Shown here piece by piece: positions 1 to 64,000 of a stretch of 64,000 bases of DNA. This stretch comes from a virus. How positions within the stretch are numbered: position 1 is the first letter of the stretch; the number at the start of each line of letters is the position of its first letter. The stretch is from IMG/VR virus record IMGVR_UViG_3300035670_000110, positions 1 to 64,000 of that record. One strand, given 5' to 3'. A model generated the notes under the pieces. The model was not told the DNA's origin. It searched no databases and saw only the letters and a program-made list of their open reading frames with translations. The position numbers and the translations under genes are program-made.

Positions 1-656
1 ATGCCGTCAGTATTAAATATTTTACCTATTTCTGGATCTCCCCTATAAATAGGTATTGTGCCCGTAGCAAAGCAGTCTAATATCTTTTCTGTAAAATATC
101 CAGGGTAGTATGCATTTTCATATGCAACAGAGAACATATATCTTTTAAGACCGTCCTCCTTAAATTCTATGGGATGAAATCCATTGCCATATAAATCTAA
201 TTTATTTTTATTCTTAGATAAGAACTCCAGTCTTGATGAATGTCCTTTGCAAAAATTCTTTGCTGAGGTAACCATGGATAAATTTCTAGTTTTTACATAT
301 ATCTTGGGTTTTCTTATCCAAGTGGCGCTGGCAGGAATCCATTTTATTTTTTCGTGCATTTCTACCAGTTCTCTGCTATGGCTAAAAACATAGTTATAAT
401 TATCTATTACGCCTTCATACATATTAGCAAATTTTTCATATATCCAGGGAACTATGCCAGCAGATTCTGTTAGCCAGCCATAATTTTTTTTATCATAAGA
501 TTCACAGGAGAGTATGTGATCGTCAACATAGAACATGATATCTACTTCTGTGTCATCAAAGACCGGGACTAGTTTCTCTGGATGTCTTTCTATTCTAGAA
601 AATATGTCTACTGCATATTCATCATACGTCATTCCAGTAACTTTATATCTAAGCAC
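1..656 (-). CDS. GT10-like (fucosyltransferase-type) glycosyltransferase, partial
   Basis: The gene runs off the left edge, so only the first 218 residues are visible and the C-terminus is missing. Residues 174-191 read FSVAYENAYYPGYFTEKI, followed by a TIPIYRG stretch near 200. This matches the signature of GT10 alpha-1,3-fucosyltransferases (an EN pair, a Tyr/Phe-x-Thr-Glu-Lys element and a GxxPxxxG turn), which bind GDP-sugars. I chose the GTG at 656 because AGGAG sits six bases upstream; it overlaps the preceding gene by 8 bases. An ATG at 632 is the alternative. The gene follows a GDP-deoxysugar pathway in the same operon, so a GDP-fucose or GDP-colitose donor is plausible. Family assignment is from motif recognition; donor and acceptor are inferred. 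Confidence 0.7.
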   Translation of the reverse strand, partial: MLRYKVTGMTYDEYAVDIFSRIERHPEKLVPVFDDTEVDIMFYVDDHILSCESYDKKNYGWLTESAGIVPWIYEKFANMYEGVIDNYNYVFSHSRELVEMHEKIKWIPASATWIRKPKIYVKTRNLSMVTSAKNFCKGHSSRLEFLSKNKNKLDLYGNGFHPIEFKEDGLKRYMFSVAYENAYYPGYFTEKILDCFATGTIPIYRGDPEIGKIFNTDG

Positions 657-1482
657 TAAGGACTCCTATTATATTTCCTATATCTGCGTCATCAAAGTAC
701 AGGCTCCTGCAAGGCAATTCCATTCCATAAATAAAAGAATCTTCTTCTTTATTACCTATAGATATCAAAGTTTTTTTCCGGTCATTTAATATTTGTTTTG
801 TATGCATATAACAGAATGGTCCAGAATTTCTTCCTATTAAATATTTGCATTGGCTTGCGATCCAAGAGATTTCATTAAGATCACCATTTTTTGCCTCAAT
901 CAAATTACTAGTATAATGAACTCTGTCATGATTGAATGGGGCGAAGTGGGTAAGAAAAATATGATAATCAGTTTCTTCTAGTATCTGGTTTATTAAAGGA
1001 TTAAGATCTGAAAGAGAAGATTGTCCAGACATCACCGGACCATTAGAAATTATTATTGATTCCCTAGGAATATTTATATCAGGTACATCAAAGTAATCAA
1101 AATTTATTTCCGGTATATAGTATTCTATCGGTCCTAAATCTAAGTTTCTATCTATCTGATCGGAAATAAATTTATATATTTCTTTAAACATAGAGTGGTA
1201 AGTAGGCCAGTTTACTCCTACAGAAGGGTTTAAATAATTTCCAATCCAAGTGTTAACAAAAATCTTATTGCCTTCTATAAAATACTTTATTCTGTCCTGC
1301 ATATTTCCAAGAGGAATCTCTAAAGATACAAAAGATATATTTAGATCATTTAATAATTTTGGGGAATTATAATGCTGGTATATTACATTAAACCCTTTAA
1401 ATTCTTTAATAAGGTCCGCGACATAACCCTTTGATGCAAATATATCACCGTTGTGATAATGGTTATAAAGAACTAAATCCAT
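649..1482 (-). CDS. Putative GT-B-fold glycosyltransferase
   Basis: This is a 277-residue soluble protein without signal peptide or membrane segment. The N-terminus (LVLYNHYHNGDIFASKGY) and the C-terminal GRNSGPFCYMHT segment near residue 220 look like the acceptor-side glycine turn and the nucleotide-sugar-binding SGP element of GT9-like, heptosyltransferase-fold enzymes. It is weakly similar in layout to the two paralogous genes at 4932-6412. It lies between the DUF6165-like gene and the GT10-like gene, with a 2-base gap upstream and an 8-base overlap downstream, so it belongs to the sugar operon. Specific substrate cannot be read from the sequence. Confidence 0.5.
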   Translation of the reverse strand: MDLVLYNHYHNGDIFASKGYVADLIKEFKGFNVIYQHYNSPKLLNDLNISFVSLEIPLGNMQDRIKYFIEGNKIFVNTWIGNYLNPSVGVNWPTYHSMFKEIYKFISDQIDRNLDLGPIEYYIPEINFDYFDVPDINIPRESIIISNGPVMSGQSSLSDLNPLINQILEETDYHIFLTHFAPFNHDRVHYTSNLIEAKNGDLNEISWIASQCKYLIGRNSGPFCYMHTKQILNDRKKTLISIGNKEEDSFIYGMELPCRSLYFDDADIGNIIGVLSA

Positions 1483-1484
1483 AA

Positions 1485-1850
1485 TTAATATATCTTTTCT
1501 TCTATTATTCCTGATCCACAGGCTATGTTTATATTTCTTTTTATCTCTGCTCTTGTATCATTATACATATAAACCATTCTTGCTAAAAGAATAAACTGCT
1601 CATTAAAATCTCTTTCCTTTTCGTGCTTTCTGATATCGTCCTCTATGTGCCACAACTTTTTGTTTATATAATAAAGTTGTTGTTTAAAATGTTCTGGGAT
1701 ATCTAGACTATTTGCTATCTCATTAAGAAGTTTAAGTTCTTTGTTAATATTTTCTAACTTGCTTAACGAGTCTGTATATTCCTTTTTAATTTCTAGAATA
1801 GATATTTTATCGTATAACTCCCCTATAGATACGGGAATGCTAACACTCAT
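1485..1850 (-). CDS. DUF6165-like helical protein of polysaccharide loci
   Basis: This 121-residue, charged, mostly helical protein begins VSIGELYDKISILEIK and carries LWHIEDDIRKHE, FILLARMVYMYND and a C-terminal GSGIIEEKIY. The pattern matches the family I know as DUF6165, which recurs in bacterial lipopolysaccharide and capsule clusters; its biochemical role is not established. The start overlaps the end of the ColD-like gene by 11 bases, indicating translational coupling. Association with the sugar pathway here fits the family's usual context. It could be a small accessory subunit for a glycosyltransferase; that is inference. Confidence 0.6.
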   Translation of the reverse strand: MSVSIPVSIGELYDKISILEIKKEYTDSLSKLENINKELKLLNEIANSLDIPEHFKQQLYYINKKLWHIEDDIRKHEKERDFNEQFILLARMVYMYNDTRAEIKRNINIACGSGIIEEKIY

Positions 1851-3006
1851 TTAATATTTTCTCCAAAATATTCAAATCTTTATCATTAACATATTGATTA
1901 TTTCCTATATAAAGGCCACGGCTATTTAAAACATCAGCGTTGCTCTCTGACCTTGCAGAGACCATTTCCCTTCCAGACAAGAAGGGGTGTCTAAGAAGAT
2001 TACCAGCAACCACAGGTCTATATTCTATATTATTTTTTCCTAAAAGATTCTCCAATGACATTTTAGTATCCTGGGATTTTGAAATAATTGGAAAGCAGAA
2101 ACTACTGTTCCCTGGATTTTCATATATCGGATAAAATTTGTCTTCGTGACGAGACATTATATCCTTAAAGCCATCAAAGTTCTTTCTTCTTATCTTTATA
2201 GATTCATCTAATTTATTCAACTGGCTGCGCCCAAGTAGTGCTGGTATCTCATGGTTTCTAAAGTTATATCCGTCTGTAATGAATAAAAATTGTGGGGATA
2301 AGTTTGGATATTTGGCAGAATATTCCTTAAAAAATTGTGACTCTCTTGCCATCCCATGACTTCTTTTCATCAACATTAAATCAAACATTTCAGTGTCATT
2401 AGTACTTATCATCCCACCTTCTATGGTGGTCATATGGTGTCCAAAATAAAAACTAAAGGTTGCACCTACAGAATTAGCCCCGACCTTTATACCTTCATCA
2501 TCAACGGCTCCGTGGGATTCGCAGACATCATCTATTATTATGGCATCAGGGAAAACCTCCTTGACCATTTTGTTGTCTGCTGGAAATCCAAGCAGATGCG
2601 TAACAAAAATAGCCTTTATGCCAGGATGATTCCTTGCAGTTTTCTTTAATGCTTCTTCACTAAAAGAAAAGTTTTCTAGATTTATGTCACAGAATACTGG
2701 CTCAAGACCCAACTGTAGAATGGGGGAGACATTTGTTACCCAAGTGCAAGATGGGATAACTACTTTATCTCCTGGCCTCAGTCCGTACTTTTCCATAACA
2801 GCCGCCACTAAAAGAAAGTTGGCCGTGCTACCTGAAGACACAAATAAAGAATGTTTTGACCCAAGCCAGGAATTCCACTCCTTTTCAAATGCGAGGCATT
2901 GCTCTCCTCTTGTAAATTTTTTTGTGGTCAGGGCAAACTTAGCAATCTTAAATCTTTCCGAAAAAGTTACTGTGTCCTTCATCAAAGGCCAACTATATTT
3001 ACTCAT
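1840..3006 (-). CDS. ColD-like GDP-4-keto-6-deoxymannose 3-dehydratase (PLP)
   Basis: The 388-residue product belongs to the DegT/DnrJ/EryC1 aminotransferase fold (SSGSTAN near residue 58-64, SYTW-like SCTW near 86-89, IIDDVCESHGA near 157-167). In aminotransferases of this family a Lys forms the PLP Schiff base within SFxxxKxxxxGEGG. Here the segment reads SFYFGHHMTTIEGGM, with His-His at residues 190-191 where the Lys should be. This replacement marks the PLP-dependent sugar 3-dehydratases ColD and E1, where His is the catalytic base. With Gmd two genes upstream, the likely substrate is GDP-4-keto-6-deoxymannose. I chose the ATG at 3006, which overlaps the SDR gene by 8 bases and has GGAG five bases upstream, rather than an in-frame ATG ten codons earlier. 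A GDP-perosamine aminotransferase is disfavoured by the missing Lys. Confidence 0.78.
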   Translation of the reverse strand: MSKYSWPLMKDTVTFSERFKIAKFALTTKKFTRGEQCLAFEKEWNSWLGSKHSLFVSSGSTANFLLVAAVMEKYGLRPGDKVVIPSCTWVTNVSPILQLGLEPVFCDINLENFSFSEEALKKTARNHPGIKAIFVTHLLGFPADNKMVKEVFPDAIIIDDVCESHGAVDDEGIKVGANSVGATFSFYFGHHMTTIEGGMISTNDTEMFDLMLMKRSHGMARESQFFKEYSAKYPNLSPQFLFITDGYNFRNHEIPALLGRSQLNKLDESIKIRRKNFDGFKDIMSRHEDKFYPIYENPGNSSFCFPIISKSQDTKMSLENLLGKNNIEYRPVVAGNLLRHPFLSGREMVSARSESNADVLNSRGLYIGNNQYVNDKDLNILEKILNEC

Positions 3007-3928
3007 TATTCTCCAAGAACCATCCGTATGTATCATCTATACCAAATTCTAAATCTATGGACGGACTCCATCCAAGGTTTGTTAGTTTTGAAACATCTAA
3101 CTTTCTTCTAGGAGTTCCATTAGGCATATTTGTGTCCCATGTAATTTTACCAGTATATCCTATGACCTTGGAAACTATTTCGGACAATTCTTTAATTGAG
3201 TACTCTCTGCCAGATCCAACATTTATGTGATCCGGGCTGTCATAGTTATTCATCAAGAATACCAAAGCATCGGCTAGATCATCTACATGCAAAAACTCTC
3301 TTGTCGGGGAGCCATCTCCAAATAGCACAACCTCATCTTTTCCACTTACTTTTGCCTCATAAAACTTTCTTATCATAGCAGGTATGACGTGGCACTCATT
3401 TAAATTAAAATTATCATTAACACCATAAAGATTTGCTGGCATGACTGAAATAGCATTAAATCCATATTGATAGTTATATTTTTTACACATGGTAAGTCCT
3501 GCTATCTTGGCAATTGCATACCCTTCGTTAGTTTCCTCTAGCGGCGCAGTCATAAGGTAATCCTCTTTAATTGGTTGTGGGGTTACCTTTGGGTAGATGC
3601 ACGCCGATCCAAGGAAAAGAAGTTTCTTGGTACCACTTTCCCATGCTGAATGGATGACATTATTTTGAATTGCTATATTGTCATGAATGAATTCTGCGGG
3701 GTACATTTTATTATAGTTAATTCCACCCACTTTGGCTGCTGCTAGAAAAACATACTCTGGTTTTTGTATATTAAAGAATCTTTTTACCTCCAACTGATTT
3801 GTTAAATCAAGCCTGTTCTTATCTACAGTAATGATATTCCTATAACCCATTGAATTAAGTCTTCTTATTAGCGCAGATCCTACTAGTCCATTATGACCAG
3901 CAACATATATCGATGAATTATATTCCAT
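2999..3928 (-). CDS. GDP-L-fucose synthase / GDP-colitose synthase-type SDR
   Basis: The 309-residue product is an extended short-chain dehydrogenase with the NADP-binding [10 protein letters not shown] turn at residues 12-21 and the catalytic YAIAK motif near 136-140. It retains the Cys in LGSACIYPK and the His in [10 protein letters not shown], the epimerase residues of GDP-fucose synthase. The enzyme would act on a GDP-4-keto-6-deoxy sugar, epimerising ring carbons and reducing the 4-keto group. ColC of the colitose pathway is a close relative, so with the neighbouring ColD-like gene the physiological product may be GDP-colitose rather than GDP-fucose. It overlaps gmd by 11 bases. The SDR family and pathway are secure; the exact product is not. 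Confidence 0.85.
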
Positions 3929-4925
3929 TTTTACACATATCCTCTACTAGATCATCAAAAGAGTACTCTGGACTCCAGCCCAAATCTCTCTTAGCCTTTG
4001 AAGGATCTCCTATTAGCCTGTCCACCTCCGCTGGCCTAAAATATATTGGGTCTACAACCACGACCTTTTTACCAGTATTTTTGTCATAACCATACTCATT
4101 TACGCCTTCGCCTCTCCATTCTATTTCCATATTAAAGTAAGGGGCGCATCTTTCTACAAAATCCTTTACAGTATATTCTGTTCCAGTAGCAATAACATAA
4201 TCATCTGGGACTGGCTGCTGCATCATTAACCACATTGCTTTAACATAATCTTTTGCGTGCCCCCAATCTCTTAACGCATTTAGATTCCCCAGTCTAAGAA
4301 CATCCTGTCTTCCCTGAGAGATAGCGTTGAGACCTAATACAATCTTTCTAGTAACAAAAGTCTCTCCTCTTCTGGGAGACTCATGGTTAAACAAAATTCC
4401 GTTGCAGGCAAACATATCATAGGCTTCTCTATAGTTCTTTGTTATCCAAAAAGCATAAAGTTTTGCTACACCATAAGGAGATCTTGGATAGAAAGGAGTT
4501 GTTTCTGATTGAGGTATTTCTTGTACCAGTCCATATAGTTCTGACGTAGCCGCCTGGTAAAACTTAGTCTTGTTTGTTAGCCCTAATAATCGTATTGCCT
4601 CTAGCAATCTTAATGTGCCAAGAGCATCAGAGTTCGCAGTATTTTCAGGAGTTTCAAAGGACACCTGAACATGGGACTGTGCCCCCAAGTTATAAATTTC
4701 GTCCGGTCTAATTTCATCAACGAGTTTAACCATAGATAAAGAGTCTGTTAAGTCTCCGTAATGCAATTTAAGATTTGGGTTATTGTATAAATGATCTATT
4801 CTTTGCGTATTAATAGAAGAAGATCTTCTTTTAATACCATGGACCTCATAGCCCTTTTCCAATATCAGTTCGGCAAGATATGATCCATCCTGTCCAGTTA
4901 TTCCAGTAACTAAAGCCTTTTTCAT
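3918..4925 (-). CDS. gmd: GDP-mannose 4,6-dehydratase
   Basis: This full-length 335-residue extended SDR converts GDP-D-mannose to GDP-4-keto-6-deoxy-D-mannose, the shared intermediate for fucose, colitose, rhamnose and perosamine. Visible hallmarks are the N-terminal [12 protein letters not shown] nucleotide-binding turn, [15 protein letters not shown] near residue 29-43, [12 protein letters not shown], the catalytic Thr in ATSELYG, the [10 protein letters not shown] Tyr-Lys pair and the [13 protein letters not shown] substrate loop. Nothing is missing. The gene is the first of three overlapping nucleotide-sugar genes, followed by the SDR and the ColD-like enzyme, so the cassette can start from host GDP-mannose. 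Confidence 0.95.
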
Positions 4926-4931
4926 TTTACC

Positions 4932-5663
4932 TCAATCCATGTATATCCAGTTAGGGTTTCTATGGACAAGATGTATCTCTTCGTGATATGTCCTGTCCTG
5001 CCCCTGCATTCTTCTTTCATAGCAATATATTTCATTATCTATACAATACTTATCTACAAGATAGGAAACTGATGTCCCTACTGTATGAACTTGCTTCGCA
5101 TTCTCCAAAGCACTTATCCAATCAAAAAGGGTAAACCCGTTTGATTTATCTTCTGTATACGACATTCTCTTAATGGGAACATCCGATTCTATCACTATCT
5201 CTTTATAATTTGAATTGGGAGGCTGATGATAATAATTATTTACTATAATATAGTCTCCATGCAGTTCGTACTTATCAATTAATTCTTTTTCTTTATCTAA
5301 CTTTCTTTTTATCTCAAAGCCTTTTCTCCAGTCTCCTGCTGGAGTATTTGTATAAAAATATTTTGCAATCATAGGGCCGGTTCTTGCATAACAGTCTGAA
5401 TATGTGAGAGGTATGTATATATCCTCACCTTCTTTCGCCGCTAACTCATGGCCAAGATACTTTCTCATGGGAAAGTCGTCGGACTCTCTTACCCAAATTA
5501 GTCCGTCAGTTTTTATATATTCTTTTACCAGTTCAAAGTAAAAATCATTAACAGGATAGTAGACCGTGTATCCATCTTCTATATACTTATTAACTATCGG
5601 TTGCACCCAAATTATATCTCCAAGACCTATTGGCTGGAATATCAAACAATTTTTATTTTTCAT
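4932..5663 (-). CDS. Putative GT-B-like glycosyltransferase, paralogue of upstream gene
   Basis: This 243-residue protein starts NCLIFQPIGLGDIIWVQPIV, resembling the glycine-rich GxGDxxxxxP acceptor-side loop of GT9/heptosyltransferase-fold enzymes, and has a late HTVGTSVSYLVDKYC segment at the usual nucleotide-sugar site. It is clearly paralogous to the next gene upstream: shared elements include GYTVYxPV, the LKREK/KEKELI..YxLxGDYIxVN block, FxxFDWIxAxxNAKxVHxV, and a C-terminal RNPNWI. The start at 5663 overlaps the paralogue's stop by 4 bases (ATGA). It sits just upstream of gmd in the sugar operon. Family assignment is tentative, and the substrate is unknown. Confidence 0.5.
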   Translation of the reverse strand: MKNKNCLIFQPIGLGDIIWVQPIVNKYIEDGYTVYYPVNDFYFELVKEYIKTDGLIWVRESDDFPMRKYLGHELAAKEGEDIYIPLTYSDCYARTGPMIAKYFYTNTPAGDWRKGFEIKRKLDKEKELIDKYELHGDYIIVNNYYHQPPNSNYKEIVIESDVPIKRMSYTEDKSNGFTLFDWISALENAKQVHTVGTSVSYLVDKYCIDNEIYCYERRMQGQDRTYHEEIHLVHRNPNWIYMD

Positions 5664-6412
5664 CGTAGAATCCAATTTGGGTTTCTGAATACCCATCCGA
5701 TAGACTGATGATAATCATATCCAGAATTTGGATCATTCATTATTTGTCTTTCATATAAATATATTTTATTTCTATTGCAATATCTATCTACTAGATATGC
5801 GAATGCGCTATGAACCACATGAACTTCTTTAGCATTTTGCATAGCAAGTATCCAGTCAAATATGTGAAATCCGTTCTGAATATCTTTCTCTACATACATA
5901 TAGTGTATAGGCAAGTCAGACTGCACTTCTATTTTTACTTTATGAGTAAAGGAAAATATGTCATTTACTAAAATATAATCACCTTTTAAATTATATTCTT
6001 CAATTAAACTTTTTTCTCTTTTTAGATTTCTATTAATATTTACTTTTCTTCTAAAGTCTCCGAACTCAATTCCAAGTTTTTCTTTAGCCCAAAAATGCCT
6101 ACTTGACATGCTGTATGTTGGCATTTTAATTGCATCTGCCTCTGGCATCAGTGCTAGATATTTGTCTCCATTAGGAAAATCAATGCTTTCTTTTTGTTTA
6201 TAAAATTCTGCCATTGGATAATTACCATCTTCTGGGCACCAAACCAGTCCATCCATTTTTAGATATTCGTTAAGAAGTTCATGGTTTGCTGTTACTGGCC
6301 AATAGACTGTATAACCATCATCTATTAATTTTTGTGCAACACTATATGTATATATTAAATCCCCTAGGCAGCAGTGGTGATATATTAAACAGTTTTTTGT
6401 TAATTTTTCCAT
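5660..6412 (-). CDS. Putative GT-B-like glycosyltransferase, paralogue of downstream gene
   Basis: This 250-residue protein shares its whole layout with the gene at 4932-5663, from the opening NCLIYHHCCLGDLIYTYSVA to the closing FRNPNWILR. The pair therefore arose by tandem duplication followed by considerable divergence. I used the ATG at 6412, preceded by GAGGGG, rather than an in-frame ATG nine codons earlier that would extend the overlap with the small gene upstream. The GLGD-like loop and late VHSAFAYLVDRYC region suggest the GT9-like fold, but the motifs are weak. Two paralogues of this kind could attach successive sugars or act as a heteromer; both ideas are inference. Confidence 0.5.
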   Translation of the reverse strand: MEKLTKNCLIYHHCCLGDLIYTYSVAQKLIDDGYTVYWPVTANHELLNEYLKMDGLVWCPEDGNYPMAEFYKQKESIDFPNGDKYLALMPEADAIKMPTYSMSSRHFWAKEKLGIEFGDFRRKVNINRNLKREKSLIEEYNLKGDYILVNDIFSFTHKVKIEVQSDLPIHYMYVEKDIQNGFHIFDWILAMQNAKEVHVVHSAFAYLVDRYCNRNKIYLYERQIMNDPNSGYDYHQSIGWVFRNPNWILR

Positions 6413-6582
6413 AGCCCCTCTATTATACAGTCGATGCAATAAAAGTCCGATAAATTATTATAAGCCTCGTCCGTTAAAAGATATCTCAACGGGCTGTTAT
6501 CTGCTGACTCATTAAAACAATATAGGTTACTGCAGTAATATTCTTGAGGCTGTTTATATTTAACGGGATCTTTTTTAAACAT
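6400..6582 (-). CDS. Small Cys-pair protein of unknown function
   Basis: This 60-residue protein has four Cys: YYCSNLYCF near residues 16-23 and FYCIDCII near 48-53. Two Cys pairs about 27 residues apart could bind one zinc ion. No family is recognised. Its ATG overlaps the stop of the GMP reductase-like gene (TAATG) and its 3' end overlaps the next gene by 13 bases, so it is translated as part of the operon. The overlaps and the conserved spacing of the Cys pairs argue for a real gene. Confidence 0.5.
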   Translation of the reverse strand: MFKKDPVKYKQPQEYYCSNLYCFNESADNSPLRYLLTDEAYNNLSDFYCIDCIIEGLWKN

Positions 6583-7589
6583 TATTTGGCCCCGTGAGGT
6601 ACATTCTCTGACACACTGTTTGCAGAAATTCTTCTAACATCTGCAAACATCCACAAGTCTGATAATCTTTTTACACCAGAATATGAACAACCACTTCTTA
6701 TACCGCCAGAAATAGATTCTAGGATTGCTCCAACAGGACCCTTCATTGGTATTGTTGTCTCTGCCCCCTCTACAACAGACACATACCCCCTTGTATCATT
6801 CTGTGCTGATCGTGACGCCATTCCTCTAAAAATCTTTTTATCTCCAATTATTTCTCCCGGAGATTCATTAGTTCCGGCAAGCATAGACCCAACCATAACA
6901 AAGTCTGCTCCAAGAGCAAACGCCTTAACCATATCCCCAGAGTTTCTGATTCCTCCGTCAGCAACCACTGCACAGTTAACCTTATTAGAGGCCCTTGCAG
7001 TTTCTACTTCAATAATAGATTGTAGTGTCGGAAGACCGTGCCCAGTAACGATTCTGGTCGTACACATAGATCCTCCTCCAATACCAACCCTAACGCTATT
7101 AGCGCCTGCCTCTGCAAGATCTAGAAACCCCTCTCCGGTAGAAACATTTCCAGCCATTATATGAGTATCAAACTCATTAGAGAGTATTCTAACTGCTTCA
7201 ATGGTCCTAGCGTTATGTCCATTTGCAACATCGACACATATCCCTGAGGCACCAGCATCTATTATCCTTTTAGCATCTAAAATCATGTCTCCGTTAATTC
7301 CCACGGACCCGAAAACATTTTTGTATCCTCTATCAGATACGTTTTTTATCATAGATACTTGGTTGTCTAAACTTTGATGCCTATGGATTACTCCAAGGCC
7401 TCCTCTTTCTGCCATAGCAATTGCCATTTTATCACCACAAACAGTGTCCATTGGAGCAGCAATGACAGGCAGATCTAATCTAAGTCCACCAGCGTACATT
7501 GATATATTTATTTCTCTTCTAGATTCTATTTTGCTATGCTGAGGAACAAGGAGTATGTCGTCAAAGCATATAGACTCACTGTGATTCAT
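6582..7589 (-). CDS. GMP reductase / IMP dehydrogenase-like TIM barrel enzyme
   Basis: The 335-residue product is the catalytic barrel of the IMPDH/GMPR family without the usual CBS pair. It has FDDILLVPQ at the N-terminus, the signature VGIGGGSMCTTR with catalytic Cys176, and GMASRSAQ. The phrases DVANGH and GNVSTGE resemble GMP reductase (GMP to IMP), while LAGTNESPGE and the C-terminal GGIRSGCSYSG lean towards IMPDH (IMP to XMP). Either would shift host purine pools: GMP reduction would favour adenine for an AT-rich genome, IMP oxidation would feed GTP and so GDP-sugars. I used the ATG at 7589; a TTG two codons upstream is possible. Family is secure, direction of reaction is not. Confidence 0.85.
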   Translation of the reverse strand: MNHSESICFDDILLVPQHSKIESRREINISMYAGGLRLDLPVIAAPMDTVCGDKMAIAMAERGGLGVIHRHQSLDNQVSMIKNVSDRGYKNVFGSVGINGDMILDAKRIIDAGASGICVDVANGHNARTIEAVRILSNEFDTHIMAGNVSTGEGFLDLAEAGANSVRVGIGGGSMCTTRIVTGHGLPTLQSIIEVETARASNKVNCAVVADGGIRNSGDMVKAFALGADFVMVGSMLAGTNESPGEIIGDKKIFRGMASRSAQNDTRGYVSVVEGAETTIPMKGPVGAILESISGGIRSGCSYSGVKRLSDLWMFADVRRISANSVSENVPHGAK

Positions 7590-7746
7590 AATCAATACCC
7601 AATTCTTTTAATTCAATAAGATCTTCATTCTCAATTATTTCTTCATGTATCATTCCATCCTTAAAAAAGGATACTAAAGAAAATGCAACATGCCTTTGAA
7701 TTACCTCCCCCCAGCATCTTTCACTTTCTATCCACACTATTCCCAT
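7576..7746 (-). CDS. Small acidic protein, 56 residues
   Basis: This short gene starts MGIVWIESERCWGEVIQ and ends LKELGIDYESQ. Its ATG overlaps the stop of the preceding gene (TGATG) and its stop overlaps the start of the GMP reductase-like gene by 14 bases, which fits the compact operon and fills an otherwise unexplained gap. It is acidic in the second half (HEEIIENEDLIELKE). No family is recognised. The only support is its exact fit between neighbours. Confidence 0.5.
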   Translation of the reverse strand: MGIVWIESERCWGEVIQRHVAFSLVSFFKDGMIHEEIIENEDLIELKELGIDYESQ

Positions 7747-7991
7747 CAGATGCTCCTCGGCGGGTCGCCAGGTGCTCCTTGAAAATCACATTTTATTCCA
7801 AAATCATTAACTATCTTTTTTAATTTAAAGAGATATTCCATTACCATCATTTGTTTTTCATTAGACAGAGCCATAATTTCATTTTCATATACCCTGAAGG
7901 CAATAAATCCAGGCATTTCTACAATATCTACAATAATATTATATGGAGCCTTGTTTTGCTTTATTGCTTTGTATATCGCTGGATCAATCAT
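7746..7991 (-). CDS. Hypothetical protein, 81 residues
   Basis: This small protein begins MIDPAIYKAIKQNKAPYN and contains a beta-rich stretch (IIVDIVEMPGFIAFRVYE) followed by a helix (EKQMMVMEYLFKLKKIVNDF). It resembles small conserved phage proteins of unknown role. Its start overlaps the whiB-like gene by 8 bases and its stop overlaps the 56-residue gene, so co-translation is likely. No function can be proposed. Confidence 0.6.
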   Translation of the reverse strand: MIDPAIYKAIKQNKAPYNIIVDIVEMPGFIAFRVYENEIMALSNEKQMMVMEYLFKLKKIVNDFGIKCDFQGAPGDPPRSI

Positions 7992-8265
7992 TATCTTCTC
8001 CGTCTTTTATAAGATTAAGAACTCTTGTCCATACCTCATTACTTTTGTGAGAGTTTCTTACATTATCTAACTTTCCTTCATTTAAGAATATTCCACCCCA
8101 TACACCGTAAGATTCTGTTTTAACACCTGACTCAAAGCACTCTTTAATTACGGGACAGGATAAACACATTCTATCAATTTCTTTTGCTATCTCAGAATCG
8201 TTCTCATACTTGTCAAAGTATCTTTCAGTGTCTGTTCCGGCGCACAGCGCTTCACTCATCCACAT
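7984..8265 (-). CDS. WhiB-family iron-sulfur transcriptional regulator
   Basis: The 93-residue product has the WhiB cluster ligands C8, C34, C37 and C43 (C-x25-C-x2-C-x5-C), followed by GVWGGIF, the glycine-rich turn that contacts the host principal sigma factor in characterised WhiB proteins. The C-terminus is basic and serine-rich (NSHKSNEVWTRVLNLIK) but lacks a long AT-hook tail. WhiB proteins bind a [4Fe-4S] cluster and act with region 4 of SigA. Phage copies can repress host whiB genes or redirect host transcription. The family is restricted to Actinobacteria and their phages, so this gene is the best host marker in the window. A second ATG lies two codons in. Confidence 0.93.
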   Translation of the reverse strand: MWMSEALCAGTDTERYFDKYENDSEIAKEIDRMCLSCPVIKECFESGVKTESYGVWGGIFLNEGKLDNVRNSHKSNEVWTRVLNLIKDGEDND

Positions 8266-8470
8266 ATTTTACAGGAACTTTCCAGCCATTAATTCCGGGG
8301 AAATACCTTTTTACTGTGCCCCAACGACCATTACGAAACATTCCATTCTTCTTGTAGAATGCATCTCTAGATGGCTTCCAATCCATTATAGTCCAGCCAT
8401 CCCAAAATAAATTTGATTGCTCATCTACTATTTTATGAGCGGTATCATAGTCAATAAATTTGCTATCCAT
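8252..8470 (-). CDS. Hypothetical protein, 72 residues
   Basis: The product begins MDSKFIDYDTAHKIVDEQ and is rich in aromatic residues (LFWDGWTIMDWKPSRDAFYKK). No family is recognised. The start overlaps the deaminase stop (TAATG) and the end overlaps the whiB-like start by 14 bases, placing it in the same translational chain. Confidence 0.6.
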   Translation of the reverse strand: MDSKFIDYDTAHKIVDEQSNLFWDGWTIMDWKPSRDAFYKKNGMFRNGRWGTVKRYFPGINGWKVPVKYVDE

Positions 8471-8796
8471 TATTCCTCACTTGTTGTATATACAATTTTT
8501 TTTATTCCATTAGATATTATGGAATCATAACATCTATCGCATGGACGACTATCCCTAGCCTGACCACGCCTATTTACTCTTGCAATATAAATTGTAGATC
8601 CATTAACATCTTTAGCCTTTTTAATAGCATCTATTTCTGCATGTACAGAGCAATCTGTTTTTATATGTTCCTTAGAAACTTTTGTAGGATGATTTCTTTC
8701 TTTATTATAACCAGTACTAAGAACTCTTCCGCCCTTAACAATTACAGAGCCATGCTTCATTCTACAAGATGATTGTGACGCCATATATAAAGCCAC
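8470..8796 (-). CDS. dCMP deaminase-family zinc enzyme, irregular 5' end
   Basis: The 108-residue open frame carries the zinc deaminase motifs: CSVHAEIDAI (His52, Glu54) and RPCDRCYDSI (Cys86, Cys89). Such enzymes convert dCMP to dUMP, the precursor of dTTP, which suits an AT-rich phage. The listed start is a GTG that cuts into the first helix of the fold. In-frame codons upstream (reading SKRDQAYLS) complete that helix but reach only an ATA at 8826 with AAAGGAG nine bases before it. A canonical ATG at 8854 with AGGAG six bases upstream lies in another frame and stops after 11 codons. The true start may therefore involve a frameshift, a sequence error or an unusual initiation codon. Confidence 0.85.
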   Translation of the reverse strand: MALYMASQSSCRMKHGSVIVKGGRVLSTGYNKERNHPTKVSKEHIKTDCSVHAEIDAIKKAKDVNGSTIYIARVNRRGQARDSRPCDRCYDSIISNGIKKIVYTTSEE

Positions 8797-8863
8797 TGAA
8801 AGATATGCCTGGTCGCGCTTAGATATGGCGACCTGCTCCTTTGATGTACCGCATTATATTCTC

Positions 8864-9235
8864 CTATACCTTATAGATACTGACGGGGGTATTGTTTTTT
8901 TCTGCCTCAGAGATGACCACATCAAAAATTTCTGAGCGATCATTCTTTGTTGATAAATATACTACAGTATCAATGTCATAATTGTCAAAGTTTTCTTCAA
9001 ATTCTTTTTTAAGAACTCTATAAAATCTTGACCTAATTCCCTTTTGCTTAAAGAAATTTTCCGTTTTATTAACGAACTCAGCGGTGAATTGATTGATTTT
9101 ATATGGACCAGCAGTATAAATTTCTAATTTGTTATCGTTGGACTGAGAAACAATATTATCAATCGCTACAACGACAGCCCTGGTATAAGTATCATAATCA
9201 GAAAATTTAGTATTTCCATAAACAAGGATTTTCAT
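8864..9235 (-). CDS. Conserved hypothetical protein, possible SLOG-like fold
   Basis: This 123-residue protein starts MKILVYGNTKFSDYDTYTRA and alternates predicted strands and helices, ending PVSIYKV. The opening is reminiscent of the nucleotide-binding SLOG/DUF2493 family, in which a GxT/GxR turn follows the first strand, but the match is weak. I used the internal ATG at 9235 because GGAG lies six bases upstream; a longer frame to 9277 would overlap the preceding gene. Function unknown. Confidence 0.55.
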   Translation of the reverse strand: MKILVYGNTKFSDYDTYTRAVVVAIDNIVSQSNDNKLEIYTAGPYKINQFTAEFVNKTENFFKQKGIRSRFYRVLKKEFEENFDNYDIDTVVYLSTKNDRSEIFDVVISEAEKNNTPVSIYKV

Positions 9236-9248
9236 TTTTTCTCCGTAG

Positions 9249-9737
9249 TTAGTAGATATCTGGAAACTCTCCGTCAATAATCCATTCGTTAGTATTTATT
9301 TTTACTAACTCTATGCTGGTCCACTGAGCGGTTAAATAATTTTGGTCTGCAGAATTTAGTATAACTCCTGACTCTTCTATAAATTGTACACTACCTGCAC
9401 CACTTCTTACAACCTTTATTGAAGATCCTATATCTATATTTTCTGTATTATTATTTGGAATAATAATATTAACTGCGGAGGCAGAATTAGCAAGTAATAT
9501 TGAATTCTGATCGCTATTTAAAATCATATATGAAAACGATGAACTAGAGTCTGTTATTGAATCTACTTTTCTTGCATAAGAAAACTCTAAGTTACTTTCA
9601 TTAATTAAGTTTACCCAGGAACCAGAATATGCCATCCTAATAGTATTGTCTACATTATTAAAATATATTTCTCCATCTTCAAACAACTCAGGGTTGTCAG
9701 ATAAATTGACTACTTTTAGGGTGGAAACTAGTCTCAC
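9249..9737 (-). CDS. Putative virion or fibre-associated beta-rich protein
   Basis: The 162-residue product opens with LFEDGEIYFNNVDNTIRMAYSG, a pattern common in phage fibre proteins that list rendered values along a beta scaffold. The remainder is Ser/Asn-rich beta structure (SASAVNIIIPNNNTENIDIG, GSVQFIEESG). It starts with GTG overlapping the preceding stop (GTGA). It lies about 23 kb from the fibre genes, which is unusual for a structural gene. A role as accessory fibre or host-binding protein is inferred from composition only. Confidence 0.45.
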   Translation of the reverse strand: MRLVSTLKVVNLSDNPELFEDGEIYFNNVDNTIRMAYSGSWVNLINESNLEFSYARKVDSITDSSSSFSYMILNSDQNSILLANSASAVNIIIPNNNTENIDIGSSIKVVRSGAGSVQFIEESGVILNSADQNYLTAQWTSIELVKINTNEWIIDGEFPDIY

Positions 9738-10216
9738 AGAAATCTACCGCCCCAGACACCTTTATTAGAATTTACATATCCTGGTGGGATAACTGCTAAC
9801 CTACATTTTCCTTCCGCCTCAATGCTGTAGGAGAGAATCTGGCAGCCCAGTGAGCCATCATCTTTTTGATATACCAAAGAGCAGTTAGAGCATTTGACTC
9901 CAATAGAGGCATCCGAATTTTGAGCGGCAGTCTCATATCCTATCCATATTCCTGTACTCTCATTATCTAGAGGTCCATATTTTTCTGCAATAGAAACTAA
10001 AGAATCATGAAATTCTTTTTCTGGATCTGATAACTGTGAGTAAAGTCCATTATCAACCTTACTAATTTTCTTTGACTGTGATTCAGCGGCGTAGAGCGCC
10101 CTTTGCTGATCTAAGGCTTCTTGCCTAGTTGAATGAGTTCCGCGAACAGTACCATCTGGACCCACTACAGAGTATCCAGACTTACCACGGTAGTTCTGTC
10201 TAATATCGTATGGCAT
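9734..10216 (-). CDS. Head-associated domain protein with Cys cluster and WGGRFL tail
   Basis: This 160-residue protein has three parts. Residues 1-45 (YDIRQNYRGKSGYSVVGPDG ... TRQEALDQQRALYAAE) form a small module known from actinophage head-maturation proteins. Residues about 55-145 hold Cys in the pattern KCSNC ... GCQIL ... GKCRLAV, like the HiPIP-type four-Cys domain found in many phage proteins. The last residues are GVWGGRFL, nearly identical to the LWGGRFL near the C-terminus of this phage's prohead protease. I infer an accessory head protein, perhaps recruited through this tail. Cluster binding is not demonstrated. Confidence 0.6.
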   Translation of the reverse strand: MPYDIRQNYRGKSGYSVVGPDGTVRGTHSTRQEALDQQRALYAAESQSKKISKVDNGLYSQLSDPEKEFHDSLVSIAEKYGPLDNESTGIWIGYETAAQNSDASIGVKCSNCSLVYQKDDGSLGCQILSYSIEAEGKCRLAVIPPGYVNSNKGVWGGRFL

Positions 10217-10236
10217 AACATCCTCCTATTATCATA

Positions 10237-11391
10237 TTATACCGCAGTTAATAAATTAATCTTTTTCTCTTTCTTAGACTTCATATGAATTAATTCAATT
10301 GCTTCAGACCATTTATATTTAACTAAATAAATATTAAACTGATTTGCCACCACTGAAAAATTTTTCTGCCTCTCTTCTAATCTTACTTCTGGATCTAGAA
10401 GAGCATTTAAATGTTTCAACCAATCTTTATTTGTTTTTGCTATCCTGCCAGCGCCAGCATCTGCAAGATCACGATATTCTTGTGTGTCAGACGCCACGAA
10501 AGGTATCCCAGATAGAGCATACTCCATTCCCTTCAAACTACTTTTTGCCTCATTAAATTGATTTTGTGTCAGCGGTACGATACCGATATCTATAGGCATA
10601 AATATGTGTCCATAGTATTGCGGTCTAGCGCCCGTAAAACCAGTGACCCTATCTGAATCTATATTAAGAGCCTCCGCTATCCAATGAGGTTTATCCAACA
10701 TAATCCCAGAATGATGAAACTTAAGATCATTTTTTTCAATAAATGTTTTTATTGGGGCAGAAACACATTTTAGATCGTCCACCCTCCAAGCCATCATTCC
10801 CACCCAGCCTACTGTTGGTTTATTTCCAGAGTTATCAACTCTATATATAAATGTTTTTGGATCTAATGAATTTCCTACTCTATAAACATTTTTATTATAT
10901 TTCAACATTCTTTGTTCTAAAAATTTAGTGCTAGCAATTATTCCACTTGCTACAGAGTATGTTTTAATAAGATGGTCACGATTATTCTCTGGATTATTTT
11001 TAGGATCGGTAGTTTTAAATGCGAGGTTATCTTCTGGAAGTTGTTCAAAGTGATCGTCTGTATCAATAATCACAGTCTGTCCATAACTTTTAGCAAGTTC
11101 TATATATTTTGCAGCGTCTTTATGCATAAACAATTTTAAAATAACTACATCTAATCTATCAAATGCCTCGCTGTAGTTTTTAATGACTCCGTTTTTCTTA
11201 TATTTTAACCTTTCTACTGGCTTTACAGCCACGAACCCCTCTCCATCTTTCCAGCCAATTTCACCAACCATAACTTCGTGGCCGATCTTTGATAAATTAA
11301 TTCCGGGAATCATCATTCTAATGTTTGTGCAACCACCAGGCAATCCTTCAATGTGGTCGCCCCAGTCTGTAGAAAGAAAACCTATTCTCAT
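10237..11391 (-). CDS. GT4-type glycosyltransferase
   Basis: The 384-residue product has a two-lobed GT-B arrangement. The N-terminal lobe starts MRIGFLSTDWGDHIEGLPGG and the C-terminal lobe contains VGWVGMMAWRVDDL and the donor-site stretch DIGIVPL ... NEAKSSLKGMEYALSGIPFV, typical of GT1/GT4 enzymes (acidic residue, then a Gly-rich helix start). It lacks a signal or membrane anchor. GGAG lies upstream of the ATG. It is separated from the main sugar cassette by about 3 kb of other genes, so it may modify a different acceptor. Sugar and acceptor cannot be predicted. Confidence 0.75.
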   Translation of the reverse strand: MRIGFLSTDWGDHIEGLPGGCTNIRMMIPGINLSKIGHEVMVGEIGWKDGEGFVAVKPVERLKYKKNGVIKNYSEAFDRLDVVILKLFMHKDAAKYIELAKSYGQTVIIDTDDHFEQLPEDNLAFKTTDPKNNPENNRDHLIKTYSVASGIIASTKFLEQRMLKYNKNVYRVGNSLDPKTFIYRVDNSGNKPTVGWVGMMAWRVDDLKCVSAPIKTFIEKNDLKFHHSGIMLDKPHWIAEALNIDSDRVTGFTGARPQYYGHIFMPIDIGIVPLTQNQFNEAKSSLKGMEYALSGIPFVASDTQEYRDLADAGAGRIAKTNKDWLKHLNALLDPEVRLEERQKNFSVVANQFNIYLVKYKWSEAIELIHMKSKKEKKINLLTAV

Positions 11392-11417
11392 TCATTCTCC
11401 AAGTATATTGTTGGTTT

Positions 11418-11458
11418 GGCGGGGGCGTTGCCGCACATTTTATTGTGTTGCCCCCGCC
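11418..11458 (-). terminator. GC-rich hairpin, possible terminator
   Basis: A perfect 9-bp stem (GGCGGGGGC with GCCCCCGCC) encloses a 23-base loop that itself contains a CACA/TGTG pairing. It stands out in AT-rich DNA and lies between the lysozyme-like gene and the GT4 gene. No T-run follows on the minus strand, so it would be a non-canonical terminator or an RNA processing or stability element. Confidence 0.5.
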
Positions 11459-11492
11459 GTCACCAGTCGTTCTGCATAAACTAATATGTAGT

Positions 11493-12116
11493 TTATACCT
11501 TTTTCGGTGTACATTCTTTGGGAAATAGAGACCAGCCCGTATTAAAAGGCTTAATTACCCACGAATATGTCAATCCAGATCCCCATAAATTATAATACAT
11601 TCCAGCATCTTCATACCAGGAATCTGTTTTGAACGAATATCCGTATCCCCAATGATACATACCATCTTTTAGAAAATATTTTCTAACAATACTAGACTGA
11701 GTGCTTTTGTCTAGCATATTAGATCTGGACCACCAAGACTTTCCAGACCATGCACTTGTCTGAATTTGCCAAGTACCCAGCGCTCCAGTAAAATATCTGC
11801 TAGATTCATCTAACGATTGGTGCTTTGACTCTCTCCATGTTATTGCCCAAGCACCTCTCAACATTCCAGGTTTAGTGAAACCTGCGTCAAATAACATTTT
11901 TGCTTGCTCAGCATCACATCTAAGCGGCAAGGTCCAAACCTTTTTTCTATCCTTTTTTCTTTCTAGTGAATCAGCGGTAACAAAAATATTATTTTTATCC
12001 TCCGCCAAGGGCGCAGACTTAGCATACGCCATGCTTGGTGCGATAATTAAAATAACTGCCAAAGATAAAGCAGAAATCAAATCTATCATCGAACCAATTT
12101 GGTTTTTTTTCGTCAT
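11493..12116 (-). CDS. Exported lysozyme-like (transglycosylase-type) protein
   Basis: The 207-residue product starts at an ATG preceded by AAGGAGG with ideal spacing. Residues about 8-33 form a hydrophobic export segment ending MAYAKSA, a good signal peptidase I site. The mature part contains AWAITWRESKHQSLDESS and GALGTWQIQTSAW, the Glu-centred helix and Gly-x-x-Gln turn of the lysozyme/SLT superfamily. It probably cleaves peptidoglycan glycan strands outside the membrane. Unlike most endolysins it carries its own signal peptide, so no holin would be needed for export. It is followed by a GC-rich hairpin. Confidence 0.7.
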   Translation of the reverse strand: MTKKNQIGSMIDLISALSLAVILIIAPSMAYAKSAPLAEDKNNIFVTADSLERKKDRKKVWTLPLRCDAEQAKMLFDAGFTKPGMLRGAWAITWRESKHQSLDESSRYFTGALGTWQIQTSAWSGKSWWSRSNMLDKSTQSSIVRKYFLKDGMYHWGYGYSFKTDSWYEDAGMYYNLWGSGLTYSWVIKPFNTGWSLFPKECTPKKV

Positions 12117-12171
12117 ATTAACCTCCTTGGGCGGCAACATTGTTCTACTTTACAGTAAATATGGATATAAG

Positions 12172-13809
12172 TCAATTTTTTATCATTGCTCTACCTATTT
12201 CAGGGAACCATAGACAATAAAGGTTTGATTCCTTGTAAGTCTTTATAGCATCTTCTGGTGTTTCTACCAACGGTTCTCCTGCGAGATTAAAACTAGTATT
12301 TAATAAAACGCCAACTCCGGTATTTTTTTTAAATTCTAATAATAATTGAAACAATGGCTCTGATTCGTCTTCTATAATTTGAATCCTACAGGTGTTGTCA
12401 ACATGCAGAACTCCAGGTATTTCTTTTGCAATATCTTTTGCGTCAGCATTTATTGTCATAAATTTATATCCGTCATTATTTTTTAAATAAAAGTACTTAT
12501 GAGCATCTTCTTCTAGACAAACTGATGCAAAAGGTCTATACCATTCTCTTTTCTTAATAATATTAATTAAATTTTTTGCATTGAGATTTCTTGGGTCAAA
12601 GAGTATAGACCTATGACCCAAGGCTCGGGGGCCAGCCTCCGATAGTTTATAATATATACAGACGGATTTTTGATCTAATAAAATATCTACTATGTTTGCA
12701 ATTTCTATTTTTTGGGTATCATCTTTCAACAAATCATAATTTTTTCCGTGAAAAAATAAATTATTAATTTTATTTATAGTTTTATCTTTAGTTAATTTTC
12801 TATAAGCCAGCATAGCAGAGCCAATGCTGTTTCCACTATCGTCTGCAATTGGCTCAAAATAAAAATTTATTTCTGGAAAATTTTTAATAAACCTAGAGTT
12901 AGCAACGACATTTAATCCATATCCTCCAGTTATGCATATATTCTTACAATTAGTTTTTTCCACTGCCTTTTTTATTAAAAATTCCATTGCATCTTCTGTT
13001 TGTTTTTGTACATGAAAAGCATAATCTGCATATAATTTGTAGTTTTTTTCATTAATATTTTTTGTTTTAACAAAATAATAGTTTGAATATATTGGTATTG
13101 AATTATTTTTTTCTATTTCAACGTCAATAAAATAATTTGAGTTTATTATGTTTGAATTATTTAAAATAAAATTTGGTATATTTGATTTTTCCCCGTAGGC
13201 AGAAAGGCCCATGGTTTTTCCATTTTCTAATGGACTTTCTCCGATCAATCCCGTTGCACTACAGTACATTCCGACTAAACCAATTCCAGCAAAAGAATCT
13301 ACTTCACAGTCTGGATATTTATTTAAAATTAATGGTTTAGACAAAGAGTTAAATATTTTTTTTTCAAAATTTTTATACACTGGTATGAAGTTATCTGGAT
13401 AAGATGCATAGAATATAGATTCTAATTCTTGTAGTCCATCTACATATGATCCAGCACCATCTGCAACAATAATGGCTGCATCCTCAAATCCACTATTATA
13501 AAAAGCCAAACTTGCGTGCTGCAAATGATGTTGGCTTGAAGCATCAATATTATTTTTTACATTAACATATTTTCCAACAATATGCACCCAGTCCTGAAAA
13601 TACTGATCATACGATCCTTCTGCGGCAGGGGCAAATATAAAAGATTCTACTTCTTTTAGATCTTCAACACCTTTTTGTAAAGAAAGTATTGGCCTATAGT
13701 CTCTTTTTTTCTTGCTTATTCTTTCCTCTTTTAGGAATACTTCAATATTGCCATCATTAATTATACATATGCTAGAGTCATGGCAGGGAGATATTCCTAA
13801 AAATCTCAT
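12172..13809 (-). CDS. NodU/CmcH-family O-carbamoyltransferase
   Basis: The 545-residue product opens with MRFLGISPCHDSSICII and contains the metal-binding SQHHLQHASLAFYNSGF, VADGAGS, ITGGYGLNVVANS, AGPRALGHRSIL and GVGVLLNTSFNLAGEPLVETP. These are hallmarks of the two-domain NodU/TobZ carbamoyltransferases, which use carbamoyl phosphate and ATP to carbamoylate a hydroxyl, usually on a sugar. The N-terminal Kae1-like domain and C-terminal YrdC-like part both look intact. The acceptor may be a surface glycan made with the sugar cassette or a modified base or nucleoside; no hydroxymethylase was found to favour the latter. Its ATG overlaps the SpeD stop (TAATG). Confidence 0.9.
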   Translation of the reverse strand: MRFLGISPCHDSSICIINDGNIEVFLKEERISKKKRDYRPILSLQKGVEDLKEVESFIFAPAAEGSYDQYFQDWVHIVGKYVNVKNNIDASSQHHLQHASLAFYNSGFEDAAIIVADGAGSYVDGLQELESIFYASYPDNFIPVYKNFEKKIFNSLSKPLILNKYPDCEVDSFAGIGLVGMYCSATGLIGESPLENGKTMGLSAYGEKSNIPNFILNNSNIINSNYFIDVEIEKNNSIPIYSNYYFVKTKNINEKNYKLYADYAFHVQKQTEDAMEFLIKKAVEKTNCKNICITGGYGLNVVANSRFIKNFPEINFYFEPIADDSGNSIGSAMLAYRKLTKDKTINKINNLFFHGKNYDLLKDDTQKIEIANIVDILLDQKSVCIYYKLSEAGPRALGHRSILFDPRNLNAKNLINIIKKREWYRPFASVCLEEDAHKYFYLKNNDGYKFMTINADAKDIAKEIPGVLHVDNTCRIQIIEDESEPLFQLLLEFKKNTGVGVLLNTSFNLAGEPLVETPEDAIKTYKESNLYCLWFPEIGRAMIKN

Positions 13810-14204
13810 TACTTAACCATTAATTTTGTTGATGTAACCTTAAATCCGTGTGCTCTTTCAATCACCATGTACTGATATGTTAAAAGACCCATTTTTTCTT
13901 TCAATTCTTTAATAACCAATTCAGCGTCTAACGTTGAACAGGTATATAAATCAAATTGGAGCAGTGCCGGATCTTGCTCATCCCAGATATGAAAAGCAAT
14001 GTGAGAGGTTTCAATCATCACCGCTCCGGTGATCCCTCTGTTTCCAGGAGCATCCACATATGATGCAAATGGACCCTGCACTATCTTCATTCCAATTTTT
14101 TCAACTAGGCTAGACAGCCAGGATATTGCATCTTCTGGGCTTTTGATTGGATTTTCTACATACCCGTTAAGAATAATTTGATTATGAAGAGGCATCTCAA
14201 ACAC
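13809..14204 (-). CDS. SpeD-like pyruvoyl-dependent decarboxylase
   Basis: The 131-residue protein matches bacterial S-adenosylmethionine decarboxylase proenzymes in length and motifs: AVMIETSHIAFHIWDE holds the self-cleavage Ser67 and the processing His72, and DLYTCST holds the catalytic Cys89. The residue before the cleavage Ser is Thr rather than the usual Glu, which is unusual. AdoMet decarboxylase supplies aminopropyl groups for spermidine. Some SpeD homologues have changed to arginine or ornithine decarboxylation, so the substrate is open. No spermidine synthase gene is present in the window. The start is GTG at 14204 or ATG at 14195. Confidence 0.82.
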   Translation of the reverse strand: MFEMPLHNQIILNGYVENPIKSPEDAISWLSSLVEKIGMKIVQGPFASYVDAPGNRGITGAVMIETSHIAFHIWDEQDPALLQFDLYTCSTLDAELVIKELKEKMGLLTYQYMVIERAHGFKVTSTKLMVK

Positions 14205-14592
14205 TCATTCCATTGCACAGGTATCTTTCTGCCCCAACAATAATTGCAGCGGCAAATCTAGCACCTTGCTCATTGTCCATATTATTTTCAACTAGGGCAT
14301 AAGAAAGAGCATTTACTATATCATTTTGAGACATTCCGTTTGCATATCCTTCACAAACAATATTCCCAAGGTTAATAAGGTCACCGGGAGATGCTGAAGA
14401 TGCATAGACCCCACCGTTTTCTTTAACAAAAGAAACATATTCTGAGACACCAGAAACATTTCCATCATTCTGATTAATGTCCGGTGCTGGAACCTGCTCA
14501 GTTACTGTTACCACTGGAGCAGGTTGTGAATTTGTAGAGCATCCTACTAAAGCCACCATAGAAATTACAGCGGCCACAAAAATCTTTTTCAT
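14197..14592 (-). CDS. Lipoprotein with DUF732-like domain
   Basis: Residues 1-18 form a classic lipoprotein signal: two Lys, a hydrophobic run and the lipobox ALVGC with Cys18. After a Pro/Val-rich linker, the C-terminal 75 residues (SYVxF-like EYVSFVKENGG, NLGNIVCEGYANGMS, AERYLCNGM) resemble the small helical DUF732 domain of actinobacterial secreted proteins, with its two conserved Cys. It would be anchored on the outer face of the host membrane. Phage lipoproteins often block superinfection or alter the envelope; this role is inferred. It overlaps the SpeD start by 8 bases. Confidence 0.75.
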   Translation of the reverse strand: MKKIFVAAVISMVALVGCSTNSQPAPVVTVTEQVPAPDINQNDGNVSGVSEYVSFVKENGGVYASSASPGDLINLGNIVCEGYANGMSQNDIVNALSYALVENNMDNEQGARFAAAIIVGAERYLCNGMSV

Positions 14593-14604
14593 TTTATCTC
14601 TTTT

Positions 14605-14787
14605 CTATTCGGTATAATCCCAACGGACTATCATCATAGCATATCTAATGCCTTCCCGAAACCATTTTGATCTATTAAAATCTTCATCTGTTTCTTGAGG
14701 CCAATATACACTATGAGCATCTTCTAATTGTTTAGAGAATACATCTCTCCAATATTTTTGACACTCATCGTCTGTATGCATTTCCAT
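14605..14787 (-). CDS. Hypothetical protein, 60 residues
   Basis: This short, acidic and Trp-rich protein (KYWRDVF, YWPQETDEDF, KWFREGIRYAMMI) lies directly downstream of tRNA-Asn. No family is recognised. Position between a tRNA and the lipoprotein gene and a plausible ATG are the only support. Confidence 0.5.
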   Translation of the reverse strand: MEMHTDDECQKYWRDVFSKQLEDAHSVYWPQETDEDFNRSKWFREGIRYAMMIVRWDYTE

Positions 14788-14788
14788 G

Positions 14789-14860
14789 CTGGCATGGTAG
14801 GATTCGAACCTACAACCAATCGGTTAACAGCCGATTGCGCTGCCATTGCGCCACATGCCA
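14789..14860 (-). tRNA. tRNA-Asn (GTT)
   Basis: The full cloverleaf is visible: acceptor TGGCATG/CATGCCA with discriminator G, D-stem GCGC/GCGC, anticodon stem ATCGG/CCGAT with loop CTGTTAA, and T-arm GTAGG-TTCGAAT-CCTAC. The anticodon GTT reads Asn AAC/AAT codons, which are frequent in this AT-rich genome. CCA is not encoded. Confidence 0.96.
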
Positions 14861-14866
14861 ATTGCG

Positions 14867-14937
14867 CTGGAGAACAAGGATTCGAACCTAGACTAAATGA
14901 TCCAAAGTCATTTGTGCTGCCATTACACCATTCTCCA
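14867..14937 (-). tRNA. tRNA-Gln (TTG)
   Basis: Acceptor TGGAGAA/TTCTCCA pairs fully; the D-arm, anticodon loop CTTTGGA and T-loop TTCGAAT are present. The anticodon TTG reads Gln CAA/CAG. The T-stem has one T-T mismatch (CTAGG with CCTTG). It lies 6 bases upstream of tRNA-Asn, so both are probably processed from one transcript. Confidence 0.92.
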
Positions 14938-14940
14938 TAG

Positions 14941-15043
14941 CCGATATGCCAGCGGGTAACTACACCATCCTAAGATATTTCCTGCACGTTTGACGCAACT
15001 CATACTGGATCAACTGCGACTCAAAGAATTGCTGGCATATCGG
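14941..15043 (-). ncRNA. Structured RNA candidate closed by a 13-bp stem
   Basis: A perfect 13-bp inverted repeat (CCGATATGCCAGC and GCTGGCATATCGG) brackets 77 bases with no open frame, just upstream of the tRNA pair. The interior contains GGATGGTGTAGTTACCC, which resembles the 5' part of a tRNA. It could be a decayed tRNA, a processing element for the tRNA transcript, or a small regulatory RNA. Only the stem is directly visible; expression is unknown. Confidence 0.4.
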
Positions 15044-15046
15044 AGT

Positions 15047-15427
15047 CTATTTACTTAAATCGAAGGGGGAACCTTCCCAAACCTTCTTCATTCTATTTAC
15101 TATTGCTCTAGACCAAGAGTATCCAGCGTCTCCGCCCCAGGCTTCCCACATAATTTTTCCATTAGATGGATATCCTTCTTCACCCGGAGAAAAACCCTTA
15201 CCCTTTTTATCTACTTCATGCCTAGAGAAATATGAATACATTCTCTTAACGGTATCTAGAGAGAGATTTTCTTTATTTGCAAGTTGATTTGCACGAGTCC
15301 AGCCAACAGATGTTCCTGCACCCGTAGCCTTTCCCTCTTCTCTCCATTTTAGTGCTCTTCTTGCCGCTGCTGCCATAGAATCAGTCGGCTTATACGTCTC
15401 TGCCAAGATCGGTAAACTCCCATCCAT
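15047..15427 (-). CDS. Conserved phage protein of the head-maturation accessory type
   Basis: The 126-residue protein contains SMAAAARRALKWREEGK, LSLDTVKRMYSYFSRHEVDK, GEEGYPSNGKIMWEAWGGDAG and WSRAIVNRMKK. This domain is common in phages, often encoded near or fused to head proteins such as prohead protease or portal, and its biochemical role is not settled. Here it stands alone, far from the capsid genes, between RNA segments. Whether it is packaged in the head is unknown. Confidence 0.6.
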   Translation of the reverse strand: MDGSLPILAETYKPTDSMAAAARRALKWREEGKATGAGTSVGWTRANQLANKENLSLDTVKRMYSYFSRHEVDKKGKGFSPGEEGYPSNGKIMWEAWGGDAGYSWSRAIVNRMKKVWEGSPFDLSK

Positions 15428-15454
15428 TTATAGATGTGCTATATGCGTAATAAT

Positions 15455-15522
15455 GTCTTGTACATAAATACAGTTCAGTCTGGTGTGCCAGACCTCTACC
15501 AACTGACTGCGCTAAACAAAAA
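15455..15522 (-). other. tRNA-like remnant
   Basis: On the minus strand the sequence GCGCAGTCAGTTGGTAGAGG is a convincing D-arm region, and GGTCT/AGACT forms a stem around GGCACACC. A weak acceptor (TTTTTGT with ACAAGAC, one mismatch and one wobble) can close it. The loop lacks a U33-type position and there is no normal T-loop (TTCRA). I read this as a decayed tRNA rather than a functional one. Confidence 0.35.
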
Positions 15523-15542
15523 TCACAAGTAGCCATAACTGA

Positions 15543-16067
15543 TTATATCATTCCTAGTTTCGACGCATAATCATACATAGCGATGCCACACGCAGTGCCC
15601 ACGTTCAAACTTCTTACACTTCCAAGTTGTGGTATATAAACAATATCGTCGGCCAAAGATATTGCCGAATTACTAATACCCCTGCGCTCTTCTCCGAATA
15701 TCATAAAGGTGTTTTCTTGCCACTTATAATCTGTAATTGGAACAGCATTGGGGATATTATCTATAGCAACCCATCTCATAGATCTAATCTTTTCATCATT
15801 AGCCCATATTTCTTCTAGGCTAGGAGAATATTTAAGGTGCATATAGTTATGTGTTCCTACCGCTCCACGACGATCCCACTTCTTATCTCCAATTATCCAA
15901 ACCTCTTTTGCCATGAAAGCGTTTGCATTACGCATCCCCGTAGCCTTATTAAAATCTCCAGAAATATTTTCAAAGGCGGCAATGAAAGGAAGTCTTTTTT
16001 TATCAAGATCGGCCTTAATTTGATCTGTTTCCCATTCTTTATAGTAGTCAATGACGTTACGATTCAC
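15543..16067 (-). CDS. SPOUT (TrmH/SpoU-type) RNA 2'-O-methyltransferase
   Basis: The 174-residue product carries the three SPOUT motifs: an N-terminal PFIAAFENISGDFNKATGMRNA region, the central MIFGEERRGIS and the C-terminal IPQLGSVRSLNVGTACGIAMYDY, which forms the knotted AdoMet site. Such enzymes methylate ribose 2'-OH of tRNA or rRNA; the phage tRNAs nearby are possible targets. The GTG at 16067, after a GGGGG stretch, overlaps the upstream gene by 11 bases. An ATG at 16100 would give a longer overlap and 11 more residues. Confidence 0.85.
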   Translation of the reverse strand: MNRNVIDYYKEWETDQIKADLDKKRLPFIAAFENISGDFNKATGMRNANAFMAKEVWIIGDKKWDRRGAVGTHNYMHLKYSPSLEEIWANDEKIRSMRWVAIDNIPNAVPITDYKWQENTFMIFGEERRGISNSAISLADDIVYIPQLGSVRSLNVGTACGIAMYDYASKLGMI

Positions 16068-16407
16068 CGTAATCCCCCTGAATATAAGAACCAGTTCCAT
16101 ATATTAAATACATCATAGATTTTTCCTCTTCTGACAAATCTTTAGCGTCTAGCCAGTTATCTGACTTATCATTTAAGTATATATGGGCCAGTCCATCATT
16201 GTCCATCATTAAATCTATATATCCCTTAAACCACAGGCTTCCTAGAATATCAGAATCCTGTATCCTCATGAATTCAACAAGTTCTGCCTGCTCTTCATAA
16301 AACAGGTCAGTAAATCTATATACTTCGTCACCGGCAATATTTTTTCCGGCTGGCTCAATATATCCCTTTTTTAAAAATATTTCTAAAATTTCATCATTTA
16401 AATCCAT
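16057..16407 (-). CDS. Hypothetical protein, 116 residues
   Basis: This acidic protein begins MDLNDEILEIFLKKGYIEPAG and has aromatic-rich segments (FTDLFYEEQAELVEFM, LGSLWFKGYIDLMMD). No family is recognised. The start overlaps the HNH gene stop by 1 base and the end overlaps the SPOUT gene. The overlaps support translation; function is unknown. Confidence 0.6.
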   Translation of the reverse strand: MDLNDEILEIFLKKGYIEPAGKNIAGDEVYRFTDLFYEEQAELVEFMRIQDSDILGSLWFKGYIDLMMDNDGLAHIYLNDKSDNWLDAKDLSEEEKSMMYLIYGTGSYIQGDYGES

Positions 16408-16880
16408 TATGCAGTCCTTTTAGTAAATCCTAGAAAACAAGAAAAACAGTGATAAGTTTGGTGATCGCATTCCGATGGCTTTCTTTTAGCCCAACCAGGA
16501 AAATTTTTTGGTTCTGGCTGAGAATAGCATGATGAGCACATTTGTCCTGGATAAAGCATTCTACCACTATTACAAATTTTACACACCCTTTTTCTATTTT
16601 TCTTACTTATTTTTTGTTGTTTACGATAAGATCTGCTCTTCTCTTTTTCAGGGACGGAACCGTCTTGATTTGGAATCCTGTCCCCCTTCCATATATTACA
16701 TTCTCTATGGGCAAGCCTTAAGTTTGATATATCCCAGGTCCCTCCCTTTGATAAAGGAATCCAGTGATCTATGGTGGGCTTTTCCTTTTTACCAAAACTA
16801 TTTTTACATATGTAGCAGAAATAGCCATCACGTTCTATAATTTTATTGACTCTTTCCTTTTTACTTTCCCAATCCTTCAT
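16407..16880 (-). CDS. HNH endonuclease with extra zinc fingers
   Basis: Residues about 21-68 form an HNH module: YFCYICKNSF, PTIDHWIPLSKGGTWDISNLRLAH and ECNIWKGDRIP, with zinc Cys pairs and the catalytic His. The C-terminal half adds CKICNSGRM ... MCSSC and a second CDHQTYHCFSC cluster. HNH proteins next to the large terminase are a recurring arrangement in tailed phages, where they can be needed for terminase cleavage and packaging. Immediate adjacency to the terminase gene (4-base overlap) supports this role over homing, but both remain possible. Confidence 0.8.
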   Translation of the reverse strand: MKDWESKKERVNKIIERDGYFCYICKNSFGKKEKPTIDHWIPLSKGGTWDISNLRLAHRECNIWKGDRIPNQDGSVPEKEKSRSYRKQQKISKKNRKRVCKICNSGRMLYPGQMCSSCYSQPEPKNFPGWAKRKPSECDHQTYHCFSCFLGFTKRTA

Positions 16881-18658
16881 ACCATTCCTATTGATTGAAT
16901 GTAATCATCTATATTTCCTCCATTATTATTTTTAGGAGGAACTATCATATTCTTTTCTGCTTCTGCTTTTCGTGAATCACGAATGAACTGCTTGTAGGTA
17001 TGAACCTCTATTTCTATCTCTTGAGTTTCTTTTTTTGTATTGGCTATGGCATTATAGATGCTTCCGCAAACGGCGTCAGATAGGTCCTTGCTTCCCTTTC
17101 TAGGGTGATCTACCTTGTCACGAATAATTCTTAACTGTAACAATTCATCAATCAACAGGGGGATGCTGGGTCCGATTATTCTTTCTTCACCAACTAACAT
17201 AGCCATGTCATCATAGTGTTTTTTTGCCACAGAAAGAGTTTCTGTCTCAATACCAATCATTCTTAATTCAGCCATGATGTCATGGGAGTTCCACCTATCA
17301 AAGGTTACCTTCTTAATATTAAACCCTCTAGATCTAAGGTCTACAATAAATTGTTTAACTTCAGAGAAGTCTACGGATTTATCTGAGGTGGGAGTCCACC
17401 ATCTTACGCAATCTACAGCCACTATCGGGCTTATCACATTGTGATTTAAAAAACTTTTAACGTGAACCCATCGCTCCACATGTGACATAGATACAGCACA
17501 ATGGTCATGCTTCTGCGCCAAATCGACATGGACATAGTATTCTTTTCCTTCTTGAGGAATAAACCAGTCTTTAAATCGACCTTCGTCGTCCACACCATTC
17601 ATTGGTTGATTAAAACATGTAATAATTTTTTCACGAGATTTGAAAAACGCATCCACTGCGTCTGCTGGCATACATGCAAATCTTCCAAGAGCATCTACAG
17701 GATTATTAAAAAATGATATTTTAAAATCTTCTATGGATCTTGTTGGATTAATATCCCAGGTTGGCCTTCTTAATGCAAAAACTTTAGGGTATCTATAGGC
17801 ATTAATATGATCTTCTTCCCAATGAATAGTAAATTCATTTTCTGGAACATTCTCAAGTTCTTCATCTAATTTAAAAGTGTGAGATCTTATTTCCGTTTCT
17901 TTGTCAGCAATAACTGATTCGTATCTTTGTTGAATAAAATCATTCTTATATCTAGGAAAAGAAAGCAGAACAACCTTGCCGAAGTCTGGGAATCGGGAAT
18001 CTACTGAGGCCCTATACATATCATAGATCGCTTGTCCAGTCTTTGCTTGCTCGTTACCACTAGTTGACACTGTACTAAATCCAGATATCTCGTCAAGGAT
18101 CACGCAAATAACATTATATCCCTCCCAAGACTCCCTTTCTGAGTGTCCTGAGTGACATGTAATAGATTTGTCAAATGATACACTTTGCGCTGTGATACTA
18201 TATTTTCCAACAAACCATGGAGAATCTTCTATTCTTTTTCTAAATCCCTTGAAAAATACATTCTTTGCCTGCTCTGAGTTAATAGCAATATTAATAATAT
18301 CTATTGAATCTCCTGGAGGCTTGCCAAAATATTTTGCAGGGTCTTTTAGGCATAGCAATAAATAAACTAAATAGGTAACAGATATGGTAGAAAGATAATC
18401 TTTCCCAGAACCCTTCCCAAGTTGAAGTATTACTTCGTTACATGTCTGACGATATCTTTTAAGCCCCTTTTCCTCTCCCATAAGATTGATTAAAGTTTCT
18501 TTTTTGTATATTTGAGTCATTGCTTTAATAGCCTGGTATTGATATTCAGACAACGGCGGTAGTTTTAAATAATTTTCACTAGTAACAAATTCTTCAATCT
18601 CTACTGGCTTTTCGTCAAACTCGTCCTCTTCTAGGGCAGAAAGAAAGTCGTCAAACAT
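16877..18658 (-). CDS. terL: Terminase large subunit
   Basis: This 593-residue protein is the packaging motor. The ATPase half has the Walker A-like GKGSGKDY at residues 81-88 and the Walker B region VICVILDEISGFS near 185. The nuclease half has VHVDLAQKHDHCAVSM, an RNase H-like first Asp strand, and DAVCGSIYNAI near the end with a later acidic ligand. It follows the small subunit with a 1-base overlap. It is separated from the portal gene by more than 40 kb, with the tail and replication modules in between, which departs from the usual terminase-portal order. Confidence 0.93.
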   Translation of the reverse strand: MFDDFLSALEEDEFDEKPVEIEEFVTSENYLKLPPLSEYQYQAIKAMTQIYKKETLINLMGEEKGLKRYRQTCNEVILQLGKGSGKDYLSTISVTYLVYLLLCLKDPAKYFGKPPGDSIDIINIAINSEQAKNVFFKGFRKRIEDSPWFVGKYSITAQSVSFDKSITCHSGHSERESWEGYNVICVILDEISGFSTVSTSGNEQAKTGQAIYDMYRASVDSRFPDFGKVVLLSFPRYKNDFIQQRYESVIADKETEIRSHTFKLDEELENVPENEFTIHWEEDHINAYRYPKVFALRRPTWDINPTRSIEDFKISFFNNPVDALGRFACMPADAVDAFFKSREKIITCFNQPMNGVDDEGRFKDWFIPQEGKEYYVHVDLAQKHDHCAVSMSHVERWVHVKSFLNHNVISPIVAVDCVRWWTPTSDKSVDFSEVKQFIVDLRSRGFNIKKVTFDRWNSHDIMAELRMIGIETETLSVAKKHYDDMAMLVGEERIIGPSIPLLIDELLQLRIIRDKVDHPRKGSKDLSDAVCGSIYNAIANTKKETQEIEIEVHTYKQFIRDSRKAEAEKNMIVPPKNNNGGNIDDYIQSIGMV

Positions 18659-19173
18659 CAGAAACCTTCGGCCTTTCCTGTTATTTCTTCCAGTCTTTTA
18701 TGCACTTCTAGTTTACAATGCGTACAATCTGCTACCACTTCTTTTAGAATTTTTACAAGGAGTTCTTGTTTTCTTTCTGTCTCCATTATTTGAGCAGCCA
18801 TTTCAGTGTCTTCAATAAGACCGGCCTTCTGTAGCATATCTATTTGTTTTTGCTGAATGTCTGAAACTATTTTAATTCCAGTTGCTTTTCTAGAAAGATC
18901 TCCTATTTGACTGGCCTGGTTTATTACATCCCAGCCTTCTTCTATAAGCATGGAGTAGTGCCTGTCGGCCCCAGATAAAGCCTCTCTTGCACGCATCTGA
19001 ATCTGTCTATCACTCTGTATAACAGATCGCCATTCATCAAGATACTCCTGAACCTCAGTTCTTTTAAATCCAGTAAGTTTTGCTATTTGAGTTGGGTTAG
19101 TCGTGCCCTTTAAAAAGGTGTCTACTACCTTATTTATTCTTTCCCACCTATCGGCAAGTTCTAATTCACGCAT
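18658..19173 (-). CDS. terS: Terminase small subunit
   Basis: The 171-residue product has an N-terminal helix-turn-helix (VVDTFLKGTTNPTQIAKLTG, then KRTEVQEYLDEWRS) suited to pac or cos recognition, a helical middle for oligomerisation and a C-terminal region with CTHCK. It immediately precedes the large subunit, as small terminases do. The assignment rests on the HTH, the size and the position. Confidence 0.82.
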   Translation of the reverse strand: MRELELADRWERINKVVDTFLKGTTNPTQIAKLTGFKRTEVQEYLDEWRSVIQSDRQIQMRAREALSGADRHYSMLIEEGWDVINQASQIGDLSRKATGIKIVSDIQQKQIDMLQKAGLIEDTEMAAQIMETERKQELLVKILKEVVADCTHCKLEVHKRLEEITGKAEGF

Positions 19174-19459
19174 TCATCTTCTTTCTTATGCTTTTTTTTG
19201 CCCTAATTAATCCTTTTAATTTTTCTATATAAAAAGATCTATATTCTCCTGTCACATTATTTATGCAGTCTATCCATGTAACATCTTTATTAATATTGTG
19301 GGCAAGTTGTATAAACCTAAAGGTTCCACGAACGTCTTTAATCTTAATTAAATCTCCTGGCTTTATTACATCCTTTCCATATTTTATTTCATAAAATACA
19401 GATATATCATCATTTACATGATATGGTTTTCTATCATATTCTTTTTTTTGTCTAGACAT
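19166..19459 (-). CDS. Conserved hypothetical protein with SH3-like pattern
   Basis: This 97-residue basic protein contains DLIKIKDVRGTFRFIQLAHN and VTWIDCINNVTGEYRSFYIEK, which reads as a small beta-barrel of the type used to bind nucleic acid or protein. It resembles proteins conserved near terminase genes in actinophages. It overlaps terS by 8 bases. Its function is not known. Confidence 0.6.
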   Translation of the reverse strand: MSRQKKEYDRKPYHVNDDISVFYEIKYGKDVIKPGDLIKIKDVRGTFRFIQLAHNINKDVTWIDCINNVTGEYRSFYIEKLKGLIRAKKSIRKKMNA

Positions 19460-19477
19460 GACTCTCCTAAAGGATGC

Positions 19478-19654
19478 TTAGGTTGCGTATCCGCTTCCGC
19501 CGCGAGTTGGTGCCCATACCATTCCTGGCCTATCTATATTTCTAACCAGCCTGTGTCCGCAGGAAGGGCATAAGGCATTGTCCCTATTCTCTATCTTTTG
19601 TATGATCTCATGGTCCTCATTACATTCCATACAAGTATAAGTATATAGTGGCAT
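19478..19654 (-). CDS. FmdB-type zinc ribbon protein
   Basis: The 58-residue product starts MPLYTYTCMECNEDHE and continues with ALCPSCGHRLVRNIDRP, the MPxYxYxCxxC ... CPxCG pattern of the FmdB/putative regulatory protein zinc ribbon family. The ATG at 19654 overlaps the preceding stop (TAATG) and is preferred to an ATG three codons upstream. The role of the family is not well established. Confidence 0.75.
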   Translation of the reverse strand: MPLYTYTCMECNEDHEIIQKIENRDNALCPSCGHRLVRNIDRPGMVWAPTRGGSGYAT

Positions 19655-19998
19655 TATTTCCAAGTCTCCTTGTTTGCAATACTTAATAGTACCAGATACC
19701 CCATTAGGTCGTCAATATCATTATCTCCAAGGAATTCTGTTCCGCGAACAAAGCGAGACAATTTATCATCAATTCTTACCTTTAATTGTTCTATATTATC
19801 TGAACTAGAAAATATTCTTACTGGATCTAGCGCGGAATTGCCATAGGCTCTATTCTTTTTAATAAGAAGTTCTGCCATTCGGTTGCATTCATTCTGTATT
19901 GCCAACTCTGTATTATTTCTTGGTATTGTTTCAAGTCCATTGTTAATGGACTGGCTCATTTCTTCCACAAACATTTGATTCCAGTCTTTTTCTATCAT
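19654..19998 (-). CDS. Nmad1 (DUF1599)-type protein
   Basis: The 114-residue product matches the nucleotide modification associated domain 1 pattern: LLIKKNRAYGNSALDP, EQLKVRIDDKLSRFVRG and DIDDLMGYLVLLSIA. The domain is common in phages and is thought to act on, or sense, modified nucleotides; biochemical proof is limited. It follows the small HTH gene with a 4-base overlap. Confidence 0.78.
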   Translation of the reverse strand: MIEKDWNQMFVEEMSQSINNGLETIPRNNTELAIQNECNRMAELLIKKNRAYGNSALDPVRIFSSSDNIEQLKVRIDDKLSRFVRGTEFLGDNDIDDLMGYLVLLSIANKETWK

Positions 19999-20159
19999 CT
20001 TTTTAACTTCCTCTGGTCTCTAATTAATCCAAATTTTACAAGATATCGATATATTGTTTGATGACTCACATTACATTCTTTCGCTATTTCTTCCAGGCTT
20101 TTCTTTTCGATAACATATCTTTTTGTTAAAAAAGCCTTGCTTTCATATAATTTAGCCAC
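19995..20159 (-). CDS. Small helix-turn-helix protein, 54 residues
   Basis: Starting at a GTG that overlaps the RuvC-like gene's end by 8 bases, this frame encodes KKSLEEIAKECNVSHQTIYRY, a clear helix-turn-helix recognition unit, and ends QRKLKR. The stop overlaps the next ATG (ATGA). It resembles the N-terminal HTH of resolvases or short phage regulators. A DNA-binding regulatory role is inferred. Confidence 0.65.
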   Translation of the reverse strand: MAKLYESKAFLTKRYVIEKKSLEEIAKECNVSHQTIYRYLVKFGLIRDQRKLKR

Positions 20160-20718
20160 GGTTTATCAAATTTTTCTGTGCATAATATGCAATGCCAAAA
20201 GCATCACCAACGTCATTATCACTAAGGTCTAATAAAAACTTTTGATTAAAATAATCTAATGTTCTTTGCTTTCTCATATCTCTAGATTTATTTCTATACC
20301 AAGTTTCAGTTTTTCCTGGAAAATTATTTTTAATGTCTTCCTTTTCCTGCTTATTTAAATTCTTATTACCTATAAAATTTTGCCACGCTGAAGGAGGGAC
20401 GGTTATTATTTTATTTGCATCTATAGCAAGTTCCGATATTAGGACGCCTACGATCATAGCCATATTAATGGCTACCGCTTGAGATCTTACCATAATAGCC
20501 GACTCTATACAAATATAATCTGGAGATACTTCATTCTTAATAAACTGCATTTTATTTCTACAGTCTACAACCTTTTCATAAATATTATTTCCGTTAAATA
20601 CTATTTTGCCCCATTTTACAGGCTGTTCATTTAATAGGCAGAAGGCGAGAGAGTTTGTAGATGAGTCTATGCCCATCACAACATTAGCGTTTTGCTTTAC
20701 CAGTTTTTTTAGCGACAC
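20152..20718 (-). CDS. RuvC-like Holliday junction resolvase
   Basis: The 188-residue protein has the RNase H-fold acidic residues of RuvC: Asp in VMGIDSSTNSLAF (about residue 17), Glu in YICIESAIM (about 72) and the paired Asp of DLSDNDVGDAFGIAYYA near the end. It would cut branched DNA before packaging. A second, unrelated resolvase-like gene lies at 22081-22380. It overlaps the zinc-finger gene by 35 bases; the start could be a little further in. Confidence 0.82.
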   Translation of the reverse strand: MSLKKLVKQNANVVMGIDSSTNSLAFCLLNEQPVKWGKIVFNGNNIYEKVVDCRNKMQFIKNEVSPDYICIESAIMVRSQAVAINMAMIVGVLISELAIDANKIITVPPSAWQNFIGNKNLNKQEKEDIKNNFPGKTETWYRNKSRDMRKQRTLDYFNQKFLLDLSDNDVGDAFGIAYYAQKNLINRG

Positions 20719-20980
20719 TGTTAATAACCTCTAGTATATTTTTTTTATCATTATTTTTATTTTTTTGATCACAAACAAAGCATACAAAATTTTCATTATA
20801 TCTGCTGAGCAACTGACCGCAAGAACAATATCTTTTTTGACCGCTCAGGCGTTTTTTATTTTCATAATATTTCTCCATTATTTTTTTATTTGTAGCAATT
20901 CTACAGCAAGATGGAGTGCAATACTTTTGATTTTTTTTGTTGGTTTCAAACTCTATATTACAATTTACACATTTTTTCAT
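20684..20980 (-). CDS. Double zinc-finger protein
   Basis: The 98-residue product has two Cys clusters: KKCVNCNIEF ... KYCTPSCCR in the first half and RYCSCGQLLS ... FVCFVCDQK in the second, each able to bind a zinc ion. The tail is Lys/Asn-rich. Such proteins are frequent in phage replication regions and may bind DNA. No specific family is recognised. Confidence 0.65.
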   Translation of the reverse strand: MKKCVNCNIEFETNKKNQKYCTPSCCRIATNKKIMEKYYENKKRLSGQKRYCSCGQLLSRYNENFVCFVCDQKNKNNDKKNILEVINSVAKKTGKAKR

Positions 20981-21753
20981 TCAGTTCCTACCTTTAGATT
21001 TGGAATTTTATCTTTTCCTTCTTCTTTTTCCAGGCAGGCTTCAGATACCGGGCAATTCTTACAGACCCAAGTTGATTTAGTATATCCACGTTTTGGAGGT
21101 ATACCATCATTATAATGTTGATAAACGTTATTCATCCAATCAAAAACGTAATCTATATACTCTTCGTTCTTTTCCGTCATTTGAATTGGAACAGATATTA
21201 GTTCATTATCATTTTTATTTTCATACAAAATGAAACCCTCTTTTGCCCCTTCTATTTTCATGTATATAAGAAGTTGAAGTAAATGGCTGGGTGAGGGGCT
21301 TCCCTCGCTTTTTCTTTGTATAAAATACTGATCTTTTATTGTTTTAATTTCACCGATTATTTCTTCATCATTTATTTCTAAAACTATGTCTGCAAAACCT
21401 CTAACAGGCGGATTTTCGCTTTTTATTTCTCGCTCACGTTCTTTTAATAATCCTGTTGTTTCTATTAACTTTTCTATTCTTTCGTGAGCGTCCGTTCCAG
21501 ATCTCATTGATGCTATATTTGCTGCAGGAATATTCTCAGTAAACTCTGCTCCATTGAATGCTATCCACCAGTATCTAGCACAGGTTCCGTGCCCATACCC
21601 TACTGTACTGGGGGCAAAAGTTTTCTTTTGCTTAAACTCTTTAACTGTATTTGTTTTTTGGTAAGCAGAGTTAAGCATTTTTACAAACTTTTTTGCGTCT
21701 AGTTTAGTATCTCTAGGCTTATTCATTAGTGTGTGAATTAAATTTTTAGTCAT
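20977..21753 (-). CDS. Cas4/RecB-like PD-(D/E)XK exonuclease
   Basis: The 258-residue product has the nuclease residues His90, Asp122 (RGFADIVLE), Glu135 and Lys137 (GEIKTI) and Gln160 (HLLQLLIYM). A lone Cys58 (GHGTCARYW) and the C-terminal triad C231, C234, C240 (VCKNCPVSEAC) complete the four-Cys iron-sulfur set of Cas4/AddB-type nucleases. It would resect DNA ends in phage recombination. There is no CRISPR array or other Cas gene in the window, so a role in adaptation is not supported. It overlaps the next gene by 4 bases. Confidence 0.85.
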   Translation of the reverse strand: MTKNLIHTLMNKPRDTKLDAKKFVKMLNSAYQKTNTVKEFKQKKTFAPSTVGYGHGTCARYWWIAFNGAEFTENIPAANIASMRSGTDAHERIEKLIETTGLLKEREREIKSENPPVRGFADIVLEINDEEIIGEIKTIKDQYFIQRKSEGSPSPSHLLQLLIYMKIEGAKEGFILYENKNDNELISVPIQMTEKNEEYIDYVFDWMNNVYQHYNDGIPPKRGYTKSTWVCKNCPVSEACLEKEEGKDKIPNLKVGTE

Positions 21754-21755
21754 AA

Positions 21756-22088
21756 TTAACCTAAATTATACCTTACTATATACTTTAGAGAGTCTACTAA
21801 TTTATCAAGGGAGTCCTTGGTTGAGTAATAAACATTCTTTTTAATGTTATTTGGCGAGCCTGTTGGCCCTTTTGCAGCAGTTGAATACCAGGCTGCTAAT
21901 ATCCCAAACTTTGCTGAAAGAGCCTGAAGTTTTGCAATAAGGGTCAGGGCTTGTGTCGGAGGAATGTCTGGCTTAGAAATGATTTTTACTATGGCTGCCA
22001 TGGCATCATCTAATCCATCATCACGAATGAATTCATGTATATCAGAGAATTCAGAAACCTGATTAATAAGGTCAATAGTGTTATCCAT
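21756..22088 (-). CDS. Hypothetical helical protein, 110 residues
   Basis: The protein is mostly helical, with FIRDDGLDDAMAAIVKII, TLIAKLQALSAKFGILAAWY and a C-terminal TKDSLDKLVDSLKYIVR. Similar small proteins occur beside recombination nucleases in actinophages. No enzymatic motif is seen. It overlaps the resolvase-like gene by 8 bases. Confidence 0.6.
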   Translation of the reverse strand: MDNTIDLINQVSEFSDIHEFIRDDGLDDAMAAIVKIISKPDIPPTQALTLIAKLQALSAKFGILAAWYSTAAKGPTGSPNNIKKNVYYSTKDSLDKLVDSLKYIVRYNLG

Positions 22089-22380
22089 TTATTTCCTCCA
22101 GCAACTCTTCAAGAATTTCCCATTCGATTACTGCTAGCCTAGTCTTTCTTCCGCTAGACCCAAGTACCAGCATTAGTAATGGATTTTTTGTATTATCTGT
22201 TTTTAAGCAATCAGTAACAATCTTGGCCCATATATCTTCATTAATAGATATTGATTTAGAATATTCTTTTACATCTACAATAAATCTATCTAAATTTCCA
22301 TCTGCCTTTTGATATTGACCTCGACCACTATTTTTATGAGCCTTAGCGCCCATTCTTTTTAACTCTGATCGCTCACTCAT
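22081..22380 (-). CDS. PD-(D/E)XK resolvase-like nuclease
   Basis: The 99-residue protein has the layout of small archaeal-type Holliday junction resolvases: a basic N-terminus (GAKAHKNSGRGQYQKADG), Asp then DRFIVDVKEYSKSIS supplying Asp-x-Lys, WAKIVTDCLK, and a strand NPLLMLVLG. I used the ATG at 22380, which overlaps the upstream stop (ATGAGTGA), instead of an ATG 31 codons earlier that would run deep into the neighbour. It may act with, or independently of, the RuvC-like enzyme. Confidence 0.65.
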   Translation of the reverse strand: MSERSELKRMGAKAHKNSGRGQYQKADGNLDRFIVDVKEYSKSISINEDIWAKIVTDCLKTDNTKNPLLMLVLGSSGRKTRLAVIEWEILEELLEEING

Positions 22381-22570
22381 ATACCAACCTTGCACTTCCT
22401 TCATGCCCGTTCGGGCATACCCAATAAACCTTTTTATTTTCTGAATCATATTTTCCTGTACTAGATACTTCAAAGCATCCTATCTCTGGACAAGAAAAAG
22501 ATCCTTCGATATCTTTGAAAGTTTTATTTTGCTTAGGGGATGGCTTAATAAAGTTTTTAGGATCTATCAT
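22373..22570 (-). CDS. Small zinc-ribbon-like protein
   Basis: This 65-residue protein has FSCPEIGCFEVSS and VYWVCPNGHEGSA, giving Cys, Cys, Cys and His that could bind zinc. It sits between recA and the resolvase-like gene with overlaps on both sides (4 and 8 bases). No family is recognised; the arrangement suggests an accessory factor of recombination. Confidence 0.55.
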   Translation of the reverse strand: MIDPKNFIKPSPKQNKTFKDIEGSFSCPEIGCFEVSSTGKYDSENKKVYWVCPNGHEGSARLVYE

Positions 22571-23574
22571 ATTTTTTCATACACCAACTTAGATAATTCT
22601 TCTTGCATATCTAGGTTTTCTCTTACAGATGCAATAACATTGGCCCGCCCCTGAATTCTTTCTCCAAGAACTGTGTACCACGCACCACCTCGCTCAATGA
22701 CCCCCAGCATTTCTGCAGTATCTACTAGGTCTGCTATCCAGTCCACGCCAACGTGAGATCCCTGAAAATAAAAATCGTACGATCCAGTTATAAACTGTGG
22801 TCCAGTTTTATTATAATCTATTGTCCAGTTAACTGGGCGACCAACCTTTTGCTCAATAAGTTTATCTCCGACAGAAATTTTATCTTTAATAGAGGATGCT
22901 TCTGATTCACTAGACCATAGTTTAATGATAGTGCTTGAAAAGAATTTAACTGCCATACCTCCTGTTGGAATATGGCTAGCGTGCATGGTCCCAAATTGAT
23001 TTCTTTGCTGAGAAATAAGGATTAATAATGTTTTGTCATTTACATAGTTAAGCATTTTTACAGCATGTGTCATGTCTTTAGCCTCAGCACCGATTTGTTT
23101 TGTATCCTGTAACTGCTTCAGTTCTGATCCATCTTTTTCAAAATATATAGCGGGGAGAAGGGCAGATATAGAGTCCACCACTAAAATGTCTACGCCAGAT
23201 TGAATTAATTGCGTTCCAACATCAACCATGTCATTGATAGTTTTTGCAGAAGAATATATCAATGATTCCGAATTAACTCCAAGTCGCTCCGCCCATTCTG
23301 GAGAATAGGATTGCTCTGAATCTATCCAAGCGCACAACTTGCCTTCTTTTTGTGCTTCTGCTATTAATTGAAGGCAGAATGATGATTTTCCTGCACTCTT
23401 ATTTCCCCATATTAAAACTTGTCTGCCATACGCCAAACCTCCCTTTAATGCAAAATTTAAAGATAGGCTGGGAGTTTTTTGTTTATAAATTTCTACATTA
23501 GATGCGCTTCCTACCATTTTTCTTATTTTTGGATCTAGTTTCGACAGAACTTCTTCCATCATCATGTCGCTCAT
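22567..23574 (-). CDS. recA: RecA-family recombinase
   Basis: The 335-residue product carries the Walker A motif GNKSAGKSS at residues 57-65, the Walker B strand VDILVVDSISALLP and the L2-region ISQQRNQFGTMHASHIPTGG. The N-terminal polymerisation helix is short, and the C-terminal RecA domain is reduced, as in phage RecA/UvsX-like proteins. It would promote strand exchange in recombination-dependent replication. Its first 77 bases overlap the upstream gene, and an ATG at 23517 is a possible but less likely start. Confidence 0.9.
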   Translation of the reverse strand: MSDMMMEEVLSKLDPKIRKMVGSASNVEIYKQKTPSLSLNFALKGGLAYGRQVLIWGNKSAGKSSFCLQLIAEAQKEGKLCAWIDSEQSYSPEWAERLGVNSESLIYSSAKTINDMVDVGTQLIQSGVDILVVDSISALLPAIYFEKDGSELKQLQDTKQIGAEAKDMTHAVKMLNYVNDKTLLILISQQRNQFGTMHASHIPTGGMAVKFFSSTIIKLWSSESEASSIKDKISVGDKLIEQKVGRPVNWTIDYNKTGPQFITGSYDFYFQGSHVGVDWIADLVDTAEMLGVIERGGAWYTVLGERIQGRANVIASVRENLDMQEELSKLVYEKI

Positions 23575-23779
23575 TAAAATGATTCTCCAATACTTCCGCT
23601 AACTCTTTTATGTCCTGATCTCTAGAACGTTTTAGGGTCAATATTATTTTTTCTAAAAGCGGCTCATTATAGCCGCGAACAACAAGCAGTTTTTCTCCAT
23701 CGACCCCATGAAGAAAGTAGCCATTTAACTCCACTAGTATATCATCCCTTGACGCCGTGCAGTTTTGGACGACTCTCAT
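23498..23779 (-). CDS. Hypothetical protein, 93 residues
   Basis: The product begins MRVVQNCTASRDDILVELNG and has LLVVRGYNEPLLEKIILTLK before a charged, basic tail that overlaps recA. It lies between the MazG-like gene (38-base overlap) and recA. No family is recognised. The long overlaps on both sides lower confidence in its exact ends. Confidence 0.5.
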   Translation of the reverse strand: MRVVQNCTASRDDILVELNGYFLHGVDGEKLLVVRGYNEPLLEKIILTLKRSRDQDIKELAEVLENHFNERHDDGRSSVETRSKNKKNGRKRI

Positions 23780-24080
23780 TAACCTTAGCCTTTTGCTTAA
23801 CAGTCTTTTCCAAAGAAAATAGGACTTCTCCCTTTTCCCTCAGACCTTCATACAAATCTAAAACTCTAATAACGATATCGGCTAATTCCTCAACCACCTG
23901 ATCGTGCCCTTTTGATTTTCTAAGGGCCTCTAGAACCTCTGTCGCCTCTGAGTGGATCATTGCTATTTGTTTCGCATAGAAGATAAAGTGATCTTCTTCT
24001 GGCATTTTTTCTAATGAATCCCAAAATCCTTTTGAGACTGCCGTCTGATGTAATTCATATGCTAATTTATCTAAATTCAT
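23742..24080 (-). CDS. MazG-like nucleotide pyrophosphohydrolase
   Basis: The 112-residue product has the all-alpha NTP pyrophosphohydrolase pattern: IAMIHSEATEVLEALR supplies the ExxxE metal site and VVEELADIVIRVLDLYEGL the second acidic helix, followed by NESRPKLHG. Such enzymes hydrolyse dNTPs or (p)ppGpp-like nucleotides to monophosphates. In this phage it may clean or rebalance nucleotide pools beside the polymerase. Start overlaps dnaE stop by 4 bases. Confidence 0.8.
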   Translation of the reverse strand: MNLDKLAYELHQTAVSKGFWDSLEKMPEEDHFIFYAKQIAMIHSEATEVLEALRKSKGHDQVVEELADIVIRVLDLYEGLREKGEVLFSLEKTVKQKAKVNESRPKLHGVKG

Positions 24081-27000
24081 CTAATAAAACCTTTCAATGA
24101 TATAGCCCCTGAGTTTGTCTCTGCGAGAATAGGCTTACAATGCGTCCCTGGCTTCATCTTAGACAAAGACTCCGCATAGACAGAGGGGAAAATAATAACT
24201 GATGTTAACTCTTTATCTTCATTTGCTAAAACTGCATGGGCCATCTTGTCTCCCTTTTTGGTTTTTCTTGGCTCAACATCCACGACGAAATATTCATCTG
24301 GACCCAACACCATAGTCTTAGCCTTTAAGAATTGTACAAAGGAACTCTTAGTGGAATCAAGGGAGTCCGGCTGTATGTATGAAGATATTCTATTGTCCGA
24401 TATTAGGAATATATATATCTTTCCCGGCTCTATCTGTGTATCCTGATTGTGAAAAACTCCTACGCTGGCCGTCTTGTCAACAATCTCTACGCGGCTCCAT
24501 CCGTCTCCTCGCTTAATGCTCTTTACCATAGCCATTACGATAAAAGCACCATCCTCCTCATATTCTTCCAGCGGTTTAAAGTACGACTCTACCCACCTAG
24601 GAATATTAGTAACAAACTCTGGAATATTAAGGTACTCATAAAGGTGCTCTCTTTCATTTCCAGTCCTGGGGTTATCGGGAAAAGCGGCTCCACCTATTTT
24701 ATTCAGGGCATCCACGGCCCTGCTGTTAACCCCAGAACCCTTCTTTGTTGTAAATTGTATAAATTCTTGATAAGAGTTAAACGGTCTAGCCGCGATTATC
24801 TTTTTTGCGATTCCCTCTGAAATAAATTTTATGTTTCCTAGACCAAACCTAATCGCATCCCCTTCTAGGGTAAAGTCTTCTCCAGATTCATTAATGTGGG
24901 GGAGCCTAATTTTTATGTTCATTCTTTTTGCTTCAATTAGGTAGTCTGTTCTTTTATCCTTGTCCCCCTCATTTTTCATAAGAGAAAACATAAACTCTAC
25001 GGGATAATATTTCTTTAACCATGCCGTCCAGTAAGAGAGCGTAGAGTATGCGACAGCATGACTCTTATTAAACGAGTAACCTGCATGAGCCTCAAACTGG
25101 TGCCATAGATTTTCTGCGGCTTCCTTTGAAATGTGCCGTGAAGCGCCAGCAATAAATTTATCCTTGAACTGGTCGAATTCTTTTGCATCCTTCTTCTTTC
25201 CAATAATTTTACGGACTTTATCCGCCTCAGCCATGGTCATTCCACCAAGACTTACACATGCCTGCATGACTTGCTCTTGGTAAAGAATACATCCATAAGT
25301 ATCTTCAGTAAACTCTTTCATTATGGGGTGAACATATGATACTGCCTGACGCCCCTTCTTTCTTTTGATATAGTCTGCGCCAATAGTGTTCATTGCTCCC
25401 GGTCTTACTAGAGCATTAGACGCTGCTAATTCATCCATGCTGCTTACACCCATCTTTATCAAAAGATTAGTGTAGGGCACCGCTTCTGCCTGGAATACCC
25501 CTTTTGTAAATCCAGCAGATAAATCTGCATAAATCTCTGGATCATCTAACGGAATGGAAGACAGGTCTATATCTATTTCACGCCTTTCTTTTACATTCTT
25601 GATGGTATCTTGTATTACTGTTAGGGTTTTTAATCCCAAAGCATCAATTTTAATTAGACCAATCTCTGCTGCCTGATCCATGTCCACAGCAACAACAGGA
25701 ATTCTATTGTCACTTTGAGTATCTTTTCTAGTTTCCATAGGAGCATATTTAGATATTTCTGTCTTGGACGTTACAATTCCAGCCGCGTGCAGCCCTGTTC
25801 CACGGATTCTTCCCCTAAGCCTATCTGCGTACTCAACAACTTCAGGGTATCTGTCTCTGAATTCTTTGGCCCCAGGGGTTTTAATAAATTCCTCCCAGGT
25901 CTCTATACCCTTCAGTGCTTTATTTACTTCTGTAAGAGGGATGTTAAAGGCTCTTGCAACGTCTCTTACGACTCCTTTGTCCCGGAATGTATTAAAGGTG
26001 GCGATAGAGGCAACGTGCTTATATTCTTTTACAAGATAGTCTTTCACCTCACCACGGCGGCGGTCCTCATAATCTGTATCGATATCAGGGAAATCGTTTC
26101 TCTCAGGGTTGATGAATCTGAAGAAAAGAAGTCCGTATTTTATTGGGTCTATATCAGTTATCTCAAGTGCGTAGCAGACCAGACTTCCCGCAGCAGAGCC
26201 TCTACCTGGCCCCACCAAAATATTCTGAGATTTTGCCCAAGAAATCATATTCGATACAACAAGAAAGTAAGATGAGAAGTTCTTCTCTTTGATGATCTCT
26301 AACTCTTCTTTTGCTCTCTCCAGATATTCAGGCTTTATGAGATCCCTTTTTCTCAGTCCGTCCATAACCAATTGCTTAAGTTCTGAGTGTGGATCACTGT
26401 GGCTTACTGGTAGTAGATCTACTGCACTTTTAATATCATATCTACCGATCTTTTCAGATATCTCTACGCTATTCTGATAAATATCTTCACGATCTATTCC
26501 CTGGGCCAGCATCCGATCTTTCACATCGGAATAATTCATAAGCCAAATATCTAAATCTTTAAAGGACATTTGCCTATCTCCGTAAAGATAGTCCAGTCTT
26601 TCCATCAGATCTTTAATCTTTCGGCTTTTACCAAACTCTACTTCTTTAGAAATTTTAGGATGAGTTCCAAGGATAAGCATGATCTCTTCTGCCACCCTAT
26701 CTTCTGGAGAAGCATAGTGACAGTCTAGGGTTACTACGGGCTTAATATTTTGACTATCAGCCAAGAGAAGAAGAGAGCGATTGAGGTGTGAAGGATTATG
26801 TGGCTGAATCTCAATGTAAAAATCTTCTCCGAAAACATCTCTAAACCATCCAGCGTATTGTCTAGCAAGTTCTTCATTACCGTTCTCCAATGCTTTAGCA
26901 ATTATTCCATTCATACATCCAGATAAAACTATAAGTCCCTCTCTGTTTACCTCCAACATCTCAAAGTCGGTTCTTGGCTTTACGAAAAATCCATTTTCCC

Positions 27001-27334
27001 AGGCATCCTCAGAGAGTTTATTGAGATTATGAAGACCCGTGTCGTTTTTTGCAAGAACAATCAGGTGATTATAAATCTGATCGTCGGGGGTTCTTTCTTT
27101 CTTAGATCTCTTATCCATTCTATCTGTGGTGAAATAAGCCTCCAGTCCAAGAATGGGCTTTATATTATTTTCATTAGCCGCCTTGACTAGATCTCTATGT
27201 CCACTCAGTGTTCCGTGATCTGTTATAGAAAGTGCAGACATTCCTATCTCTGCTGCTCTTTTAATTAACTCTTCCGGGGAAGAGTATCCATCTAGAAGAC
27301 TATAATATGAATGTGAATGATGATTATGAAACAT
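24077..27334 (-). CDS. dnaE: DNA polymerase III alpha subunit (DnaE-type)
   Basis: At 1085 residues this is close to a full bacterial DnaE. The PHP domain opens FHNHHSHSYYSLLDG and includes SITDHGTLSG. The polymerase domain has GPGRGSAAGSL, the catalytic aspartates D417 and D419 in PDIDTDYEDRR, GTGLHAAGIVTS and CILYQEQVMQ. A helix-hairpin-helix region and a C-terminal OB-fold (ASVGVFHNQDTQIEPGKIY) follow. It replicates the phage genome, presumably with host clamp and loader. A DnaE rather than a family A or B enzyme is the less common choice in phages. SD GGAG lies just before the ATG. Confidence 0.95.
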   Translation of the reverse strand: MFHNHHSHSYYSLLDGYSSPEELIKRAAEIGMSALSITDHGTLSGHRDLVKAANENNIKPILGLEAYFTTDRMDKRSKKERTPDDQIYNHLIVLAKNDTGLHNLNKLSEDAWENGFFVKPRTDFEMLEVNREGLIVLSGCMNGIIAKALENGNEELARQYAGWFRDVFGEDFYIEIQPHNPSHLNRSLLLLADSQNIKPVVTLDCHYASPEDRVAEEIMLILGTHPKISKEVEFGKSRKIKDLMERLDYLYGDRQMSFKDLDIWLMNYSDVKDRMLAQGIDREDIYQNSVEISEKIGRYDIKSAVDLLPVSHSDPHSELKQLVMDGLRKRDLIKPEYLERAKEELEIIKEKNFSSYFLVVSNMISWAKSQNILVGPGRGSAAGSLVCYALEITDIDPIKYGLLFFRFINPERNDFPDIDTDYEDRRRGEVKDYLVKEYKHVASIATFNTFRDKGVVRDVARAFNIPLTEVNKALKGIETWEEFIKTPGAKEFRDRYPEVVEYADRLRGRIRGTGLHAAGIVTSKTEISKYAPMETRKDTQSDNRIPVVAVDMDQAAEIGLIKIDALGLKTLTVIQDTIKNVKERREIDIDLSSIPLDDPEIYADLSAGFTKGVFQAEAVPYTNLLIKMGVSSMDELAASNALVRPGAMNTIGADYIKRKKGRQAVSYVHPIMKEFTEDTYGCILYQEQVMQACVSLGGMTMAEADKVRKIIGKKKDAKEFDQFKDKFIAGASRHISKEAAENLWHQFEAHAGYSFNKSHAVAYSTLSYWTAWLKKYYPVEFMFSLMKNEGDKDKRTDYLIEAKRMNIKIRLPHINESGEDFTLEGDAIRFGLGNIKFISEGIAKKIIAARPFNSYQEFIQFTTKKGSGVNSRAVDALNKIGGAAFPDNPRTGNEREHLYEYLNIPEFVTNIPRWVESYFKPLEEYEEDGAFIVMAMVKSIKRGDGWSRVEIVDKTASVGVFHNQDTQIEPGKIYIFLISDNRISSYIQPDSLDSTKSSFVQFLKAKTMVLGPDEYFVVDVEPRKTKKGDKMAHAVLANEDKELTSVIIFPSVYAESLSKMKPGTHCKPILAETNSGAISLKGFIR

Positions 27335-27354
27335 TTCTCTCCAATAATGAGTAA

Positions 27355-27377
27355 GCAGTAGGAGTATATCCTACTGC
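27355..27377 (-). terminator. Hairpin between SSB and dnaE
   Basis: A perfect 9-bp stem (GCAGTAGGA with TCCTACTGC) encloses a 5-base loop in the 63-base gap downstream of the SSB gene. The following minus-strand sequence is T-rich (TTACTCATTATT) but not a clean T-run. It could attenuate transcription so that SSB exceeds polymerase, or protect the mRNA end. Confidence 0.55.
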
Positions 27378-27397
27378 CCACCCAACAATCAAAATTT

Positions 27398-28051
27398 TTA
27401 CCAATCTACTGAGGTTGATGAAGTTGTATCTACGTCGGCACCCATGTAGAATGCCTCTTGATCTGGATAGGTTACACTGCGAACGGCAACCTTTTCTAGT
27501 TCATAAGGCTCAACACCGGACCAGTCATAATTATCTGTATCTGGTGCTAGGGGGATAAGTGTATAACTTGTCTGAGTCCCCGTGCCAGATCTCTTAAGAC
27601 GCCATTGTAGATTTGTTATAGATTGAGTGTCGCCAGCATATTCGATAAGAATGTTCGTGGCTGGTGACTTTTGTCCAACTCCCTGAGACCATACGGCGAC
27701 ATACTGATCTGTTCCGTCATCTACTAGAACATTAGTATAGAAACGCAGGCGGGCCTTCCAGCCAGCCTTGGGGTCCTTTCGATGCATCTCACATCCGAAG
27801 CATCGGCCCTCATCATCAAGGCTGCAAAGACCCTTGCGACGGTAATCCTTTGGATTTGTATGTTCTGCTACGACAATAGCAAGCCCACGACTCTTATCAT
27901 AATGAGGTGAATCGGGATCTAGTTCATTGACAAATCTAATCTTTACGCTCTGACCATCTTCTAACTTAAGCCAGCGAGCGCGGCTGCCCTCCTCAACTTG
28001 GGGGCGCTCCATCTTACTCTTAATATTCTTTAATCCTGTAATAACTGACAT
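27398..28051 (-). CDS. gp32-like single-stranded DNA-binding protein
   Basis: The 217-residue product matches gp32-like SSBs of actinophages: EEGSRARWLKLEDGQSVKI, PKDYRRKGLCSLDDEGRCF with GCEMHRK forming a Cys3-His zinc site, WKARLRFYTNVLVDDG, and RLKRSGTGTQTSYTLIPL. The C-terminus is acidic and Ser/Thr-rich (MGADVDTTSS), the usual protein-interaction tail. I used the ATG at 28051 with AGGAGA upstream; a longer frame to 28129 would overlap primase. It coats ssDNA for replication and recombination. Confidence 0.85.
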   Translation of the reverse strand: MSVITGLKNIKSKMERPQVEEGSRARWLKLEDGQSVKIRFVNELDPDSPHYDKSRGLAIVVAEHTNPKDYRRKGLCSLDDEGRCFGCEMHRKDPKAGWKARLRFYTNVLVDDGTDQYVAVWSQGVGQKSPATNILIEYAGDTQSITNLQWRLKRSGTGTQTSYTLIPLAPDTDNYDWSGVEPYELEKVAVRSVTYPDQEAFYMGADVDTTSSTSVDW

Positions 28052-28100
28052 TTTATTTCTCCTAAAAGTATTTAACCCTATAGATGGGCCGATTCTTATA

Positions 28101-29048
28101 TTATACAGGTAATGTAAACTTATTTCCAATATCTTTAAATATATCCGATAACTCTTCGTCTGAGTGATCGCCTACATCTTTTCCTCCGGGCAATCTTACT
28201 ACATTTACCACCCTATTATCAATATTATCTTTTATTTTATCTTCTAGTCTTTTCCCGGCATCATCATTGTCGGGACAAATGGTTATACTATTTGCATAAT
28301 TTGATAAAAGTTTTATCTGGTTCCTGCTAATTGTCGCTCCAAGAGTTGCTACAGAATTAATCCCCAACTGCCATAGCCTTATGGCATCAAACGAGGACTC
28401 AACGACGACCAAATCTTTTCTCTTTGAATTATTCAGATTGAAAAGAATATGCTTTTTCGGTAGCCCTGTGCTGTTTTTAAAAACCTTACCTTCTACAGAT
28501 CTTCCTACGAACCCAACACAAATATTGTTTACATCAAAAACAGGCACTGTAACCATGTCCTGATTAATTGAATATCCTAGTAAAAGTTCCTTCTGAGCAT
28601 TATCAAATATGTTTCTGCTATAAAAATATTCTCTTCCCCTGGAACTATTTATAAGATTACTATGAAGGTTATTAATCATCCCCATATCAAACGGTTTAAT
28701 TTCCTTGGGCCTATCAACTATTTCAATGATTTGTTTTTCTATATCAACATCTATTTTATAAGAATTAACCAGCCTTACCGCTTCAAAGTACGTTCTATTG
28801 GTTATCCTCATAACCATATCTATGAGGCTACCCGACTCTCCGCAAGAAAAGCATATAAACATGCCACTGCTTTTATCTATTTCACACGCTGGAGTATTGA
28901 TGTTGTAATGAAAGGGGCAGAATAAAAGAAAATGCGAGTCAATCTCTCCGCCTATTTTTACTGAACAATTATTTAGTACTGAGTATATTTGTCCCTCTGT
29001 GAATTGTCCATTGGAATAAGTCTGGTTCCACTTACTGCTAGATAGCAT
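28101..29048 (-). CDS. DnaG-type DNA primase
   Basis: The 315-residue product has a CHC2 zinc finger (C44, H47, C66, C69 in FCPFH ... FICFSCG) and a Toprim domain: DLVVVESSFDAIRLWQLG with catalytic Glu, and ITICPDNDDAGKRLEDKI with the Asp pair. It lacks the C-terminal helicase-binding domain of host DnaG and is a compact phage primase. The first 76 bases overlap the upstream gene, so the exact start is uncertain. It works with the DnaB-like helicase upstream. Confidence 0.9.
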   Translation of the reverse strand: MLSSSKWNQTYSNGQFTEGQIYSVLNNCSVKIGGEIDSHFLLFCPFHYNINTPACEIDKSSGMFICFSCGESGSLIDMVMRITNRTYFEAVRLVNSYKIDVDIEKQIIEIVDRPKEIKPFDMGMINNLHSNLINSSRGREYFYSRNIFDNAQKELLLGYSINQDMVTVPVFDVNNICVGFVGRSVEGKVFKNSTGLPKKHILFNLNNSKRKDLVVVESSFDAIRLWQLGINSVATLGATISRNQIKLLSNYANSITICPDNDDAGKRLEDKIKDNIDNRVVNVVRLPGGKDVGDHSDEELSDIFKDIGNKFTLPV

Positions 29049-29287
29049 TTAGCCTTTGCCTTTCCAATAAAAACACCGTATATGGTCAATAAAAATTTAT
29101 ATTTATCGTTATCATATTCTAGACTAAATGCGGGATCTATGTCAAGATGCGGGACGTATCCCTGAGATCTCATAAGGTCTACTAAAATAATTTCATATCT
29201 TTCTCTTACTTTTAAGATTACTGAATCGTCTTCGATGATTCCATCGATATGAAATTCTTTTATTTTTTTATGACCAACATAGTCCAC
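28973..29287 (-). CDS. Hypothetical protein, 104 residues
   Basis: The product reads MDYVGHKKIKEFHIDGIIED and contains YEIILVDLMRSQGYVPHLD and KFLLTIYGVFIGKAKAKCYL, alternating strands and helices. It lies between helicase and primase and overlaps primase. Proteins of this kind recur in actinophage replication operons without known function. Confidence 0.6.
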   Translation of the reverse strand: MDYVGHKKIKEFHIDGIIEDDSVILKVRERYEIILVDLMRSQGYVPHLDIDPAFSLEYDNDKYKFLLTIYGVFIGKAKAKCYLAVSGTRLIPMDNSQRDKYTQY

Positions 29288-29308
29288 ATAGACTATTATA
29301 TAAGTTTA

Positions 29309-30532
29309 TCAGTTAACAATATCTATTATTTCTTTAAATATTCCTTTATCAAAATCTATTTCTAGATAGAAGTCTCCATTATAACCGTTCCTATTTTTCC
29401 TAAAAGCACACTCAAGAACATCTGAGTTTTGCTTCCTACCCATTGCTAAAAGGAAATCTGCGTCATAGGCTATCTGTCTAGACCAGGCGACCTGTCCTAA
29501 CTGCGGAACAGACTCAAGATCTGAAGCATCATCCGGGGTAGCAGAAGCAATAGCAACAATTGGTATTTGCTGAGATATTGCAAGAAGTTTCAATTCTCTA
29601 GATAGGTTTTTAATTTTCACAGTCTCATTAGCAGAAGTTGATGAATTATCTGTCATTAATTGAAGATAGTCTACTATAACTATATCTGGCTTGTACTGAT
29701 CAATTTTGGAGCCTATGAGGTTTGGGGTCATTTCTGAACCAGTGTCATTAGAAATAATCTTGAATGGGGGCCTATTGTCTAGGTTCTTCTCAGCCCATAA
29801 TTTAAATTCTGAATCATTGATTCTTCCTGCACTGAGCGCTCTATGAGAAAAGAATCCATCAGCAATGATGGTAAAGATTCTATTCCTAACCTCGTGCTCT
29901 GTCATCTCTAGACTAATAATCATTGGCTTATGACCGTTTTTCCATGCTTGTACAGCAAAGTATAATGCTAGCCAAGACTTTCCAATGGCTGGATAGGCAA
30001 GAAGAATTCCCAACTGCCCCTTAGAAATACCCATAGGTAGACAAACGTCGAACGCTGCTATTCCAGTTTTAATTCCAACATTACCATTCTCAGCAGCCTT
30101 TCTAGTTTGTTCAAAATAAGATAATGCATTCTCAACATCGGTGACATCTAGATCTCTTACCCTGGCGCCCACCCTAGAAATCTTCGTTATATCGTAATTT
30201 AGATCAGCCAGCGCCTTTGCAGACTCATTATTATTAATAGTCTGGGCGGCTTTTCTTAAAGCATTTCTTAGCGATTCATCTAAAAATGCTTGACGTAGTT
30301 TATTTACATGATAAATTGTTGGGCCTGAATCTACTGGATCAAAATCTTTAAATCTAGTAGAGATTAAATCTGAATCGGGAACCTGATGTGTTTGATCATA
30401 GTAGTCTTTGATAAATCCCCATATATCTGAACAGTCTTTTATTAATTCATCTGCGTTATTATCAAACAGGATGTGAATATCCTTATTCTTACAGACAGAA
30501 GAAATAACCTCTACTTCTTCATTAAATGCCAT
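29309..30532 (-). CDS. DnaB-like replicative helicase
   Basis: The 407-residue product has an N-terminal helical region, then a RecA-fold motor with Walker A YPAIGKSW (residues 180-187), MIISLEMTEHEVRNRI, Walker B IVIVDYLQLM and QVAWSRQIAYDADFLLAMG, the H3/H4 motifs of DnaB/gp41 helicases. It unwinds DNA ahead of the DnaE polymerase and recruits primase. It overlaps the upstream gene by 11 bases. Confidence 0.92.
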   Translation of the reverse strand: MAFNEEVEVISSVCKNKDIHILFDNNADELIKDCSDIWGFIKDYYDQTHQVPDSDLISTRFKDFDPVDSGPTIYHVNKLRQAFLDESLRNALRKAAQTINNNESAKALADLNYDITKISRVGARVRDLDVTDVENALSYFEQTRKAAENGNVGIKTGIAAFDVCLPMGISKGQLGILLAYPAIGKSWLALYFAVQAWKNGHKPMIISLEMTEHEVRNRIFTIIADGFFSHRALSAGRINDSEFKLWAEKNLDNRPPFKIISNDTGSEMTPNLIGSKIDQYKPDIVIVDYLQLMTDNSSTSANETVKIKNLSRELKLLAISQQIPIVAIASATPDDASDLESVPQLGQVAWSRQIAYDADFLLAMGRKQNSDVLECAFRKNRNGYNGDFYLEIDFDKGIFKEIIDIVN

Positions 30533-30857
30533 TCAAATACTCCGCTCGCAACTCTTGAGTCCTTCTTCTTTGCTCTTCTCTAATCTTAGCATCCTTCTCT
30601 GAGTCTAGTCTAGAAGAATGCAGTGATGAGTAATTGTTGAAAAACCAGTTAAGGGGGTGACCATCTTTAGTTAATCTAAAATAGTATTGAAGGGTTTTAT
30701 TTACCTCTTCTTGTCCAAAATCTTCCACCAGGGAAATCATCGCCCACTTTTCTTTATATTTATTAATAAGAGGGGGAATTCCATATCTTTGCTTATATAG
30801 GCAGATATAGTCTGATATAAGTGTATATGCTGCAGTTTCTGCCTTACTTTTTGCCAC
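30522..30857 (-). CDS. Small basic protein, possible helicase loader
   Basis: The 111-residue protein contains TLISDYICLYKQRYGIPPLIN, a pattern similar to N-terminal domains of phage helicase-loading or replisome organiser proteins, and a basic helical tail (IREEQRRRTQELRAEY). It overlaps the helicase gene by 11 bases and the upstream gene by 14. The loader role is inferred from position and charge; no ATPase motif is present. Confidence 0.5.
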   Translation of the reverse strand: MAKSKAETAAYTLISDYICLYKQRYGIPPLINKYKEKWAMISLVEDFGQEEVNKTLQYYFRLTKDGHPLNWFFNNYSSLHSSRLDSEKDAKIREEQRRRTQELRAEYLNGI

Positions 30858-31062
30858 TTACATCTTCCTCAATAGCCTGGACCTTTTCAATTAGTTTATT
30901 CTCCACAAACTCATAAACCCTATCCATTGCCTGGGATACACTCTCATCCTTACGAACATAATCTTCAACGCCCAAGTCAACGTGGATCGATTCATAATTA
31001 CCGATGTTTCTTACGAATTTTAACCCGACCTTCACTCTGGTCAGGTTCATCTCCTGGCTCAT
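30844..31062 (-). CDS. Conserved actinophage-type small protein, 72 residues
   Basis: The sequence RVKVGLKFVRNIGNYESIHV, then GVEDYVRKDESVSQAMDRVYEFVENKL, resembles small proteins conserved in actinophage replication modules. The function is unknown. The ATG at 31062 overlaps the previous gene by 65 bases, so a later start near the conserved RVKVGL block is possible. Confidence 0.6.
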   Translation of the reverse strand: MSQEMNLTRVKVGLKFVRNIGNYESIHVDLGVEDYVRKDESVSQAMDRVYEFVENKLIEKVQAIEEDVSGKK

Positions 31063-31318
31063 CTAATACCTCCAATGCTGAAAATCCAAATTGTGATGGC
31101 TTTTTCTCTTCCTCTTCTTCTTCTCCAGATAGAAATCTGGCTAAATCATACCACGCATCAGCAACTTTAAGCAAAAGTTCTGCATCTCCCTTTTCTTTTG
31201 CTATATCGCCAGCACGCAAAAGATTTATTGATGATGCCAAAAGAGCACTTTCACTGCAAATAACCTCACCAATAAAATCAATTAACTCGTCTTCTTCAGT
31301 TTTCTTTTTCTTTGGCAT
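30998..31318 (-). CDS. Acidic hypothetical protein, 106 residues
   Basis: Starting at ATG 31318, which overlaps the preceding stop (TAATG), the product is MPKKKKTEEDELIDFIGEV followed by a helical region (AELLLKVADAWYDLARFL), a run of Glu (SGEEEEEEKK) and a basic end. No family is recognised. A frame extending to 31339 is disfavoured by the exact stop-start overlap. Confidence 0.6.
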   Translation of the reverse strand: MPKKKKTEEDELIDFIGEVICSESALLASSINLLRAGDIAKEKGDAELLLKVADAWYDLARFLSGEEEEEEKKPSQFGFSALEVLDEPGDEPDQSEGRVKIRKKHR

Positions 31319-31854
31319 TAGAAATCTATTGTCCTCCAAACGGGAATAAATTCGCCCTTTTCATTTTGCACATAGAGTACGTCTCTTCTTCCAAGTTTAG
31401 CGTCAACTTCTTCTTTTGTCACGGTTCTTTTTTTTAAAGGAGTTATTGACCCGTCTTTTCTTGGTCTACCGTAATGTACATTGGCAAAATAATCCTGTAT
31501 GTCTAATATATCATCTTCATTAAAATAAAATTTTCCATTAGGCCCAGATCTTTGTGGATTTTTTAAATTTCCCTCATTAATTGCAATCCTTATTCTTTCT
31601 GGATGCCTGTTGACCATTTTTGCAACCTCGTTTATAAGATATGCTTTTTGAAAATGTTTTTTCATTGATTTATAAGGATATCTTATAATTTTATCTTGAA
31701 TATAGTTAAAGGTAGTGCAAACGTCAGCCGGTTTATTTATATGAACAATATGATGGAGTTCTCCGTTTATGAAAACTTTTCTCCTTGCCCTTGGAGTTTT
31801 TAGAACCCCATATCTTTCCCTGTAAGATAAAGGGTCTCCGTTTTCATTATCCAT
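31318..31854 (-). CDS. Helix-turn-helix DNA-binding protein
   Basis: The 178-residue protein has a central AYLINEVAKMVNRHPERIRI segment followed by KFYFNEDDILDIQDYFA, which reads as a MerR/excisionase-type winged helix (recognition helix, then a wing with F/Y). The flanks are basic (TPRARRKVF, RPRKDGS). It may regulate transcription or bind an origin; no target can be named. GGAGG lies nine bases before the ATG. Confidence 0.6.
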   Translation of the reverse strand: MDNENGDPLSYRERYGVLKTPRARRKVFINGELHHIVHINKPADVCTTFNYIQDKIIRYPYKSMKKHFQKAYLINEVAKMVNRHPERIRIAINEGNLKNPQRSGPNGKFYFNEDDILDIQDYFANVHYGRPRKDGSITPLKKRTVTKEEVDAKLGRRDVLYVQNEKGEFIPVWRTIDF

Positions 31855-31991
31855 CTTCCAAATCCTCCAAATTTTTCAGGATATCTTAATGGCCATCTTT
31901 TACCACATCTTAAGCAGTATAATTCTATATGAACATCTGAATTTAATGTTCTATCAACCATCACCTTGCCGCGACATTTTTTACAGTGCAT
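31800..31991 (-). CDS. Small zinc ribbon protein, 63 residues
   Basis: MHCKKCRGKVM and IELYCLRCGKRW give two Cys pairs 22 residues apart, a standard zinc ribbon. The C-terminal third is less conserved in appearance and overlaps the next gene by 55 bases. The ATG overlaps the phosphoesterase stop by 1 base. A DNA- or RNA-binding role is possible. Confidence 0.6.
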   Translation of the reverse strand: MHCKKCRGKVMVDRTLNSDVHIELYCLRCGKRWPLRYPEKFGGFGRWIMKTETLYLTGKDMGF

Positions 31992-32746
31992 TATGCTGTA
32001 AAAACCTTCCCATCAACCACACAAGTGTAGTCGTGGATTTGAATAAGTTGAATATGTGGATAGTCATCTACAACATGGGCAACAGCAAATCCCGCTTGCC
32101 AATTCTTTTGTATAGAGTAATCCATCTTAGACTCATCGCAAAGATGGCCTATCTCATACCCCCTTAGTTCTTGTCCGGTTAAATTATAAGTCTGAAAATA
32201 TGCGCCCATTCTATGTGAATGTCCTCTGACCAAAGAAACACCCCAATTATTCACATCATTTCGGACTGATTCTCCTGAATGCTTAGAGATGGACTCTCCA
32301 TGATGACCATACATGTCTCCAAATCTTTTTATAGGGGGTTCCTGATAAAGATGCCACTCAAAGCCCGAATTAGAATATTCGTACAGTGTGTCTGCCGTCA
32401 CTAGTTCAAGGAACTGTGGTGCCTTTTTAGCAAGGTATTCGCCGTGTCTAGTCCAACCGTGATTCCCATCATGAAAATGACAATCAGCGTTAGGTACGAT
32501 CTTCCTAATATCTCTAAGGAACTGTCTTGTTTCACGCACGCCTCCATCTTCTAATGAAATTGACATTTCTAAAGGTTTATCTGCCGCCCACCTACTAGTA
32601 GAATCTGCATCATCAATGTCCCCAAGCAAATCTACTGCGTCAGGCTTAAACCACTTCATTACTTTAAAAAATAAATCTAACTTTCTTGGATCATGTCTAG
32701 GAAAATGCACATCAGAGCACATCATCCATTTAAGATCGTTTGTCAT
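31991..32746 (-). CDS. Calcineurin-like metallophosphoesterase
   Basis: The 251-residue product has the metal-binding motifs of the family in order: CSDVHFPRHD (DxH), DLLGDIDDAD (GDxxD), HDGNHGWTRHGE (GNH(D/E)-like with Gly in place of Asp/Glu) and LVRGHSHRMG (GHxH). It hydrolyses a phosphate ester or diester; nucleic-acid ends, cyclic nucleotides and nucleotide-sugars are all possible. It stands at the border between structural and replication modules and overlaps the HNH gene by 17 bases. Confidence 0.85.
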   Translation of the reverse strand: MTNDLKWMMCSDVHFPRHDPRKLDLFFKVMKWFKPDAVDLLGDIDDADSTSRWAADKPLEMSISLEDGGVRETRQFLRDIRKIVPNADCHFHDGNHGWTRHGEYLAKKAPQFLELVTADTLYEYSNSGFEWHLYQEPPIKRFGDMYGHHGESISKHSGESVRNDVNNWGVSLVRGHSHRMGAYFQTYNLTGQELRGYEIGHLCDESKMDYSIQKNWQAGFAVAHVVDDYPHIQLIQIHDYTCVVDGKVFTA

Positions 32747-33191
32747 TTTTAGCCTTTCTACGGCATTGTTTTGAACAAAAATCCCATAGATGAGATTTTG
32801 TTACTGGAACAGTATAAATATTACCACACCCGTCGCATATTTTGTCAACCCTTAAGGATTTACAGGTTGAATTACATTTTACTCTTTTTTTAATGATTGA
32901 TGGAGACCCATAAAAATTTTTTTTGCAATACTTGCATGTTTTTTTTATCCAATTTGGATGAAGTTTATACATAGAAACATTTTTCATCCCATGCGCTTTA
33001 TCATGCTCGCGCCTTGAGCAAATAAATAAATTTTCTATTCTATTATCACTTTTTATTTCATTAATATGATGAACAGTTTCCCAGTTATGTAATAACCTTC
33101 CAATATAGTTCTCCATAATTAAAATGTGTTCGTAATACATTCCATTTATTGCTTTTGGGTGACTGGATTCTATTAATTTGTATCTAGCCAT
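32730..33191 (-). CDS. HNH homing-type endonuclease
   Basis: Residues about 20-75 form the HNH fold: YYEHILIMENYIGR, ETVHHINEIKSDNRIENL and ICSRREHDKAHG. The C-terminal half holds two Cys clusters (CKYCKKNF ... CNSTCKS, then CDGCGNIY ... CSKQCRRKA) typical of DNA-reading zinc fingers in mobile HNH nucleases. It is inserted between tail and replication genes and looks like a selfish element. No intron boundary was seen in neighbours. Confidence 0.82.
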   Translation of the reverse strand: MARYKLIESSHPKAINGMYYEHILIMENYIGRLLHNWETVHHINEIKSDNRIENLFICSRREHDKAHGMKNVSMYKLHPNWIKKTCKYCKKNFYGSPSIIKKRVKCNSTCKSLRVDKICDGCGNIYTVPVTKSHLWDFCSKQCRRKAKNDKRS

Positions 33192-33196
33192 AATTA

Positions 33197-33646
33197 CTAA
33201 CTAGATTGTGGTCCAATCGCAATATAATGTAAACTAATGGCTGTTGGTCTTTCTACAGATCTTAAAAGATCTATTTTAACCGTCATGCCTGTTTTTGTTA
33301 AGTTTGTTACAGAAACATTGGCGAACTGAATACCTTGACCGGATTTTTCATTTGTTCTTTGATCGACAAGAGTTACACAAACATATGGTGCTATATCAAA
33401 CCCTACATTATTTGGGAAAACAATAGGATCAACCGTAGCGCTATTTGTTTTAACATCGACCCGGACAGAGCCTACGGCTATAACAACCTTATCGTCTTCC
33501 TTACGGCCAATATTATTTCCAAACACCTGAACAATCTGCTTTATCTCATCAGTATAGATGCTGGATGTCGCACGGTTTACTTCACTTATTATTTGATTAA
33601 GAAGGTCATATGTTATTGGCTGACCATCGCTAATAGGACTAATCAT
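33197..33646 (-). CDS. Putative virion protein downstream of fibre
   Basis: The 149-residue protein opens with SPISDGQPITYDLLNQIISEVN, a phrase common at the N-terminus of small phage tail or fibre-associated proteins, then turns to beta structure (KVVIAVGSVRVDVKTNSATV, ISLHYIAIGPQSS) like an H-type lectin or receptor-binding sandwich. It is the last gene of the tail block and overlaps the coiled-coil gene by 8 bases. A host-binding role is inferred. Confidence 0.55.
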   Translation of the reverse strand: MISPISDGQPITYDLLNQIISEVNRATSSIYTDEIKQIVQVFGNNIGRKEDDKVVIAVGSVRVDVKTNSATVDPIVFPNNVGFDIAPYVCVTLVDQRTNEKSGQGIQFANVSVTNLTKTGMTVKIDLLRSVERPTAISLHYIAIGPQSS

Positions 33647-33803
33647 CCAACTTGGCCTCTAGTTCAATAATTTTCTTGTCTCTAGCCTGGATTTGCTCAG
33701 TCGCCTGAGCCTTTAAAACGGCCAACTTTGTTTCATAGTCGCTGGTCATCTGACCAATTCTCTGCTGAAGTTCTTGTACTACTAGTTCCAATGTGTTTGA
33801 CAT
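33639..33803 (-). CDS. Small coiled-coil protein, 54 residues
   Basis: A strong AGGAGG lies five bases before the ATG. The product (MSNTLELVVQELQQRIGQM to KKIIELEAKLDD) is one long amphipathic helix with heptad leucines, a likely coiled coil. It fits exactly between the fibre and the next gene, with an 8-base overlap downstream. It may be a small assembly factor or linker for the fibre; this is inferred. Confidence 0.7.
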   Translation of the reverse strand: MSNTLELVVQELQQRIGQMTSDYETKLAVLKAQATEQIQARDKKIIELEAKLDD

Positions 33804-35420
33804 TTATCCTCCTAATTGAGATTCCAATTGTAGCACGCGATTCTTTAGGTCGTCAATACTTTCTTGCTGTTCCTTTACTACCGCTAGCAGAGCAGGAATA
33901 ATCATTTTTGAATGATATGATGGAATATCTCCCGAAATAGATGCTATAGGCATAACTTCAGCAATTTGTTCTGCTATGAATCCAAGTTCTGTTCCTCCAT
34001 CGATCCAATCAAATTGGACGGGAGTTAAGTTTAACACATCCTTATAATTAAAATCTATAGATTCTCTACTACCAATTTTATCTTCTGGAATATTTAATGT
34101 GTCTAATTCGATAAGAGGAATAATATTTTCTTTTACCGCAAGAGAAGACGCTACATATCCTATTTTTCCAGTAGAATCTATCTGTAAATCTCTAGCAGAT
34201 GTTACAGTGGTATTATATGCATCTGGAAATACTACAGATCCAGTTCCCGCAAAACTATGGATGCTGGCACTTTTTGCCTTCATAAAGCCGTTATTATTTA
34301 GCCAGAATACTGAGTCTGATGCATTTGCAAATCCAAACCAAAGTCTTCCCTGACTAAAAGGTAGGGCGGCTAAATACATGGGCGCACCATCTCCTGGATA
34401 TAACTGTATTACTCCGTCATTTCTTAAAATTATCCTATCAGATGGGGCAATTATTGCTGGGGTGCCAAAATAATCTCCAATTTTAAACCCAGCGATTGTT
34501 CCAGCACTGGCGGTAATCACGCCAGTAAATGATCCAGAGGTGGCAGTTATCTGTCCAGTAAATGAACCAAATCCTCCATTAATAAAAGTGCTACTTATAC
34601 TGCTACTATTAAGGTTCGTGCCAAAAATCTCTCCACCAGTAATATATCCACCTACAATTAAGCCACCATAAATATTTCCGGCATAAATATCGACGCTATC
34701 TATTGTTCCACCCTTAATATAACCCCCACCTATATAACCTCCAGAAACACTGGCACCGTATAAATTTCCAACAAATGATCCAGATGTTGCATTAATATTT
34801 CCCGTGAATGATAAATTTCCAGAAACTGTATCTAAGTTAAAATTATTTAATCCGGCTACCGAATTAATTCCTGATGCAGATAAAATCAAGTATCCATTAG
34901 TATTAGATGCTGTTAAAGAGCCTCCTAGTGCTAGGTCGCCTAAAATATTGCCAGACGTTGCTTGAATTTCCCCCCGCACAGCAACATTAGAAAATATTGC
35001 ATTTCCCTGGCCGCTTAAAAACCATCCAGTATTTCCTATATATTTATCTTCCCAACTTTCATATATAACTGGAAAAAATGATGATGCGCCGAGAACTACA
35101 ACTTGAGATTGACCAATTTCATCTAAATACTCTATTACCGTTGTGCCAATGGCAGACCCAGTAAAAATATCTCCTTCATTCCCCACGGCTACAACGGAAT
35201 AATAAGTTTGAGCATCTGTAGACCCAGTAAAAGAAATTTTCATTCCTGGAGTTATTGAAGATGCAGAAATATTATTTAAAACTGATGGAATAACTCCGTC
35301 AAAATTATAGGATGAAATGTCTGGATTTTTTATTCTGAATGCCCCGTTTGAATCTAAATATCCTGTTAAATTAATAAGAGAGGAGTTACTTTCTTCGGAG
35401 CCAAAATTATTTGTCGCCAT
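33804..35420 (-). CDS. Tail fibre with S74 intramolecular chaperone
   Basis: The 538-residue protein has a Gly/Ile-rich repetitive middle (GGYIGGGYIKGGTIDSVDIY and similar) that suggests a beta-helical fibre shaft. Repeats of SGSFxGxI and ATSGSF precede and follow. The last 115 residues (SSLAVKENIIPLIELD, then TPVQFDWIDGGTELGFIAEQI and a coiled-coil end QESIDDLKNRVLQLESQL) form a peptidase S74 domain, which trimerises the fibre and cleaves itself off through a Ser-Lys dyad. It is probably the main receptor-binding fibre. Confidence 0.88.
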   Translation of the reverse strand: MATNNFGSEESNSSLINLTGYLDSNGAFRIKNPDISSYNFDGVIPSVLNNISASSITPGMKISFTGSTDAQTYYSVVAVGNEGDIFTGSAIGTTVIEYLDEIGQSQVVVLGASSFFPVIYESWEDKYIGNTGWFLSGQGNAIFSNVAVRGEIQATSGNILGDLALGGSLTASNTNGYLILSASGINSVAGLNNFNLDTVSGNLSFTGNINATSGSFVGNLYGASVSGGYIGGGYIKGGTIDSVDIYAGNIYGGLIVGGYITGGEIFGTNLNSSSISSTFINGGFGSFTGQITATSGSFTGVITASAGTIAGFKIGDYFGTPAIIAPSDRIILRNDGVIQLYPGDGAPMYLAALPFSQGRLWFGFANASDSVFWLNNNGFMKAKSASIHSFAGTGSVVFPDAYNTTVTSARDLQIDSTGKIGYVASSLAVKENIIPLIELDTLNIPEDKIGSRESIDFNYKDVLNLTPVQFDWIDGGTELGFIAEQIAEVMPIASISGDIPSYHSKMIIPALLAVVKEQQESIDDLKNRVLQLESQLGG

Positions 35421-36345
35421 TAAGGGTTGCCCTCCCCCAAATGACTTTTTCGCTTTTATTTATTTGCAACCATTCGCCCCTCCACTTACCATCTCTTAAA
35501 TAATATCTTGCTATTGCAACATAAAATAAAAAGTTTGGCTTAGAATCTATATAAAAATTGTTGGTAAATGAAGGTCCATTAGCATATTGTAATAAATTTG
35601 TCGAATAGGCCGGTGGAGTTTTTTCATCGACTATTGTTAAATTTTTATTTCCATTTAACATTAAATATTTTGGAATCTTAGCGGTATTTTCTTTATCATA
35701 ATTTTTAAATGCATAAATTGGAATATCTCTTACGGCTTTAACGGGGGTTCCTGTTACTGGACTTTTTACATTAATTAAATTATCAAACACTTTATCTTTT
35801 GATATTTTAACAGTGAATGAAGATAAAATTCTTTTTGGCTGTACCTCTCTCACAAAAGAATTTTCTGGGTCAACTGAGCCGCTATCTGCACCTAATGCTC
35901 TAAAGTTAGGAACTTCTATATCTAGCACCCAAGTTTTTCCTGTCTGAGATAATCCCGATTGTAAGATTGTATATTCTCTTCCAATCTCAGTACCTTTTAA
36001 ATTATCTAACAAACTGCTAGAAGAAAAAATTCTTACTTTATCTCCCTTTTTTAAATCTTTTCTATCCTTGGCATCTTTTAATAAAATTCTTAATTTATAA
36101 TATCCAACCCTGTTATGAGGCTGTTTAGAAAACTTACTAAACTTAAATTCTCCCCCCACTCCGCCATATTCATCAAAGGGCCTTCCTACAGTTAATTCTA
36201 TTTCTTCTTTGCTCATTAATGGGCACGCGGGAGGCACTTTAATCTGAAAACTTTGAGAGACGGCAACCTCCTCATAGGCTTCTCCCTCAATGGCGAATCT
36301 TAAATTATTATTAGGCCATAAGGTGTTAATGGTTAATTTAGTCAT
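35407..36345 (-). CDS. Tail or baseplate-associated structural protein
   Basis: The 312-residue product is beta-rich with no enzyme motif: SKEEIELTVGRPFDEYGG, KPHNRVGYYKLRILLKDAKD-like strands, and DKVRIFSSSSLLDNLKGTEI. It lies between the fibre and other tail tip genes with 14- and 4-base overlaps. Position and composition make it a virion tail component; its exact place is unknown. Confidence 0.6.
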   Translation of the reverse strand: MTKLTINTLWPNNNLRFAIEGEAYEEVAVSQSFQIKVPPACPLMSKEEIELTVGRPFDEYGGVGGEFKFSKFSKQPHNRVGYYKLRILLKDAKDRKDLKKGDKVRIFSSSSLLDNLKGTEIGREYTILQSGLSQTGKTWVLDIEVPNFRALGADSGSVDPENSFVREVQPKRILSSFTVKISKDKVFDNLINVKSPVTGTPVKAVRDIPIYAFKNYDKENTAKIPKYLMLNGNKNLTIVDEKTPPAYSTNLLQYANGPSFTNNFYIDSKPNFLFYVAIARYYLRDGKWRGEWLQINKSEKVIWGRATLNGDK

Positions 36346-37295
36346 GACACTCCGTAGTTAAATCCTAAAGATAAAGAATATTCTATCGTTAAAGGGATGG
36401 ACGCTGGCTTTCTGATAGGAGTCGGCAGGACTGCTCTAGATATTAGGCCATAGTTTGTATCTATAAAATAATTTCCTATATCAATTCTCATTGCATCTAA
36501 TAATACCGGCTCCGAAGAATCGTGCCAAATTCTTACAAAATTAATGTCTGACCATTCGGGAAGTCCTGTAACTGTAGCAGCACCCTTTTCTGTGGAAGAA
36601 ATAAAATATCCAGATGCAGCAGGGGTAGTAAAAGCAATGTCATAATAACTATTTTCATCTTTCATAAATCTAAAAAATACATTAGATGAAGCCGTTGATT
36701 GATTATATCCAGAAAGTATAAAATTATCCTGTGAGGTAAATGTTTCAATATACTGAAAGGCGCCGTCGGTTGACGAATACTGTAAATAATTATTTGCACT
36801 TGATGTTGGAGGTATATTAAATAATTGAGTTCCTATTCTGGCAAACTCTGTACTAATAAGTTCTGCTGCTGATGCTGATCCAAACTTAAGAAATAGGTCA
36901 ACCCGGTCAAAGTCGAACAGCAATGATCCATTAAGACCGATCGTAGCATCTGATATTCTAGATGGATAAAGACCTACCTCTCTAATTTCTGATTGAAATG
37001 GGTCATCAATTACTCCAGAATAAATCAATATATCATTATTATTTTCAAGATTTAAAGTTCCGCCGCGCACAACAGTTCTCCCTGATTCAAACTGCAGAGA
37101 GTTATTGGTAATCAGGGAGGTGGAGGCGGATAATGTATTTGGCTCATTACCTATTCCATAGGCTATACTGTTAGCAAAGTTAGGTATTATTCCAAGCAAA
37201 GATTTAATAATAATGGAGCGTCCTGCGGTGGTAAGGGCATTCTGCTGCTCATAGATTAATTCATTGTCTAAATAAAATCTATAGATTCCTTTCAC
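36342..37295 (-). CDS. Tail tip or fibre-adaptor structural protein
   Basis: The 317-residue protein begins MKGIYRFYLDNELIYEQQN and has IAYGIGNEPNTLSASTS and SEIREVGLYPS, phrases I associate with phage tail proteins that present beta domains near the tip. The C-terminal half (FRFMKDENSYYDIAFTTPA) could be a carbohydrate-binding sandwich. Overlaps of 4 bases on both sides. Assigned by context. Confidence 0.55.
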   Translation of the reverse strand: MKGIYRFYLDNELIYEQQNALTTAGRSIIIKSLLGIIPNFANSIAYGIGNEPNTLSASTSLITNNSLQFESGRTVVRGGTLNLENNNDILIYSGVIDDPFQSEIREVGLYPSRISDATIGLNGSLLFDFDRVDLFLKFGSASAAELISTEFARIGTQLFNIPPTSSANNYLQYSSTDGAFQYIETFTSQDNFILSGYNQSTASSNVFFRFMKDENSYYDIAFTTPAASGYFISSTEKGAATVTGLPEWSDINFVRIWHDSSEPVLLDAMRIDIGNYFIDTNYGLISRAVLPTPIRKPASIPLTIEYSLSLGFNYGVS

Positions 37296-38863
37296 TGCTC
37301 AACCACCTCATATCTGGTGCCCAAGGAACTAGAGTCTTCAGTAACGCGGAAAATTCTCACACTAGTAATTATAGCATCGTTAACCTTTATGCTGAATGAA
37401 TAGTATGGAGAGCCTCCAGCAGTATAATTTAATTCAAATGCTTCTAAATATTTTTCATAATCGAATTTTGAATTTGAGGGATCTCCATAATCAAGGACTT
37501 GAGATTGTATTCTTGATACAAAATTTTGCACAATTTCATAAGCAGCCGTGTCAACGTAGGTGTCTGCGGAATTTGTTTGAGAAGGATCATAATACACTAA
37601 ATCATCTGAATTAAATCTTTCATACGCTGGAACATAATTAATAGCATCATAGTCTATTCCTGCCTCCAAAAACTCTTTTGTATTTTTAATCAACGAAAGA
37701 GTTATTCTTTCAACCTCTCTTGTGATTCTTCTAGAAATGTTAGGCATAAAAATTCTTTCCGCATCTTTCGGATAAGTAATTTCAGCCCTTTCATTCATAG
37801 GGGGTATATTTATTTCTGCTTTAGATGATCGTGTTGTTGGTACAAGATCTATAGCGTCAGACTCTTCATCGTATCGTGGAAGCCCCTCGTCCGACGGCTC
37901 TTCGATATCAAAATCCAGAGATGATTCTTGGAGTGCTTGTATCTGAAGTTCTAAATCTGTAATTCTATCAAGAATTTTCTGTAAATCTTCTTGAGAAATT
38001 CCTGATGGCGTCCCCCCGCCAGGTGGGGGCGGAGGTGGAGGAGGTGGTGGTGGGGGAGGTGGAGGTGGGGTAGGTTCAGGGGGCGCACCTGGCTTGTAAT
38101 CAAATGCGGCGTAAAGCGCTTTTTTTTCATCTGGAGTAATGTTACCATTGTCAACCGCTTCGACCAGTGCTTTTTGTTTCGGCACCTGCTTTTCGCCAAA
38201 GGCTTTTCTTCCACCCGATCCGGTGCCGACATTGGGCCATACATTTTTTATAACTGTTTTATCATAGTCTCCTAATACATTGTAATTATCTTTAAATGCA
38301 CGCCATCTCTCGTCCTCTTCTTTTTGTCCCTGATTAGTTGGAGGGGGAGTGGTTGTTGACGGCGGCGGAGAGGGAGTCTTGGGCGGAGGAGGGGGCGTTG
38401 GCGTTGGGCCTTCCGTTGGGGGAGGAGTCTTAGGGGGAGGAGGGGTATTGGGTGGACGAGGGGTCGATGTTGGCCTGGGTCTACTTAAAAGATTTTGCAT
38501 AATTTGCTTATTATTCTCTACAGTATCGGGGCTAGTGTTTTTAGAAACATTTTTATCCCTTGTAGTCGGAGCAGTTTCTGATTTATTACCTCTTTCAGGC
38601 TTAGTTTTGTCGGGCCGGATAGGGGGCAGGGGAACTGGCTTGTCGGGCCGGATAGGGGGCAGGGGAACTGGCTTGCCTGGTTCTGGCTTAAGTGGCCCTG
38701 GAGTAGGTTTGCCTGGTTCTGGCTTAAGTGGCCCTGGAGTAGGTTTGCCTGGTTCTGGCTTAAGTGGCCCTGGAGTAGGTTTAGATGGCTGCGGCTTAGA
38801 AGTACTAGGCTTAGGTGTTTGTGTTGTTTTTTTGGGTGGTGGTTTCGGGGGAATTTTAGCCAT
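37292..38863 (-). CDS. Proline-rich repeat tail protein
   Basis: The first 290 residues of this 523-residue protein are an extended Pro-rich arm: three copies of KPTPGPLKPEPG, two of KPVPLPPIRPD, and later runs of Pro near residue 270. After a short coiled coil (LDRITDLELQIQALQES-like) the C-terminal 200 residues are a folded beta-rich tail domain. The arm probably acts as a flexible linker between tail tip and fibre. Codon use there is much more GC-rich than in neighbours because of Pro and Gly. The ATG overlaps the tail tip stop (TAATG). Confidence 0.65.
   Translation of the reverse strand: MAKIPPKPPPKKTTQTPKPSTSKPQPSKPTPGPLKPEPGKPTPGPLKPEPGKPTPGPLKPEPGKPVPLPPIRPDKPVPLPPIRPDKTKPERGNKSETAPTTRDKNVSKNTSPDTVENNKQIMQNLLSRPRPTSTPRPPNTPPPPKTPPPTEGPTPTPPPPPKTPSPPPSTTTPPPTNQGQKEEDERWRAFKDNYNVLGDYDKTVIKNVWPNVGTGSGGRKAFGEKQVPKQKALVEAVDNGNITPDEKKALYAAFDYKPGAPPEPTPPPPPPPPPPPPPPPPGGGTPSGISQEDLQKILDRITDLELQIQALQESSLDFDIEEPSDEGLPRYDEESDAIDLVPTTRSSKAEINIPPMNERAEITYPKDAERIFMPNISRRITREVERITLSLIKNTKEFLEAGIDYDAINYVPAYERFNSDDLVYYDPSQTNSADTYVDTAAYEIVQNFVSRIQSQVLDYGDPSNSKFDYEKYLEAFELNYTAGGSPYYSFSIKVNDAIITSVRIFRVTEDSSSLGTRYEVVEQ
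38609..38782 (-). repeat. Tandem repeats: 2 x 33 bp and 3 x 36 bp
   Basis: Two adjacent perfect 33-bp units are followed by three perfect 36-bp units, all in frame within the Pro-rich gene. They encode 11- and 12-residue peptides. Near-perfect DNA identity suggests recent expansion or gene conversion. Confidence 0.95.
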
Positions 38864-41800
38864 TATTTACCAACCTCAATTATTTCTATATTCATAGTGG
38901 GGCCGGAATTATTTACAGAATGAGATATTGCAGATACAATAAACACTCTATCTCCAAAATTTTCATTTTCTAAGGTGTATCCTCTTGTCTTATCATATAT
39001 TCTTACTTTGTCCCCTAATTCTATTAATGGGTTTGGAAATATTTCTAAAGACATTTTTAACCTTTGTCTACCACAATATCTAGTTATCCATTTCATCATA
39101 TTTTTAGCCTGAGCCATAGTCTGTATGTATTGGCTATCTATAGATACAGATTGAGAGCCATATATTGATAGATTCTGCTCTCTTCTTGTTACTCTAAGTT
39201 TATCCTCTTCGACAATATCATAATAGTCTTTCATATTTATTTGCCCAAAACTTAATTCTTCTAATTGTATTCCCACTATGTATAAAGGCATAAGACTTTC
39301 TTCTCCCAGCGTTATTGGCCCAGAGGATGTATTGACAACAACTAGCCTTGCTCCAAAAGTTGTTGGACTATATTTTTTAATCATATATTCAGGATTAACT
39401 TTAGAAATATCTACTAGGGCACTAGAAAATGCTGGTAGGTTATAACGAATATTATATTCTTTTACTTGTCTTACAAGTCTTGCAAAATCATTAAAATAAA
39501 CTTTTATTTCTTCATTTTTAAAATAAAAATCTTTGCTTACTGGAAGTATTCCGCTTTGTATCTTTTGATCTAAAAAGTTTGCTGATTTAAAGTATGGATC
39601 ATTATCTTTCCCCGCTGGCCTAGCAGCGGCTGCAATATATTCATATATTGCTTGAGAATCATTACGAACAAACATAAATATTCTTTTACTATTAAGTCCA
39701 AAGGCCGGTCCATTTGGTTCAATATAGGAATTAACCTTCCTATTTCCATAATAAACTACATATTTAACAGCATTTTCATATTGTTTAATTCTTATTTCAA
39801 GTTCGAATACCGGGTCTGCTGTATTAACATTTTTTATTACCTGAACATCAGTATTAGTTACAGTATTTGCTCCGACCGGGGCTGTAAATAAAAGTTTTGG
39901 CTCGTATTTTGATTTACTATTCAGGCTGACTTTATACATTCTAAGGTTGCCCGCGACGGCTTTTTCAGAAACGGAAGATTTTCCAGATCCTACTGATTCC
40001 ACTTCAACAAAGTATCCTTCATTTTTATCATTCAATCCAAATCCTATACCTGCAATTGAAGAGTTGGTTGACATGATATAAGTATTGGCCTTTCTTTTCT
40101 TTAAAGAAGAGAATAATCTCATTCTTGTTGAAATACTATTAGGAACAAAATCTAAGTCAATATATTGACCGTATATATTTCTTTCTCCAGACATGTACAT
40201 GTATGGATCAAAATCTCCATCTACCGCAGCATCGACCTGAGCGTTCATATCTTTTAATTTCTGAGTCACTATTTGAGTAGGGCCATCTTTATCAAATTGC
40301 TCTAAAATAGTTATGTCTTCCTGCGGAGATTTTGGTCCAGATAATTTTAAGAATCCCAGGTAAGATTGTAAATCTTCAAACGCAAGGGAACCTATGTTTT
40401 CTTTAACAGACTTATATGTATTTCTATCTATATAATTAAATTTTGTAGTAGCCTTTATATCTCCGGGAACTTTATAATTATTTGTTTCCCCTAGAGTTAA
40501 TTTAAATGTTTTATTAATATTTATTCCATCACTGTTTTCTGCTAATGCATAATGTTCTGCAACATCAGAAGAGAACTTCCCTCTCCCGTCTCCAACAACT
40601 TTATATGTATATTCACCACTATTTTGAGAAATTACTTTAAGTTTAACATCTACAATTAATCCTATTATTGATATAGAACCACCTTTTGGTAAGTATCTTA
40701 ATTCTTGTAAAAATTCTTCTTCACTAAATAATATTTTTAATCTGCCATTTATGGAAAATAATTTTCCTTTATATTTTATATATTCATTATCAATTAATAT
40801 ATAACCTTCATAATCTGAAAAAGTTCTACCTTCTCCTCTATCTATAAAAATTATTAATGATTGTTTTGCAGTTAAAATTTCTGACTGACTATCAAAATAT
40901 TCAAAACTATTAGTGGTTGAATAAATAAATCTGACCGCCTCTTCTTCATTTAAGGCTGTATACTCTTCAGTGAAAACATCTTTCAGTCTGTTAGATTTTA
41001 AATTTAGGACTAGGTTTGCCGCTCCGAGCGCCGATGAATTGTCATCTCCTGGTTTCCACAACGGCATTGTTTTATAAGTGTAATTAGAAAATGCTAAAGC
41101 GGTCGCGGGGATATCTTCAATGAGATCATTTAAAACTTTTTCTGGAAGAGTGAGAAGCCCTGGCTCTTTTCTAGGGCCATAAGTGTGATAAAAAACTTCT
41201 CCATCGGTTATTGGATTAATTTTTTGTTCACTATAAGAAATTACATTTGATTTGTAATCATTAATATATGCATACTCTGCTACATTTGCGCTTGCTGTTT
41301 TTGTATAATCTTCATTAAAAATAAACCAAAAATCTGTTTTTGCTATAGCATCATTTTCATTTTGGGATGGTGGAGGATAGTCTTCGTGAACCCAGAATCC
41401 AAATGTTGAAGAATAACTCCATTTTTCTTGTTCGTCCGGTAATGCGTCAGTATTTCCATTATAAAAATACCAATCATTTCTCCACCAAACAAATTTAGTC
41501 GGGTCGGGGTTGGGATTGTATTGACTATCTGAAGCACTTGATGCATCTATTTTTGCTTTTTCTACCAACCTTTCTTTTGTCATAACTTTTAACTTTCCAG
41601 TAGCATCGTAGAACATTGAGCATTGTGTTGCCAGGGCTAATTGTTCTAAAACTTCTGCAACAGTCTGTTCTTTTTTACAAAAGAAATTTCTAATGCTTAC
41701 ATCCTCTCCAGTGTTACCCAGCCCCGTTCCACTTCTTTCAAACTCCATCCCTGTAATTCCAGCATTATCTAAAACTGTCAAAATTGCGGTAGAGAGTTTT

Positions 41801-43026
41801 GTTCCAGTTTTATATTGCAACATTAGATCTGGAGCAGATTTTTCTCTTAAATATTTAAAGCCATCCTCTATATTAACAGACACCGAATAATCTTCTCCTA
41901 CATTCCATTCATTAGAATACATAACCTTTAAGGGAAATATTGCAGAAGAAGATTCTGTATTAACAATTTGATAAAAGGTAAATTTTGTATCTGGGTTTAA
42001 CATTTTAAGATTGCTCAAGGTGCTTGAAAAAAGAAATTGATCCTCTTCATTAGATAGTGAAAGATTTCCATTACTAGACACAATAGATCCAACGGGAAGA
42101 CCCATGTTTGCCGAATCTCCTATAGTAGAATTAAAACTAAATGATTCAGTATACGATGTTAGATCTATTTCTAATCTTGGAGAAAGTTCTATAATCTCTA
42201 ATCCATATGATTTTCTGTTTATTTTATACGTCAAGAATCTAATGCCTCTCACCGTTTTAACATTAGTTGAATTTTCATCTGTTAACTCAGTTATATCTGA
42301 AAGCCTATTAACACTTGCCGACCATTCATTATTAGATAAATATAGTTCAAGGATTCCGTCTGAAAATAAAGAGGCTGCGGAAGATGCAGAAGGAAAGGCA
42401 ACCTTCCATTCTTCCCCCTCCAAATATTCTACCTGAAACTGACTGGGAACAGTCATATGGTTTTGAACCTTTATAGTAATTTTGTTCATGGGAAATTCTT
42501 TTTGATATATAACAAATGGGCTGGCGCAAAAAATAAATCTTTCATTATTAGACACTCCCCTTGAATCTGGGTCAGCAGCCATCACTTTTGCACTATTAAA
42601 ATAATCATAGTCCCTGTTATAAGAGAATGGATAGTATCTTGGGGAGTCCGGGCTAATATTATCTACTCTCATTGACGTAGAATTTCTTGTAATTAAATTA
42701 TTTTTATAATGTTGCAGTAAAACTATTCCTGGGTCTGGTCTGTTGGGAAGAAATATTGACGATAAATCAGAGAAGAATTGCGATTCGGGGGAAAGTTTTA
42801 CCGTTCCATCATCGTAAAGGAAATAATTCTTCCCCTCTAAAACATTATTATTACTAATTAAACCTAAAAGAGGTTCGCCCGAATTAACAATTTTTGGATC
42901 TTTATAAATTCCATATTTGCGAATTTCTTGATACTTATTCATATTCCATTCGCCAATAACAATATGGGTGGAATTCACCCTATCAATGTTTTTGTATAAG
43001 TTTCTTATATCACCATAATCCAGCAT
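38863..43026 (-). CDS. Tail tip / baseplate hub protein
   Basis: This 1387-residue protein has an N-terminal region with F5/8- or CBM-like beta structure (about residues 150-270), a middle region with an antigen-like hub core (EQTVAEVLEQLALATQCSMF), a LamG-like insert near 1000-1130, and a C-terminal KMSLEIFPNPLIELGDKVRI domain typical of tail tip hubs related to gp27/Tal. It lies just downstream of the tape measure and the 179-residue tail gene. It probably forms the tail tip ring and touches the cell surface. No peptidase motif was recognised. Confidence 0.7.
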   Translation of the reverse strand: MLDYGDIRNLYKNIDRVNSTHIVIGEWNMNKYQEIRKYGIYKDPKIVNSGEPLLGLISNNNVLEGKNYFLYDDGTVKLSPESQFFSDLSSIFLPNRPDPGIVLLQHYKNNLITRNSTSMRVDNISPDSPRYYPFSYNRDYDYFNSAKVMAADPDSRGVSNNERFIFCASPFVIYQKEFPMNKITIKVQNHMTVPSQFQVEYLEGEEWKVAFPSASSAASLFSDGILELYLSNNEWSASVNRLSDITELTDENSTNVKTVRGIRFLTYKINRKSYGLEIIELSPRLEIDLTSYTESFSFNSTIGDSANMGLPVGSIVSSNGNLSLSNEEDQFLFSSTLSNLKMLNPDTKFTFYQIVNTESSSAIFPLKVMYSNEWNVGEDYSVSVNIEDGFKYLREKSAPDLMLQYKTGTKLSTAILTVLDNAGITGMEFERSGTGLGNTGEDVSIRNFFCKKEQTVAEVLEQLALATQCSMFYDATGKLKVMTKERLVEKAKIDASSASDSQYNPNPDPTKFVWWRNDWYFYNGNTDALPDEQEKWSYSSTFGFWVHEDYPPPSQNENDAIAKTDFWFIFNEDYTKTASANVAEYAYINDYKSNVISYSEQKINPITDGEVFYHTYGPRKEPGLLTLPEKVLNDLIEDIPATALAFSNYTYKTMPLWKPGDDNSSALGAANLVLNLKSNRLKDVFTEEYTALNEEEAVRFIYSTTNSFEYFDSQSEILTAKQSLIIFIDRGEGRTFSDYEGYILIDNEYIKYKGKLFSINGRLKILFSEEEFLQELRYLPKGGSISIIGLIVDVKLKVISQNSGEYTYKVVGDGRGKFSSDVAEHYALAENSDGININKTFKLTLGETNNYKVPGDIKATTKFNYIDRNTYKSVKENIGSLAFEDLQSYLGFLKLSGPKSPQEDITILEQFDKDGPTQIVTQKLKDMNAQVDAAVDGDFDPYMYMSGERNIYGQYIDLDFVPNSISTRMRLFSSLKKRKANTYIMSTNSSIAGIGFGLNDKNEGYFVEVESVGSGKSSVSEKAVAGNLRMYKVSLNSKSKYEPKLLFTAPVGANTVTNTDVQVIKNVNTADPVFELEIRIKQYENAVKYVVYYGNRKVNSYIEPNGPAFGLNSKRIFMFVRNDSQAIYEYIAAAARPAGKDNDPYFKSANFLDQKIQSGILPVSKDFYFKNEEIKVYFNDFARLVRQVKEYNIRYNLPAFSSALVDISKVNPEYMIKKYSPTTFGARLVVVNTSSGPITLGEESLMPLYIVGIQLEELSFGQINMKDYYDIVEEDKLRVTRREQNLSIYGSQSVSIDSQYIQTMAQAKNMMKWITRYCGRQRLKMSLEIFPNPLIELGDKVRIYDKTRGYTLENENFGDRVFIVSAISHSVNNSGPTMNIEIIEVGK

Positions 43027-43565
43027 TAGACCTCCACCAAGGACATGCTAACATCCCAAAGATCGTGAGTAGACCCTCTCTTTTTTACAACATAAGAAAA
43101 ATCTTCAAAGAATACGTTATAGGTTTCTAATGAATACTGTAGGGGGACTGACTCTGAGGCAAAAGGAGTGTCATAAACTAAAGTCAAGTAAAAACTTTCT
43201 GTGTGACCTTCATGCCATTTTAGCATTTCTTGGCCGGAGGCCCATCCACTAGGGGCGGTAATGAATCTACTTTCTGATAATTCTCCTTTAACTGATGGTA
43301 GGTTTTGCCAGTCTACAGAAAATATTTTTTTGTCGGCAACGTGATATGATCTCATTCTTCCATTTATCATTCTTTTTTTAAATTCTATTCTTTCTATAGA
43401 TATTTGTAACTCTGATCTATTATCATCAGTAAGGTATATAAAATTAGTTCCGGCTGTGCCTAAATCATACTGGCCCGCAGCAGCATTGACTGGTGTGGGT
43501 TGAGCCTCTGTAAATATCATTAGGGCTGGTCTTGTCCAGACTTTTTGTAATGTTGTTGTAGGCAT
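43026..43565 (-). CDS. Distal tail-type protein
   Basis: The 179-residue protein follows the tape measure, the usual place of a distal tail (Dit-like) or minor tail protein. It is beta-rich with EMLKWHEGHTESFYLTLVYD and YSLETYNVFFEDFSYVVKKRG and ends DVSMSLVEV, a style typical of tail ring proteins. Overlap with the hub gene is 1 base. Assigned by position and fold impression. Confidence 0.6.
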   Translation of the reverse strand: MPTTTLQKVWTRPALMIFTEAQPTPVNAAAGQYDLGTAGTNFIYLTDDNRSELQISIERIEFKKRMINGRMRSYHVADKKIFSVDWQNLPSVKGELSESRFITAPSGWASGQEMLKWHEGHTESFYLTLVYDTPFASESVPLQYSLETYNVFFEDFSYVVKKRGSTHDLWDVSMSLVEV

Positions 43566-43568
43566 TAA

Positions 43569-46500
43569 TTATAAACTCCTGCTATGGTTTCTTCTATTAT
43601 TTGATGAATTAATCATACTAGCAACCTTGTTAGCAATTGCTGTAGCACTCTTTCCACTAGCACCATTGATTATAATTTTAACATTTGATTTGCTTCCGCC
43701 ATAATTATTTGATACACCAGAAACATTTGATGGCATAACAGGAACTGAGAATTTCGGATCTTGCATGGATGACATTCCAAAATTACCAGCGTTAATTTGA
43801 TCTAACATTCCTCTACCGTACTTATTTACCGCACCAGCCTTTACCACATACTCTCCATTGGAGAGCATAGCGGGAATCATATCTGATCTTGGACCACCCC
43901 TCCCGGCAACAAAACCACCGGAAGCATATTTTGCAATAGGAGTACCTGCTCTGTCGAAGAACATTCTGTGCCAAGGACTGCTTAAAGAAGTATATTTAAC
44001 CGGACTTCCCGCTTCAATAACCTGATCGTTTCCGGCATATATTGCAATGTGCCTTCCCGATGGAGCCAGCCCAGTATTACTGTAATATAAAAGATCTCCA
44101 ATTTTTAATGATGAAGATGGAATTGGCGGCTGAGAACCGTCTCCAGGCCGTCCGCTAATTCTTCTTGCAACAATTCTAGAACTATTAATTTGACTTTCTG
44201 AATAAGATAAAAGACCATATTTTTTATAACCATCGGGAACGCCTAAATTATATGACATTGCTGTCAGACCAGAGCAGCCCCAAGAATCTGGACCATTTAC
44301 ATTAACAAGACTGTAAGGCTCTCCTAGTTGCTGTTTGGCGAATTCTAATGCTAAAACTCCATCTGGATTTGATCCAGAATCTTGTGATGGGGTAGTTGCC
44401 CCCCTATATCCCAAGAATGCAGGCCATAGATTGTTTGTGTTTGTTTCTGTTGAAACGCCCCACCAAGGTCTTCCATTATACTCACTCCAATCAAATCCGG
44501 CACTTGTACCGTTATAGTTTTTCAACATCGCCCATGGTAAAAATGTTTGACCTCTATTAGATACATGCTCGTATGCCATTCTAGAGTTATAATTTCCATC
44601 CAATAATTGAGAAATATTAAACCATGGCTGACTTCCATAAGATCTTTTATTAATTTGGAAAAGACCGTAGTCACCATTTCCTTCAGAATACATTGAAGGA
44701 TTATTAATATGATCAGAATATTTTCCTGGCTGACCGCCAGACTCTCTCATGGCAATGGTCCAGGCTAATCTATGTAAATCTCTTGGCCAGCCGCCAGCAT
44801 CTAAATATGTTAAAACATTTTGAGCGGTTGTTAATGTGTGACCTAATCCTGCTAGAACAGATTCATTAAATATCGGTGTTCCAGTTGCTCCGCCGTCTCC
44901 ATATGGTGTGCTAGGTGGACTTCCTGGCTCACCGGAACCTGCTCCATTATTAGGATCTTCTACAGGAGTCTCTCTTAATTGTCTTCCATATACAAATCTT
45001 GGATCGGCCTGACCGACAAGTCCACCTTCAGCAAACCCTGTTGCTTTTTCATTAATTTCAAGCAGCCTCATTTCCGCATTATCCTCAGACAATGAGGTGA
45101 TTAATCTAGATAAAGCAAGTGCCGCGCCTGTTCCTCCTAGTACTGTGCCAGTTCCTACAGCGGTTGTATAATATAAGGCCCCAGTTTCTACTTGATCTTC
45201 TGTTAGAGGGGAAAGACCATTCCTCGCTCTATTTGAATTTATCATTGGAACTATGTTATTACGGTATGGATATTGTATAGTTGATGAACCTAAATCTTTA
45301 CCAATTCTTAAAAGGCCAGCAGTTTTTTCTCCAATAGAAAGTTGATCTCCCCAATAAAATGGACTATTTTTATTAAAAGCATGTTTTGCTGAATTATATA
45401 AAAATGTTGCTTTAAATGATGGAGTATTTCCATAAGAGTTTCCTGGTACATATCCTTTAAAATATGGTACTACATTATGAGATCCAGGAGACACCCCAAT
45501 TTTTGAAAATAGTATAGACATCGTTCTTATCCGATTTGCTTCGGCGGCGGCCTCAAGAGATCCGTAGGTTCTTTCACTGGAACTTGCTGGCCATTGTTGA
45601 GCACCACGACTAAAAAGGTTGTTAAAGTCTAGAGCATGACCACCCTCATGTGCGGTAACACCCATAAGTTCAAAAATGTCTCCTGGGGTGGAATTAATTT
45701 GTGTTCCGGTATAAGGGTTATCGACCCCTCCCTGTAACTGATGTCCATTAAAAATTTGATCAACTACGTTATCCCAGGAAGATTTATTTACTACTGTTCC
45801 GGGGGCAGCAGGACCATAAAGTTGTGAAAGCATTGAATCCATTGAGGGATCTTTTCCAAAAATATAACCTTCTTCTGGAACAAAGTTTTTCATGCTCACT
45901 AGATTAGAGTGAGATCCCCAATATATATCTCTTTTAAGATTTTGCGCTTTATTATCATTATAAATAAAGTGGGACAAATATTTTCTATAAGCAGATTGAA
46001 TTTCTGGAGAAATATTAAGTCCGACATAATAAGGATTTATTCCTGGTGGCAATTCTTTTTCTGGAAGACTGTTTAAATAATTTATAAGAACTTCACTTTG
46101 ATCAACCCCTTCTTGATACTTTGGATCATTTCTATAAAGAAAGGGTTTTTCTGACTTTACTCCTGAAGAATAATTTCTCATGACCCCGGCTGTTTTAAAT
46201 CTACTGAGTAGTCCAGATATTCCTTTAGGGATTGGAATAGGAGCAAAACTAGCAGCAAATAAAGCAGCGTCTAAAGCAGCACGATCTGCGTAATCTCTTT
46301 CATATTCTTCCTGGGTAACTCCCATTACCCAGGATGGAAGGGAGAACTGGGCGCTGGTGTTTGATCTAATTCCATATGGGGTTGGCCTAGTAGATGCTAA
46401 TGTTCTTACTCCCCCCAGACCTAATAAAGATAGAGTTGCTGAAAATCCTTGTCTAAGCCCATTCCACATCTCTCCAAGAATGCTTTCTGCAACAGGGTCT

Positions 46501-49500
46501 GGCCTAACAATGTTATAATCTAAATTCTGGGGAACTCCATAATTTATGAGTCCGGTTCCAGCAGTAACAGGTTTTGTGGTAGGAGCAGGAGGTGGAGTAG
46601 TAGATTTTGAATACCCATAATATGGTTGACGCATTACTTGTCCGGCATAACCACCTATTTGGTTTGCAGTATTATTAGAAATTTGTCTTTGTTGAGATTG
46701 TTGTTCTAATCTATCTGCGGATACATATCCACCTTCCGCAAATCTGGCCTGATTGATGGAATTCATCATTCCTACGCCGTACTTTTTAACAGATGATGCT
46801 TTTACAACATATTCACCATTAGAAAGTCTGGCTGGGATGGAATCAGATTTAGGACCTCCTGGTCCAGAAACATAACCTCCTGAATTAAATTTTACATCAT
46901 ATCTTTGAGTCGCGGGGTTCCATATATATCTCTTTCCATCGGGACCTGTAATTTCATTCCCACTATATGTTGTTTGCCAATTTGGAAGGAATCCTGAGCC
47001 TCCGCCAGAAGGAGTATTATTATTATTCTGTCTAGGTGGTGGGGGTGAGTAACCTGGAGGCTGTGTTTGTCCAGGGCTTCTATAATCTTCTGTCTGCGGT
47101 GTTGAAACAGTTTGTATCCAATTTAAAATAGTTTGTAGAGGATCTTCTCCCGTCCTGGGCCTTCCAGTTACATCTCTTCCTCCCATGAGGGCGAAGTAAT
47201 CTCCAGAAATAAGTGACGCTGCCTCTCTTTGAGCCGCTTCAATATCTACAGTCAATCCGCTTTCTAGTTGCTTTCTTATAGCATCATCAAGGAATCTTTG
47301 ATATCTAAGTTTAAGAATAATTGACATTTCTTCCATGTATCTTTTGCCAAATTCTTCCCCTAGTCTTTTAGTGACTTCTTTCGCACTCGTGATTTGCCCA
47401 GCATCATTTTGGCTTTGAATAACGCGGAGGTCAGCCAACTTAGTAGTTTGTTCGTTAATAGTGTCTCTAAAAGATTTTCTCTCTTCTCGCTGCCTTCTCT
47501 TAAAATTCCTTAAACGCCTTTCATATAATTCTTCTGCTTTATCTGCTGCTTCCTGTTCAGCCTCAATTTGATCATTTATTAAATCGATTCTTGTTTGGGT
47601 ATCTTTTTCAAATTGTTCTTGTTTTTCTTGCTCTGTTTCTATTGTTTTATCTATAGAATCAATTTCTCTGTCCCGAGCCTCTTCGATACCTTTAATTTGT
47701 TCATCGTATGCAAATTGTTGAGCATCTTGAGACATTTGTTGTCTATCTTGCAAGAATCCAAAAACATCTCCAGATGCAAGTTTTTCAAGGGCTGATAGAG
47801 CAGTTTTTCTTTGATTAGAATAAAAGTTATCTACTTTCTGTCTCTTTTGAATAGAATTAATATAGTTTTCCGTTGATTCATTTATTCTATCTTTTTCTTC
47901 ATTTAACCCTTCGATCTTTTCTTCAAATCTTTCTCTTTCTTCTTCTGCAGCATCAGAGATGGCCTCTTTTTGTTTTTCAAGACTTTCTATTGTTTTTTCA
48001 CTATCTCTGACAGATTGATTCCTTAGTCTTCTTTGCTTTCTTTCATATCTTTCATACTGTCTATCTAGTTTTTCTAAACCTTCTTGAGAATTTTGAATTA
48101 ATTCTTCTGTGAAACCTATTTGTTTGTCAATTAAACTTCCAGCACTCTCTGTGAGTCCAGCAGCAATATCATTAATTTGATCTTGTAATTCTGCTCTGTT
48201 GGTTGTAATGACAATTTCTGCTTCTAGTTTTAAGGGTCCTCCAACCATTAAAGCGTCTATAATATCCTGTATACTCATCCCCGCAGATAAAGCCTTTGAT
48301 ACCTGAAGGGCCAATTCTTCATCCATACCAATCATTGCAGCAAGAATAGCCCCTCTTACAGGATCTATTTCATTAATAAAATCTTTAATTGGCTGTGGGT
48401 CAAAGGCCATCGCTGTAGATTCTTTTGCTATTTTAATAATTTGATCCATGGCCTCCATGGTTTCTTTGGGAGCCTCTTTAAAGTTTTCAAACATTATTTC
48501 TGTAATTTTTACAATACTTTCTGCGCTAATGTCGGCCATTTCCTCTATATTGGTTTGCATTTGATGGATTTGTCTTGTAACATTGGCAGCATTATCTATA
48601 GTCTCTTGCATTTTATCTTTATCAAAAATGTTTTCAAAGGCTTCGAAGTCAGTTGCTGCTCTAAGAATTTGCAGAGGAATGCTGAGATTAGTTATAAAAC
48701 TTGTTAATCCTGTACTAAGATCTCCAACCGAATTTTCCAGATTTTGAGCAATTACACCAGAAAATCTTTCTGCACCATTGAGAGTATTCTCTAGTTTATC
48801 AAGTCCTTGTTGAGTAACATCTATGGTTAATTTTTGTTTTTCTGGGTCAAACAGGTTAGCCATAGCACTGGCCAACTCTTCCGCTGTTTTTTGTTCAAAC
48901 AAGCCATTCTTTAATCCTATTGCGTAGGCTTGTCCTCCAGTATAACCCGCTTCAGCGGCTATCGCCTTTACTGCATCAACAGCCTGCTCTTCTGAGAGTC
49001 CGCTTGTAATCATTTTATTAAATGCTAGGGCTAATTCTCTAGAACCGGCTTCTGCTCCACCATATTTTATTTTTTCAATCAGGTTTCCGTAATCTTGTTG
49101 AACTGCTTTTTTAAGATTTTCATCTATTTCGCCAATTTCTCCCACCTGACTTGAGGCTTGCTTAAGTTTTTCTGTAACATCAGTTATCTGTATACCAAAA
49201 AACTCTGCTGTTTTTGCAGGATCTTCAAATGATGCAACGGCTCTTTTTCTTGCTTCTTCCGCCGCTTTTTGGTACATCATATAGCCGCCGACAGTGGTTG
49301 CGAGCGCTGCGGCAATTCCTATGCCAATAGGACCGCCAAGCATGGAAACTGCGCCGCCTGCTCTAAAAAGAAGATTTCCTTTTGATGCAGCGCCTGTTGC
49401 TAAATTGGAAGTTGGTCCAATAGCCGCCTTTGATGCTTGCATCTTTGTTCCTAGGCTTCCAAGGCCAAGGAAATTCCCCATCACATTCTTTCCGCTAAAC

Positions 49501-52500
49501 ATTTGCATCATAGCGGCTGCGCCCATTACAGCCCCGGAAAGAATTCCTAGTTTCATTGCTAAATCATTTGAAGCCCCACCAGCCATACTCATACTTCCGA
49601 CAAGCATTGATGATGCAAAGGCAATGTTCATCAACCCCATGCCTTTCATCATTTGCGGTTGATTTTCAGCGGCCTGGCGGGAGGATGCCAGAGACTCCTG
49701 CGGCCCTCCAGTTTGAGTTGGGCTATTCATTAAAGCGGTCCATCTTTGTTGAAATGCTTGTGATGTAAGGTCTGGAGTTTTTATTTTAATGGGAGAAACA
49801 GACCCATCTCTATTAATCATCGCCCCATTGTCTGCATACATGGGCTTCGGGATCATGACTTCATTGGGCATTACTCTTAGCATTGGGCCGCGAGGAGTCA
49901 TTACAAACGGTCTTGGGCCTGGTCCAGATGGACGCTGCATGGATGGAGGAACTGCACCTGGACCAACAATTCCTGGTCTTCTCCCCGAACTTCTAGCAGG
50001 TGGTATTGGAGTTGTGCCCATTACCTGTGATTCTGTTAACGCTATAGATCTTCTGGCGGCGGCGGGGATATCTCCACCAGCCGCCTTAATCGCTTGAGCA
50101 ACATTAGTAGCAATCGGAAGTTCTCTAGGCAAAAGCCTCCCTCCGCCAGTCAGCCTTTCATCTATTATTGCTTTAAACAAAGGTGCCCAAATTCTTTTTG
50201 TGGGTCCGTCTTTACCCCAGATATTTTTGTTATCTGGCTGATCTAGCATAGATCCTATAATTTTTTCCATCAATCTCAACTGTGACGGTGTTTTTGGATG
50301 TCTAACTTCTATATCACCTGTTAGTGGATCTATTTTAAGAAGAGAGGGTCTTGAATCTCCCCTTCTTTGTATTTCTGAAATTATATGTCTCCCGGCATTG
50401 CCTCGGGTCAGATTTTCCAATGCCTGATTTTCTGCGCCAGATGAAAGTAAAAGGTTTGCTGGATCAAAATACTTTACGCCACCACGAATATCTTTTTCAT
50501 AATGGGCCAAGTGTACTTTTGTTGCATCTCTTAATTGTGTATCGTTTTCAAAAGAGATTCCTGCTCTTCGTGCAATTTCTTGCACCACCTCTGCCATTCT
50601 AATCTTCTGTGCTTCATGAACTAAGGCGTCTCTCATTTTATCGGGGGTCGATGTTTTATGCCCTCCACGACCAGCGGCAGGTTCGACAATATCTCCAAAG
50701 GCATATCCACGAACCTCACCACGATTCATTGCTCTTAAAAATTCAACGTTTCCTCTGGCGGCTTCTTTTCTTACAACAAATTCGCCTGGCTCAAGGAGGG
50801 CTGGAACTTTGTCCCCTCCGCCGTAACCGCCTGGAACTTTTTCTGGACTGGTAGACCCCATCTGTCTTCTTATAACAGTCGGTGCCCGTCCAGCGGGAGC
50901 AAGTGATCCGGGCGCAAAGAGACCGGGGTTGGTTTTCATTAAATATCCTAAAGATCCTGAATAAGCAGACATCACACTTACTAATCTTTTAAGGGCAGCC
51001 TCTTGTGTCAGAAATGATGTTGTTAAATTATCAACGCCCAGCCTGGCTGCCATAACGTCGGCGGTAAGTAATTCAAATTTTTCAAATCTCAATCCTGCTA
51101 TTTTTGCACCCATTCTAACTATCATCATGCTGAATTTAATTCCATTAGCAATAAGGTTTCCGAATAAACCGACAAGCATGACTACAGGTCCTGCTAAAGC
51201 AGTTAATAAGATCGCATACTTACTAAAGTTTTTTACCGGCTCTGGAAGTGCCTGAAAGAATTCCATAAAACTCTTAATTCCCCCACCAATACTAGAAAGA
51301 ACTGGAATAAGAGTCTCTGTTAGCAGATTTCCAAGTGGAATTAAAGAGTTTTTCAAATTTTCAATAGTTCTTTGAAATCTCATTGAAGATGATTCTTGTA
51401 AAGCCTTTAATTCTTTATTTGCAATTCCGGCCAATTCTGTACTGCTTGCAGAGGCAAGTTCCATAACAGAAAGAGTTTGAGAACCTTGTCGGCGGAGGTT
51501 GGCAAAAAGAGCCGCCATACGAGCAAATTGATATTTTCCAAAGACTTTTTCAAGAACTTGTGCTCTAGAAAAATCATCAAGTCCTTGCAGGGCATCTTGC
51601 AGCCCAAAAATCATAGGCAGCAATTCCCCTCTACCGTTTTCAATAATATTTTCTAGGGAAACTCCAAATCCTGCTGCTACTTCTTTTGCCTGTTTCGTAG
51701 GATTGATTAATCTACCAAGTCCAGATTTTAGAGCGTTTGCAGCCTCACCCGCAGAAACGCCTCCTTCGCGCATGGCAACAAGCAGGAGTGCCATATCTTT
51801 AATGTCTCCTCCAAGAGCCTGAATGACAGGGCCAACTCTTGGAATGGCTCCTGCTAAATCCTGAAGGTTGGTCGATGTTTGATTTTCTACGGCATTCAAG
51901 AAGTCAATAGACTCTGCCAATTCATTGGTATTTAGTTTAAATGCATTTTGAATTGACAGGGTGGCACGCATTGCCTCTTGTCTTTCAACTTCACCTAAGA
52001 CAGATAATCTTGTCGTTTGTCTTACAGATGAAAGAAGTTCTTCTCCCTCTTTACCCGTTTGAGCAATATCTGCGGCCAGGGCTGCTGTTTCTTTTGCAGC
52101 AATTCCATAAGAAGAACTAATTTCATATGCGAGTTGTTGAACACTGTCGCGCATTTTTTTAGTAGAATCTTCTACTGTATTAACAAGATCTGCTCCGTAA
52201 ACTTTTTCAAACCTAGTTAATTCTTTATCAATTTCGCGGAATTGTTTTGACACAAGTGCGGTAAACATGACCAACGGAAGGGTGAAGCCTACCATCAACT
52301 GGCGACCAGTCCACTGAGTGTTTTTACCAAAGTTTAGAAGTCTTTCACTTCCCCCGCGAACTAATTCGTTAAAAATAGAGAATTTTTGAGACGCCATAGC
52401 AGCAGAAGTGCCCATTGCTGACAAGGCTGTTGGAGTAAGAAGAGCACCAGTGGCAGCGCCGCCAGCAGTGCCCCCCATAGGAACCAGCATAGATTGTTGC

Positions 52501-52847
52501 ATTCTTACCTGCTGTGCGGCAAGTTGCTTCATCATGCTATTTTGTTTTGTATATCCGGCAATCGCTTCGCGGAAGTACTGCCTCATTGTAAGTTTTTGAC
52601 GTTGTAGTGCTTTGCCAAAATCATCTACTGCTGTAGTACTTTTTACCATTTGGGTGGTGAATCCACCAATTTGTCCAACATTTGTCATAAATGTGGACGC
52701 CAAAGATGCTTGCGCCTTTAATGCGCTTTTATCTAAAGTATTAAATGCAGCCGTAAGACCTGCAATATTGCCAGTAAGTGCCTTTATTTGAGCCTGTGCT
52801 GGGGAAAGGTTGGCATTATATGTGATGGTAGAATAAATATTAGCCAA
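43569..52847 (-). CDS. Tape measure protein with lysozyme, zincin and NlpC/P60 domains
   Basis: At 3092 residues this is the largest gene and sets tail length. The N-terminal third is a typical tape measure (GAIPRVGPVIQALGG, GEAANALKSGLGRLI), with hydrophobic stretches and, near residues 1580-1810, a long charged coiled coil. A zincin-like HEGGH (2400-2404) with a downstream Glu-rich helix suggests a metallopeptidase. A lysozyme-like domain has Glu2702 (IAMRESGG) and GDYGLFQIN. An NlpC/P60 domain has Cys2858 (WGCSGL) and His2933 (GRHIAIYAG). A motif around PAxLxNGEYVVK occurs three times (near 683, 2010 and 2995). The enzymes probably open the peptidoglycan during DNA injection. The start overlaps the chaperone extension by 8 bases. 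Confidence 0.93.
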   Translation of the reverse strand: MANIYSTITYNANLSPAQAQIKALTGNIAGLTAAFNTLDKSALKAQASLASTFMTNVGQIGGFTTQMVKSTTAVDDFGKALQRQKLTMRQYFREAIAGYTKQNSMMKQLAAQQVRMQQSMLVPMGGTAGGAATGALLTPTALSAMGTSAAMASQKFSIFNELVRGGSERLLNFGKNTQWTGRQLMVGFTLPLVMFTALVSKQFREIDKELTRFEKVYGADLVNTVEDSTKKMRDSVQQLAYEISSSYGIAAKETAALAADIAQTGKEGEELLSSVRQTTRLSVLGEVERQEAMRATLSIQNAFKLNTNELAESIDFLNAVENQTSTNLQDLAGAIPRVGPVIQALGGDIKDMALLLVAMREGGVSAGEAANALKSGLGRLINPTKQAKEVAAGFGVSLENIIENGRGELLPMIFGLQDALQGLDDFSRAQVLEKVFGKYQFARMAALFANLRRQGSQTLSVMELASASSTELAGIANKELKALQESSSMRFQRTIENLKNSLIPLGNLLTETLIPVLSSIGGGIKSFMEFFQALPEPVKNFSKYAILLTALAGPVVMLVGLFGNLIANGIKFSMMIVRMGAKIAGLRFEKFELLTADVMAARLGVDNLTTSFLTQEAALKRLVSVMSAYSGSLGYLMKTNPGLFAPGSLAPAGRAPTVIRRQMGSTSPEKVPGGYGGGDKVPALLEPGEFVVRKEAARGNVEFLRAMNRGEVRGYAFGDIVEPAAGRGGHKTSTPDKMRDALVHEAQKIRMAEVVQEIARRAGISFENDTQLRDATKVHLAHYEKDIRGGVKYFDPANLLLSSGAENQALENLTRGNAGRHIISEIQRRGDSRPSLLKIDPLTGDIEVRHPKTPSQLRLMEKIIGSMLDQPDNKNIWGKDGPTKRIWAPLFKAIIDERLTGGGRLLPRELPIATNVAQAIKAAGGDIPAAARRSIALTESQVMGTTPIPPARSSGRRPGIVGPGAVPPSMQRPSGPGPRPFVMTPRGPMLRVMPNEVMIPKPMYADNGAMINRDGSVSPIKIKTPDLTSQAFQQRWTALMNSPTQTGGPQESLASSRQAAENQPQMMKGMGLMNIAFASSMLVGSMSMAGGASNDLAMKLGILSGAVMGAAAMMQMFSGKNVMGNFLGLGSLGTKMQASKAAIGPTSNLATGAASKGNLLFRAGGAVSMLGGPIGIGIAAALATTVGGYMMYQKAAEEARKRAVASFEDPAKTAEFFGIQITDVTEKLKQASSQVGEIGEIDENLKKAVQQDYGNLIEKIKYGGAEAGSRELALAFNKMITSGLSEEQAVDAVKAIAAEAGYTGGQAYAIGLKNGLFEQKTAEELASAMANLFDPEKQKLTIDVTQQGLDKLENTLNGAERFSGVIAQNLENSVGDLSTGLTSFITNLSIPLQILRAATDFEAFENIFDKDKMQETIDNAANVTRQIHQMQTNIEEMADISAESIVKITEIMFENFKEAPKETMEAMDQIIKIAKESTAMAFDPQPIKDFINEIDPVRGAILAAMIGMDEELALQVSKALSAGMSIQDIIDALMVGGPLKLEAEIVITTNRAELQDQINDIAAGLTESAGSLIDKQIGFTEELIQNSQEGLEKLDRQYERYERKQRRLRNQSVRDSEKTIESLEKQKEAISDAAEEERERFEEKIEGLNEEKDRINESTENYINSIQKRQKVDNFYSNQRKTALSALEKLASGDVFGFLQDRQQMSQDAQQFAYDEQIKGIEEARDREIDSIDKTIETEQEKQEQFEKDTQTRIDLINDQIEAEQEAADKAEELYERRLRNFKRRQREERKSFRDTINEQTTKLADLRVIQSQNDAGQITSAKEVTKRLGEEFGKRYMEEMSIILKLRYQRFLDDAIRKQLESGLTVDIEAAQREAASLISGDYFALMGGRDVTGRPRTGEDPLQTILNWIQTVSTPQTEDYRSPGQTQPPGYSPPPPRQNNNNTPSGGGSGFLPNWQTTYSGNEITGPDGKRYIWNPATQRYDVKFNSGGYVSGPGGPKSDSIPARLSNGEYVVKASSVKKYGVGMMNSINQARFAEGGYVSADRLEQQSQQRQISNNTANQIGGYAGQVMRQPYYGYSKSTTPPPAPTTKPVTAGTGLINYGVPQNLDYNIVRPDPVAESILGEMWNGLRQGFSATLSLLGLGGVRTLASTRPTPYGIRSNTSAQFSLPSWVMGVTQEEYERDYADRAALDAALFAASFAPIPIPKGISGLLSRFKTAGVMRNYSSGVKSEKPFLYRNDPKYQEGVDQSEVLINYLNSLPEKELPPGINPYYVGLNISPEIQSAYRKYLSHFIYNDNKAQNLKRDIYWGSHSNLVSMKNFVPEEGYIFGKDPSMDSMLSQLYGPAAPGTVVNKSSWDNVVDQIFNGHQLQGGVDNPYTGTQINSTPGDIFELMGVTAHEGGHALDFNNLFSRGAQQWPASSSERTYGSLEAAAEANRIRTMSILFSKIGVSPGSHNVVPYFKGYVPGNSYGNTPSFKATFLYNSAKHAFNKNSPFYWGDQLSIGEKTAGLLRIGKDLGSSTIQYPYRNNIVPMINSNRARNGLSPLTEDQVETGALYYTTAVGTGTVLGGTGAALALSRLITSLSEDNAEMRLLEINEKATGFAEGGLVGQADPRFVYGRQLRETPVEDPNNGAGSGEPGSPPSTPYGDGGATGTPIFNESVLAGLGHTLTTAQNVLTYLDAGGWPRDLHRLAWTIAMRESGGQPGKYSDHINNPSMYSEGNGDYGLFQINKRSYGSQPWFNISQLLDGNYNSRMAYEHVSNRGQTFLPWAMLKNYNGTSAGFDWSEYNGRPWWGVSTETNTNNLWPAFLGYRGATTPSQDSGSNPDGVLALEFAKQQLGEPYSLVNVNGPDSWGCSGLTAMSYNLGVPDGYKKYGLLSYSESQINSSRIVARRISGRPGDGSQPPIPSSSLKIGDLLYYSNTGLAPSGRHIAIYAGNDQVIEAGSPVKYTSLSSPWHRMFFDRAGTPIAKYASGGFVAGRGGPRSDMIPAMLSNGEYVVKAGAVNKYGRGMLDQINAGNFGMSSMQDPKFSVPVMPSNVSGVSNNYGGSKSNVKIIINGASGKSATAIANKVASMINSSNNRRNHSRSL

Positions 52848-53169
52848 GTTCTGCGCCCTCCACTATTTTATATTCTACCCCCATGTCTGGGGTCAAGCCC
52901 TGACCGACCGCTCCAGCCAAATTCTTGTCTCCAGTTATACGGGCCATAGCCCTTGCCTGAATTTCTTCAACAGTAGGAATATGCTCCTCTTGCAAAGAAT
53001 CTTCCCCTTGATCAAGTGAGATACCCTGTAGAGCAGCCATAAACTTTTGTCGCCTCCGTTCAGATTCATATACTGCTTTTAGTGTTGCAGCAAGTTCTGG
53101 CATTGACAGCGACGACTCTAGTTCTTCATAGTCTTTCCAGTGCCCTAGTAGAAAGACTTCACCTAACAT
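52840..53169 (-). CDS. Tail assembly chaperone, frameshifted extension
   Basis: This frame extends the upstream chaperone by -1 frameshift at CCCAAAC; the open frame continues back beyond the ATG through RWEDLDLASM to the slippery site. The fusion would cover 52840-53513. The region SLSMPELAATLKAVYESERRR is helical, as in gpT-like extensions. It may also be made alone from the ATG at 53169, but no good ribosome site was seen there. It recruits the tape measure and tail tube subunits during assembly. Confidence 0.8.
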   Translation of the reverse strand: MLGEVFLLGHWKDYEELESSLSMPELAATLKAVYESERRRQKFMAALQGISLDQGEDSLQEEHIPTVEEIQARAMARITGDKNLAGAVGQGLTPDMGVEYKIVEGAELG

Positions 53170-53180
53170 AGATGCTAGAT

Positions 53181-53513
53181 CTAGATCCTCCCAGCGAGTT
53201 CCTGAGCCGTCGCTACTAGGTTTGGGTCGTTCAACCTAATATCTGCTGCTACCTCTAAAATCTTGTACATTGTTTGAAGATCTACGGCCTCTTCAATGTC
53301 TTCTTTTTCTGATAAATCTGGAGCAAATTGCCTGAAAGCAATTGTTGTGCAATTAATTAGTACGTCAAGGAACTCATCCTCGCTCTTTACTTCAGCGGCT
53401 TTTTGCCACTCCTTCATAACCTCTCTTAGGTTTTTGAGGTTTAATGGTTTTACTATAATTACTCTTCCATCTAACAATTCAAGTTCTACTGTCTCATAAA
53501 CTGTTGTCGCCAT
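53181..53513 (-). CDS. Tail assembly chaperone, upstream frame
   Basis: The 110-residue product (VYETVELELLDGRVIIVKPL, NLREVMKEWQKAAE, TIAFRQFAPDLSEKEDIEEAV) has the size and helical content of gpG-like chaperones, and lies between the major tail and tape measure genes. The frame ends shortly after a canonical slippery heptamer that gives access to the next frame. Both short and fused forms are expected. Confidence 0.82.
   Translation of the reverse strand: MATTVYETVELELLDGRVIIVKPLNLKNLREVMKEWQKAAEVKSEDEFLDVLINCTTIAFRQFAPDLSEKEDIEEAVDLQTMYKILEVAADIRLNDPNLVATAQELAGRI
53220..53226 (-). other. -1 ribosomal frameshift slippery site CCCAAAC
   Basis: In frame 0 the heptamer reads C CCA AAC, fitting X XXY YYZ exactly. 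After a -1 slip the tRNAs pair with CCC and AAA, and the new frame runs without a stop into the downstream chaperone. Frame 0 stops 36 bases later. Location at the end of the first tail chaperone gene matches the conserved siphovirus arrangement. Confidence 0.85.
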
Positions 53514-53557
53514 TTAATTAATCCTTTCTTCTTAGTAATATTATATATCATATTAAA

Positions 53558-53593
53558 TAATAAAAGCATGGCATTCCTGCCATGCTTTTATTA
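53558..53593 (-). terminator. Terminator after major tail protein gene
   Basis: A 16-bp perfect stem with a 4-base loop lies 15 bases past the major tail stop; both arms carry A/T-runs (stem core AAAAGCATGGCA), so it could terminate transcription in either direction. It would reduce read-through from the abundant tail tube gene into the chaperone and tape measure genes. Confidence 0.85.
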
Positions 53594-53607
53594 CAGTGCT
53601 TTTAGAA

Positions 53608-54384
53608 TCAGAAGATTCTGTCGATGATCTTACCATAAGCGGCATTACCATCGGGGGCAACTAAGCCAGCGCCAGTAGCAGGCATAACTCGGAAGTTAAC
53701 GGGGAAGACGGTAGCATCGTCACGACGAACGCCAACGCCAACTGCCTCTACAGAAACTGCACGATAGAGCATATAAATTCTCTCTGCCTTCTTACCTGCG
53801 CCACCAGATTCGGCAACTGAGGTTGGAGCAGAACCTACGAAGCAAACGGAGCGCTCTACGGGAGCGATACCCAAAGAACCACCATTTAGATGAAGTAGAT
53901 TTTGCACCTGTCCTACTGCTGAACCAGAAGCATAAACTGCTGATGCTCCTGCGGTTCCCAGAACGTTAGTAGCGCCGTCTGCTGATGCAGTAAGGTTGTA
54001 GGACTGTCCAAGATCTGTACTCTGGAAGTCTCCAGTAGCACCTGTGGCTCCACCGATAGCAACATACATATTTTCTAATGTTGCCTCTGTGAGGCTGGTT
54101 GCCACTGTAACTCTTTGAGAAGTCTTGAATAGTCTTGCGGTATCAAGGAGTTGGTCAACCATGACATCATTGAAGGTAGGCTCAATGTTTAGAGTTACAC
54201 CCTCCATGGTGTAGCCTAGGTGATACCAGTCACCGTCGGGTACAGAAACTACGTTAGTAGGAATCTGAGCGGAAACTGTTGAAGAACTTACATTAATCTT
54301 GGTATTTTCTTGTCCTGCTTTGCCAGCATATACAACTGCTGCGCCAACGATAATATTTTTTGCATTAAAGTCTCTTGCGGCCAT
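53608..54384 (-). CDS. Major tail (tube) protein
   Basis: The 258-residue protein begins MAARDFNAKNIIVGAAVVYA, has GDWYHLGYTMEGVTLNIEPT and later Ala/Gly-rich strands, in line with tail tube proteins of actinobacterial siphoviruses. A strong AAGGAGGTG sequence precedes the start and a strong terminator follows, as expected for a high-copy structural gene. It sits between the tail terminator and chaperone genes, the canonical place. Confidence 0.8.
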   Translation of the reverse strand: MAARDFNAKNIIVGAAVVYAGKAGQENTKINVSSSTVSAQIPTNVVSVPDGDWYHLGYTMEGVTLNIEPTFNDVMVDQLLDTARLFKTSQRVTVATSLTEATLENMYVAIGGATGATGDFQSTDLGQSYNLTASADGATNVLGTAGASAVYASGSAVGQVQNLLHLNGGSLGIAPVERSVCFVGSAPTSVAESGGAGKKAERIYMLYRAVSVEAVGVGVRRDDATVFPVNFRVMPATGAGLVAPDGNAAYGKIIDRIF

Positions 54385-54454
54385 TTATTATTTTCACCTC
54401 CTTGGAGCATTAAAATAAAAACGCTTCCTCACAATTATGTTACCATGTAAGAAA

Positions 54455-54949
54455 TTATTTTGTGTACTCATAAGTTAGTTTTAAACAAGTAATAAACTTG
54501 GGTTTAAAACTATCTATTCTTTTTTCATCTGCTATATAAGAGTCTTGATCTACTGTAATATATTTAAACTTTATTGTTGGGCTTGATGAAAGAAGATGGT
54601 TGTTAACTTCATTAGCACTTTCATCAAATTTTTCTAGAGCGTCAACAATGTAATTTTTTAGATAAAATATTTGAGGTAAATCTCCGACAATAATATAATC
54701 TGCCTCTTCTTTTTGAAGTGGCCAAAATGTTCCTGCTTTTGGCAAAAACATATAATCATATAGGATAAACGGCATTGTTGCTGAGTCTGGGGCTAGATTT
54801 TCACTGACCGGGAAAAATGGTTTAAATGTATAGTTAGATGCGTTCCAAACAACACTTGCTGCTGCAGGCTGACCTGAAACAGATCCACTCACTAAATCCC
54901 ATAAATAATTGTTTATGTGAACAATGGCAAGTTCTGTTGGATTAGACAT
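54455..54949 (-). CDS. Tail terminator-like protein
   Basis: This 164-residue protein precedes the major tail gene, the position of tail terminators that cap the tube at the head end. It has LAIVHINNYLWDLVSGS at the start, FILYDYMFLPKAGTFW and a C-terminal ITCLKLTYEY strand, resembling the alpha-beta fold of lambda gpU-like proteins. Overlaps the upstream gene by 8 bases. Assigned by position. Confidence 0.6.
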   Translation of the reverse strand: MSNPTELAIVHINNYLWDLVSGSVSGQPAAASVVWNASNYTFKPFFPVSENLAPDSATMPFILYDYMFLPKAGTFWPLQKEEADYIIVGDLPQIFYLKNYIVDALEKFDESANEVNNHLLSSSPTIKFKYITVDQDSYIADEKRIDSFKPKFITCLKLTYEYTK

Positions 54950-55643
54950 AATATGTGCTTATACCTCCAGCAATTTGTGATGCATCTCTTCTAGCAGTTG
55001 TTAATGAATCTCTCACCACTCCAGAGTTAATTCTTGGAATAATTAATCTTCTTCTTTCTAGTATACCTAATTCTATTCTTTTAAAGTATCCAAATTTAGT
55101 TAAAACTGCATTTGCTTGCTTTATCATAAAATTATTGAATGTTTTTTCAAAACTGCCAGCGACCTCTGGTCCTCCAGGATTTCTAACAAAAGATTCTGTA
55201 GTAGAAACAAATCTACCATCCTTTAACCTAAAGGTTAAATACTTTCGTTCTTTCGGAGTAATGGTGATTGGGTCATTTTTTTCCATTACATCTGCTTTAT
55301 TGGGAAAAGCATACCCTTGTCTATTTGGGTTTTTTGCCCGTGTAAATTTAAAATTAATAAAAGAATTCTTTGAATCGCTTGTTACTGTTCCTTTAAACAA
55401 TCTTGCATTCTTATCTCCAGTTTTATCAAACTCATAAACGTGGTGGTACGCAGAGGGGTTTTGTGCTGCCTGAGAATCCACATAGCCCTCAAAATAATTT
55501 TTTATTACGAAGGCTGCACCTCTATTTATTTTTTCTCTGTTAACAGGGTTTTGATACAGATTGGTTATAATCGAACTATCGTAAGTAGATATTGCCAAAA
55601 CTTTTTCAGAAAATTTATCAGTGTTGAATGCTTTTGTGGCCAT
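54942..55643 (-). CDS. Neck / tail completion (HK97 gp10-like) protein
   Basis: The 233-residue product contains REKINRGAAFVIKNYFEGYV and NNFMIKQANAVLTKFGYFKRI with a basic C-terminal tail, patterns seen in neck proteins located between stopper and tail terminator. It starts 1 base into the upstream stop. Functional naming follows gene order. Confidence 0.55.
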   Translation of the reverse strand: MATKAFNTDKFSEKVLAISTYDSSIITNLYQNPVNREKINRGAAFVIKNYFEGYVDSQAAQNPSAYHHVYEFDKTGDKNARLFKGTVTSDSKNSFINFKFTRAKNPNRQGYAFPNKADVMEKNDPITITPKERKYLTFRLKDGRFVSTTESFVRNPGGPEVAGSFEKTFNNFMIKQANAVLTKFGYFKRIELGILERRRLIIPRINSGVVRDSLTTARRDASQIAGGISTYYV

Positions 55644-56080
55644 TAGGACATCCTCTGCATTTCTTGTCTCATGAGAATAGTTTCGTATTCTATAACTGAT
55701 CCGTCAAAGTTTATTAATGGAGTGCTTCCTCTTGGCTCAAAAATGGTAGATCCTTGAAATCCGCCGTCTGTTGATGGGTCTTGATTTTCTAGGTATATTA
55801 CTCCATTAGAATTTCTTATCTTTACGACCCTTCTGTCTGAAGGAATAACTTCTGAAGCCCTTAATTTTACTAAAGAATTTAACATATTTAAATAATTATT
55901 TATCTCTACTGTAGTAGAGTTTTCTCCGACACCTTTTCTGATGACACCCCTGGCAAGACAGTTAATTGTTTTTTCAAACGACCAGGATCTTACTACCGCG
56001 CCAGTAGAATCCTGAGAAATTGTTGGCTTATATATATCTGCTTGCATTGTGTATGTTGTTGATGTTATACATCCAGTCAT
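55643..56080 (-). CDS. Head-tail stopper-like protein
   Basis: The 145-residue protein (TYTMQADIYKPTISQDSTGA, WSFEKTINCLARGVI) has the opening of small beta-barrel connector proteins, where TxxAxIYxPxxxxDxxG often occurs. It lies directly downstream of the adaptor-like gene. The role would be to close the DNA channel below the portal and join head to tail. Confidence 0.6.
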   Translation of the reverse strand: MTGCITSTTYTMQADIYKPTISQDSTGAVVRSWSFEKTINCLARGVIRKGVGENSTTVEINNYLNMLNSLVKLRASEVIPSDRRVVKIRNSNGVIYLENQDPSTDGGFQGSTIFEPRGSTPLINFDGSVIEYETILMRQEMQRMS

Positions 56081-56986
56081 TTAAATCACCAAGTATCTTG
56101 GCTGCTTATAAATTGACAATAAATTATCTACGATTAAATTTCCTGTTCCTGTTGCAAAATCTTTTCCATACTTAATATCGTAGGAGTCATTTGATAATTC
56201 AGCAATATTTTTATTTCTTATATTGGAATCACTGCATAGATAATCTTCTATTAATAATGCTGTTGATTCTTCTATTTCTGCAGGAACATAGTCCCATCCC
56301 CACACTCCATCAATTTTATACGAATAATCTTTTTTAAATATTCCATCATAATAAAAAACTGAAAACTTTGGAAACTCTAATGTTTCTTTGTTTTCTAGCG
56401 AACTATTAACAATTTTTATCCTGCTGTCTGATGGACCTATTTCTATCGGGTAATCAAACTGGTAAGTTGAATTATCTCTTTCATAAACTAATAGATCATC
56501 TTCATAGATTGAGTCAATTCTGTATATTTTTTCTGGCAAAGATAAAATATCTGTATTGTTTCCATAAACAGTCACAGTTCTTTTTTCTTTATTAAAATTA
56601 AAACCAAGATGAGAGTTTATAATTAATCTTGCTCTTCTTTCTAATCTTCTTAGTTGTTCATCTGTTACTGAATCTTGTATTGTAGCCAACTCTCTGATTC
56701 TATCTGGAGTTGCATATGGCCTAACTAATGAAGCAAATTGAATTTCATTATAGGCCCCAGATCCACTAGTGGTTACATACTCTATTTTTAATTTTCTATC
56801 ATATTGTGTTGAGTCTGCGTTAAGAGTAACAGTATATACGGAGGATGCTCCCACAGAGGCTTTACCGCCCTGAATAAATTCTTCAGTATCTAAATCATAC
56901 ACCTCAAAATAAACATTCGTTGCGTATGCGCTAGCACTATATAAAATGTTAAGAGGGGCATTGTCTTGTCTTAAATATTCAATCAT
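56081..56986 (-). CDS. Head-tail adaptor-like protein
   Basis: This 301-residue protein joins a beta-rich N-terminal part (IEYLRQDNAPLNILYSASAY) to a helical domain (PDRIRELATIQDSVTDEQLR, ARLIINSHLGFNFNKEK) of the kind seen in connector proteins such as HK97 gp6. It is the first gene after the major capsid gene and its terminator. It probably binds under the portal ring. Confidence 0.65.
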   Translation of the reverse strand: MIEYLRQDNAPLNILYSASAYATNVYFEVYDLDTEEFIQGGKASVGASSVYTVTLNADSTQYDRKLKIEYVTTSGSGAYNEIQFASLVRPYATPDRIRELATIQDSVTDEQLRRLERRARLIINSHLGFNFNKEKRTVTVYGNNTDILSLPEKIYRIDSIYEDDLLVYERDNSTYQFDYPIEIGPSDSRIKIVNSSLENKETLEFPKFSVFYYDGIFKKDYSYKIDGVWGWDYVPAEIEESTALLIEDYLCSDSNIRNKNIAELSNDSYDIKYGKDFATGTGNLIVDNLLSIYKQPRYLVI

Positions 56987-57042
56987 TGAACACCGCCATA
57001 TAAATTTATATAACTATTTTACTATATATTAAGATATGGAAA

Positions 57043-57064
57043 GAGGGCCGATTTCTCGGCCCTC
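57043..57064 (-). terminator. Terminator after major capsid gene
   Basis: A 9-bp GC-rich stem (GAGGGCCGA with TCGGCCCTC) with a GAAA-type tetraloop on the minus strand is followed by CTTTCC. It lies 22 bases beyond the capsid stop. It probably limits transcription into the lower-copy connector genes. Confidence 0.85.
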
Positions 57065-57085
57065 CAACCACATTATTTAGTTATA

Positions 57086-58204
57086 TCAGCCAGTTACGGC
57101 ATTGGCCTTGGCCATTGCAGAGAGTTCTTCGATGTTTAGACCCATTCGGACATAAACGGTGTACTCTACTGTGTCCTTCTTTGGCTTGAACTCACGATGG
57201 ACAGTAACGTCTCTCTGGAAGCCCCAGATTCTGTTCTGTGGGAATGTGAGGTCAACGTAGTGGTCTGGGTATAGTGGAACTTCCATTACGGGAATACCGA
57301 AAATGGAGGTTGTCATACCTGCAGGGCCACCAACGCGGGCGGGGGTGCCACGAAGAATACCGGCAGCGATATCCTCAGGAACACCTCCTGAGCCAATCTG
57401 ACGTAGATCAGTTAGAAGGGTTTGAACGTTCTTTGTGGAAGCATAGAACTTCAACTCTTGACGACGAGCCTTGAACTTACGGGGCAATGCGTTGTAAAGA
57501 GACTCAAAGAAGGCGATTGCTGAACCACTCTTCAGTTGTCCTGAAGTAGTTGCAGCGGTGAAGAATGTGGATGCTGTAGTAAGGGTTGCAGCAGTACCGA
57601 AGTGAGTACCACCAGCAGCGCCGTCAGCGAGTGCAACGAACCCATCGATTGTGTATGGGTAGGTTGTACCAGCGTAGGAAGCAGTTCCCTGAGCAGCCAG
57701 ACCATTGATGGCGATATCTTCAAGATCGTTACCGAATTGACCAGCCATTAGGCGGACAATGTGATCCTCAAGAGCGGAGCCTTCAATGTTATCCTCAAGT
57801 GCCTCAGTTGAGAGTTCGTAGTCCAAGCGGAACTTAGTTGTGACGATTTCAACCTTGGTAAATTGAGCACCACGGTTTGCATAGCCTGTTTCGCCTGCAC
57901 CAGCATCAAAGATGTTCTCACTTGCTTGTGATGCTTTGCGGATCAAACGAGTACCAACCTGAATCTTATCGAATTCAGCGGTGTTGGCTCGCATGATTTG
58001 TCTACGACCGTCGTTGCCTAATACCATCTGATCAAACACATAGTCTAGGAATTGACGGGATTGTTCTGGAAGTAGCACGCCACCATTTTGAGTCAATGGG
58101 TTGCTTGTCAAGTTCTCCATATCACCGCTAGATGATAGGTCGGAGATGATTGCACCTGTACCAACATTTACTGCGGCAGCGGCCTTATTAATTGCGTCAC
58201 TCAT
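57086..58204 (-). CDS. Major capsid protein, HK97 fold
   Basis: The 372-residue protein has an N-terminal arm (LTSNPLTQNGGVLLPEQSRQ), the E-loop and spine helix region (VTTKFRLDYELSTEALEDNI, LEDIAINGLA) and a C-terminal VYVRMGLNIEELSAMAKAN. This is the layout of HK97-fold capsid proteins in actinophages. There is no long delta domain at the N-terminus, which agrees with a separate scaffold supplied from the protease gene. Codon use is noticeably more GC-rich and regular than in neighbours, fitting high expression. Confidence 0.9.
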   Translation of the reverse strand: MSDAINKAAAAVNVGTGAIISDLSSSGDMENLTSNPLTQNGGVLLPEQSRQFLDYVFDQMVLGNDGRRQIMRANTAEFDKIQVGTRLIRKASQASENIFDAGAGETGYANRGAQFTKVEIVTTKFRLDYELSTEALEDNIEGSALEDHIVRLMAGQFGNDLEDIAINGLAAQGTASYAGTTYPYTIDGFVALADGAAGGTHFGTAATLTTASTFFTAATTSGQLKSGSAIAFFESLYNALPRKFKARRQELKFYASTKNVQTLLTDLRQIGSGGVPEDIAAGILRGTPARVGGPAGMTTSIFGIPVMEVPLYPDHYVDLTFPQNRIWGFQRDVTVHREFKPKKDTVEYTVYVRMGLNIEELSAMAKANAVTG

Positions 58205-58232
58205 GCTTTTCTTTACACCTCTCTTTCATATT

Positions 58233-58772
58233 TTAGTTAAATAGATCTGCGGAACTGAGGAAGCGTCCGCCCCATAATGATTTCTTCATTACGGGTTGCT
58301 CTGGGATACTATTTTCTAGTTCACCAGACTTCTTAATTGCTGTCTCTTCTTCTACAGATTCAACTCTGCTTGCAATTTCTGTAGCAGCGTTATTGAGATC
58401 AGCCAAACTCTTAGTTACCTCTTCGTATTTTGCTTGAAGTTGCCCAACTTTTTCATCGACAGCCTTTGCCAACTCAAGAACAGCGCTTGTAATTTTATCA
58501 AATGACTCTGTGCTTGACTCAACTGACTTTGTTAGGGCCTCTTCCACAAATGACTTAACTTCGCCTAAAGCCTTTTCCATGTCAAAAACTTCTGAGGAAG
58601 TGTCTTCTGATTCGGCTTCTCCAGCCTCAACAACATCAGATTTAGCCATTGCTAGTGCCTCATTAACAACGTCCTCTATAGTTTCTTCTACTTCAAACTC
58701 AACCTCTTCTGAAGTTTCGTCTACAGCCTGGGCGGTGTCAAGTTCTTCATGGCTTGTTTCGTTGTCAGCCAT
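58233..58772 (-). CDS. Nested scaffold protein from internal in-frame start
   Basis: Within the protease gene, an ATG at 58772 is preceded by a perfect AAGGAGGTG with a 7-base spacer, one of the best ribosome sites in the window. In-frame translation gives 179 residues (MADNETSHEELDTAQAVDE ...), very acidic and then coiled-coil (LGEVKSFVEEALTKSVESS, VGQLQAKYEEVTKSLADL), ending with the WGGRFL tail. This matches the scaffold made from within the protease gene in lambda (Nu3 inside C). Separate production is inferred from the ribosome site. Confidence 0.8.
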   Translation of the reverse strand: MADNETSHEELDTAQAVDETSEEVEFEVEETIEDVVNEALAMAKSDVVEAGEAESEDTSSEVFDMEKALGEVKSFVEEALTKSVESSTESFDKITSAVLELAKAVDEKVGQLQAKYEEVTKSLADLNNAATEIASRVESVEEETAIKKSGELENSIPEQPVMKKSLWGGRFLSSADLFN

Positions 58773-60437
58773 TTCAACACCTCCTTCGTTTTTTTGTAAA
58801 GTCTCTAAGGACTTTTTTGTTGACAAGGGATTTTCCTTTGGCAACAAGTCTGTATCGTAAGAAGTTCTTTTGAACTTTCCTGTTTTTAGCGCGTGCAAAA
58901 ATCCTTTAACTCTGGCCTCAGCCCATTCATTTTCTGAAGAAGAATTATTTTTTGAAGATACTGGATTATTTCTGTAGGACTCTATTCCGCGATTAAAAAC
59001 CTTTAGTAATGTTTCAAAATCGGTTCTCTTAGAATTAACGTTACCATATTTTTCATTATGTTGAGAAACTAGATTTTCTAAATTCTTTTTAATGTTTTCT
59101 GGAATAACTTTATTAACACTAATAACCTTTAATTTAACAAGTTCTTCTATGCTTTTATAAACAAAATTTTGTGTGGAAAGAAATTTATTTCCAAACTCTT
59201 TATACAGTCTTAATTCGGCAATGTTATCTGAAATAACCTCTACACGGCCCTTATTAATTTTATTGTCTTCTCTATAAGCAACAAAAGATCCTACCTCTAT
59301 TTCTGTAGGATCAGACTTATACATTCTTTTCTTCTTTCCATATGCTTTTTTAGGAGACATTGTGGCAGAAGCGGATACAGCACCTGGAAGCCCTTGTTCA
59401 GCATTTCTAGCAGGAGTATTTTCACTTGTGACTGTTTCTTTCTCAATATCTTCTGCTTTGTCTAAGGAGTCTATTGCTCTTAAAGTACTCATTTTATGCC
59501 CCACTCTAGTATCTGTTGCCTCCCAGCCCTCTGATCCTTTTCGATAGACTCTAATTAATACTGCTGGGTCGCCATCTTCTGCATTAACTGTAAAGTCTGA
59601 ATCAGGAACATCGATGCTGCCACTTCTGACCACTCTTTCTACTTTCCCGCGTGCAGTGCCACCAGAAGAATTCCAGGAAACAAATTGTCCTACGCGAACT
59701 GAATCTGCTTTTGCTAAAAAGCCGTCCACTATTTTTCCTATTTCTTGATTTTTGTTAATGTCTGTTGATTCTACCCATCCTATTTCATTCATATTTGTTG
59801 AGCAAACTGGGCATTGGAAGGAATCTGATTTTTCAGTTATTGCGATTTTATCTATTGGACACCAAAAAACATTCTCTGTTGTAAACTCTGTGGCGATACC
59901 GCTGGTCACTATTTGATCATCGACTTTTTGAATGGAAAAAATATTAGCAAATTGGTTTGCAGGAGAATCAACTAGGGATAACTCCATTAACTCGTATTCT
60001 TTTACTATTCTTACAGAATTATCATCTTCGTCGTCCATTTTATTTTCATAGTCAACAATTCTTCCACCAATAGAAAATCCTGTTAAAGTTCCATCTAAAA
60101 CCATTTGCCAAATGTTTTCTGCGCCTTTTGAAATATAGGCGTCTACAAAAATACCGTTATATGTTTTACCAGTTTCTTTATCAAAGAAGGAGTTTTCTCT
60201 AAACGAAACAACTTTTCCGGCAGGAATGGGCTGATGCATTAATCTTACATTTCCACGAAAATTCTCAAAAGCCTTTCTTGATGCTTCTGATAGCAAGACA
60301 TCACCTTGCCTGTCAACATTATCTAATGTAGCAAACCCGCTAACGATTCTTCTTTCTTCATCCACCTTAGCGATGGGCATTGTTAATCTTAGGCTGTCGC
60401 CATCTAAATCAAAGTGTGCTTTATTCATATCAACCAT
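58233..60437 (-). CDS. Prohead protease with scaffold-like C-terminal region
   Basis: The 734-residue product starts with an S78-type maturation protease: IVSGFATLDNVDRQGDVL, catalytic His68 (VRLMHQP), Ser122 (GFSIGGR) and EYELMELSLVDSPAN. Residues 193-212 hold three Cys (FWCP ... QCPVC), a possible zinc site. Two small beta-domains follow (VGQFVSWNSSGGTARGKV, VGSFVAYRED). The last 180 residues are acidic and coiled-coil, like a scaffold, ending LWGGRFLSSADLFN. The protein would direct capsid assembly and then cleave scaffold and itself. It is longer than usual for the family (about 200-250 residues) because of these additions. Confidence 0.9.
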   Translation of the reverse strand: MVDMNKAHFDLDGDSLRLTMPIAKVDEERRIVSGFATLDNVDRQGDVLLSEASRKAFENFRGNVRLMHQPIPAGKVVSFRENSFFDKETGKTYNGIFVDAYISKGAENIWQMVLDGTLTGFSIGGRIVDYENKMDDEDDNSVRIVKEYELMELSLVDSPANQFANIFSIQKVDDQIVTSGIATEFTTENVFWCPIDKIAITEKSDSFQCPVCSTNMNEIGWVESTDINKNQEIGKIVDGFLAKADSVRVGQFVSWNSSGGTARGKVERVVRSGSIDVPDSDFTVNAEDGDPAVLIRVYRKGSEGWEATDTRVGHKMSTLRAIDSLDKAEDIEKETVTSENTPARNAEQGLPGAVSASATMSPKKAYGKKKRMYKSDPTEIEVGSFVAYREDNKINKGRVEVISDNIAELRLYKEFGNKFLSTQNFVYKSIEELVKLKVISVNKVIPENIKKNLENLVSQHNEKYGNVNSKRTDFETLLKVFNRGIESYRNNPVSSKNNSSSENEWAEARVKGFLHALKTGKFKRTSYDTDLLPKENPLSTKKSLETLQKNEGGVEMADNETSHEELDTAQAVDETSEEVEFEVEETIEDVVNEALAMAKSDVVEAGEAESEDTSSEVFDMEKALGEVKSFVEEALTKSVESSTESFDKITSAVLELAKAVDEKVGQLQAKYEEVTKSLADLNNAATEIASRVESVEEETAIKKSGELENSIPEQPVMKKSLWGGRFLSSADLFN

Positions 60438-60467
60438 GGTGTTTTAATTATATTATATATAACTTTA

Positions 60468-62069
60468 TTAATTTTGCTGTCTTCCGTCGCCCTGTGTTGC
60501 CCTTGGCATTTCCGCTGAATCTGATGCATTAGAAGATCTTTCTTGATCTCTTACCCTATTTCTAGTTGCTTGTGCTGTTTGCTCTGATGCTTGTGGGCCA
60601 GTTAATATTACAGGATTATCCCCATCAGGTAGGCTGGACTTTCCAAGTCTTTCTCTTACCTCATTGGGAACAATAACTCTCATTCTTAAATATCTTTCAT
60701 CAATTTTTGATTGAGTTTCTTCGTCAGTCAGGGTTAGTTCATTAAATTCAAATTTAAATATGTCTGTTTTTTCAGCAATAATTTTATTAATTTTCTTTTC
60801 AAGCGCGTCCTGTGCTGGACGGCAGACTTGTTCTTTAAATGTTCTGTCTGACTCTCTTGCCGCAGCCAATCCAATTCCTTCAGTAGATCCTACTTTAGAT
60901 GCTGGAACTCTATGGGCCATTAAGATTTCTTCTTTATTCATTTTTTTATAGTTATTAAATGATGAATCTTGAATGTTTGTTTCAATAGGCTCCATCTTCA
61001 TTTCCACTTTAGTTTCTGGGGTATCTCCTGGAATAGGAATGATGGCTGTTCTATGAGACTGACCTCTTAGATTTCCCTGAAAAAATTCAAACAGTCTTTC
61101 TTCTGCCTGACGACTCATCTTTGCGCCCTTTAGCCAGAAAATATATCTTGGAACTGCCTTGTTCTCAAAGTACTCAAGATTAAATCTGGACGCAAACTCA
61201 TTTCCTGCCATTGCATTTTTAGCAGCAACAATTGCGGGAAGTCCGTAATAAGTGTTAGTGGGCGTGTAATTCTTAATATGAATTATTTCATTTGGCCTTG
61301 GGTCAGTTGTTATCGGGTTCTTTTCTTTTCCTTCAAAGTTTCTAAAGAACACGGCCTTGCCGTTGACGATTTGTACAAAGCCGTCACGCAATCTACGCAC
61401 TCGCATTGTAGAGGCGGGAATATGACCAATGTAACCGATTTCGCCATTAACTTTCCGACCGATTTCAATATACCCATTACCCGTTGCCTCCGCATCTATA
61501 TAAGATTTAATTAGTGTCATAGTAAATGTATCATCGTCATTACGGGATTCAAGCCATTCTATTGCCTGCTCTCTTTGTCGGGCAATCTTTCTTCTGGCTC
61601 TTGCCAATTGGTCTGGGTCATTTATCTCTTCAAGTTTTTGTATTATTTCCAATTTAGGCAATAAATCGTATCCTAGACCAACTATGTTTGCAACCTTTGC
61701 ATTAATTGCAGAATAGTTTGGAGCGGAAAGTTCATATATTTTTGCTAAAGCCCCTAAATTATATTGAGGCTCTACAACGTCAAATATTCCATACCCGTAC
61801 TTATCTGGAATAATTTGTTTTGAGGTTGCTTCATCTCCAGCATAAACATTATCGTCTGCTGTAACAATTTCTCCCCCGGCAGTTATAAGCGCTTTGCTTA
61901 ATTTTCTACGAGCAGATCTTTTAAAATTTTGAGACAATCCGTTAAGTTGCAAGATGCTATCTGCATCCTGTTTAAAATCATCTTTCTCTGGTTGCATTGG
62001 ATTGTCTGATGATACAGACTTTCCTATGTGAACGCTATCGATCCAAAGATCTTCTTGTTCGTTTTGCAT
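60468..62069 (-). CDS. Portal protein
   Basis: The 533-residue product has GIFDVVEPQYNLGALAKIYE, WLESRNDDDTFTMTLIKSYI, EIIHIKNYTPTNTYYGLPAI and EILMAHRVPASKVGSTEG, the wing, stem and crown patterns of HK97-type portals (PBSX/XkdE-like phage portals). The C-terminus is Gln/Arg-rich and disordered. I used ATG 62069, with GGAG nine bases upstream, rather than an ATG eight codons earlier. It forms the dodecameric DNA channel and binds terminase. Confidence 0.9.
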   Translation of the reverse strand: MQNEQEDLWIDSVHIGKSVSSDNPMQPEKDDFKQDADSILQLNGLSQNFKRSARRKLSKALITAGGEIVTADDNVYAGDEATSKQIIPDKYGYGIFDVVEPQYNLGALAKIYELSAPNYSAINAKVANIVGLGYDLLPKLEIIQKLEEINDPDQLARARRKIARQREQAIEWLESRNDDDTFTMTLIKSYIDAEATGNGYIEIGRKVNGEIGYIGHIPASTMRVRRLRDGFVQIVNGKAVFFRNFEGKEKNPITTDPRPNEIIHIKNYTPTNTYYGLPAIVAAKNAMAGNEFASRFNLEYFENKAVPRYIFWLKGAKMSRQAEERLFEFFQGNLRGQSHRTAIIPIPGDTPETKVEMKMEPIETNIQDSSFNNYKKMNKEEILMAHRVPASKVGSTEGIGLAAARESDRTFKEQVCRPAQDALEKKINKIIAEKTDIFKFEFNELTLTDEETQSKIDERYLRMRVIVPNEVRERLGKSSLPDGDNPVILTGPQASEQTAQATRNRVRDQERSSNASDSAEMPRATQGDGRQQN

Positions 62070-62361
62070 CTCTCCACGCTCCAGTATCTCCATATGTTAG
62101 GAGTCCATTTTCCATACGATATTTATCCTCTTGGTATTCTTCTTCTGTCACACGACCTATGCCTGGAATAAAAACAGCCTGTCCTTCCGGCTGACCATAA
62201 TGTGCAGCAGCCTTTCTAATTTCAGCCATTTTTTCAATGTCTCCACGCATAGAAGGAATGTTTAAAACATTATCATCGTCATCTTTAAAGATTCCACCCT
62301 CTGGAAGTAGCCAAACATATACTCCATAGTTAGACGGATCTTGTACTATTTGTAATCCCAT
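62035..62361 (-). CDS. Conserved small protein upstream of portal
   Basis: The 108-residue protein opens MGLQIVQDPSNYGVYVWLLP and has GDIEKMAEIRKAAAHYG and GIGRVTEEEYQEDKYRMENG. Proteins with this pattern occur just upstream of portal genes in several actinophages. The function is unknown; a head-vertex or portal assembly role is possible. It overlaps portal by 35 bases. Confidence 0.6.
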   Translation of the reverse strand: MGLQIVQDPSNYGVYVWLLPEGGIFKDDDDNVLNIPSMRGDIEKMAEIRKAAAHYGQPEGQAVFIPGIGRVTEEEYQEDKYRMENGLLTYGDTGAWRDAKRTRRSLDR

Positions 62362-62379
62362 GTACCAAATAATATCATA

Positions 62380-63228
62380 TTAAGGGTTATTTGTATCGAA
62401 AATGTTCACAAAAGTAGTAACTTTTTGTACTGCGGGGGTATTTATAAACCCTAAATCTGTTTTTAAAAAGAATGTTGTTCCATATCTAGAGCCAAAAAGA
62501 ATTCTTACAAAATCTCCTACTGAACTACTAATTGGGATAAATTGTGATGATGCACTTAATTCATAAATTTGATTATCAGTTATTGATAAAACTTTATCCC
62601 CTTCAGTGATATTAAATCCATCGATAAAAAGATCATCATTGATAAGGACAGATGCAGAAACATATTCTAAAAGACTCTCTTCGTTAGCGACACTAACATC
62701 GAAAAGGTATCTGGACTGATTTTTAATCGGCTGATAAACTATACCACTGGATGCCGAAATAAAATTATCTTCTACATAGTCTATAACATTAATAGAAAAT
62801 GACGCTGTATCTGATACCACTAGTTTTGCTGTTCCAGCACCTGTAAACTCTTCATGTAAATATTGTGGATCTGAGTCCAACAAAGATGAATCCATAATAT
62901 ATAGATTTTGTATATTAAAATTTGCTCCAGAGTAGTCTCCAAAACGAATGTTAAACGAATCATTGCTGGAAGTTAATAATTTTTCGGGAAAGGTGAAGGT
63001 TAAATGAGACCATTTACCTTGAGAAATAAAAGATCCTGATTGTCCGTTAACGTAACAATTTACGATACTATCGTCAAATACTAGTTGACCCGTATTATTA
63101 TTAATACTGGCAGAAAACAGTAATTTTGAGTTAGAAGATGACGAAAATATATTTAAAAAATTATAAAAAGAATCTGTATCATCATTTAATCTAACAAAAC
63201 AACCGACTGAACCAAGATATTTGATCAT
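62380..63228 (-). CDS. Putative virion protein with LamG-like domain
   Basis: The 282-residue product is beta-rich: LLFSASINNNTGQLVFDDS, QGKWSHLTFTFPEKLLTSS and GDYSGANFNIQNLYI resemble the concanavalin/LamG sandwich in which a KWxHlxxt strand is characteristic. No signal peptide. It precedes the head gene block and may decorate the particle or bind glycans on the host. Assigned by pattern. Confidence 0.55.
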   Translation of the reverse strand: MIKYLGSVGCFVRLNDDTDSFYNFLNIFSSSSNSKLLFSASINNNTGQLVFDDSIVNCYVNGQSGSFISQGKWSHLTFTFPEKLLTSSNDSFNIRFGDYSGANFNIQNLYIMDSSLLDSDPQYLHEEFTGAGTAKLVVSDTASFSINVIDYVEDNFISASSGIVYQPIKNQSRYLFDVSVANEESLLEYVSASVLINDDLFIDGFNITEGDKVLSITDNQIYELSASSQFIPISSSVGDFVRILFGSRYGTTFFLKTDLGFINTPAVQKVTTFVNIFDTNNP

Positions 63229-63245
63229 ATTGTTATTATATCCTA

Positions 63246-63995
63246 TTATATGTATCTTCCAGAAGAAAAATATTCTTCTATGTTAAATATAACATTTTTA
63301 CATAATTCATGATCAAGTTCTTCTATAATCTGATTTTTATATAAATATGCTTTATTAGAGAAACCAAATAAATTAATCAAAGACTCCAGATAATTTTTAT
63401 AAACAAACATTACCTCACTGTTAGGATTTGCCTGAATTGGATCAAATTTATAAGAATCTGACTCTAAAAACATCAATGCGTTAGAAATATATTGTTTATA
63501 GCAAATGTCAAAGTCATACGCTAGTGGTCCGTCGATCAAAGAATTTTTCTCTGCGTACATATTAAAAGAATCTTTATGTGCTATCAAAGATCCGTCTAAT
63601 GGCCATACTTTATAGGACATATGGTAGTCGTAGTAAAAATTTTCTAATATTTCTTCTTTTATCATTGAATCTATAATTTTATTTATCTGACTTTCTTCTT
63701 TTATCATATACATTTTATTTGATGGTTTTATAAAACATTTATGCTCTTTGCATAACTCTATAGATTGATGTAATGAAAACGGTGGAATTATAATATAATC
63801 TATTAAAATTAATATTTCTTCATTTTTAATAGTTTCATTGATTAGTTTAATATAATTAATGTCTTTATCGAAATCGTAGGATGCTTTTTTTACATTAAAC
63901 CCGATATCATTATAATATTTTTTATAAAATAAAAATTTTTCTTCTTCATGAAAACCATCTACATAGGGTATATAAACATTATTTGTATACGACAT
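63246..63995 (-). CDS. Degenerate GT-A-like protein
   Basis: The 249-residue product begins NNVYIPYVDGFHEEEKFLFY, then YNDIGFNVKKASYDF and ILILIDYIIIPP. This order resembles the N-terminal domain of GT2/galactosyltransferase-type GT-A enzymes (YIPYRxx ... GFxVxxGD ... FADADTIPP), but the metal-binding Asp motif is replaced by IDYII. It may be an inactive relative, a binding protein or a divergent enzyme. The match is a weak visual one. It lies at the right edge but appears complete. Confidence 0.4.
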   Translation of the reverse strand: MSYTNNVYIPYVDGFHEEEKFLFYKKYYNDIGFNVKKASYDFDKDINYIKLINETIKNEEILILIDYIIIPPFSLHQSIELCKEHKCFIKPSNKMYMIKEESQINKIIDSMIKEEILENFYYDYHMSYKVWPLDGSLIAHKDSFNMYAEKNSLIDGPLAYDFDICYKQYISNALMFLESDSYKFDPIQANPNSEVMFVYKNYLESLINLFGFSNKAYLYKNQIIEELDHELCKNVIFNIEEYFSSGRYI

Positions 63996-64000
63996 TAAGA

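Follow-up and report, generated by a model that had tools for sequence, protein, structure and literature searches.

A C-terminal WGGRF-type motif shared by the prohead protease/scaffold and distantly encoded head modules of aquatic actinophages, a likely capsid-targeting signal

Background

The stretch of DNA analysed here (64,000 nucleotides, hereafter the window) is part of an uncultured 88.6-kb IMG/VR virus and raises the question of why a small protein and the prohead protease/scaffold, encoded about 48.5 kb apart, carry the same tail. The first-pass annotation had pointed out that a 160-residue protein ends with GVWGGRFL and that the protease/scaffold has WGGRFL near its end, and it read the common tail as a docking signal that would make the small protein an accessory head protein. 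Both tails were seen (the small gene lies on the minus strand), and the docking reading gained support from the conservation of the tail and from fusions of the modules to proteases. Judging from these sequence comparisons, we consider it likely that WGGRFL and its variants are a C-terminal capsid-targeting or docking motif of the scaffold, which would recruit accessory proteins into the prohead.

When the protease was compared with those of classified phages, the closest relatives were Streptomyces phages (Stanwilliamsviridae). Because of these relatives and of a WhiB-family regulator encoded in the window, an actinobacterial host is likely. A full-text literature search for WGGRF returned no paper.

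Results and discussion

The protease/scaffold and the 160-residue protein

The protease/scaffold (58233-60437, minus strand; 734 aa) is a fusion of an S78 prohead protease and a scaffold with an internal Tudor (PF11160) module. Its S78 domain (PF04586) scored 31.5 bits against a cut-off of 21, the whole matched phrog_9427 with an E-value of 1e-119, and capsid and portal genes adjoin it. The order of transcription is portal (60468-62093, minus strand), protease/scaffold and capsid (57086-58204, minus strand; phrog_1623), with the protease directly before the capsid gene. The major capsid protein is the candidate docking partner and the portal protein the alternative one. The protease/scaffold ends with MKKSLWGGRFLSSADLFN, of which KKSLWGGRFLSSADLFN is the tail; the codons of WGGRFL occupy 58257-58274 (minus strand).

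The 160-residue protein (9734-10216, minus strand) consists of an N-terminal module beginning with MPYDI, a four-cysteine module and the tail. The N-terminal module (MPYDIRQNYRGKSGYSVVGPDG; 10079-10216, minus strand) matched phrog_80 (E-value 0.039, profile 1-51), showed 44 % identity in a sequence search (E-value 2e-3) and is found again at the N-terminus of the prohead protease that Pontimonas phage phiPsal1 encodes. The cysteine module (residues 58-148; 9773-10045, minus strand) has 39 % identity to the 'capsid maturation protease' of DSL-LC01. Thus, the annotated presence of modules from head-maturation proteins was borne out by profile matches and by the phiPsal1 protease. C109, C112, C125 and C138 were invariant in the 14 sequences compared and follow a CxxC...C...C pattern with HiPIP-like spacing. 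However, the HiPIP family (PF01355) was matched with 15.8 bits, under its cut-off of 22, so metal binding by the four cysteines is only suggested. The AlphaFold model was unusable (pLDDT 54). A PDB sequence search with the profile of this protein gave weak matches, mainly to designed beta-trefoils, with no convincing stretch, and two other queries gave no match. The protein ends with NSNKGVWGGRFL, and the codons of its WGGRFL occupy 9737-9754 (minus strand). Near the tailed genes, adjacent genes at 12172-13809 and 13809-14204 (minus strand) were judged by eye to encode a carbamoyltransferase-like and an S-adenosylmethionine decarboxylase-like protein.

In a six-frame scan of the window, WGGR was found only in these two proteins. 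As 18 other 6-mers are also common to different genes of the window, the bare sharing of a 6-mer was rejected as a weak argument. When the scaffold core was compared with the rest of the window proteome by a substitution-weighted score, the best match was the C-terminus of the 160-residue protein (score 39), a value that was reached in none of 1000 shuffled proteomes (maximum 36). The codons of the two tails are unlike (GGC GGT AGA TTT CTG vs GGC GGA CGC TTC CTC), so the tail is not a recent DNA copy. They also vary synonymously among homologues, and together these differences point to selection on the peptide.

A look-alike in the WhiB regulator

The WhiB-family regulator (PF02467; 7984-8265, minus strand) contains an internal GVWGGIFL, which closely resembles the GVWGGRFL of the 160-residue protein and is conserved in related contigs. 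This 93-residue protein was considered as a third tail carrier and rejected, since the stretch is the known GVWGG turn of WhiB. The tail could in turn be read as a WhiB-like element that binds a host sigma factor, with the 160-residue protein as a regulator. We regard this as very improbable in spite of the resemblance and of the four conserved cysteines in the 160-residue protein. The motif is internal in WhiB, the first G and the V are not conserved in the 160-residue family (N, S or D, then I, L or F), and the tail is also found on proteins lacking the cysteines and on the scaffold. The 160-residue protein had no match to PF02467, whereas its WhiB neighbour did.

Conservation of the tail among homologues

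Homologues of the 160-residue protein were found at 26 IMG/VR loci, several of which are identical copies; one (L017) is cut by the contig end, and three (L024-L026) are different fusions with only the N-terminal module in common. Every unsplit homologue with a readable C-terminus carries W[GS]G[RK]F, either as WGG[RK]F or, in L023, as WSGKF. The linkers have 6, 9 or 17 residues and 1-8 residues follow the motif, so it was kept while its surroundings changed. In L021 and L022, probably the same phage sampled twice, the gene is split by a stop and a start that overlap, and both products have a tail (the first ends with NKGFWGGLFTNNKAGK, the second with MNKSFWGGKIIKK). If the tail is an address label that every protein needs for itself, a copy on each half is to be expected. 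The distance from cargo gene to scaffold gene was 40-63 kb.

On the scaffold side, 18 of 18 close relatives end with KS[LV]WGGRFLSSA[DE]. Among 80 broader relatives, KSxWGG[RS]FL was present in all 73 that were readable, as WGGRFL in 57 and WGGSFL in 16, where the scripted count of 57 covers R/K/H tails only and the 16 were taken from the printed list of the script. When seven proteases (38-97 % identical to the first) were aligned, WGGRFL was invariant and the scaffold region hypervariable. Streptomyces phage StarPlatinum has WGGHFL at the same position, and Streptomyces phage Blueeyedbeauty has WGGRFL. No second tailed protein was seen in StarPlatinum, and this suggests a motif that belongs primarily to the scaffold and was taken up later by cargo; the use of the tail by cargo is not universal in the wider phage group. 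About 15-20 residues before the tail, near residues 700-712 of the protease/scaffold (58233-60437, minus strand), there is a second conserved block, VEx[DE]TAxxKSG[DE], which the Streptomyces phages also have and which is possibly a maturation cleavage site.

The 126-residue protein and other carriers

The 126-residue protein (15047-15427, minus strand), which the first-pass annotation had counted as a dispersed module of the same kind, fits that description: it matched phrog_2859 (E-value 2e-38) and has a variant tail, WEGSPF within KKVWEGSPFDLSK (15062-15079, minus strand), that had been missed. AlphaFold predicted its helical core with good confidence (pLDDT 86) and the tail with low confidence. 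The WEGSPF tail is probably unstructured, consistent with a flexible docking peptide. In a PDB fold search the model had no significant match, and among modelled proteins its fold matched prohead proteases, XkdF proteins and portals. A 498-residue phage protein bearing the name 'DNA-binding protein Dps' (BFVD entry A0A6J7WVS4) contains the fold as well, a hint of a further head-cargo fusion.

About 70 distinct relatives of the 126-residue protein end with W-x-G-[ST]-[PA]-F or near variants. Two phrog_2859 proteins (L147:15138-15569, minus strand; L173:729-1157, plus strand) have tandem double tails (KIWEGSAFSL...GKSLWDGSAFRFTKH). A Tudor/DUF5872 family ends with sequences like KSIWDGSFDPKGFNK (KSIWDGSF or KSVWDGSMF type); 35 of its 43 distinct ORFs fit the regular expression, and most of those that do not fit differ little, having L in place of F. 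One contig (G007) encodes three small tailed proteins in addition to the scaffold. The tail of the 126-residue type has an extra residue (S-P-F vs R-F). Since WGGSF, WSGKF and WDGSF are stepwise intermediates from WGGRF to WEGSPF, we infer that the two types are one motif; this identity rests on graded intermediates and not on an alignment score. The tail was kept in all readable homologues of the 160-residue protein, with minor variants, and in all readable relatives of the protease/scaffold, and it persists as a variant in the 126-residue family, so the absence from homologues that the first-pass annotation had named as a refutation was not observed.

The motif is C-terminal in all carriers. 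The one additional internal copy is in a 356-residue protein (L152:18541-19608, minus strand) with MPYDI, DUF5872, Tudor-like and phrog_2859 modules, where one tail lies between modules (DKDIWDGSAFGK) and a second at the end. This protein looks like a fusion of once separate tailed proteins. The internal copy and the variable trailing residues indicate that a free carboxylate is not needed, which argues against the tail being a C-terminal degron or another host-factor tag with no tie to head assembly. A short motif near the C-terminus and the low model confidence expected of a flexible tail would suit such a tag, but carriers of the tail other than the scaffold and head-associated modules are almost absent, and we give this explanation very little credence.

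Enrichment at C-termini

The pattern W-x-[GS]-[RKSTH]-[PAS]?-F was searched in about 1,014 predicted genes from nine contigs that hold head genes. Within the final 30 residues it was observed 23 times against 1.16 expected from the rate in protein bodies; as the pattern was composed after the tails were seen, the enrichment is strong as a description but does not amount to a blind test. All 23 hits belong to the protease/scaffold or to modules of the 160-residue, 126-residue and Tudor/DUF5872 types. A ranking by substitution score, made without the pattern, placed the 160-residue tail first in three contigs (G000, G002 and G003). In contigs lacking a relative of that protein the ranking did not pick out tails of the 126-residue type, whose divergence from the scaffold core is greater.

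A capsid gene was present in 6 of 19 contigs; these six are also the ones that encode the protease, which has a tail in each of them. In contigs with relatives of the 126-residue protein the protease was mostly not found, because they are fragments without head genes; they are not counter-examples. A scan for further tailed families gave no convincing new one: 11 of 232 were classed as 'other', including at least one phrog_2859 protein, in a collection that is skewed by the way in which the loci were retrieved.

A functionless similarity, due to chance or inheritance, would agree with the 18 other shared 6-mers. However, the motif was conserved through indels, a gene split and synonymous changes and is enriched 23 to 1.2, so that the comparative sequence data already contradict this explanation, the least probable of those considered.

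Fusions of the same modules in isolate phages

In isolate phages the modules occur joined to head proteins. Roseobacter phage CRP-811 encodes phrog_2859, Tudor, S78 and capsid in one polypeptide, and Synechococcus phage S-CBS1 has a similar fusion without a Tudor match. In Limnohabitans phage DC31, phrog_2859 is fused to an XkdF-type protease, and in halovirus HRTV-4 it is fused to the portal. A single protein of Pontimonas phage phiPsal1 combines the MPYDI module and a Cys-rich stretch with phrog_2859 and S78. No tail was found at the end of the fusion proteins of CRP-811, S-CBS1, DC31 and phiPsal1, and a free-standing phrog_2859 protein in the head operon of Vibrio phage 1.123.O is also without a tail. 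These fusions tie the tailed modules to the prohead protease, and they are the basis on which the carriers are taken as putative head proteins.

Proposed role of the motif

We propose that the motif, with the consensus K-x-[hydrophobic]-W-x-G-[RKS]-(x)-F, originated at the scaffold end of the protein that combines prohead protease and scaffold. During prohead assembly the scaffold tail would probably contact the capsid shell from inside or, with lower likelihood, the portal. The scaffold of phage D3 contacts the capsid P-domain by its C-terminal part (PMC12749128), and the scaffold C-terminus of herpesviruses binds the major capsid protein (PMC12474303); since both touch the shell by a terminal segment, docking to the capsid interior is favoured here. 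In the aquatic actinophage lineage, modules that are fused to the protease elsewhere would have become separate genes 40-63 kb away, each with its own copy of the motif, and would be co-recruited to the same docking site as accessory internal proteins. As the cargo genes lie at a distance from the head operon, late co-expression is assumed. What was observed directly is that the motif exists and is conserved, that it is placed almost exclusively at the C-termini of the protease and of head modules, and that it is duplicated where the gene is split; from this, packaging, the partner (capsid or portal) and the later fate of the proteins (retained, ejected or cleaved) are deduced.

The tail might dock instead to the scaffold/protease itself, as a substrate, an inhibitor or a means of self-association, so that the accessory proteins are carried in with the protease or processed through it. 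The motif is on the protease/scaffold polypeptide in every case, and the accessory modules are elsewhere fused to that protein. However, a cleavage site or inhibitor need not be near the C-terminus in every carrier, and the end of the scaffold is where known scaffolds meet the shell (PMC12749128). We therefore rate this alternative as unlikely, though above the other alternatives discussed here. A broader version of the capsid-docking proposal is that the MPYDI, four-cysteine, Tudor, DUF5872 and phrog_2859 modules are a head-interior toolkit, loaded by fusion to the protease or by the docking peptide of the scaffold and then ejected into the host with the DNA; we put this forward tentatively and would not expect all of it to hold.

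Comparison with known targeting signals

The closest known systems are the capsid-targeting sequences of phages T4 and P1, the encapsulin targeting peptides and the herpesvirus scaffold tail. In T4, a peptide of about 10 residues on IPII and IPIII directs internal proteins and foreign fusions into the prohead core (PMC9958956). As here, a short terminal peptide is common to several separately encoded proteins, the actinophage carriers being putative head proteins on account of the module fusions. The T4 sequence is N-terminal and absent from other core proteins (PMC9958956), whereas the actinophage motif is C-terminal and common to the protease/scaffold. In P1, a short terminal signal sends the accessory protein DarB into the head (PMC9024508). 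That signal is N-terminal, within 30 residues and without a consensus among Dar proteins (PMC9024508), whereas the actinophage consensus recurs across unrelated modules. Neither the DarB signal nor that of T4 is described as common to a protease/scaffold.

In the case of encapsulins, which have the HK97 fold, a short C-terminal peptide on unrelated cargo binds the shell from inside (PMC8346489). These are cellular compartments without a scaffold or protease bearing the peptide, and their consensus, SDGSLGIGSLKRS (PMC8346489), is unrelated to WGGRF, the actinophage tails being KSxWGGRF- or WxGSPF-like. The herpesvirus UL26 protease-scaffold and UL26.5 scaffold have a C-terminal end in common, by which they bind the major capsid protein (PMC12474303). 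The second herpesvirus protein is again the scaffold, produced from an overlapping gene, whereas the actinophage proteins sharing the tail are unrelated accessory modules encoded far off.

Conclusions

If the proposed role is true, the motif would provide a sequence rule predicting which anonymous small genes of aquatic actinophages encode proteins that ride inside the virion, and the role of widespread head modules (phrog_2859, DUF5872 and Tudor) would become testable. It would also serve as a small C-terminal tag with which proteins could be loaded into phage heads, and would be a natural example of genes separating while a short docking motif takes the place of covalent fusion.
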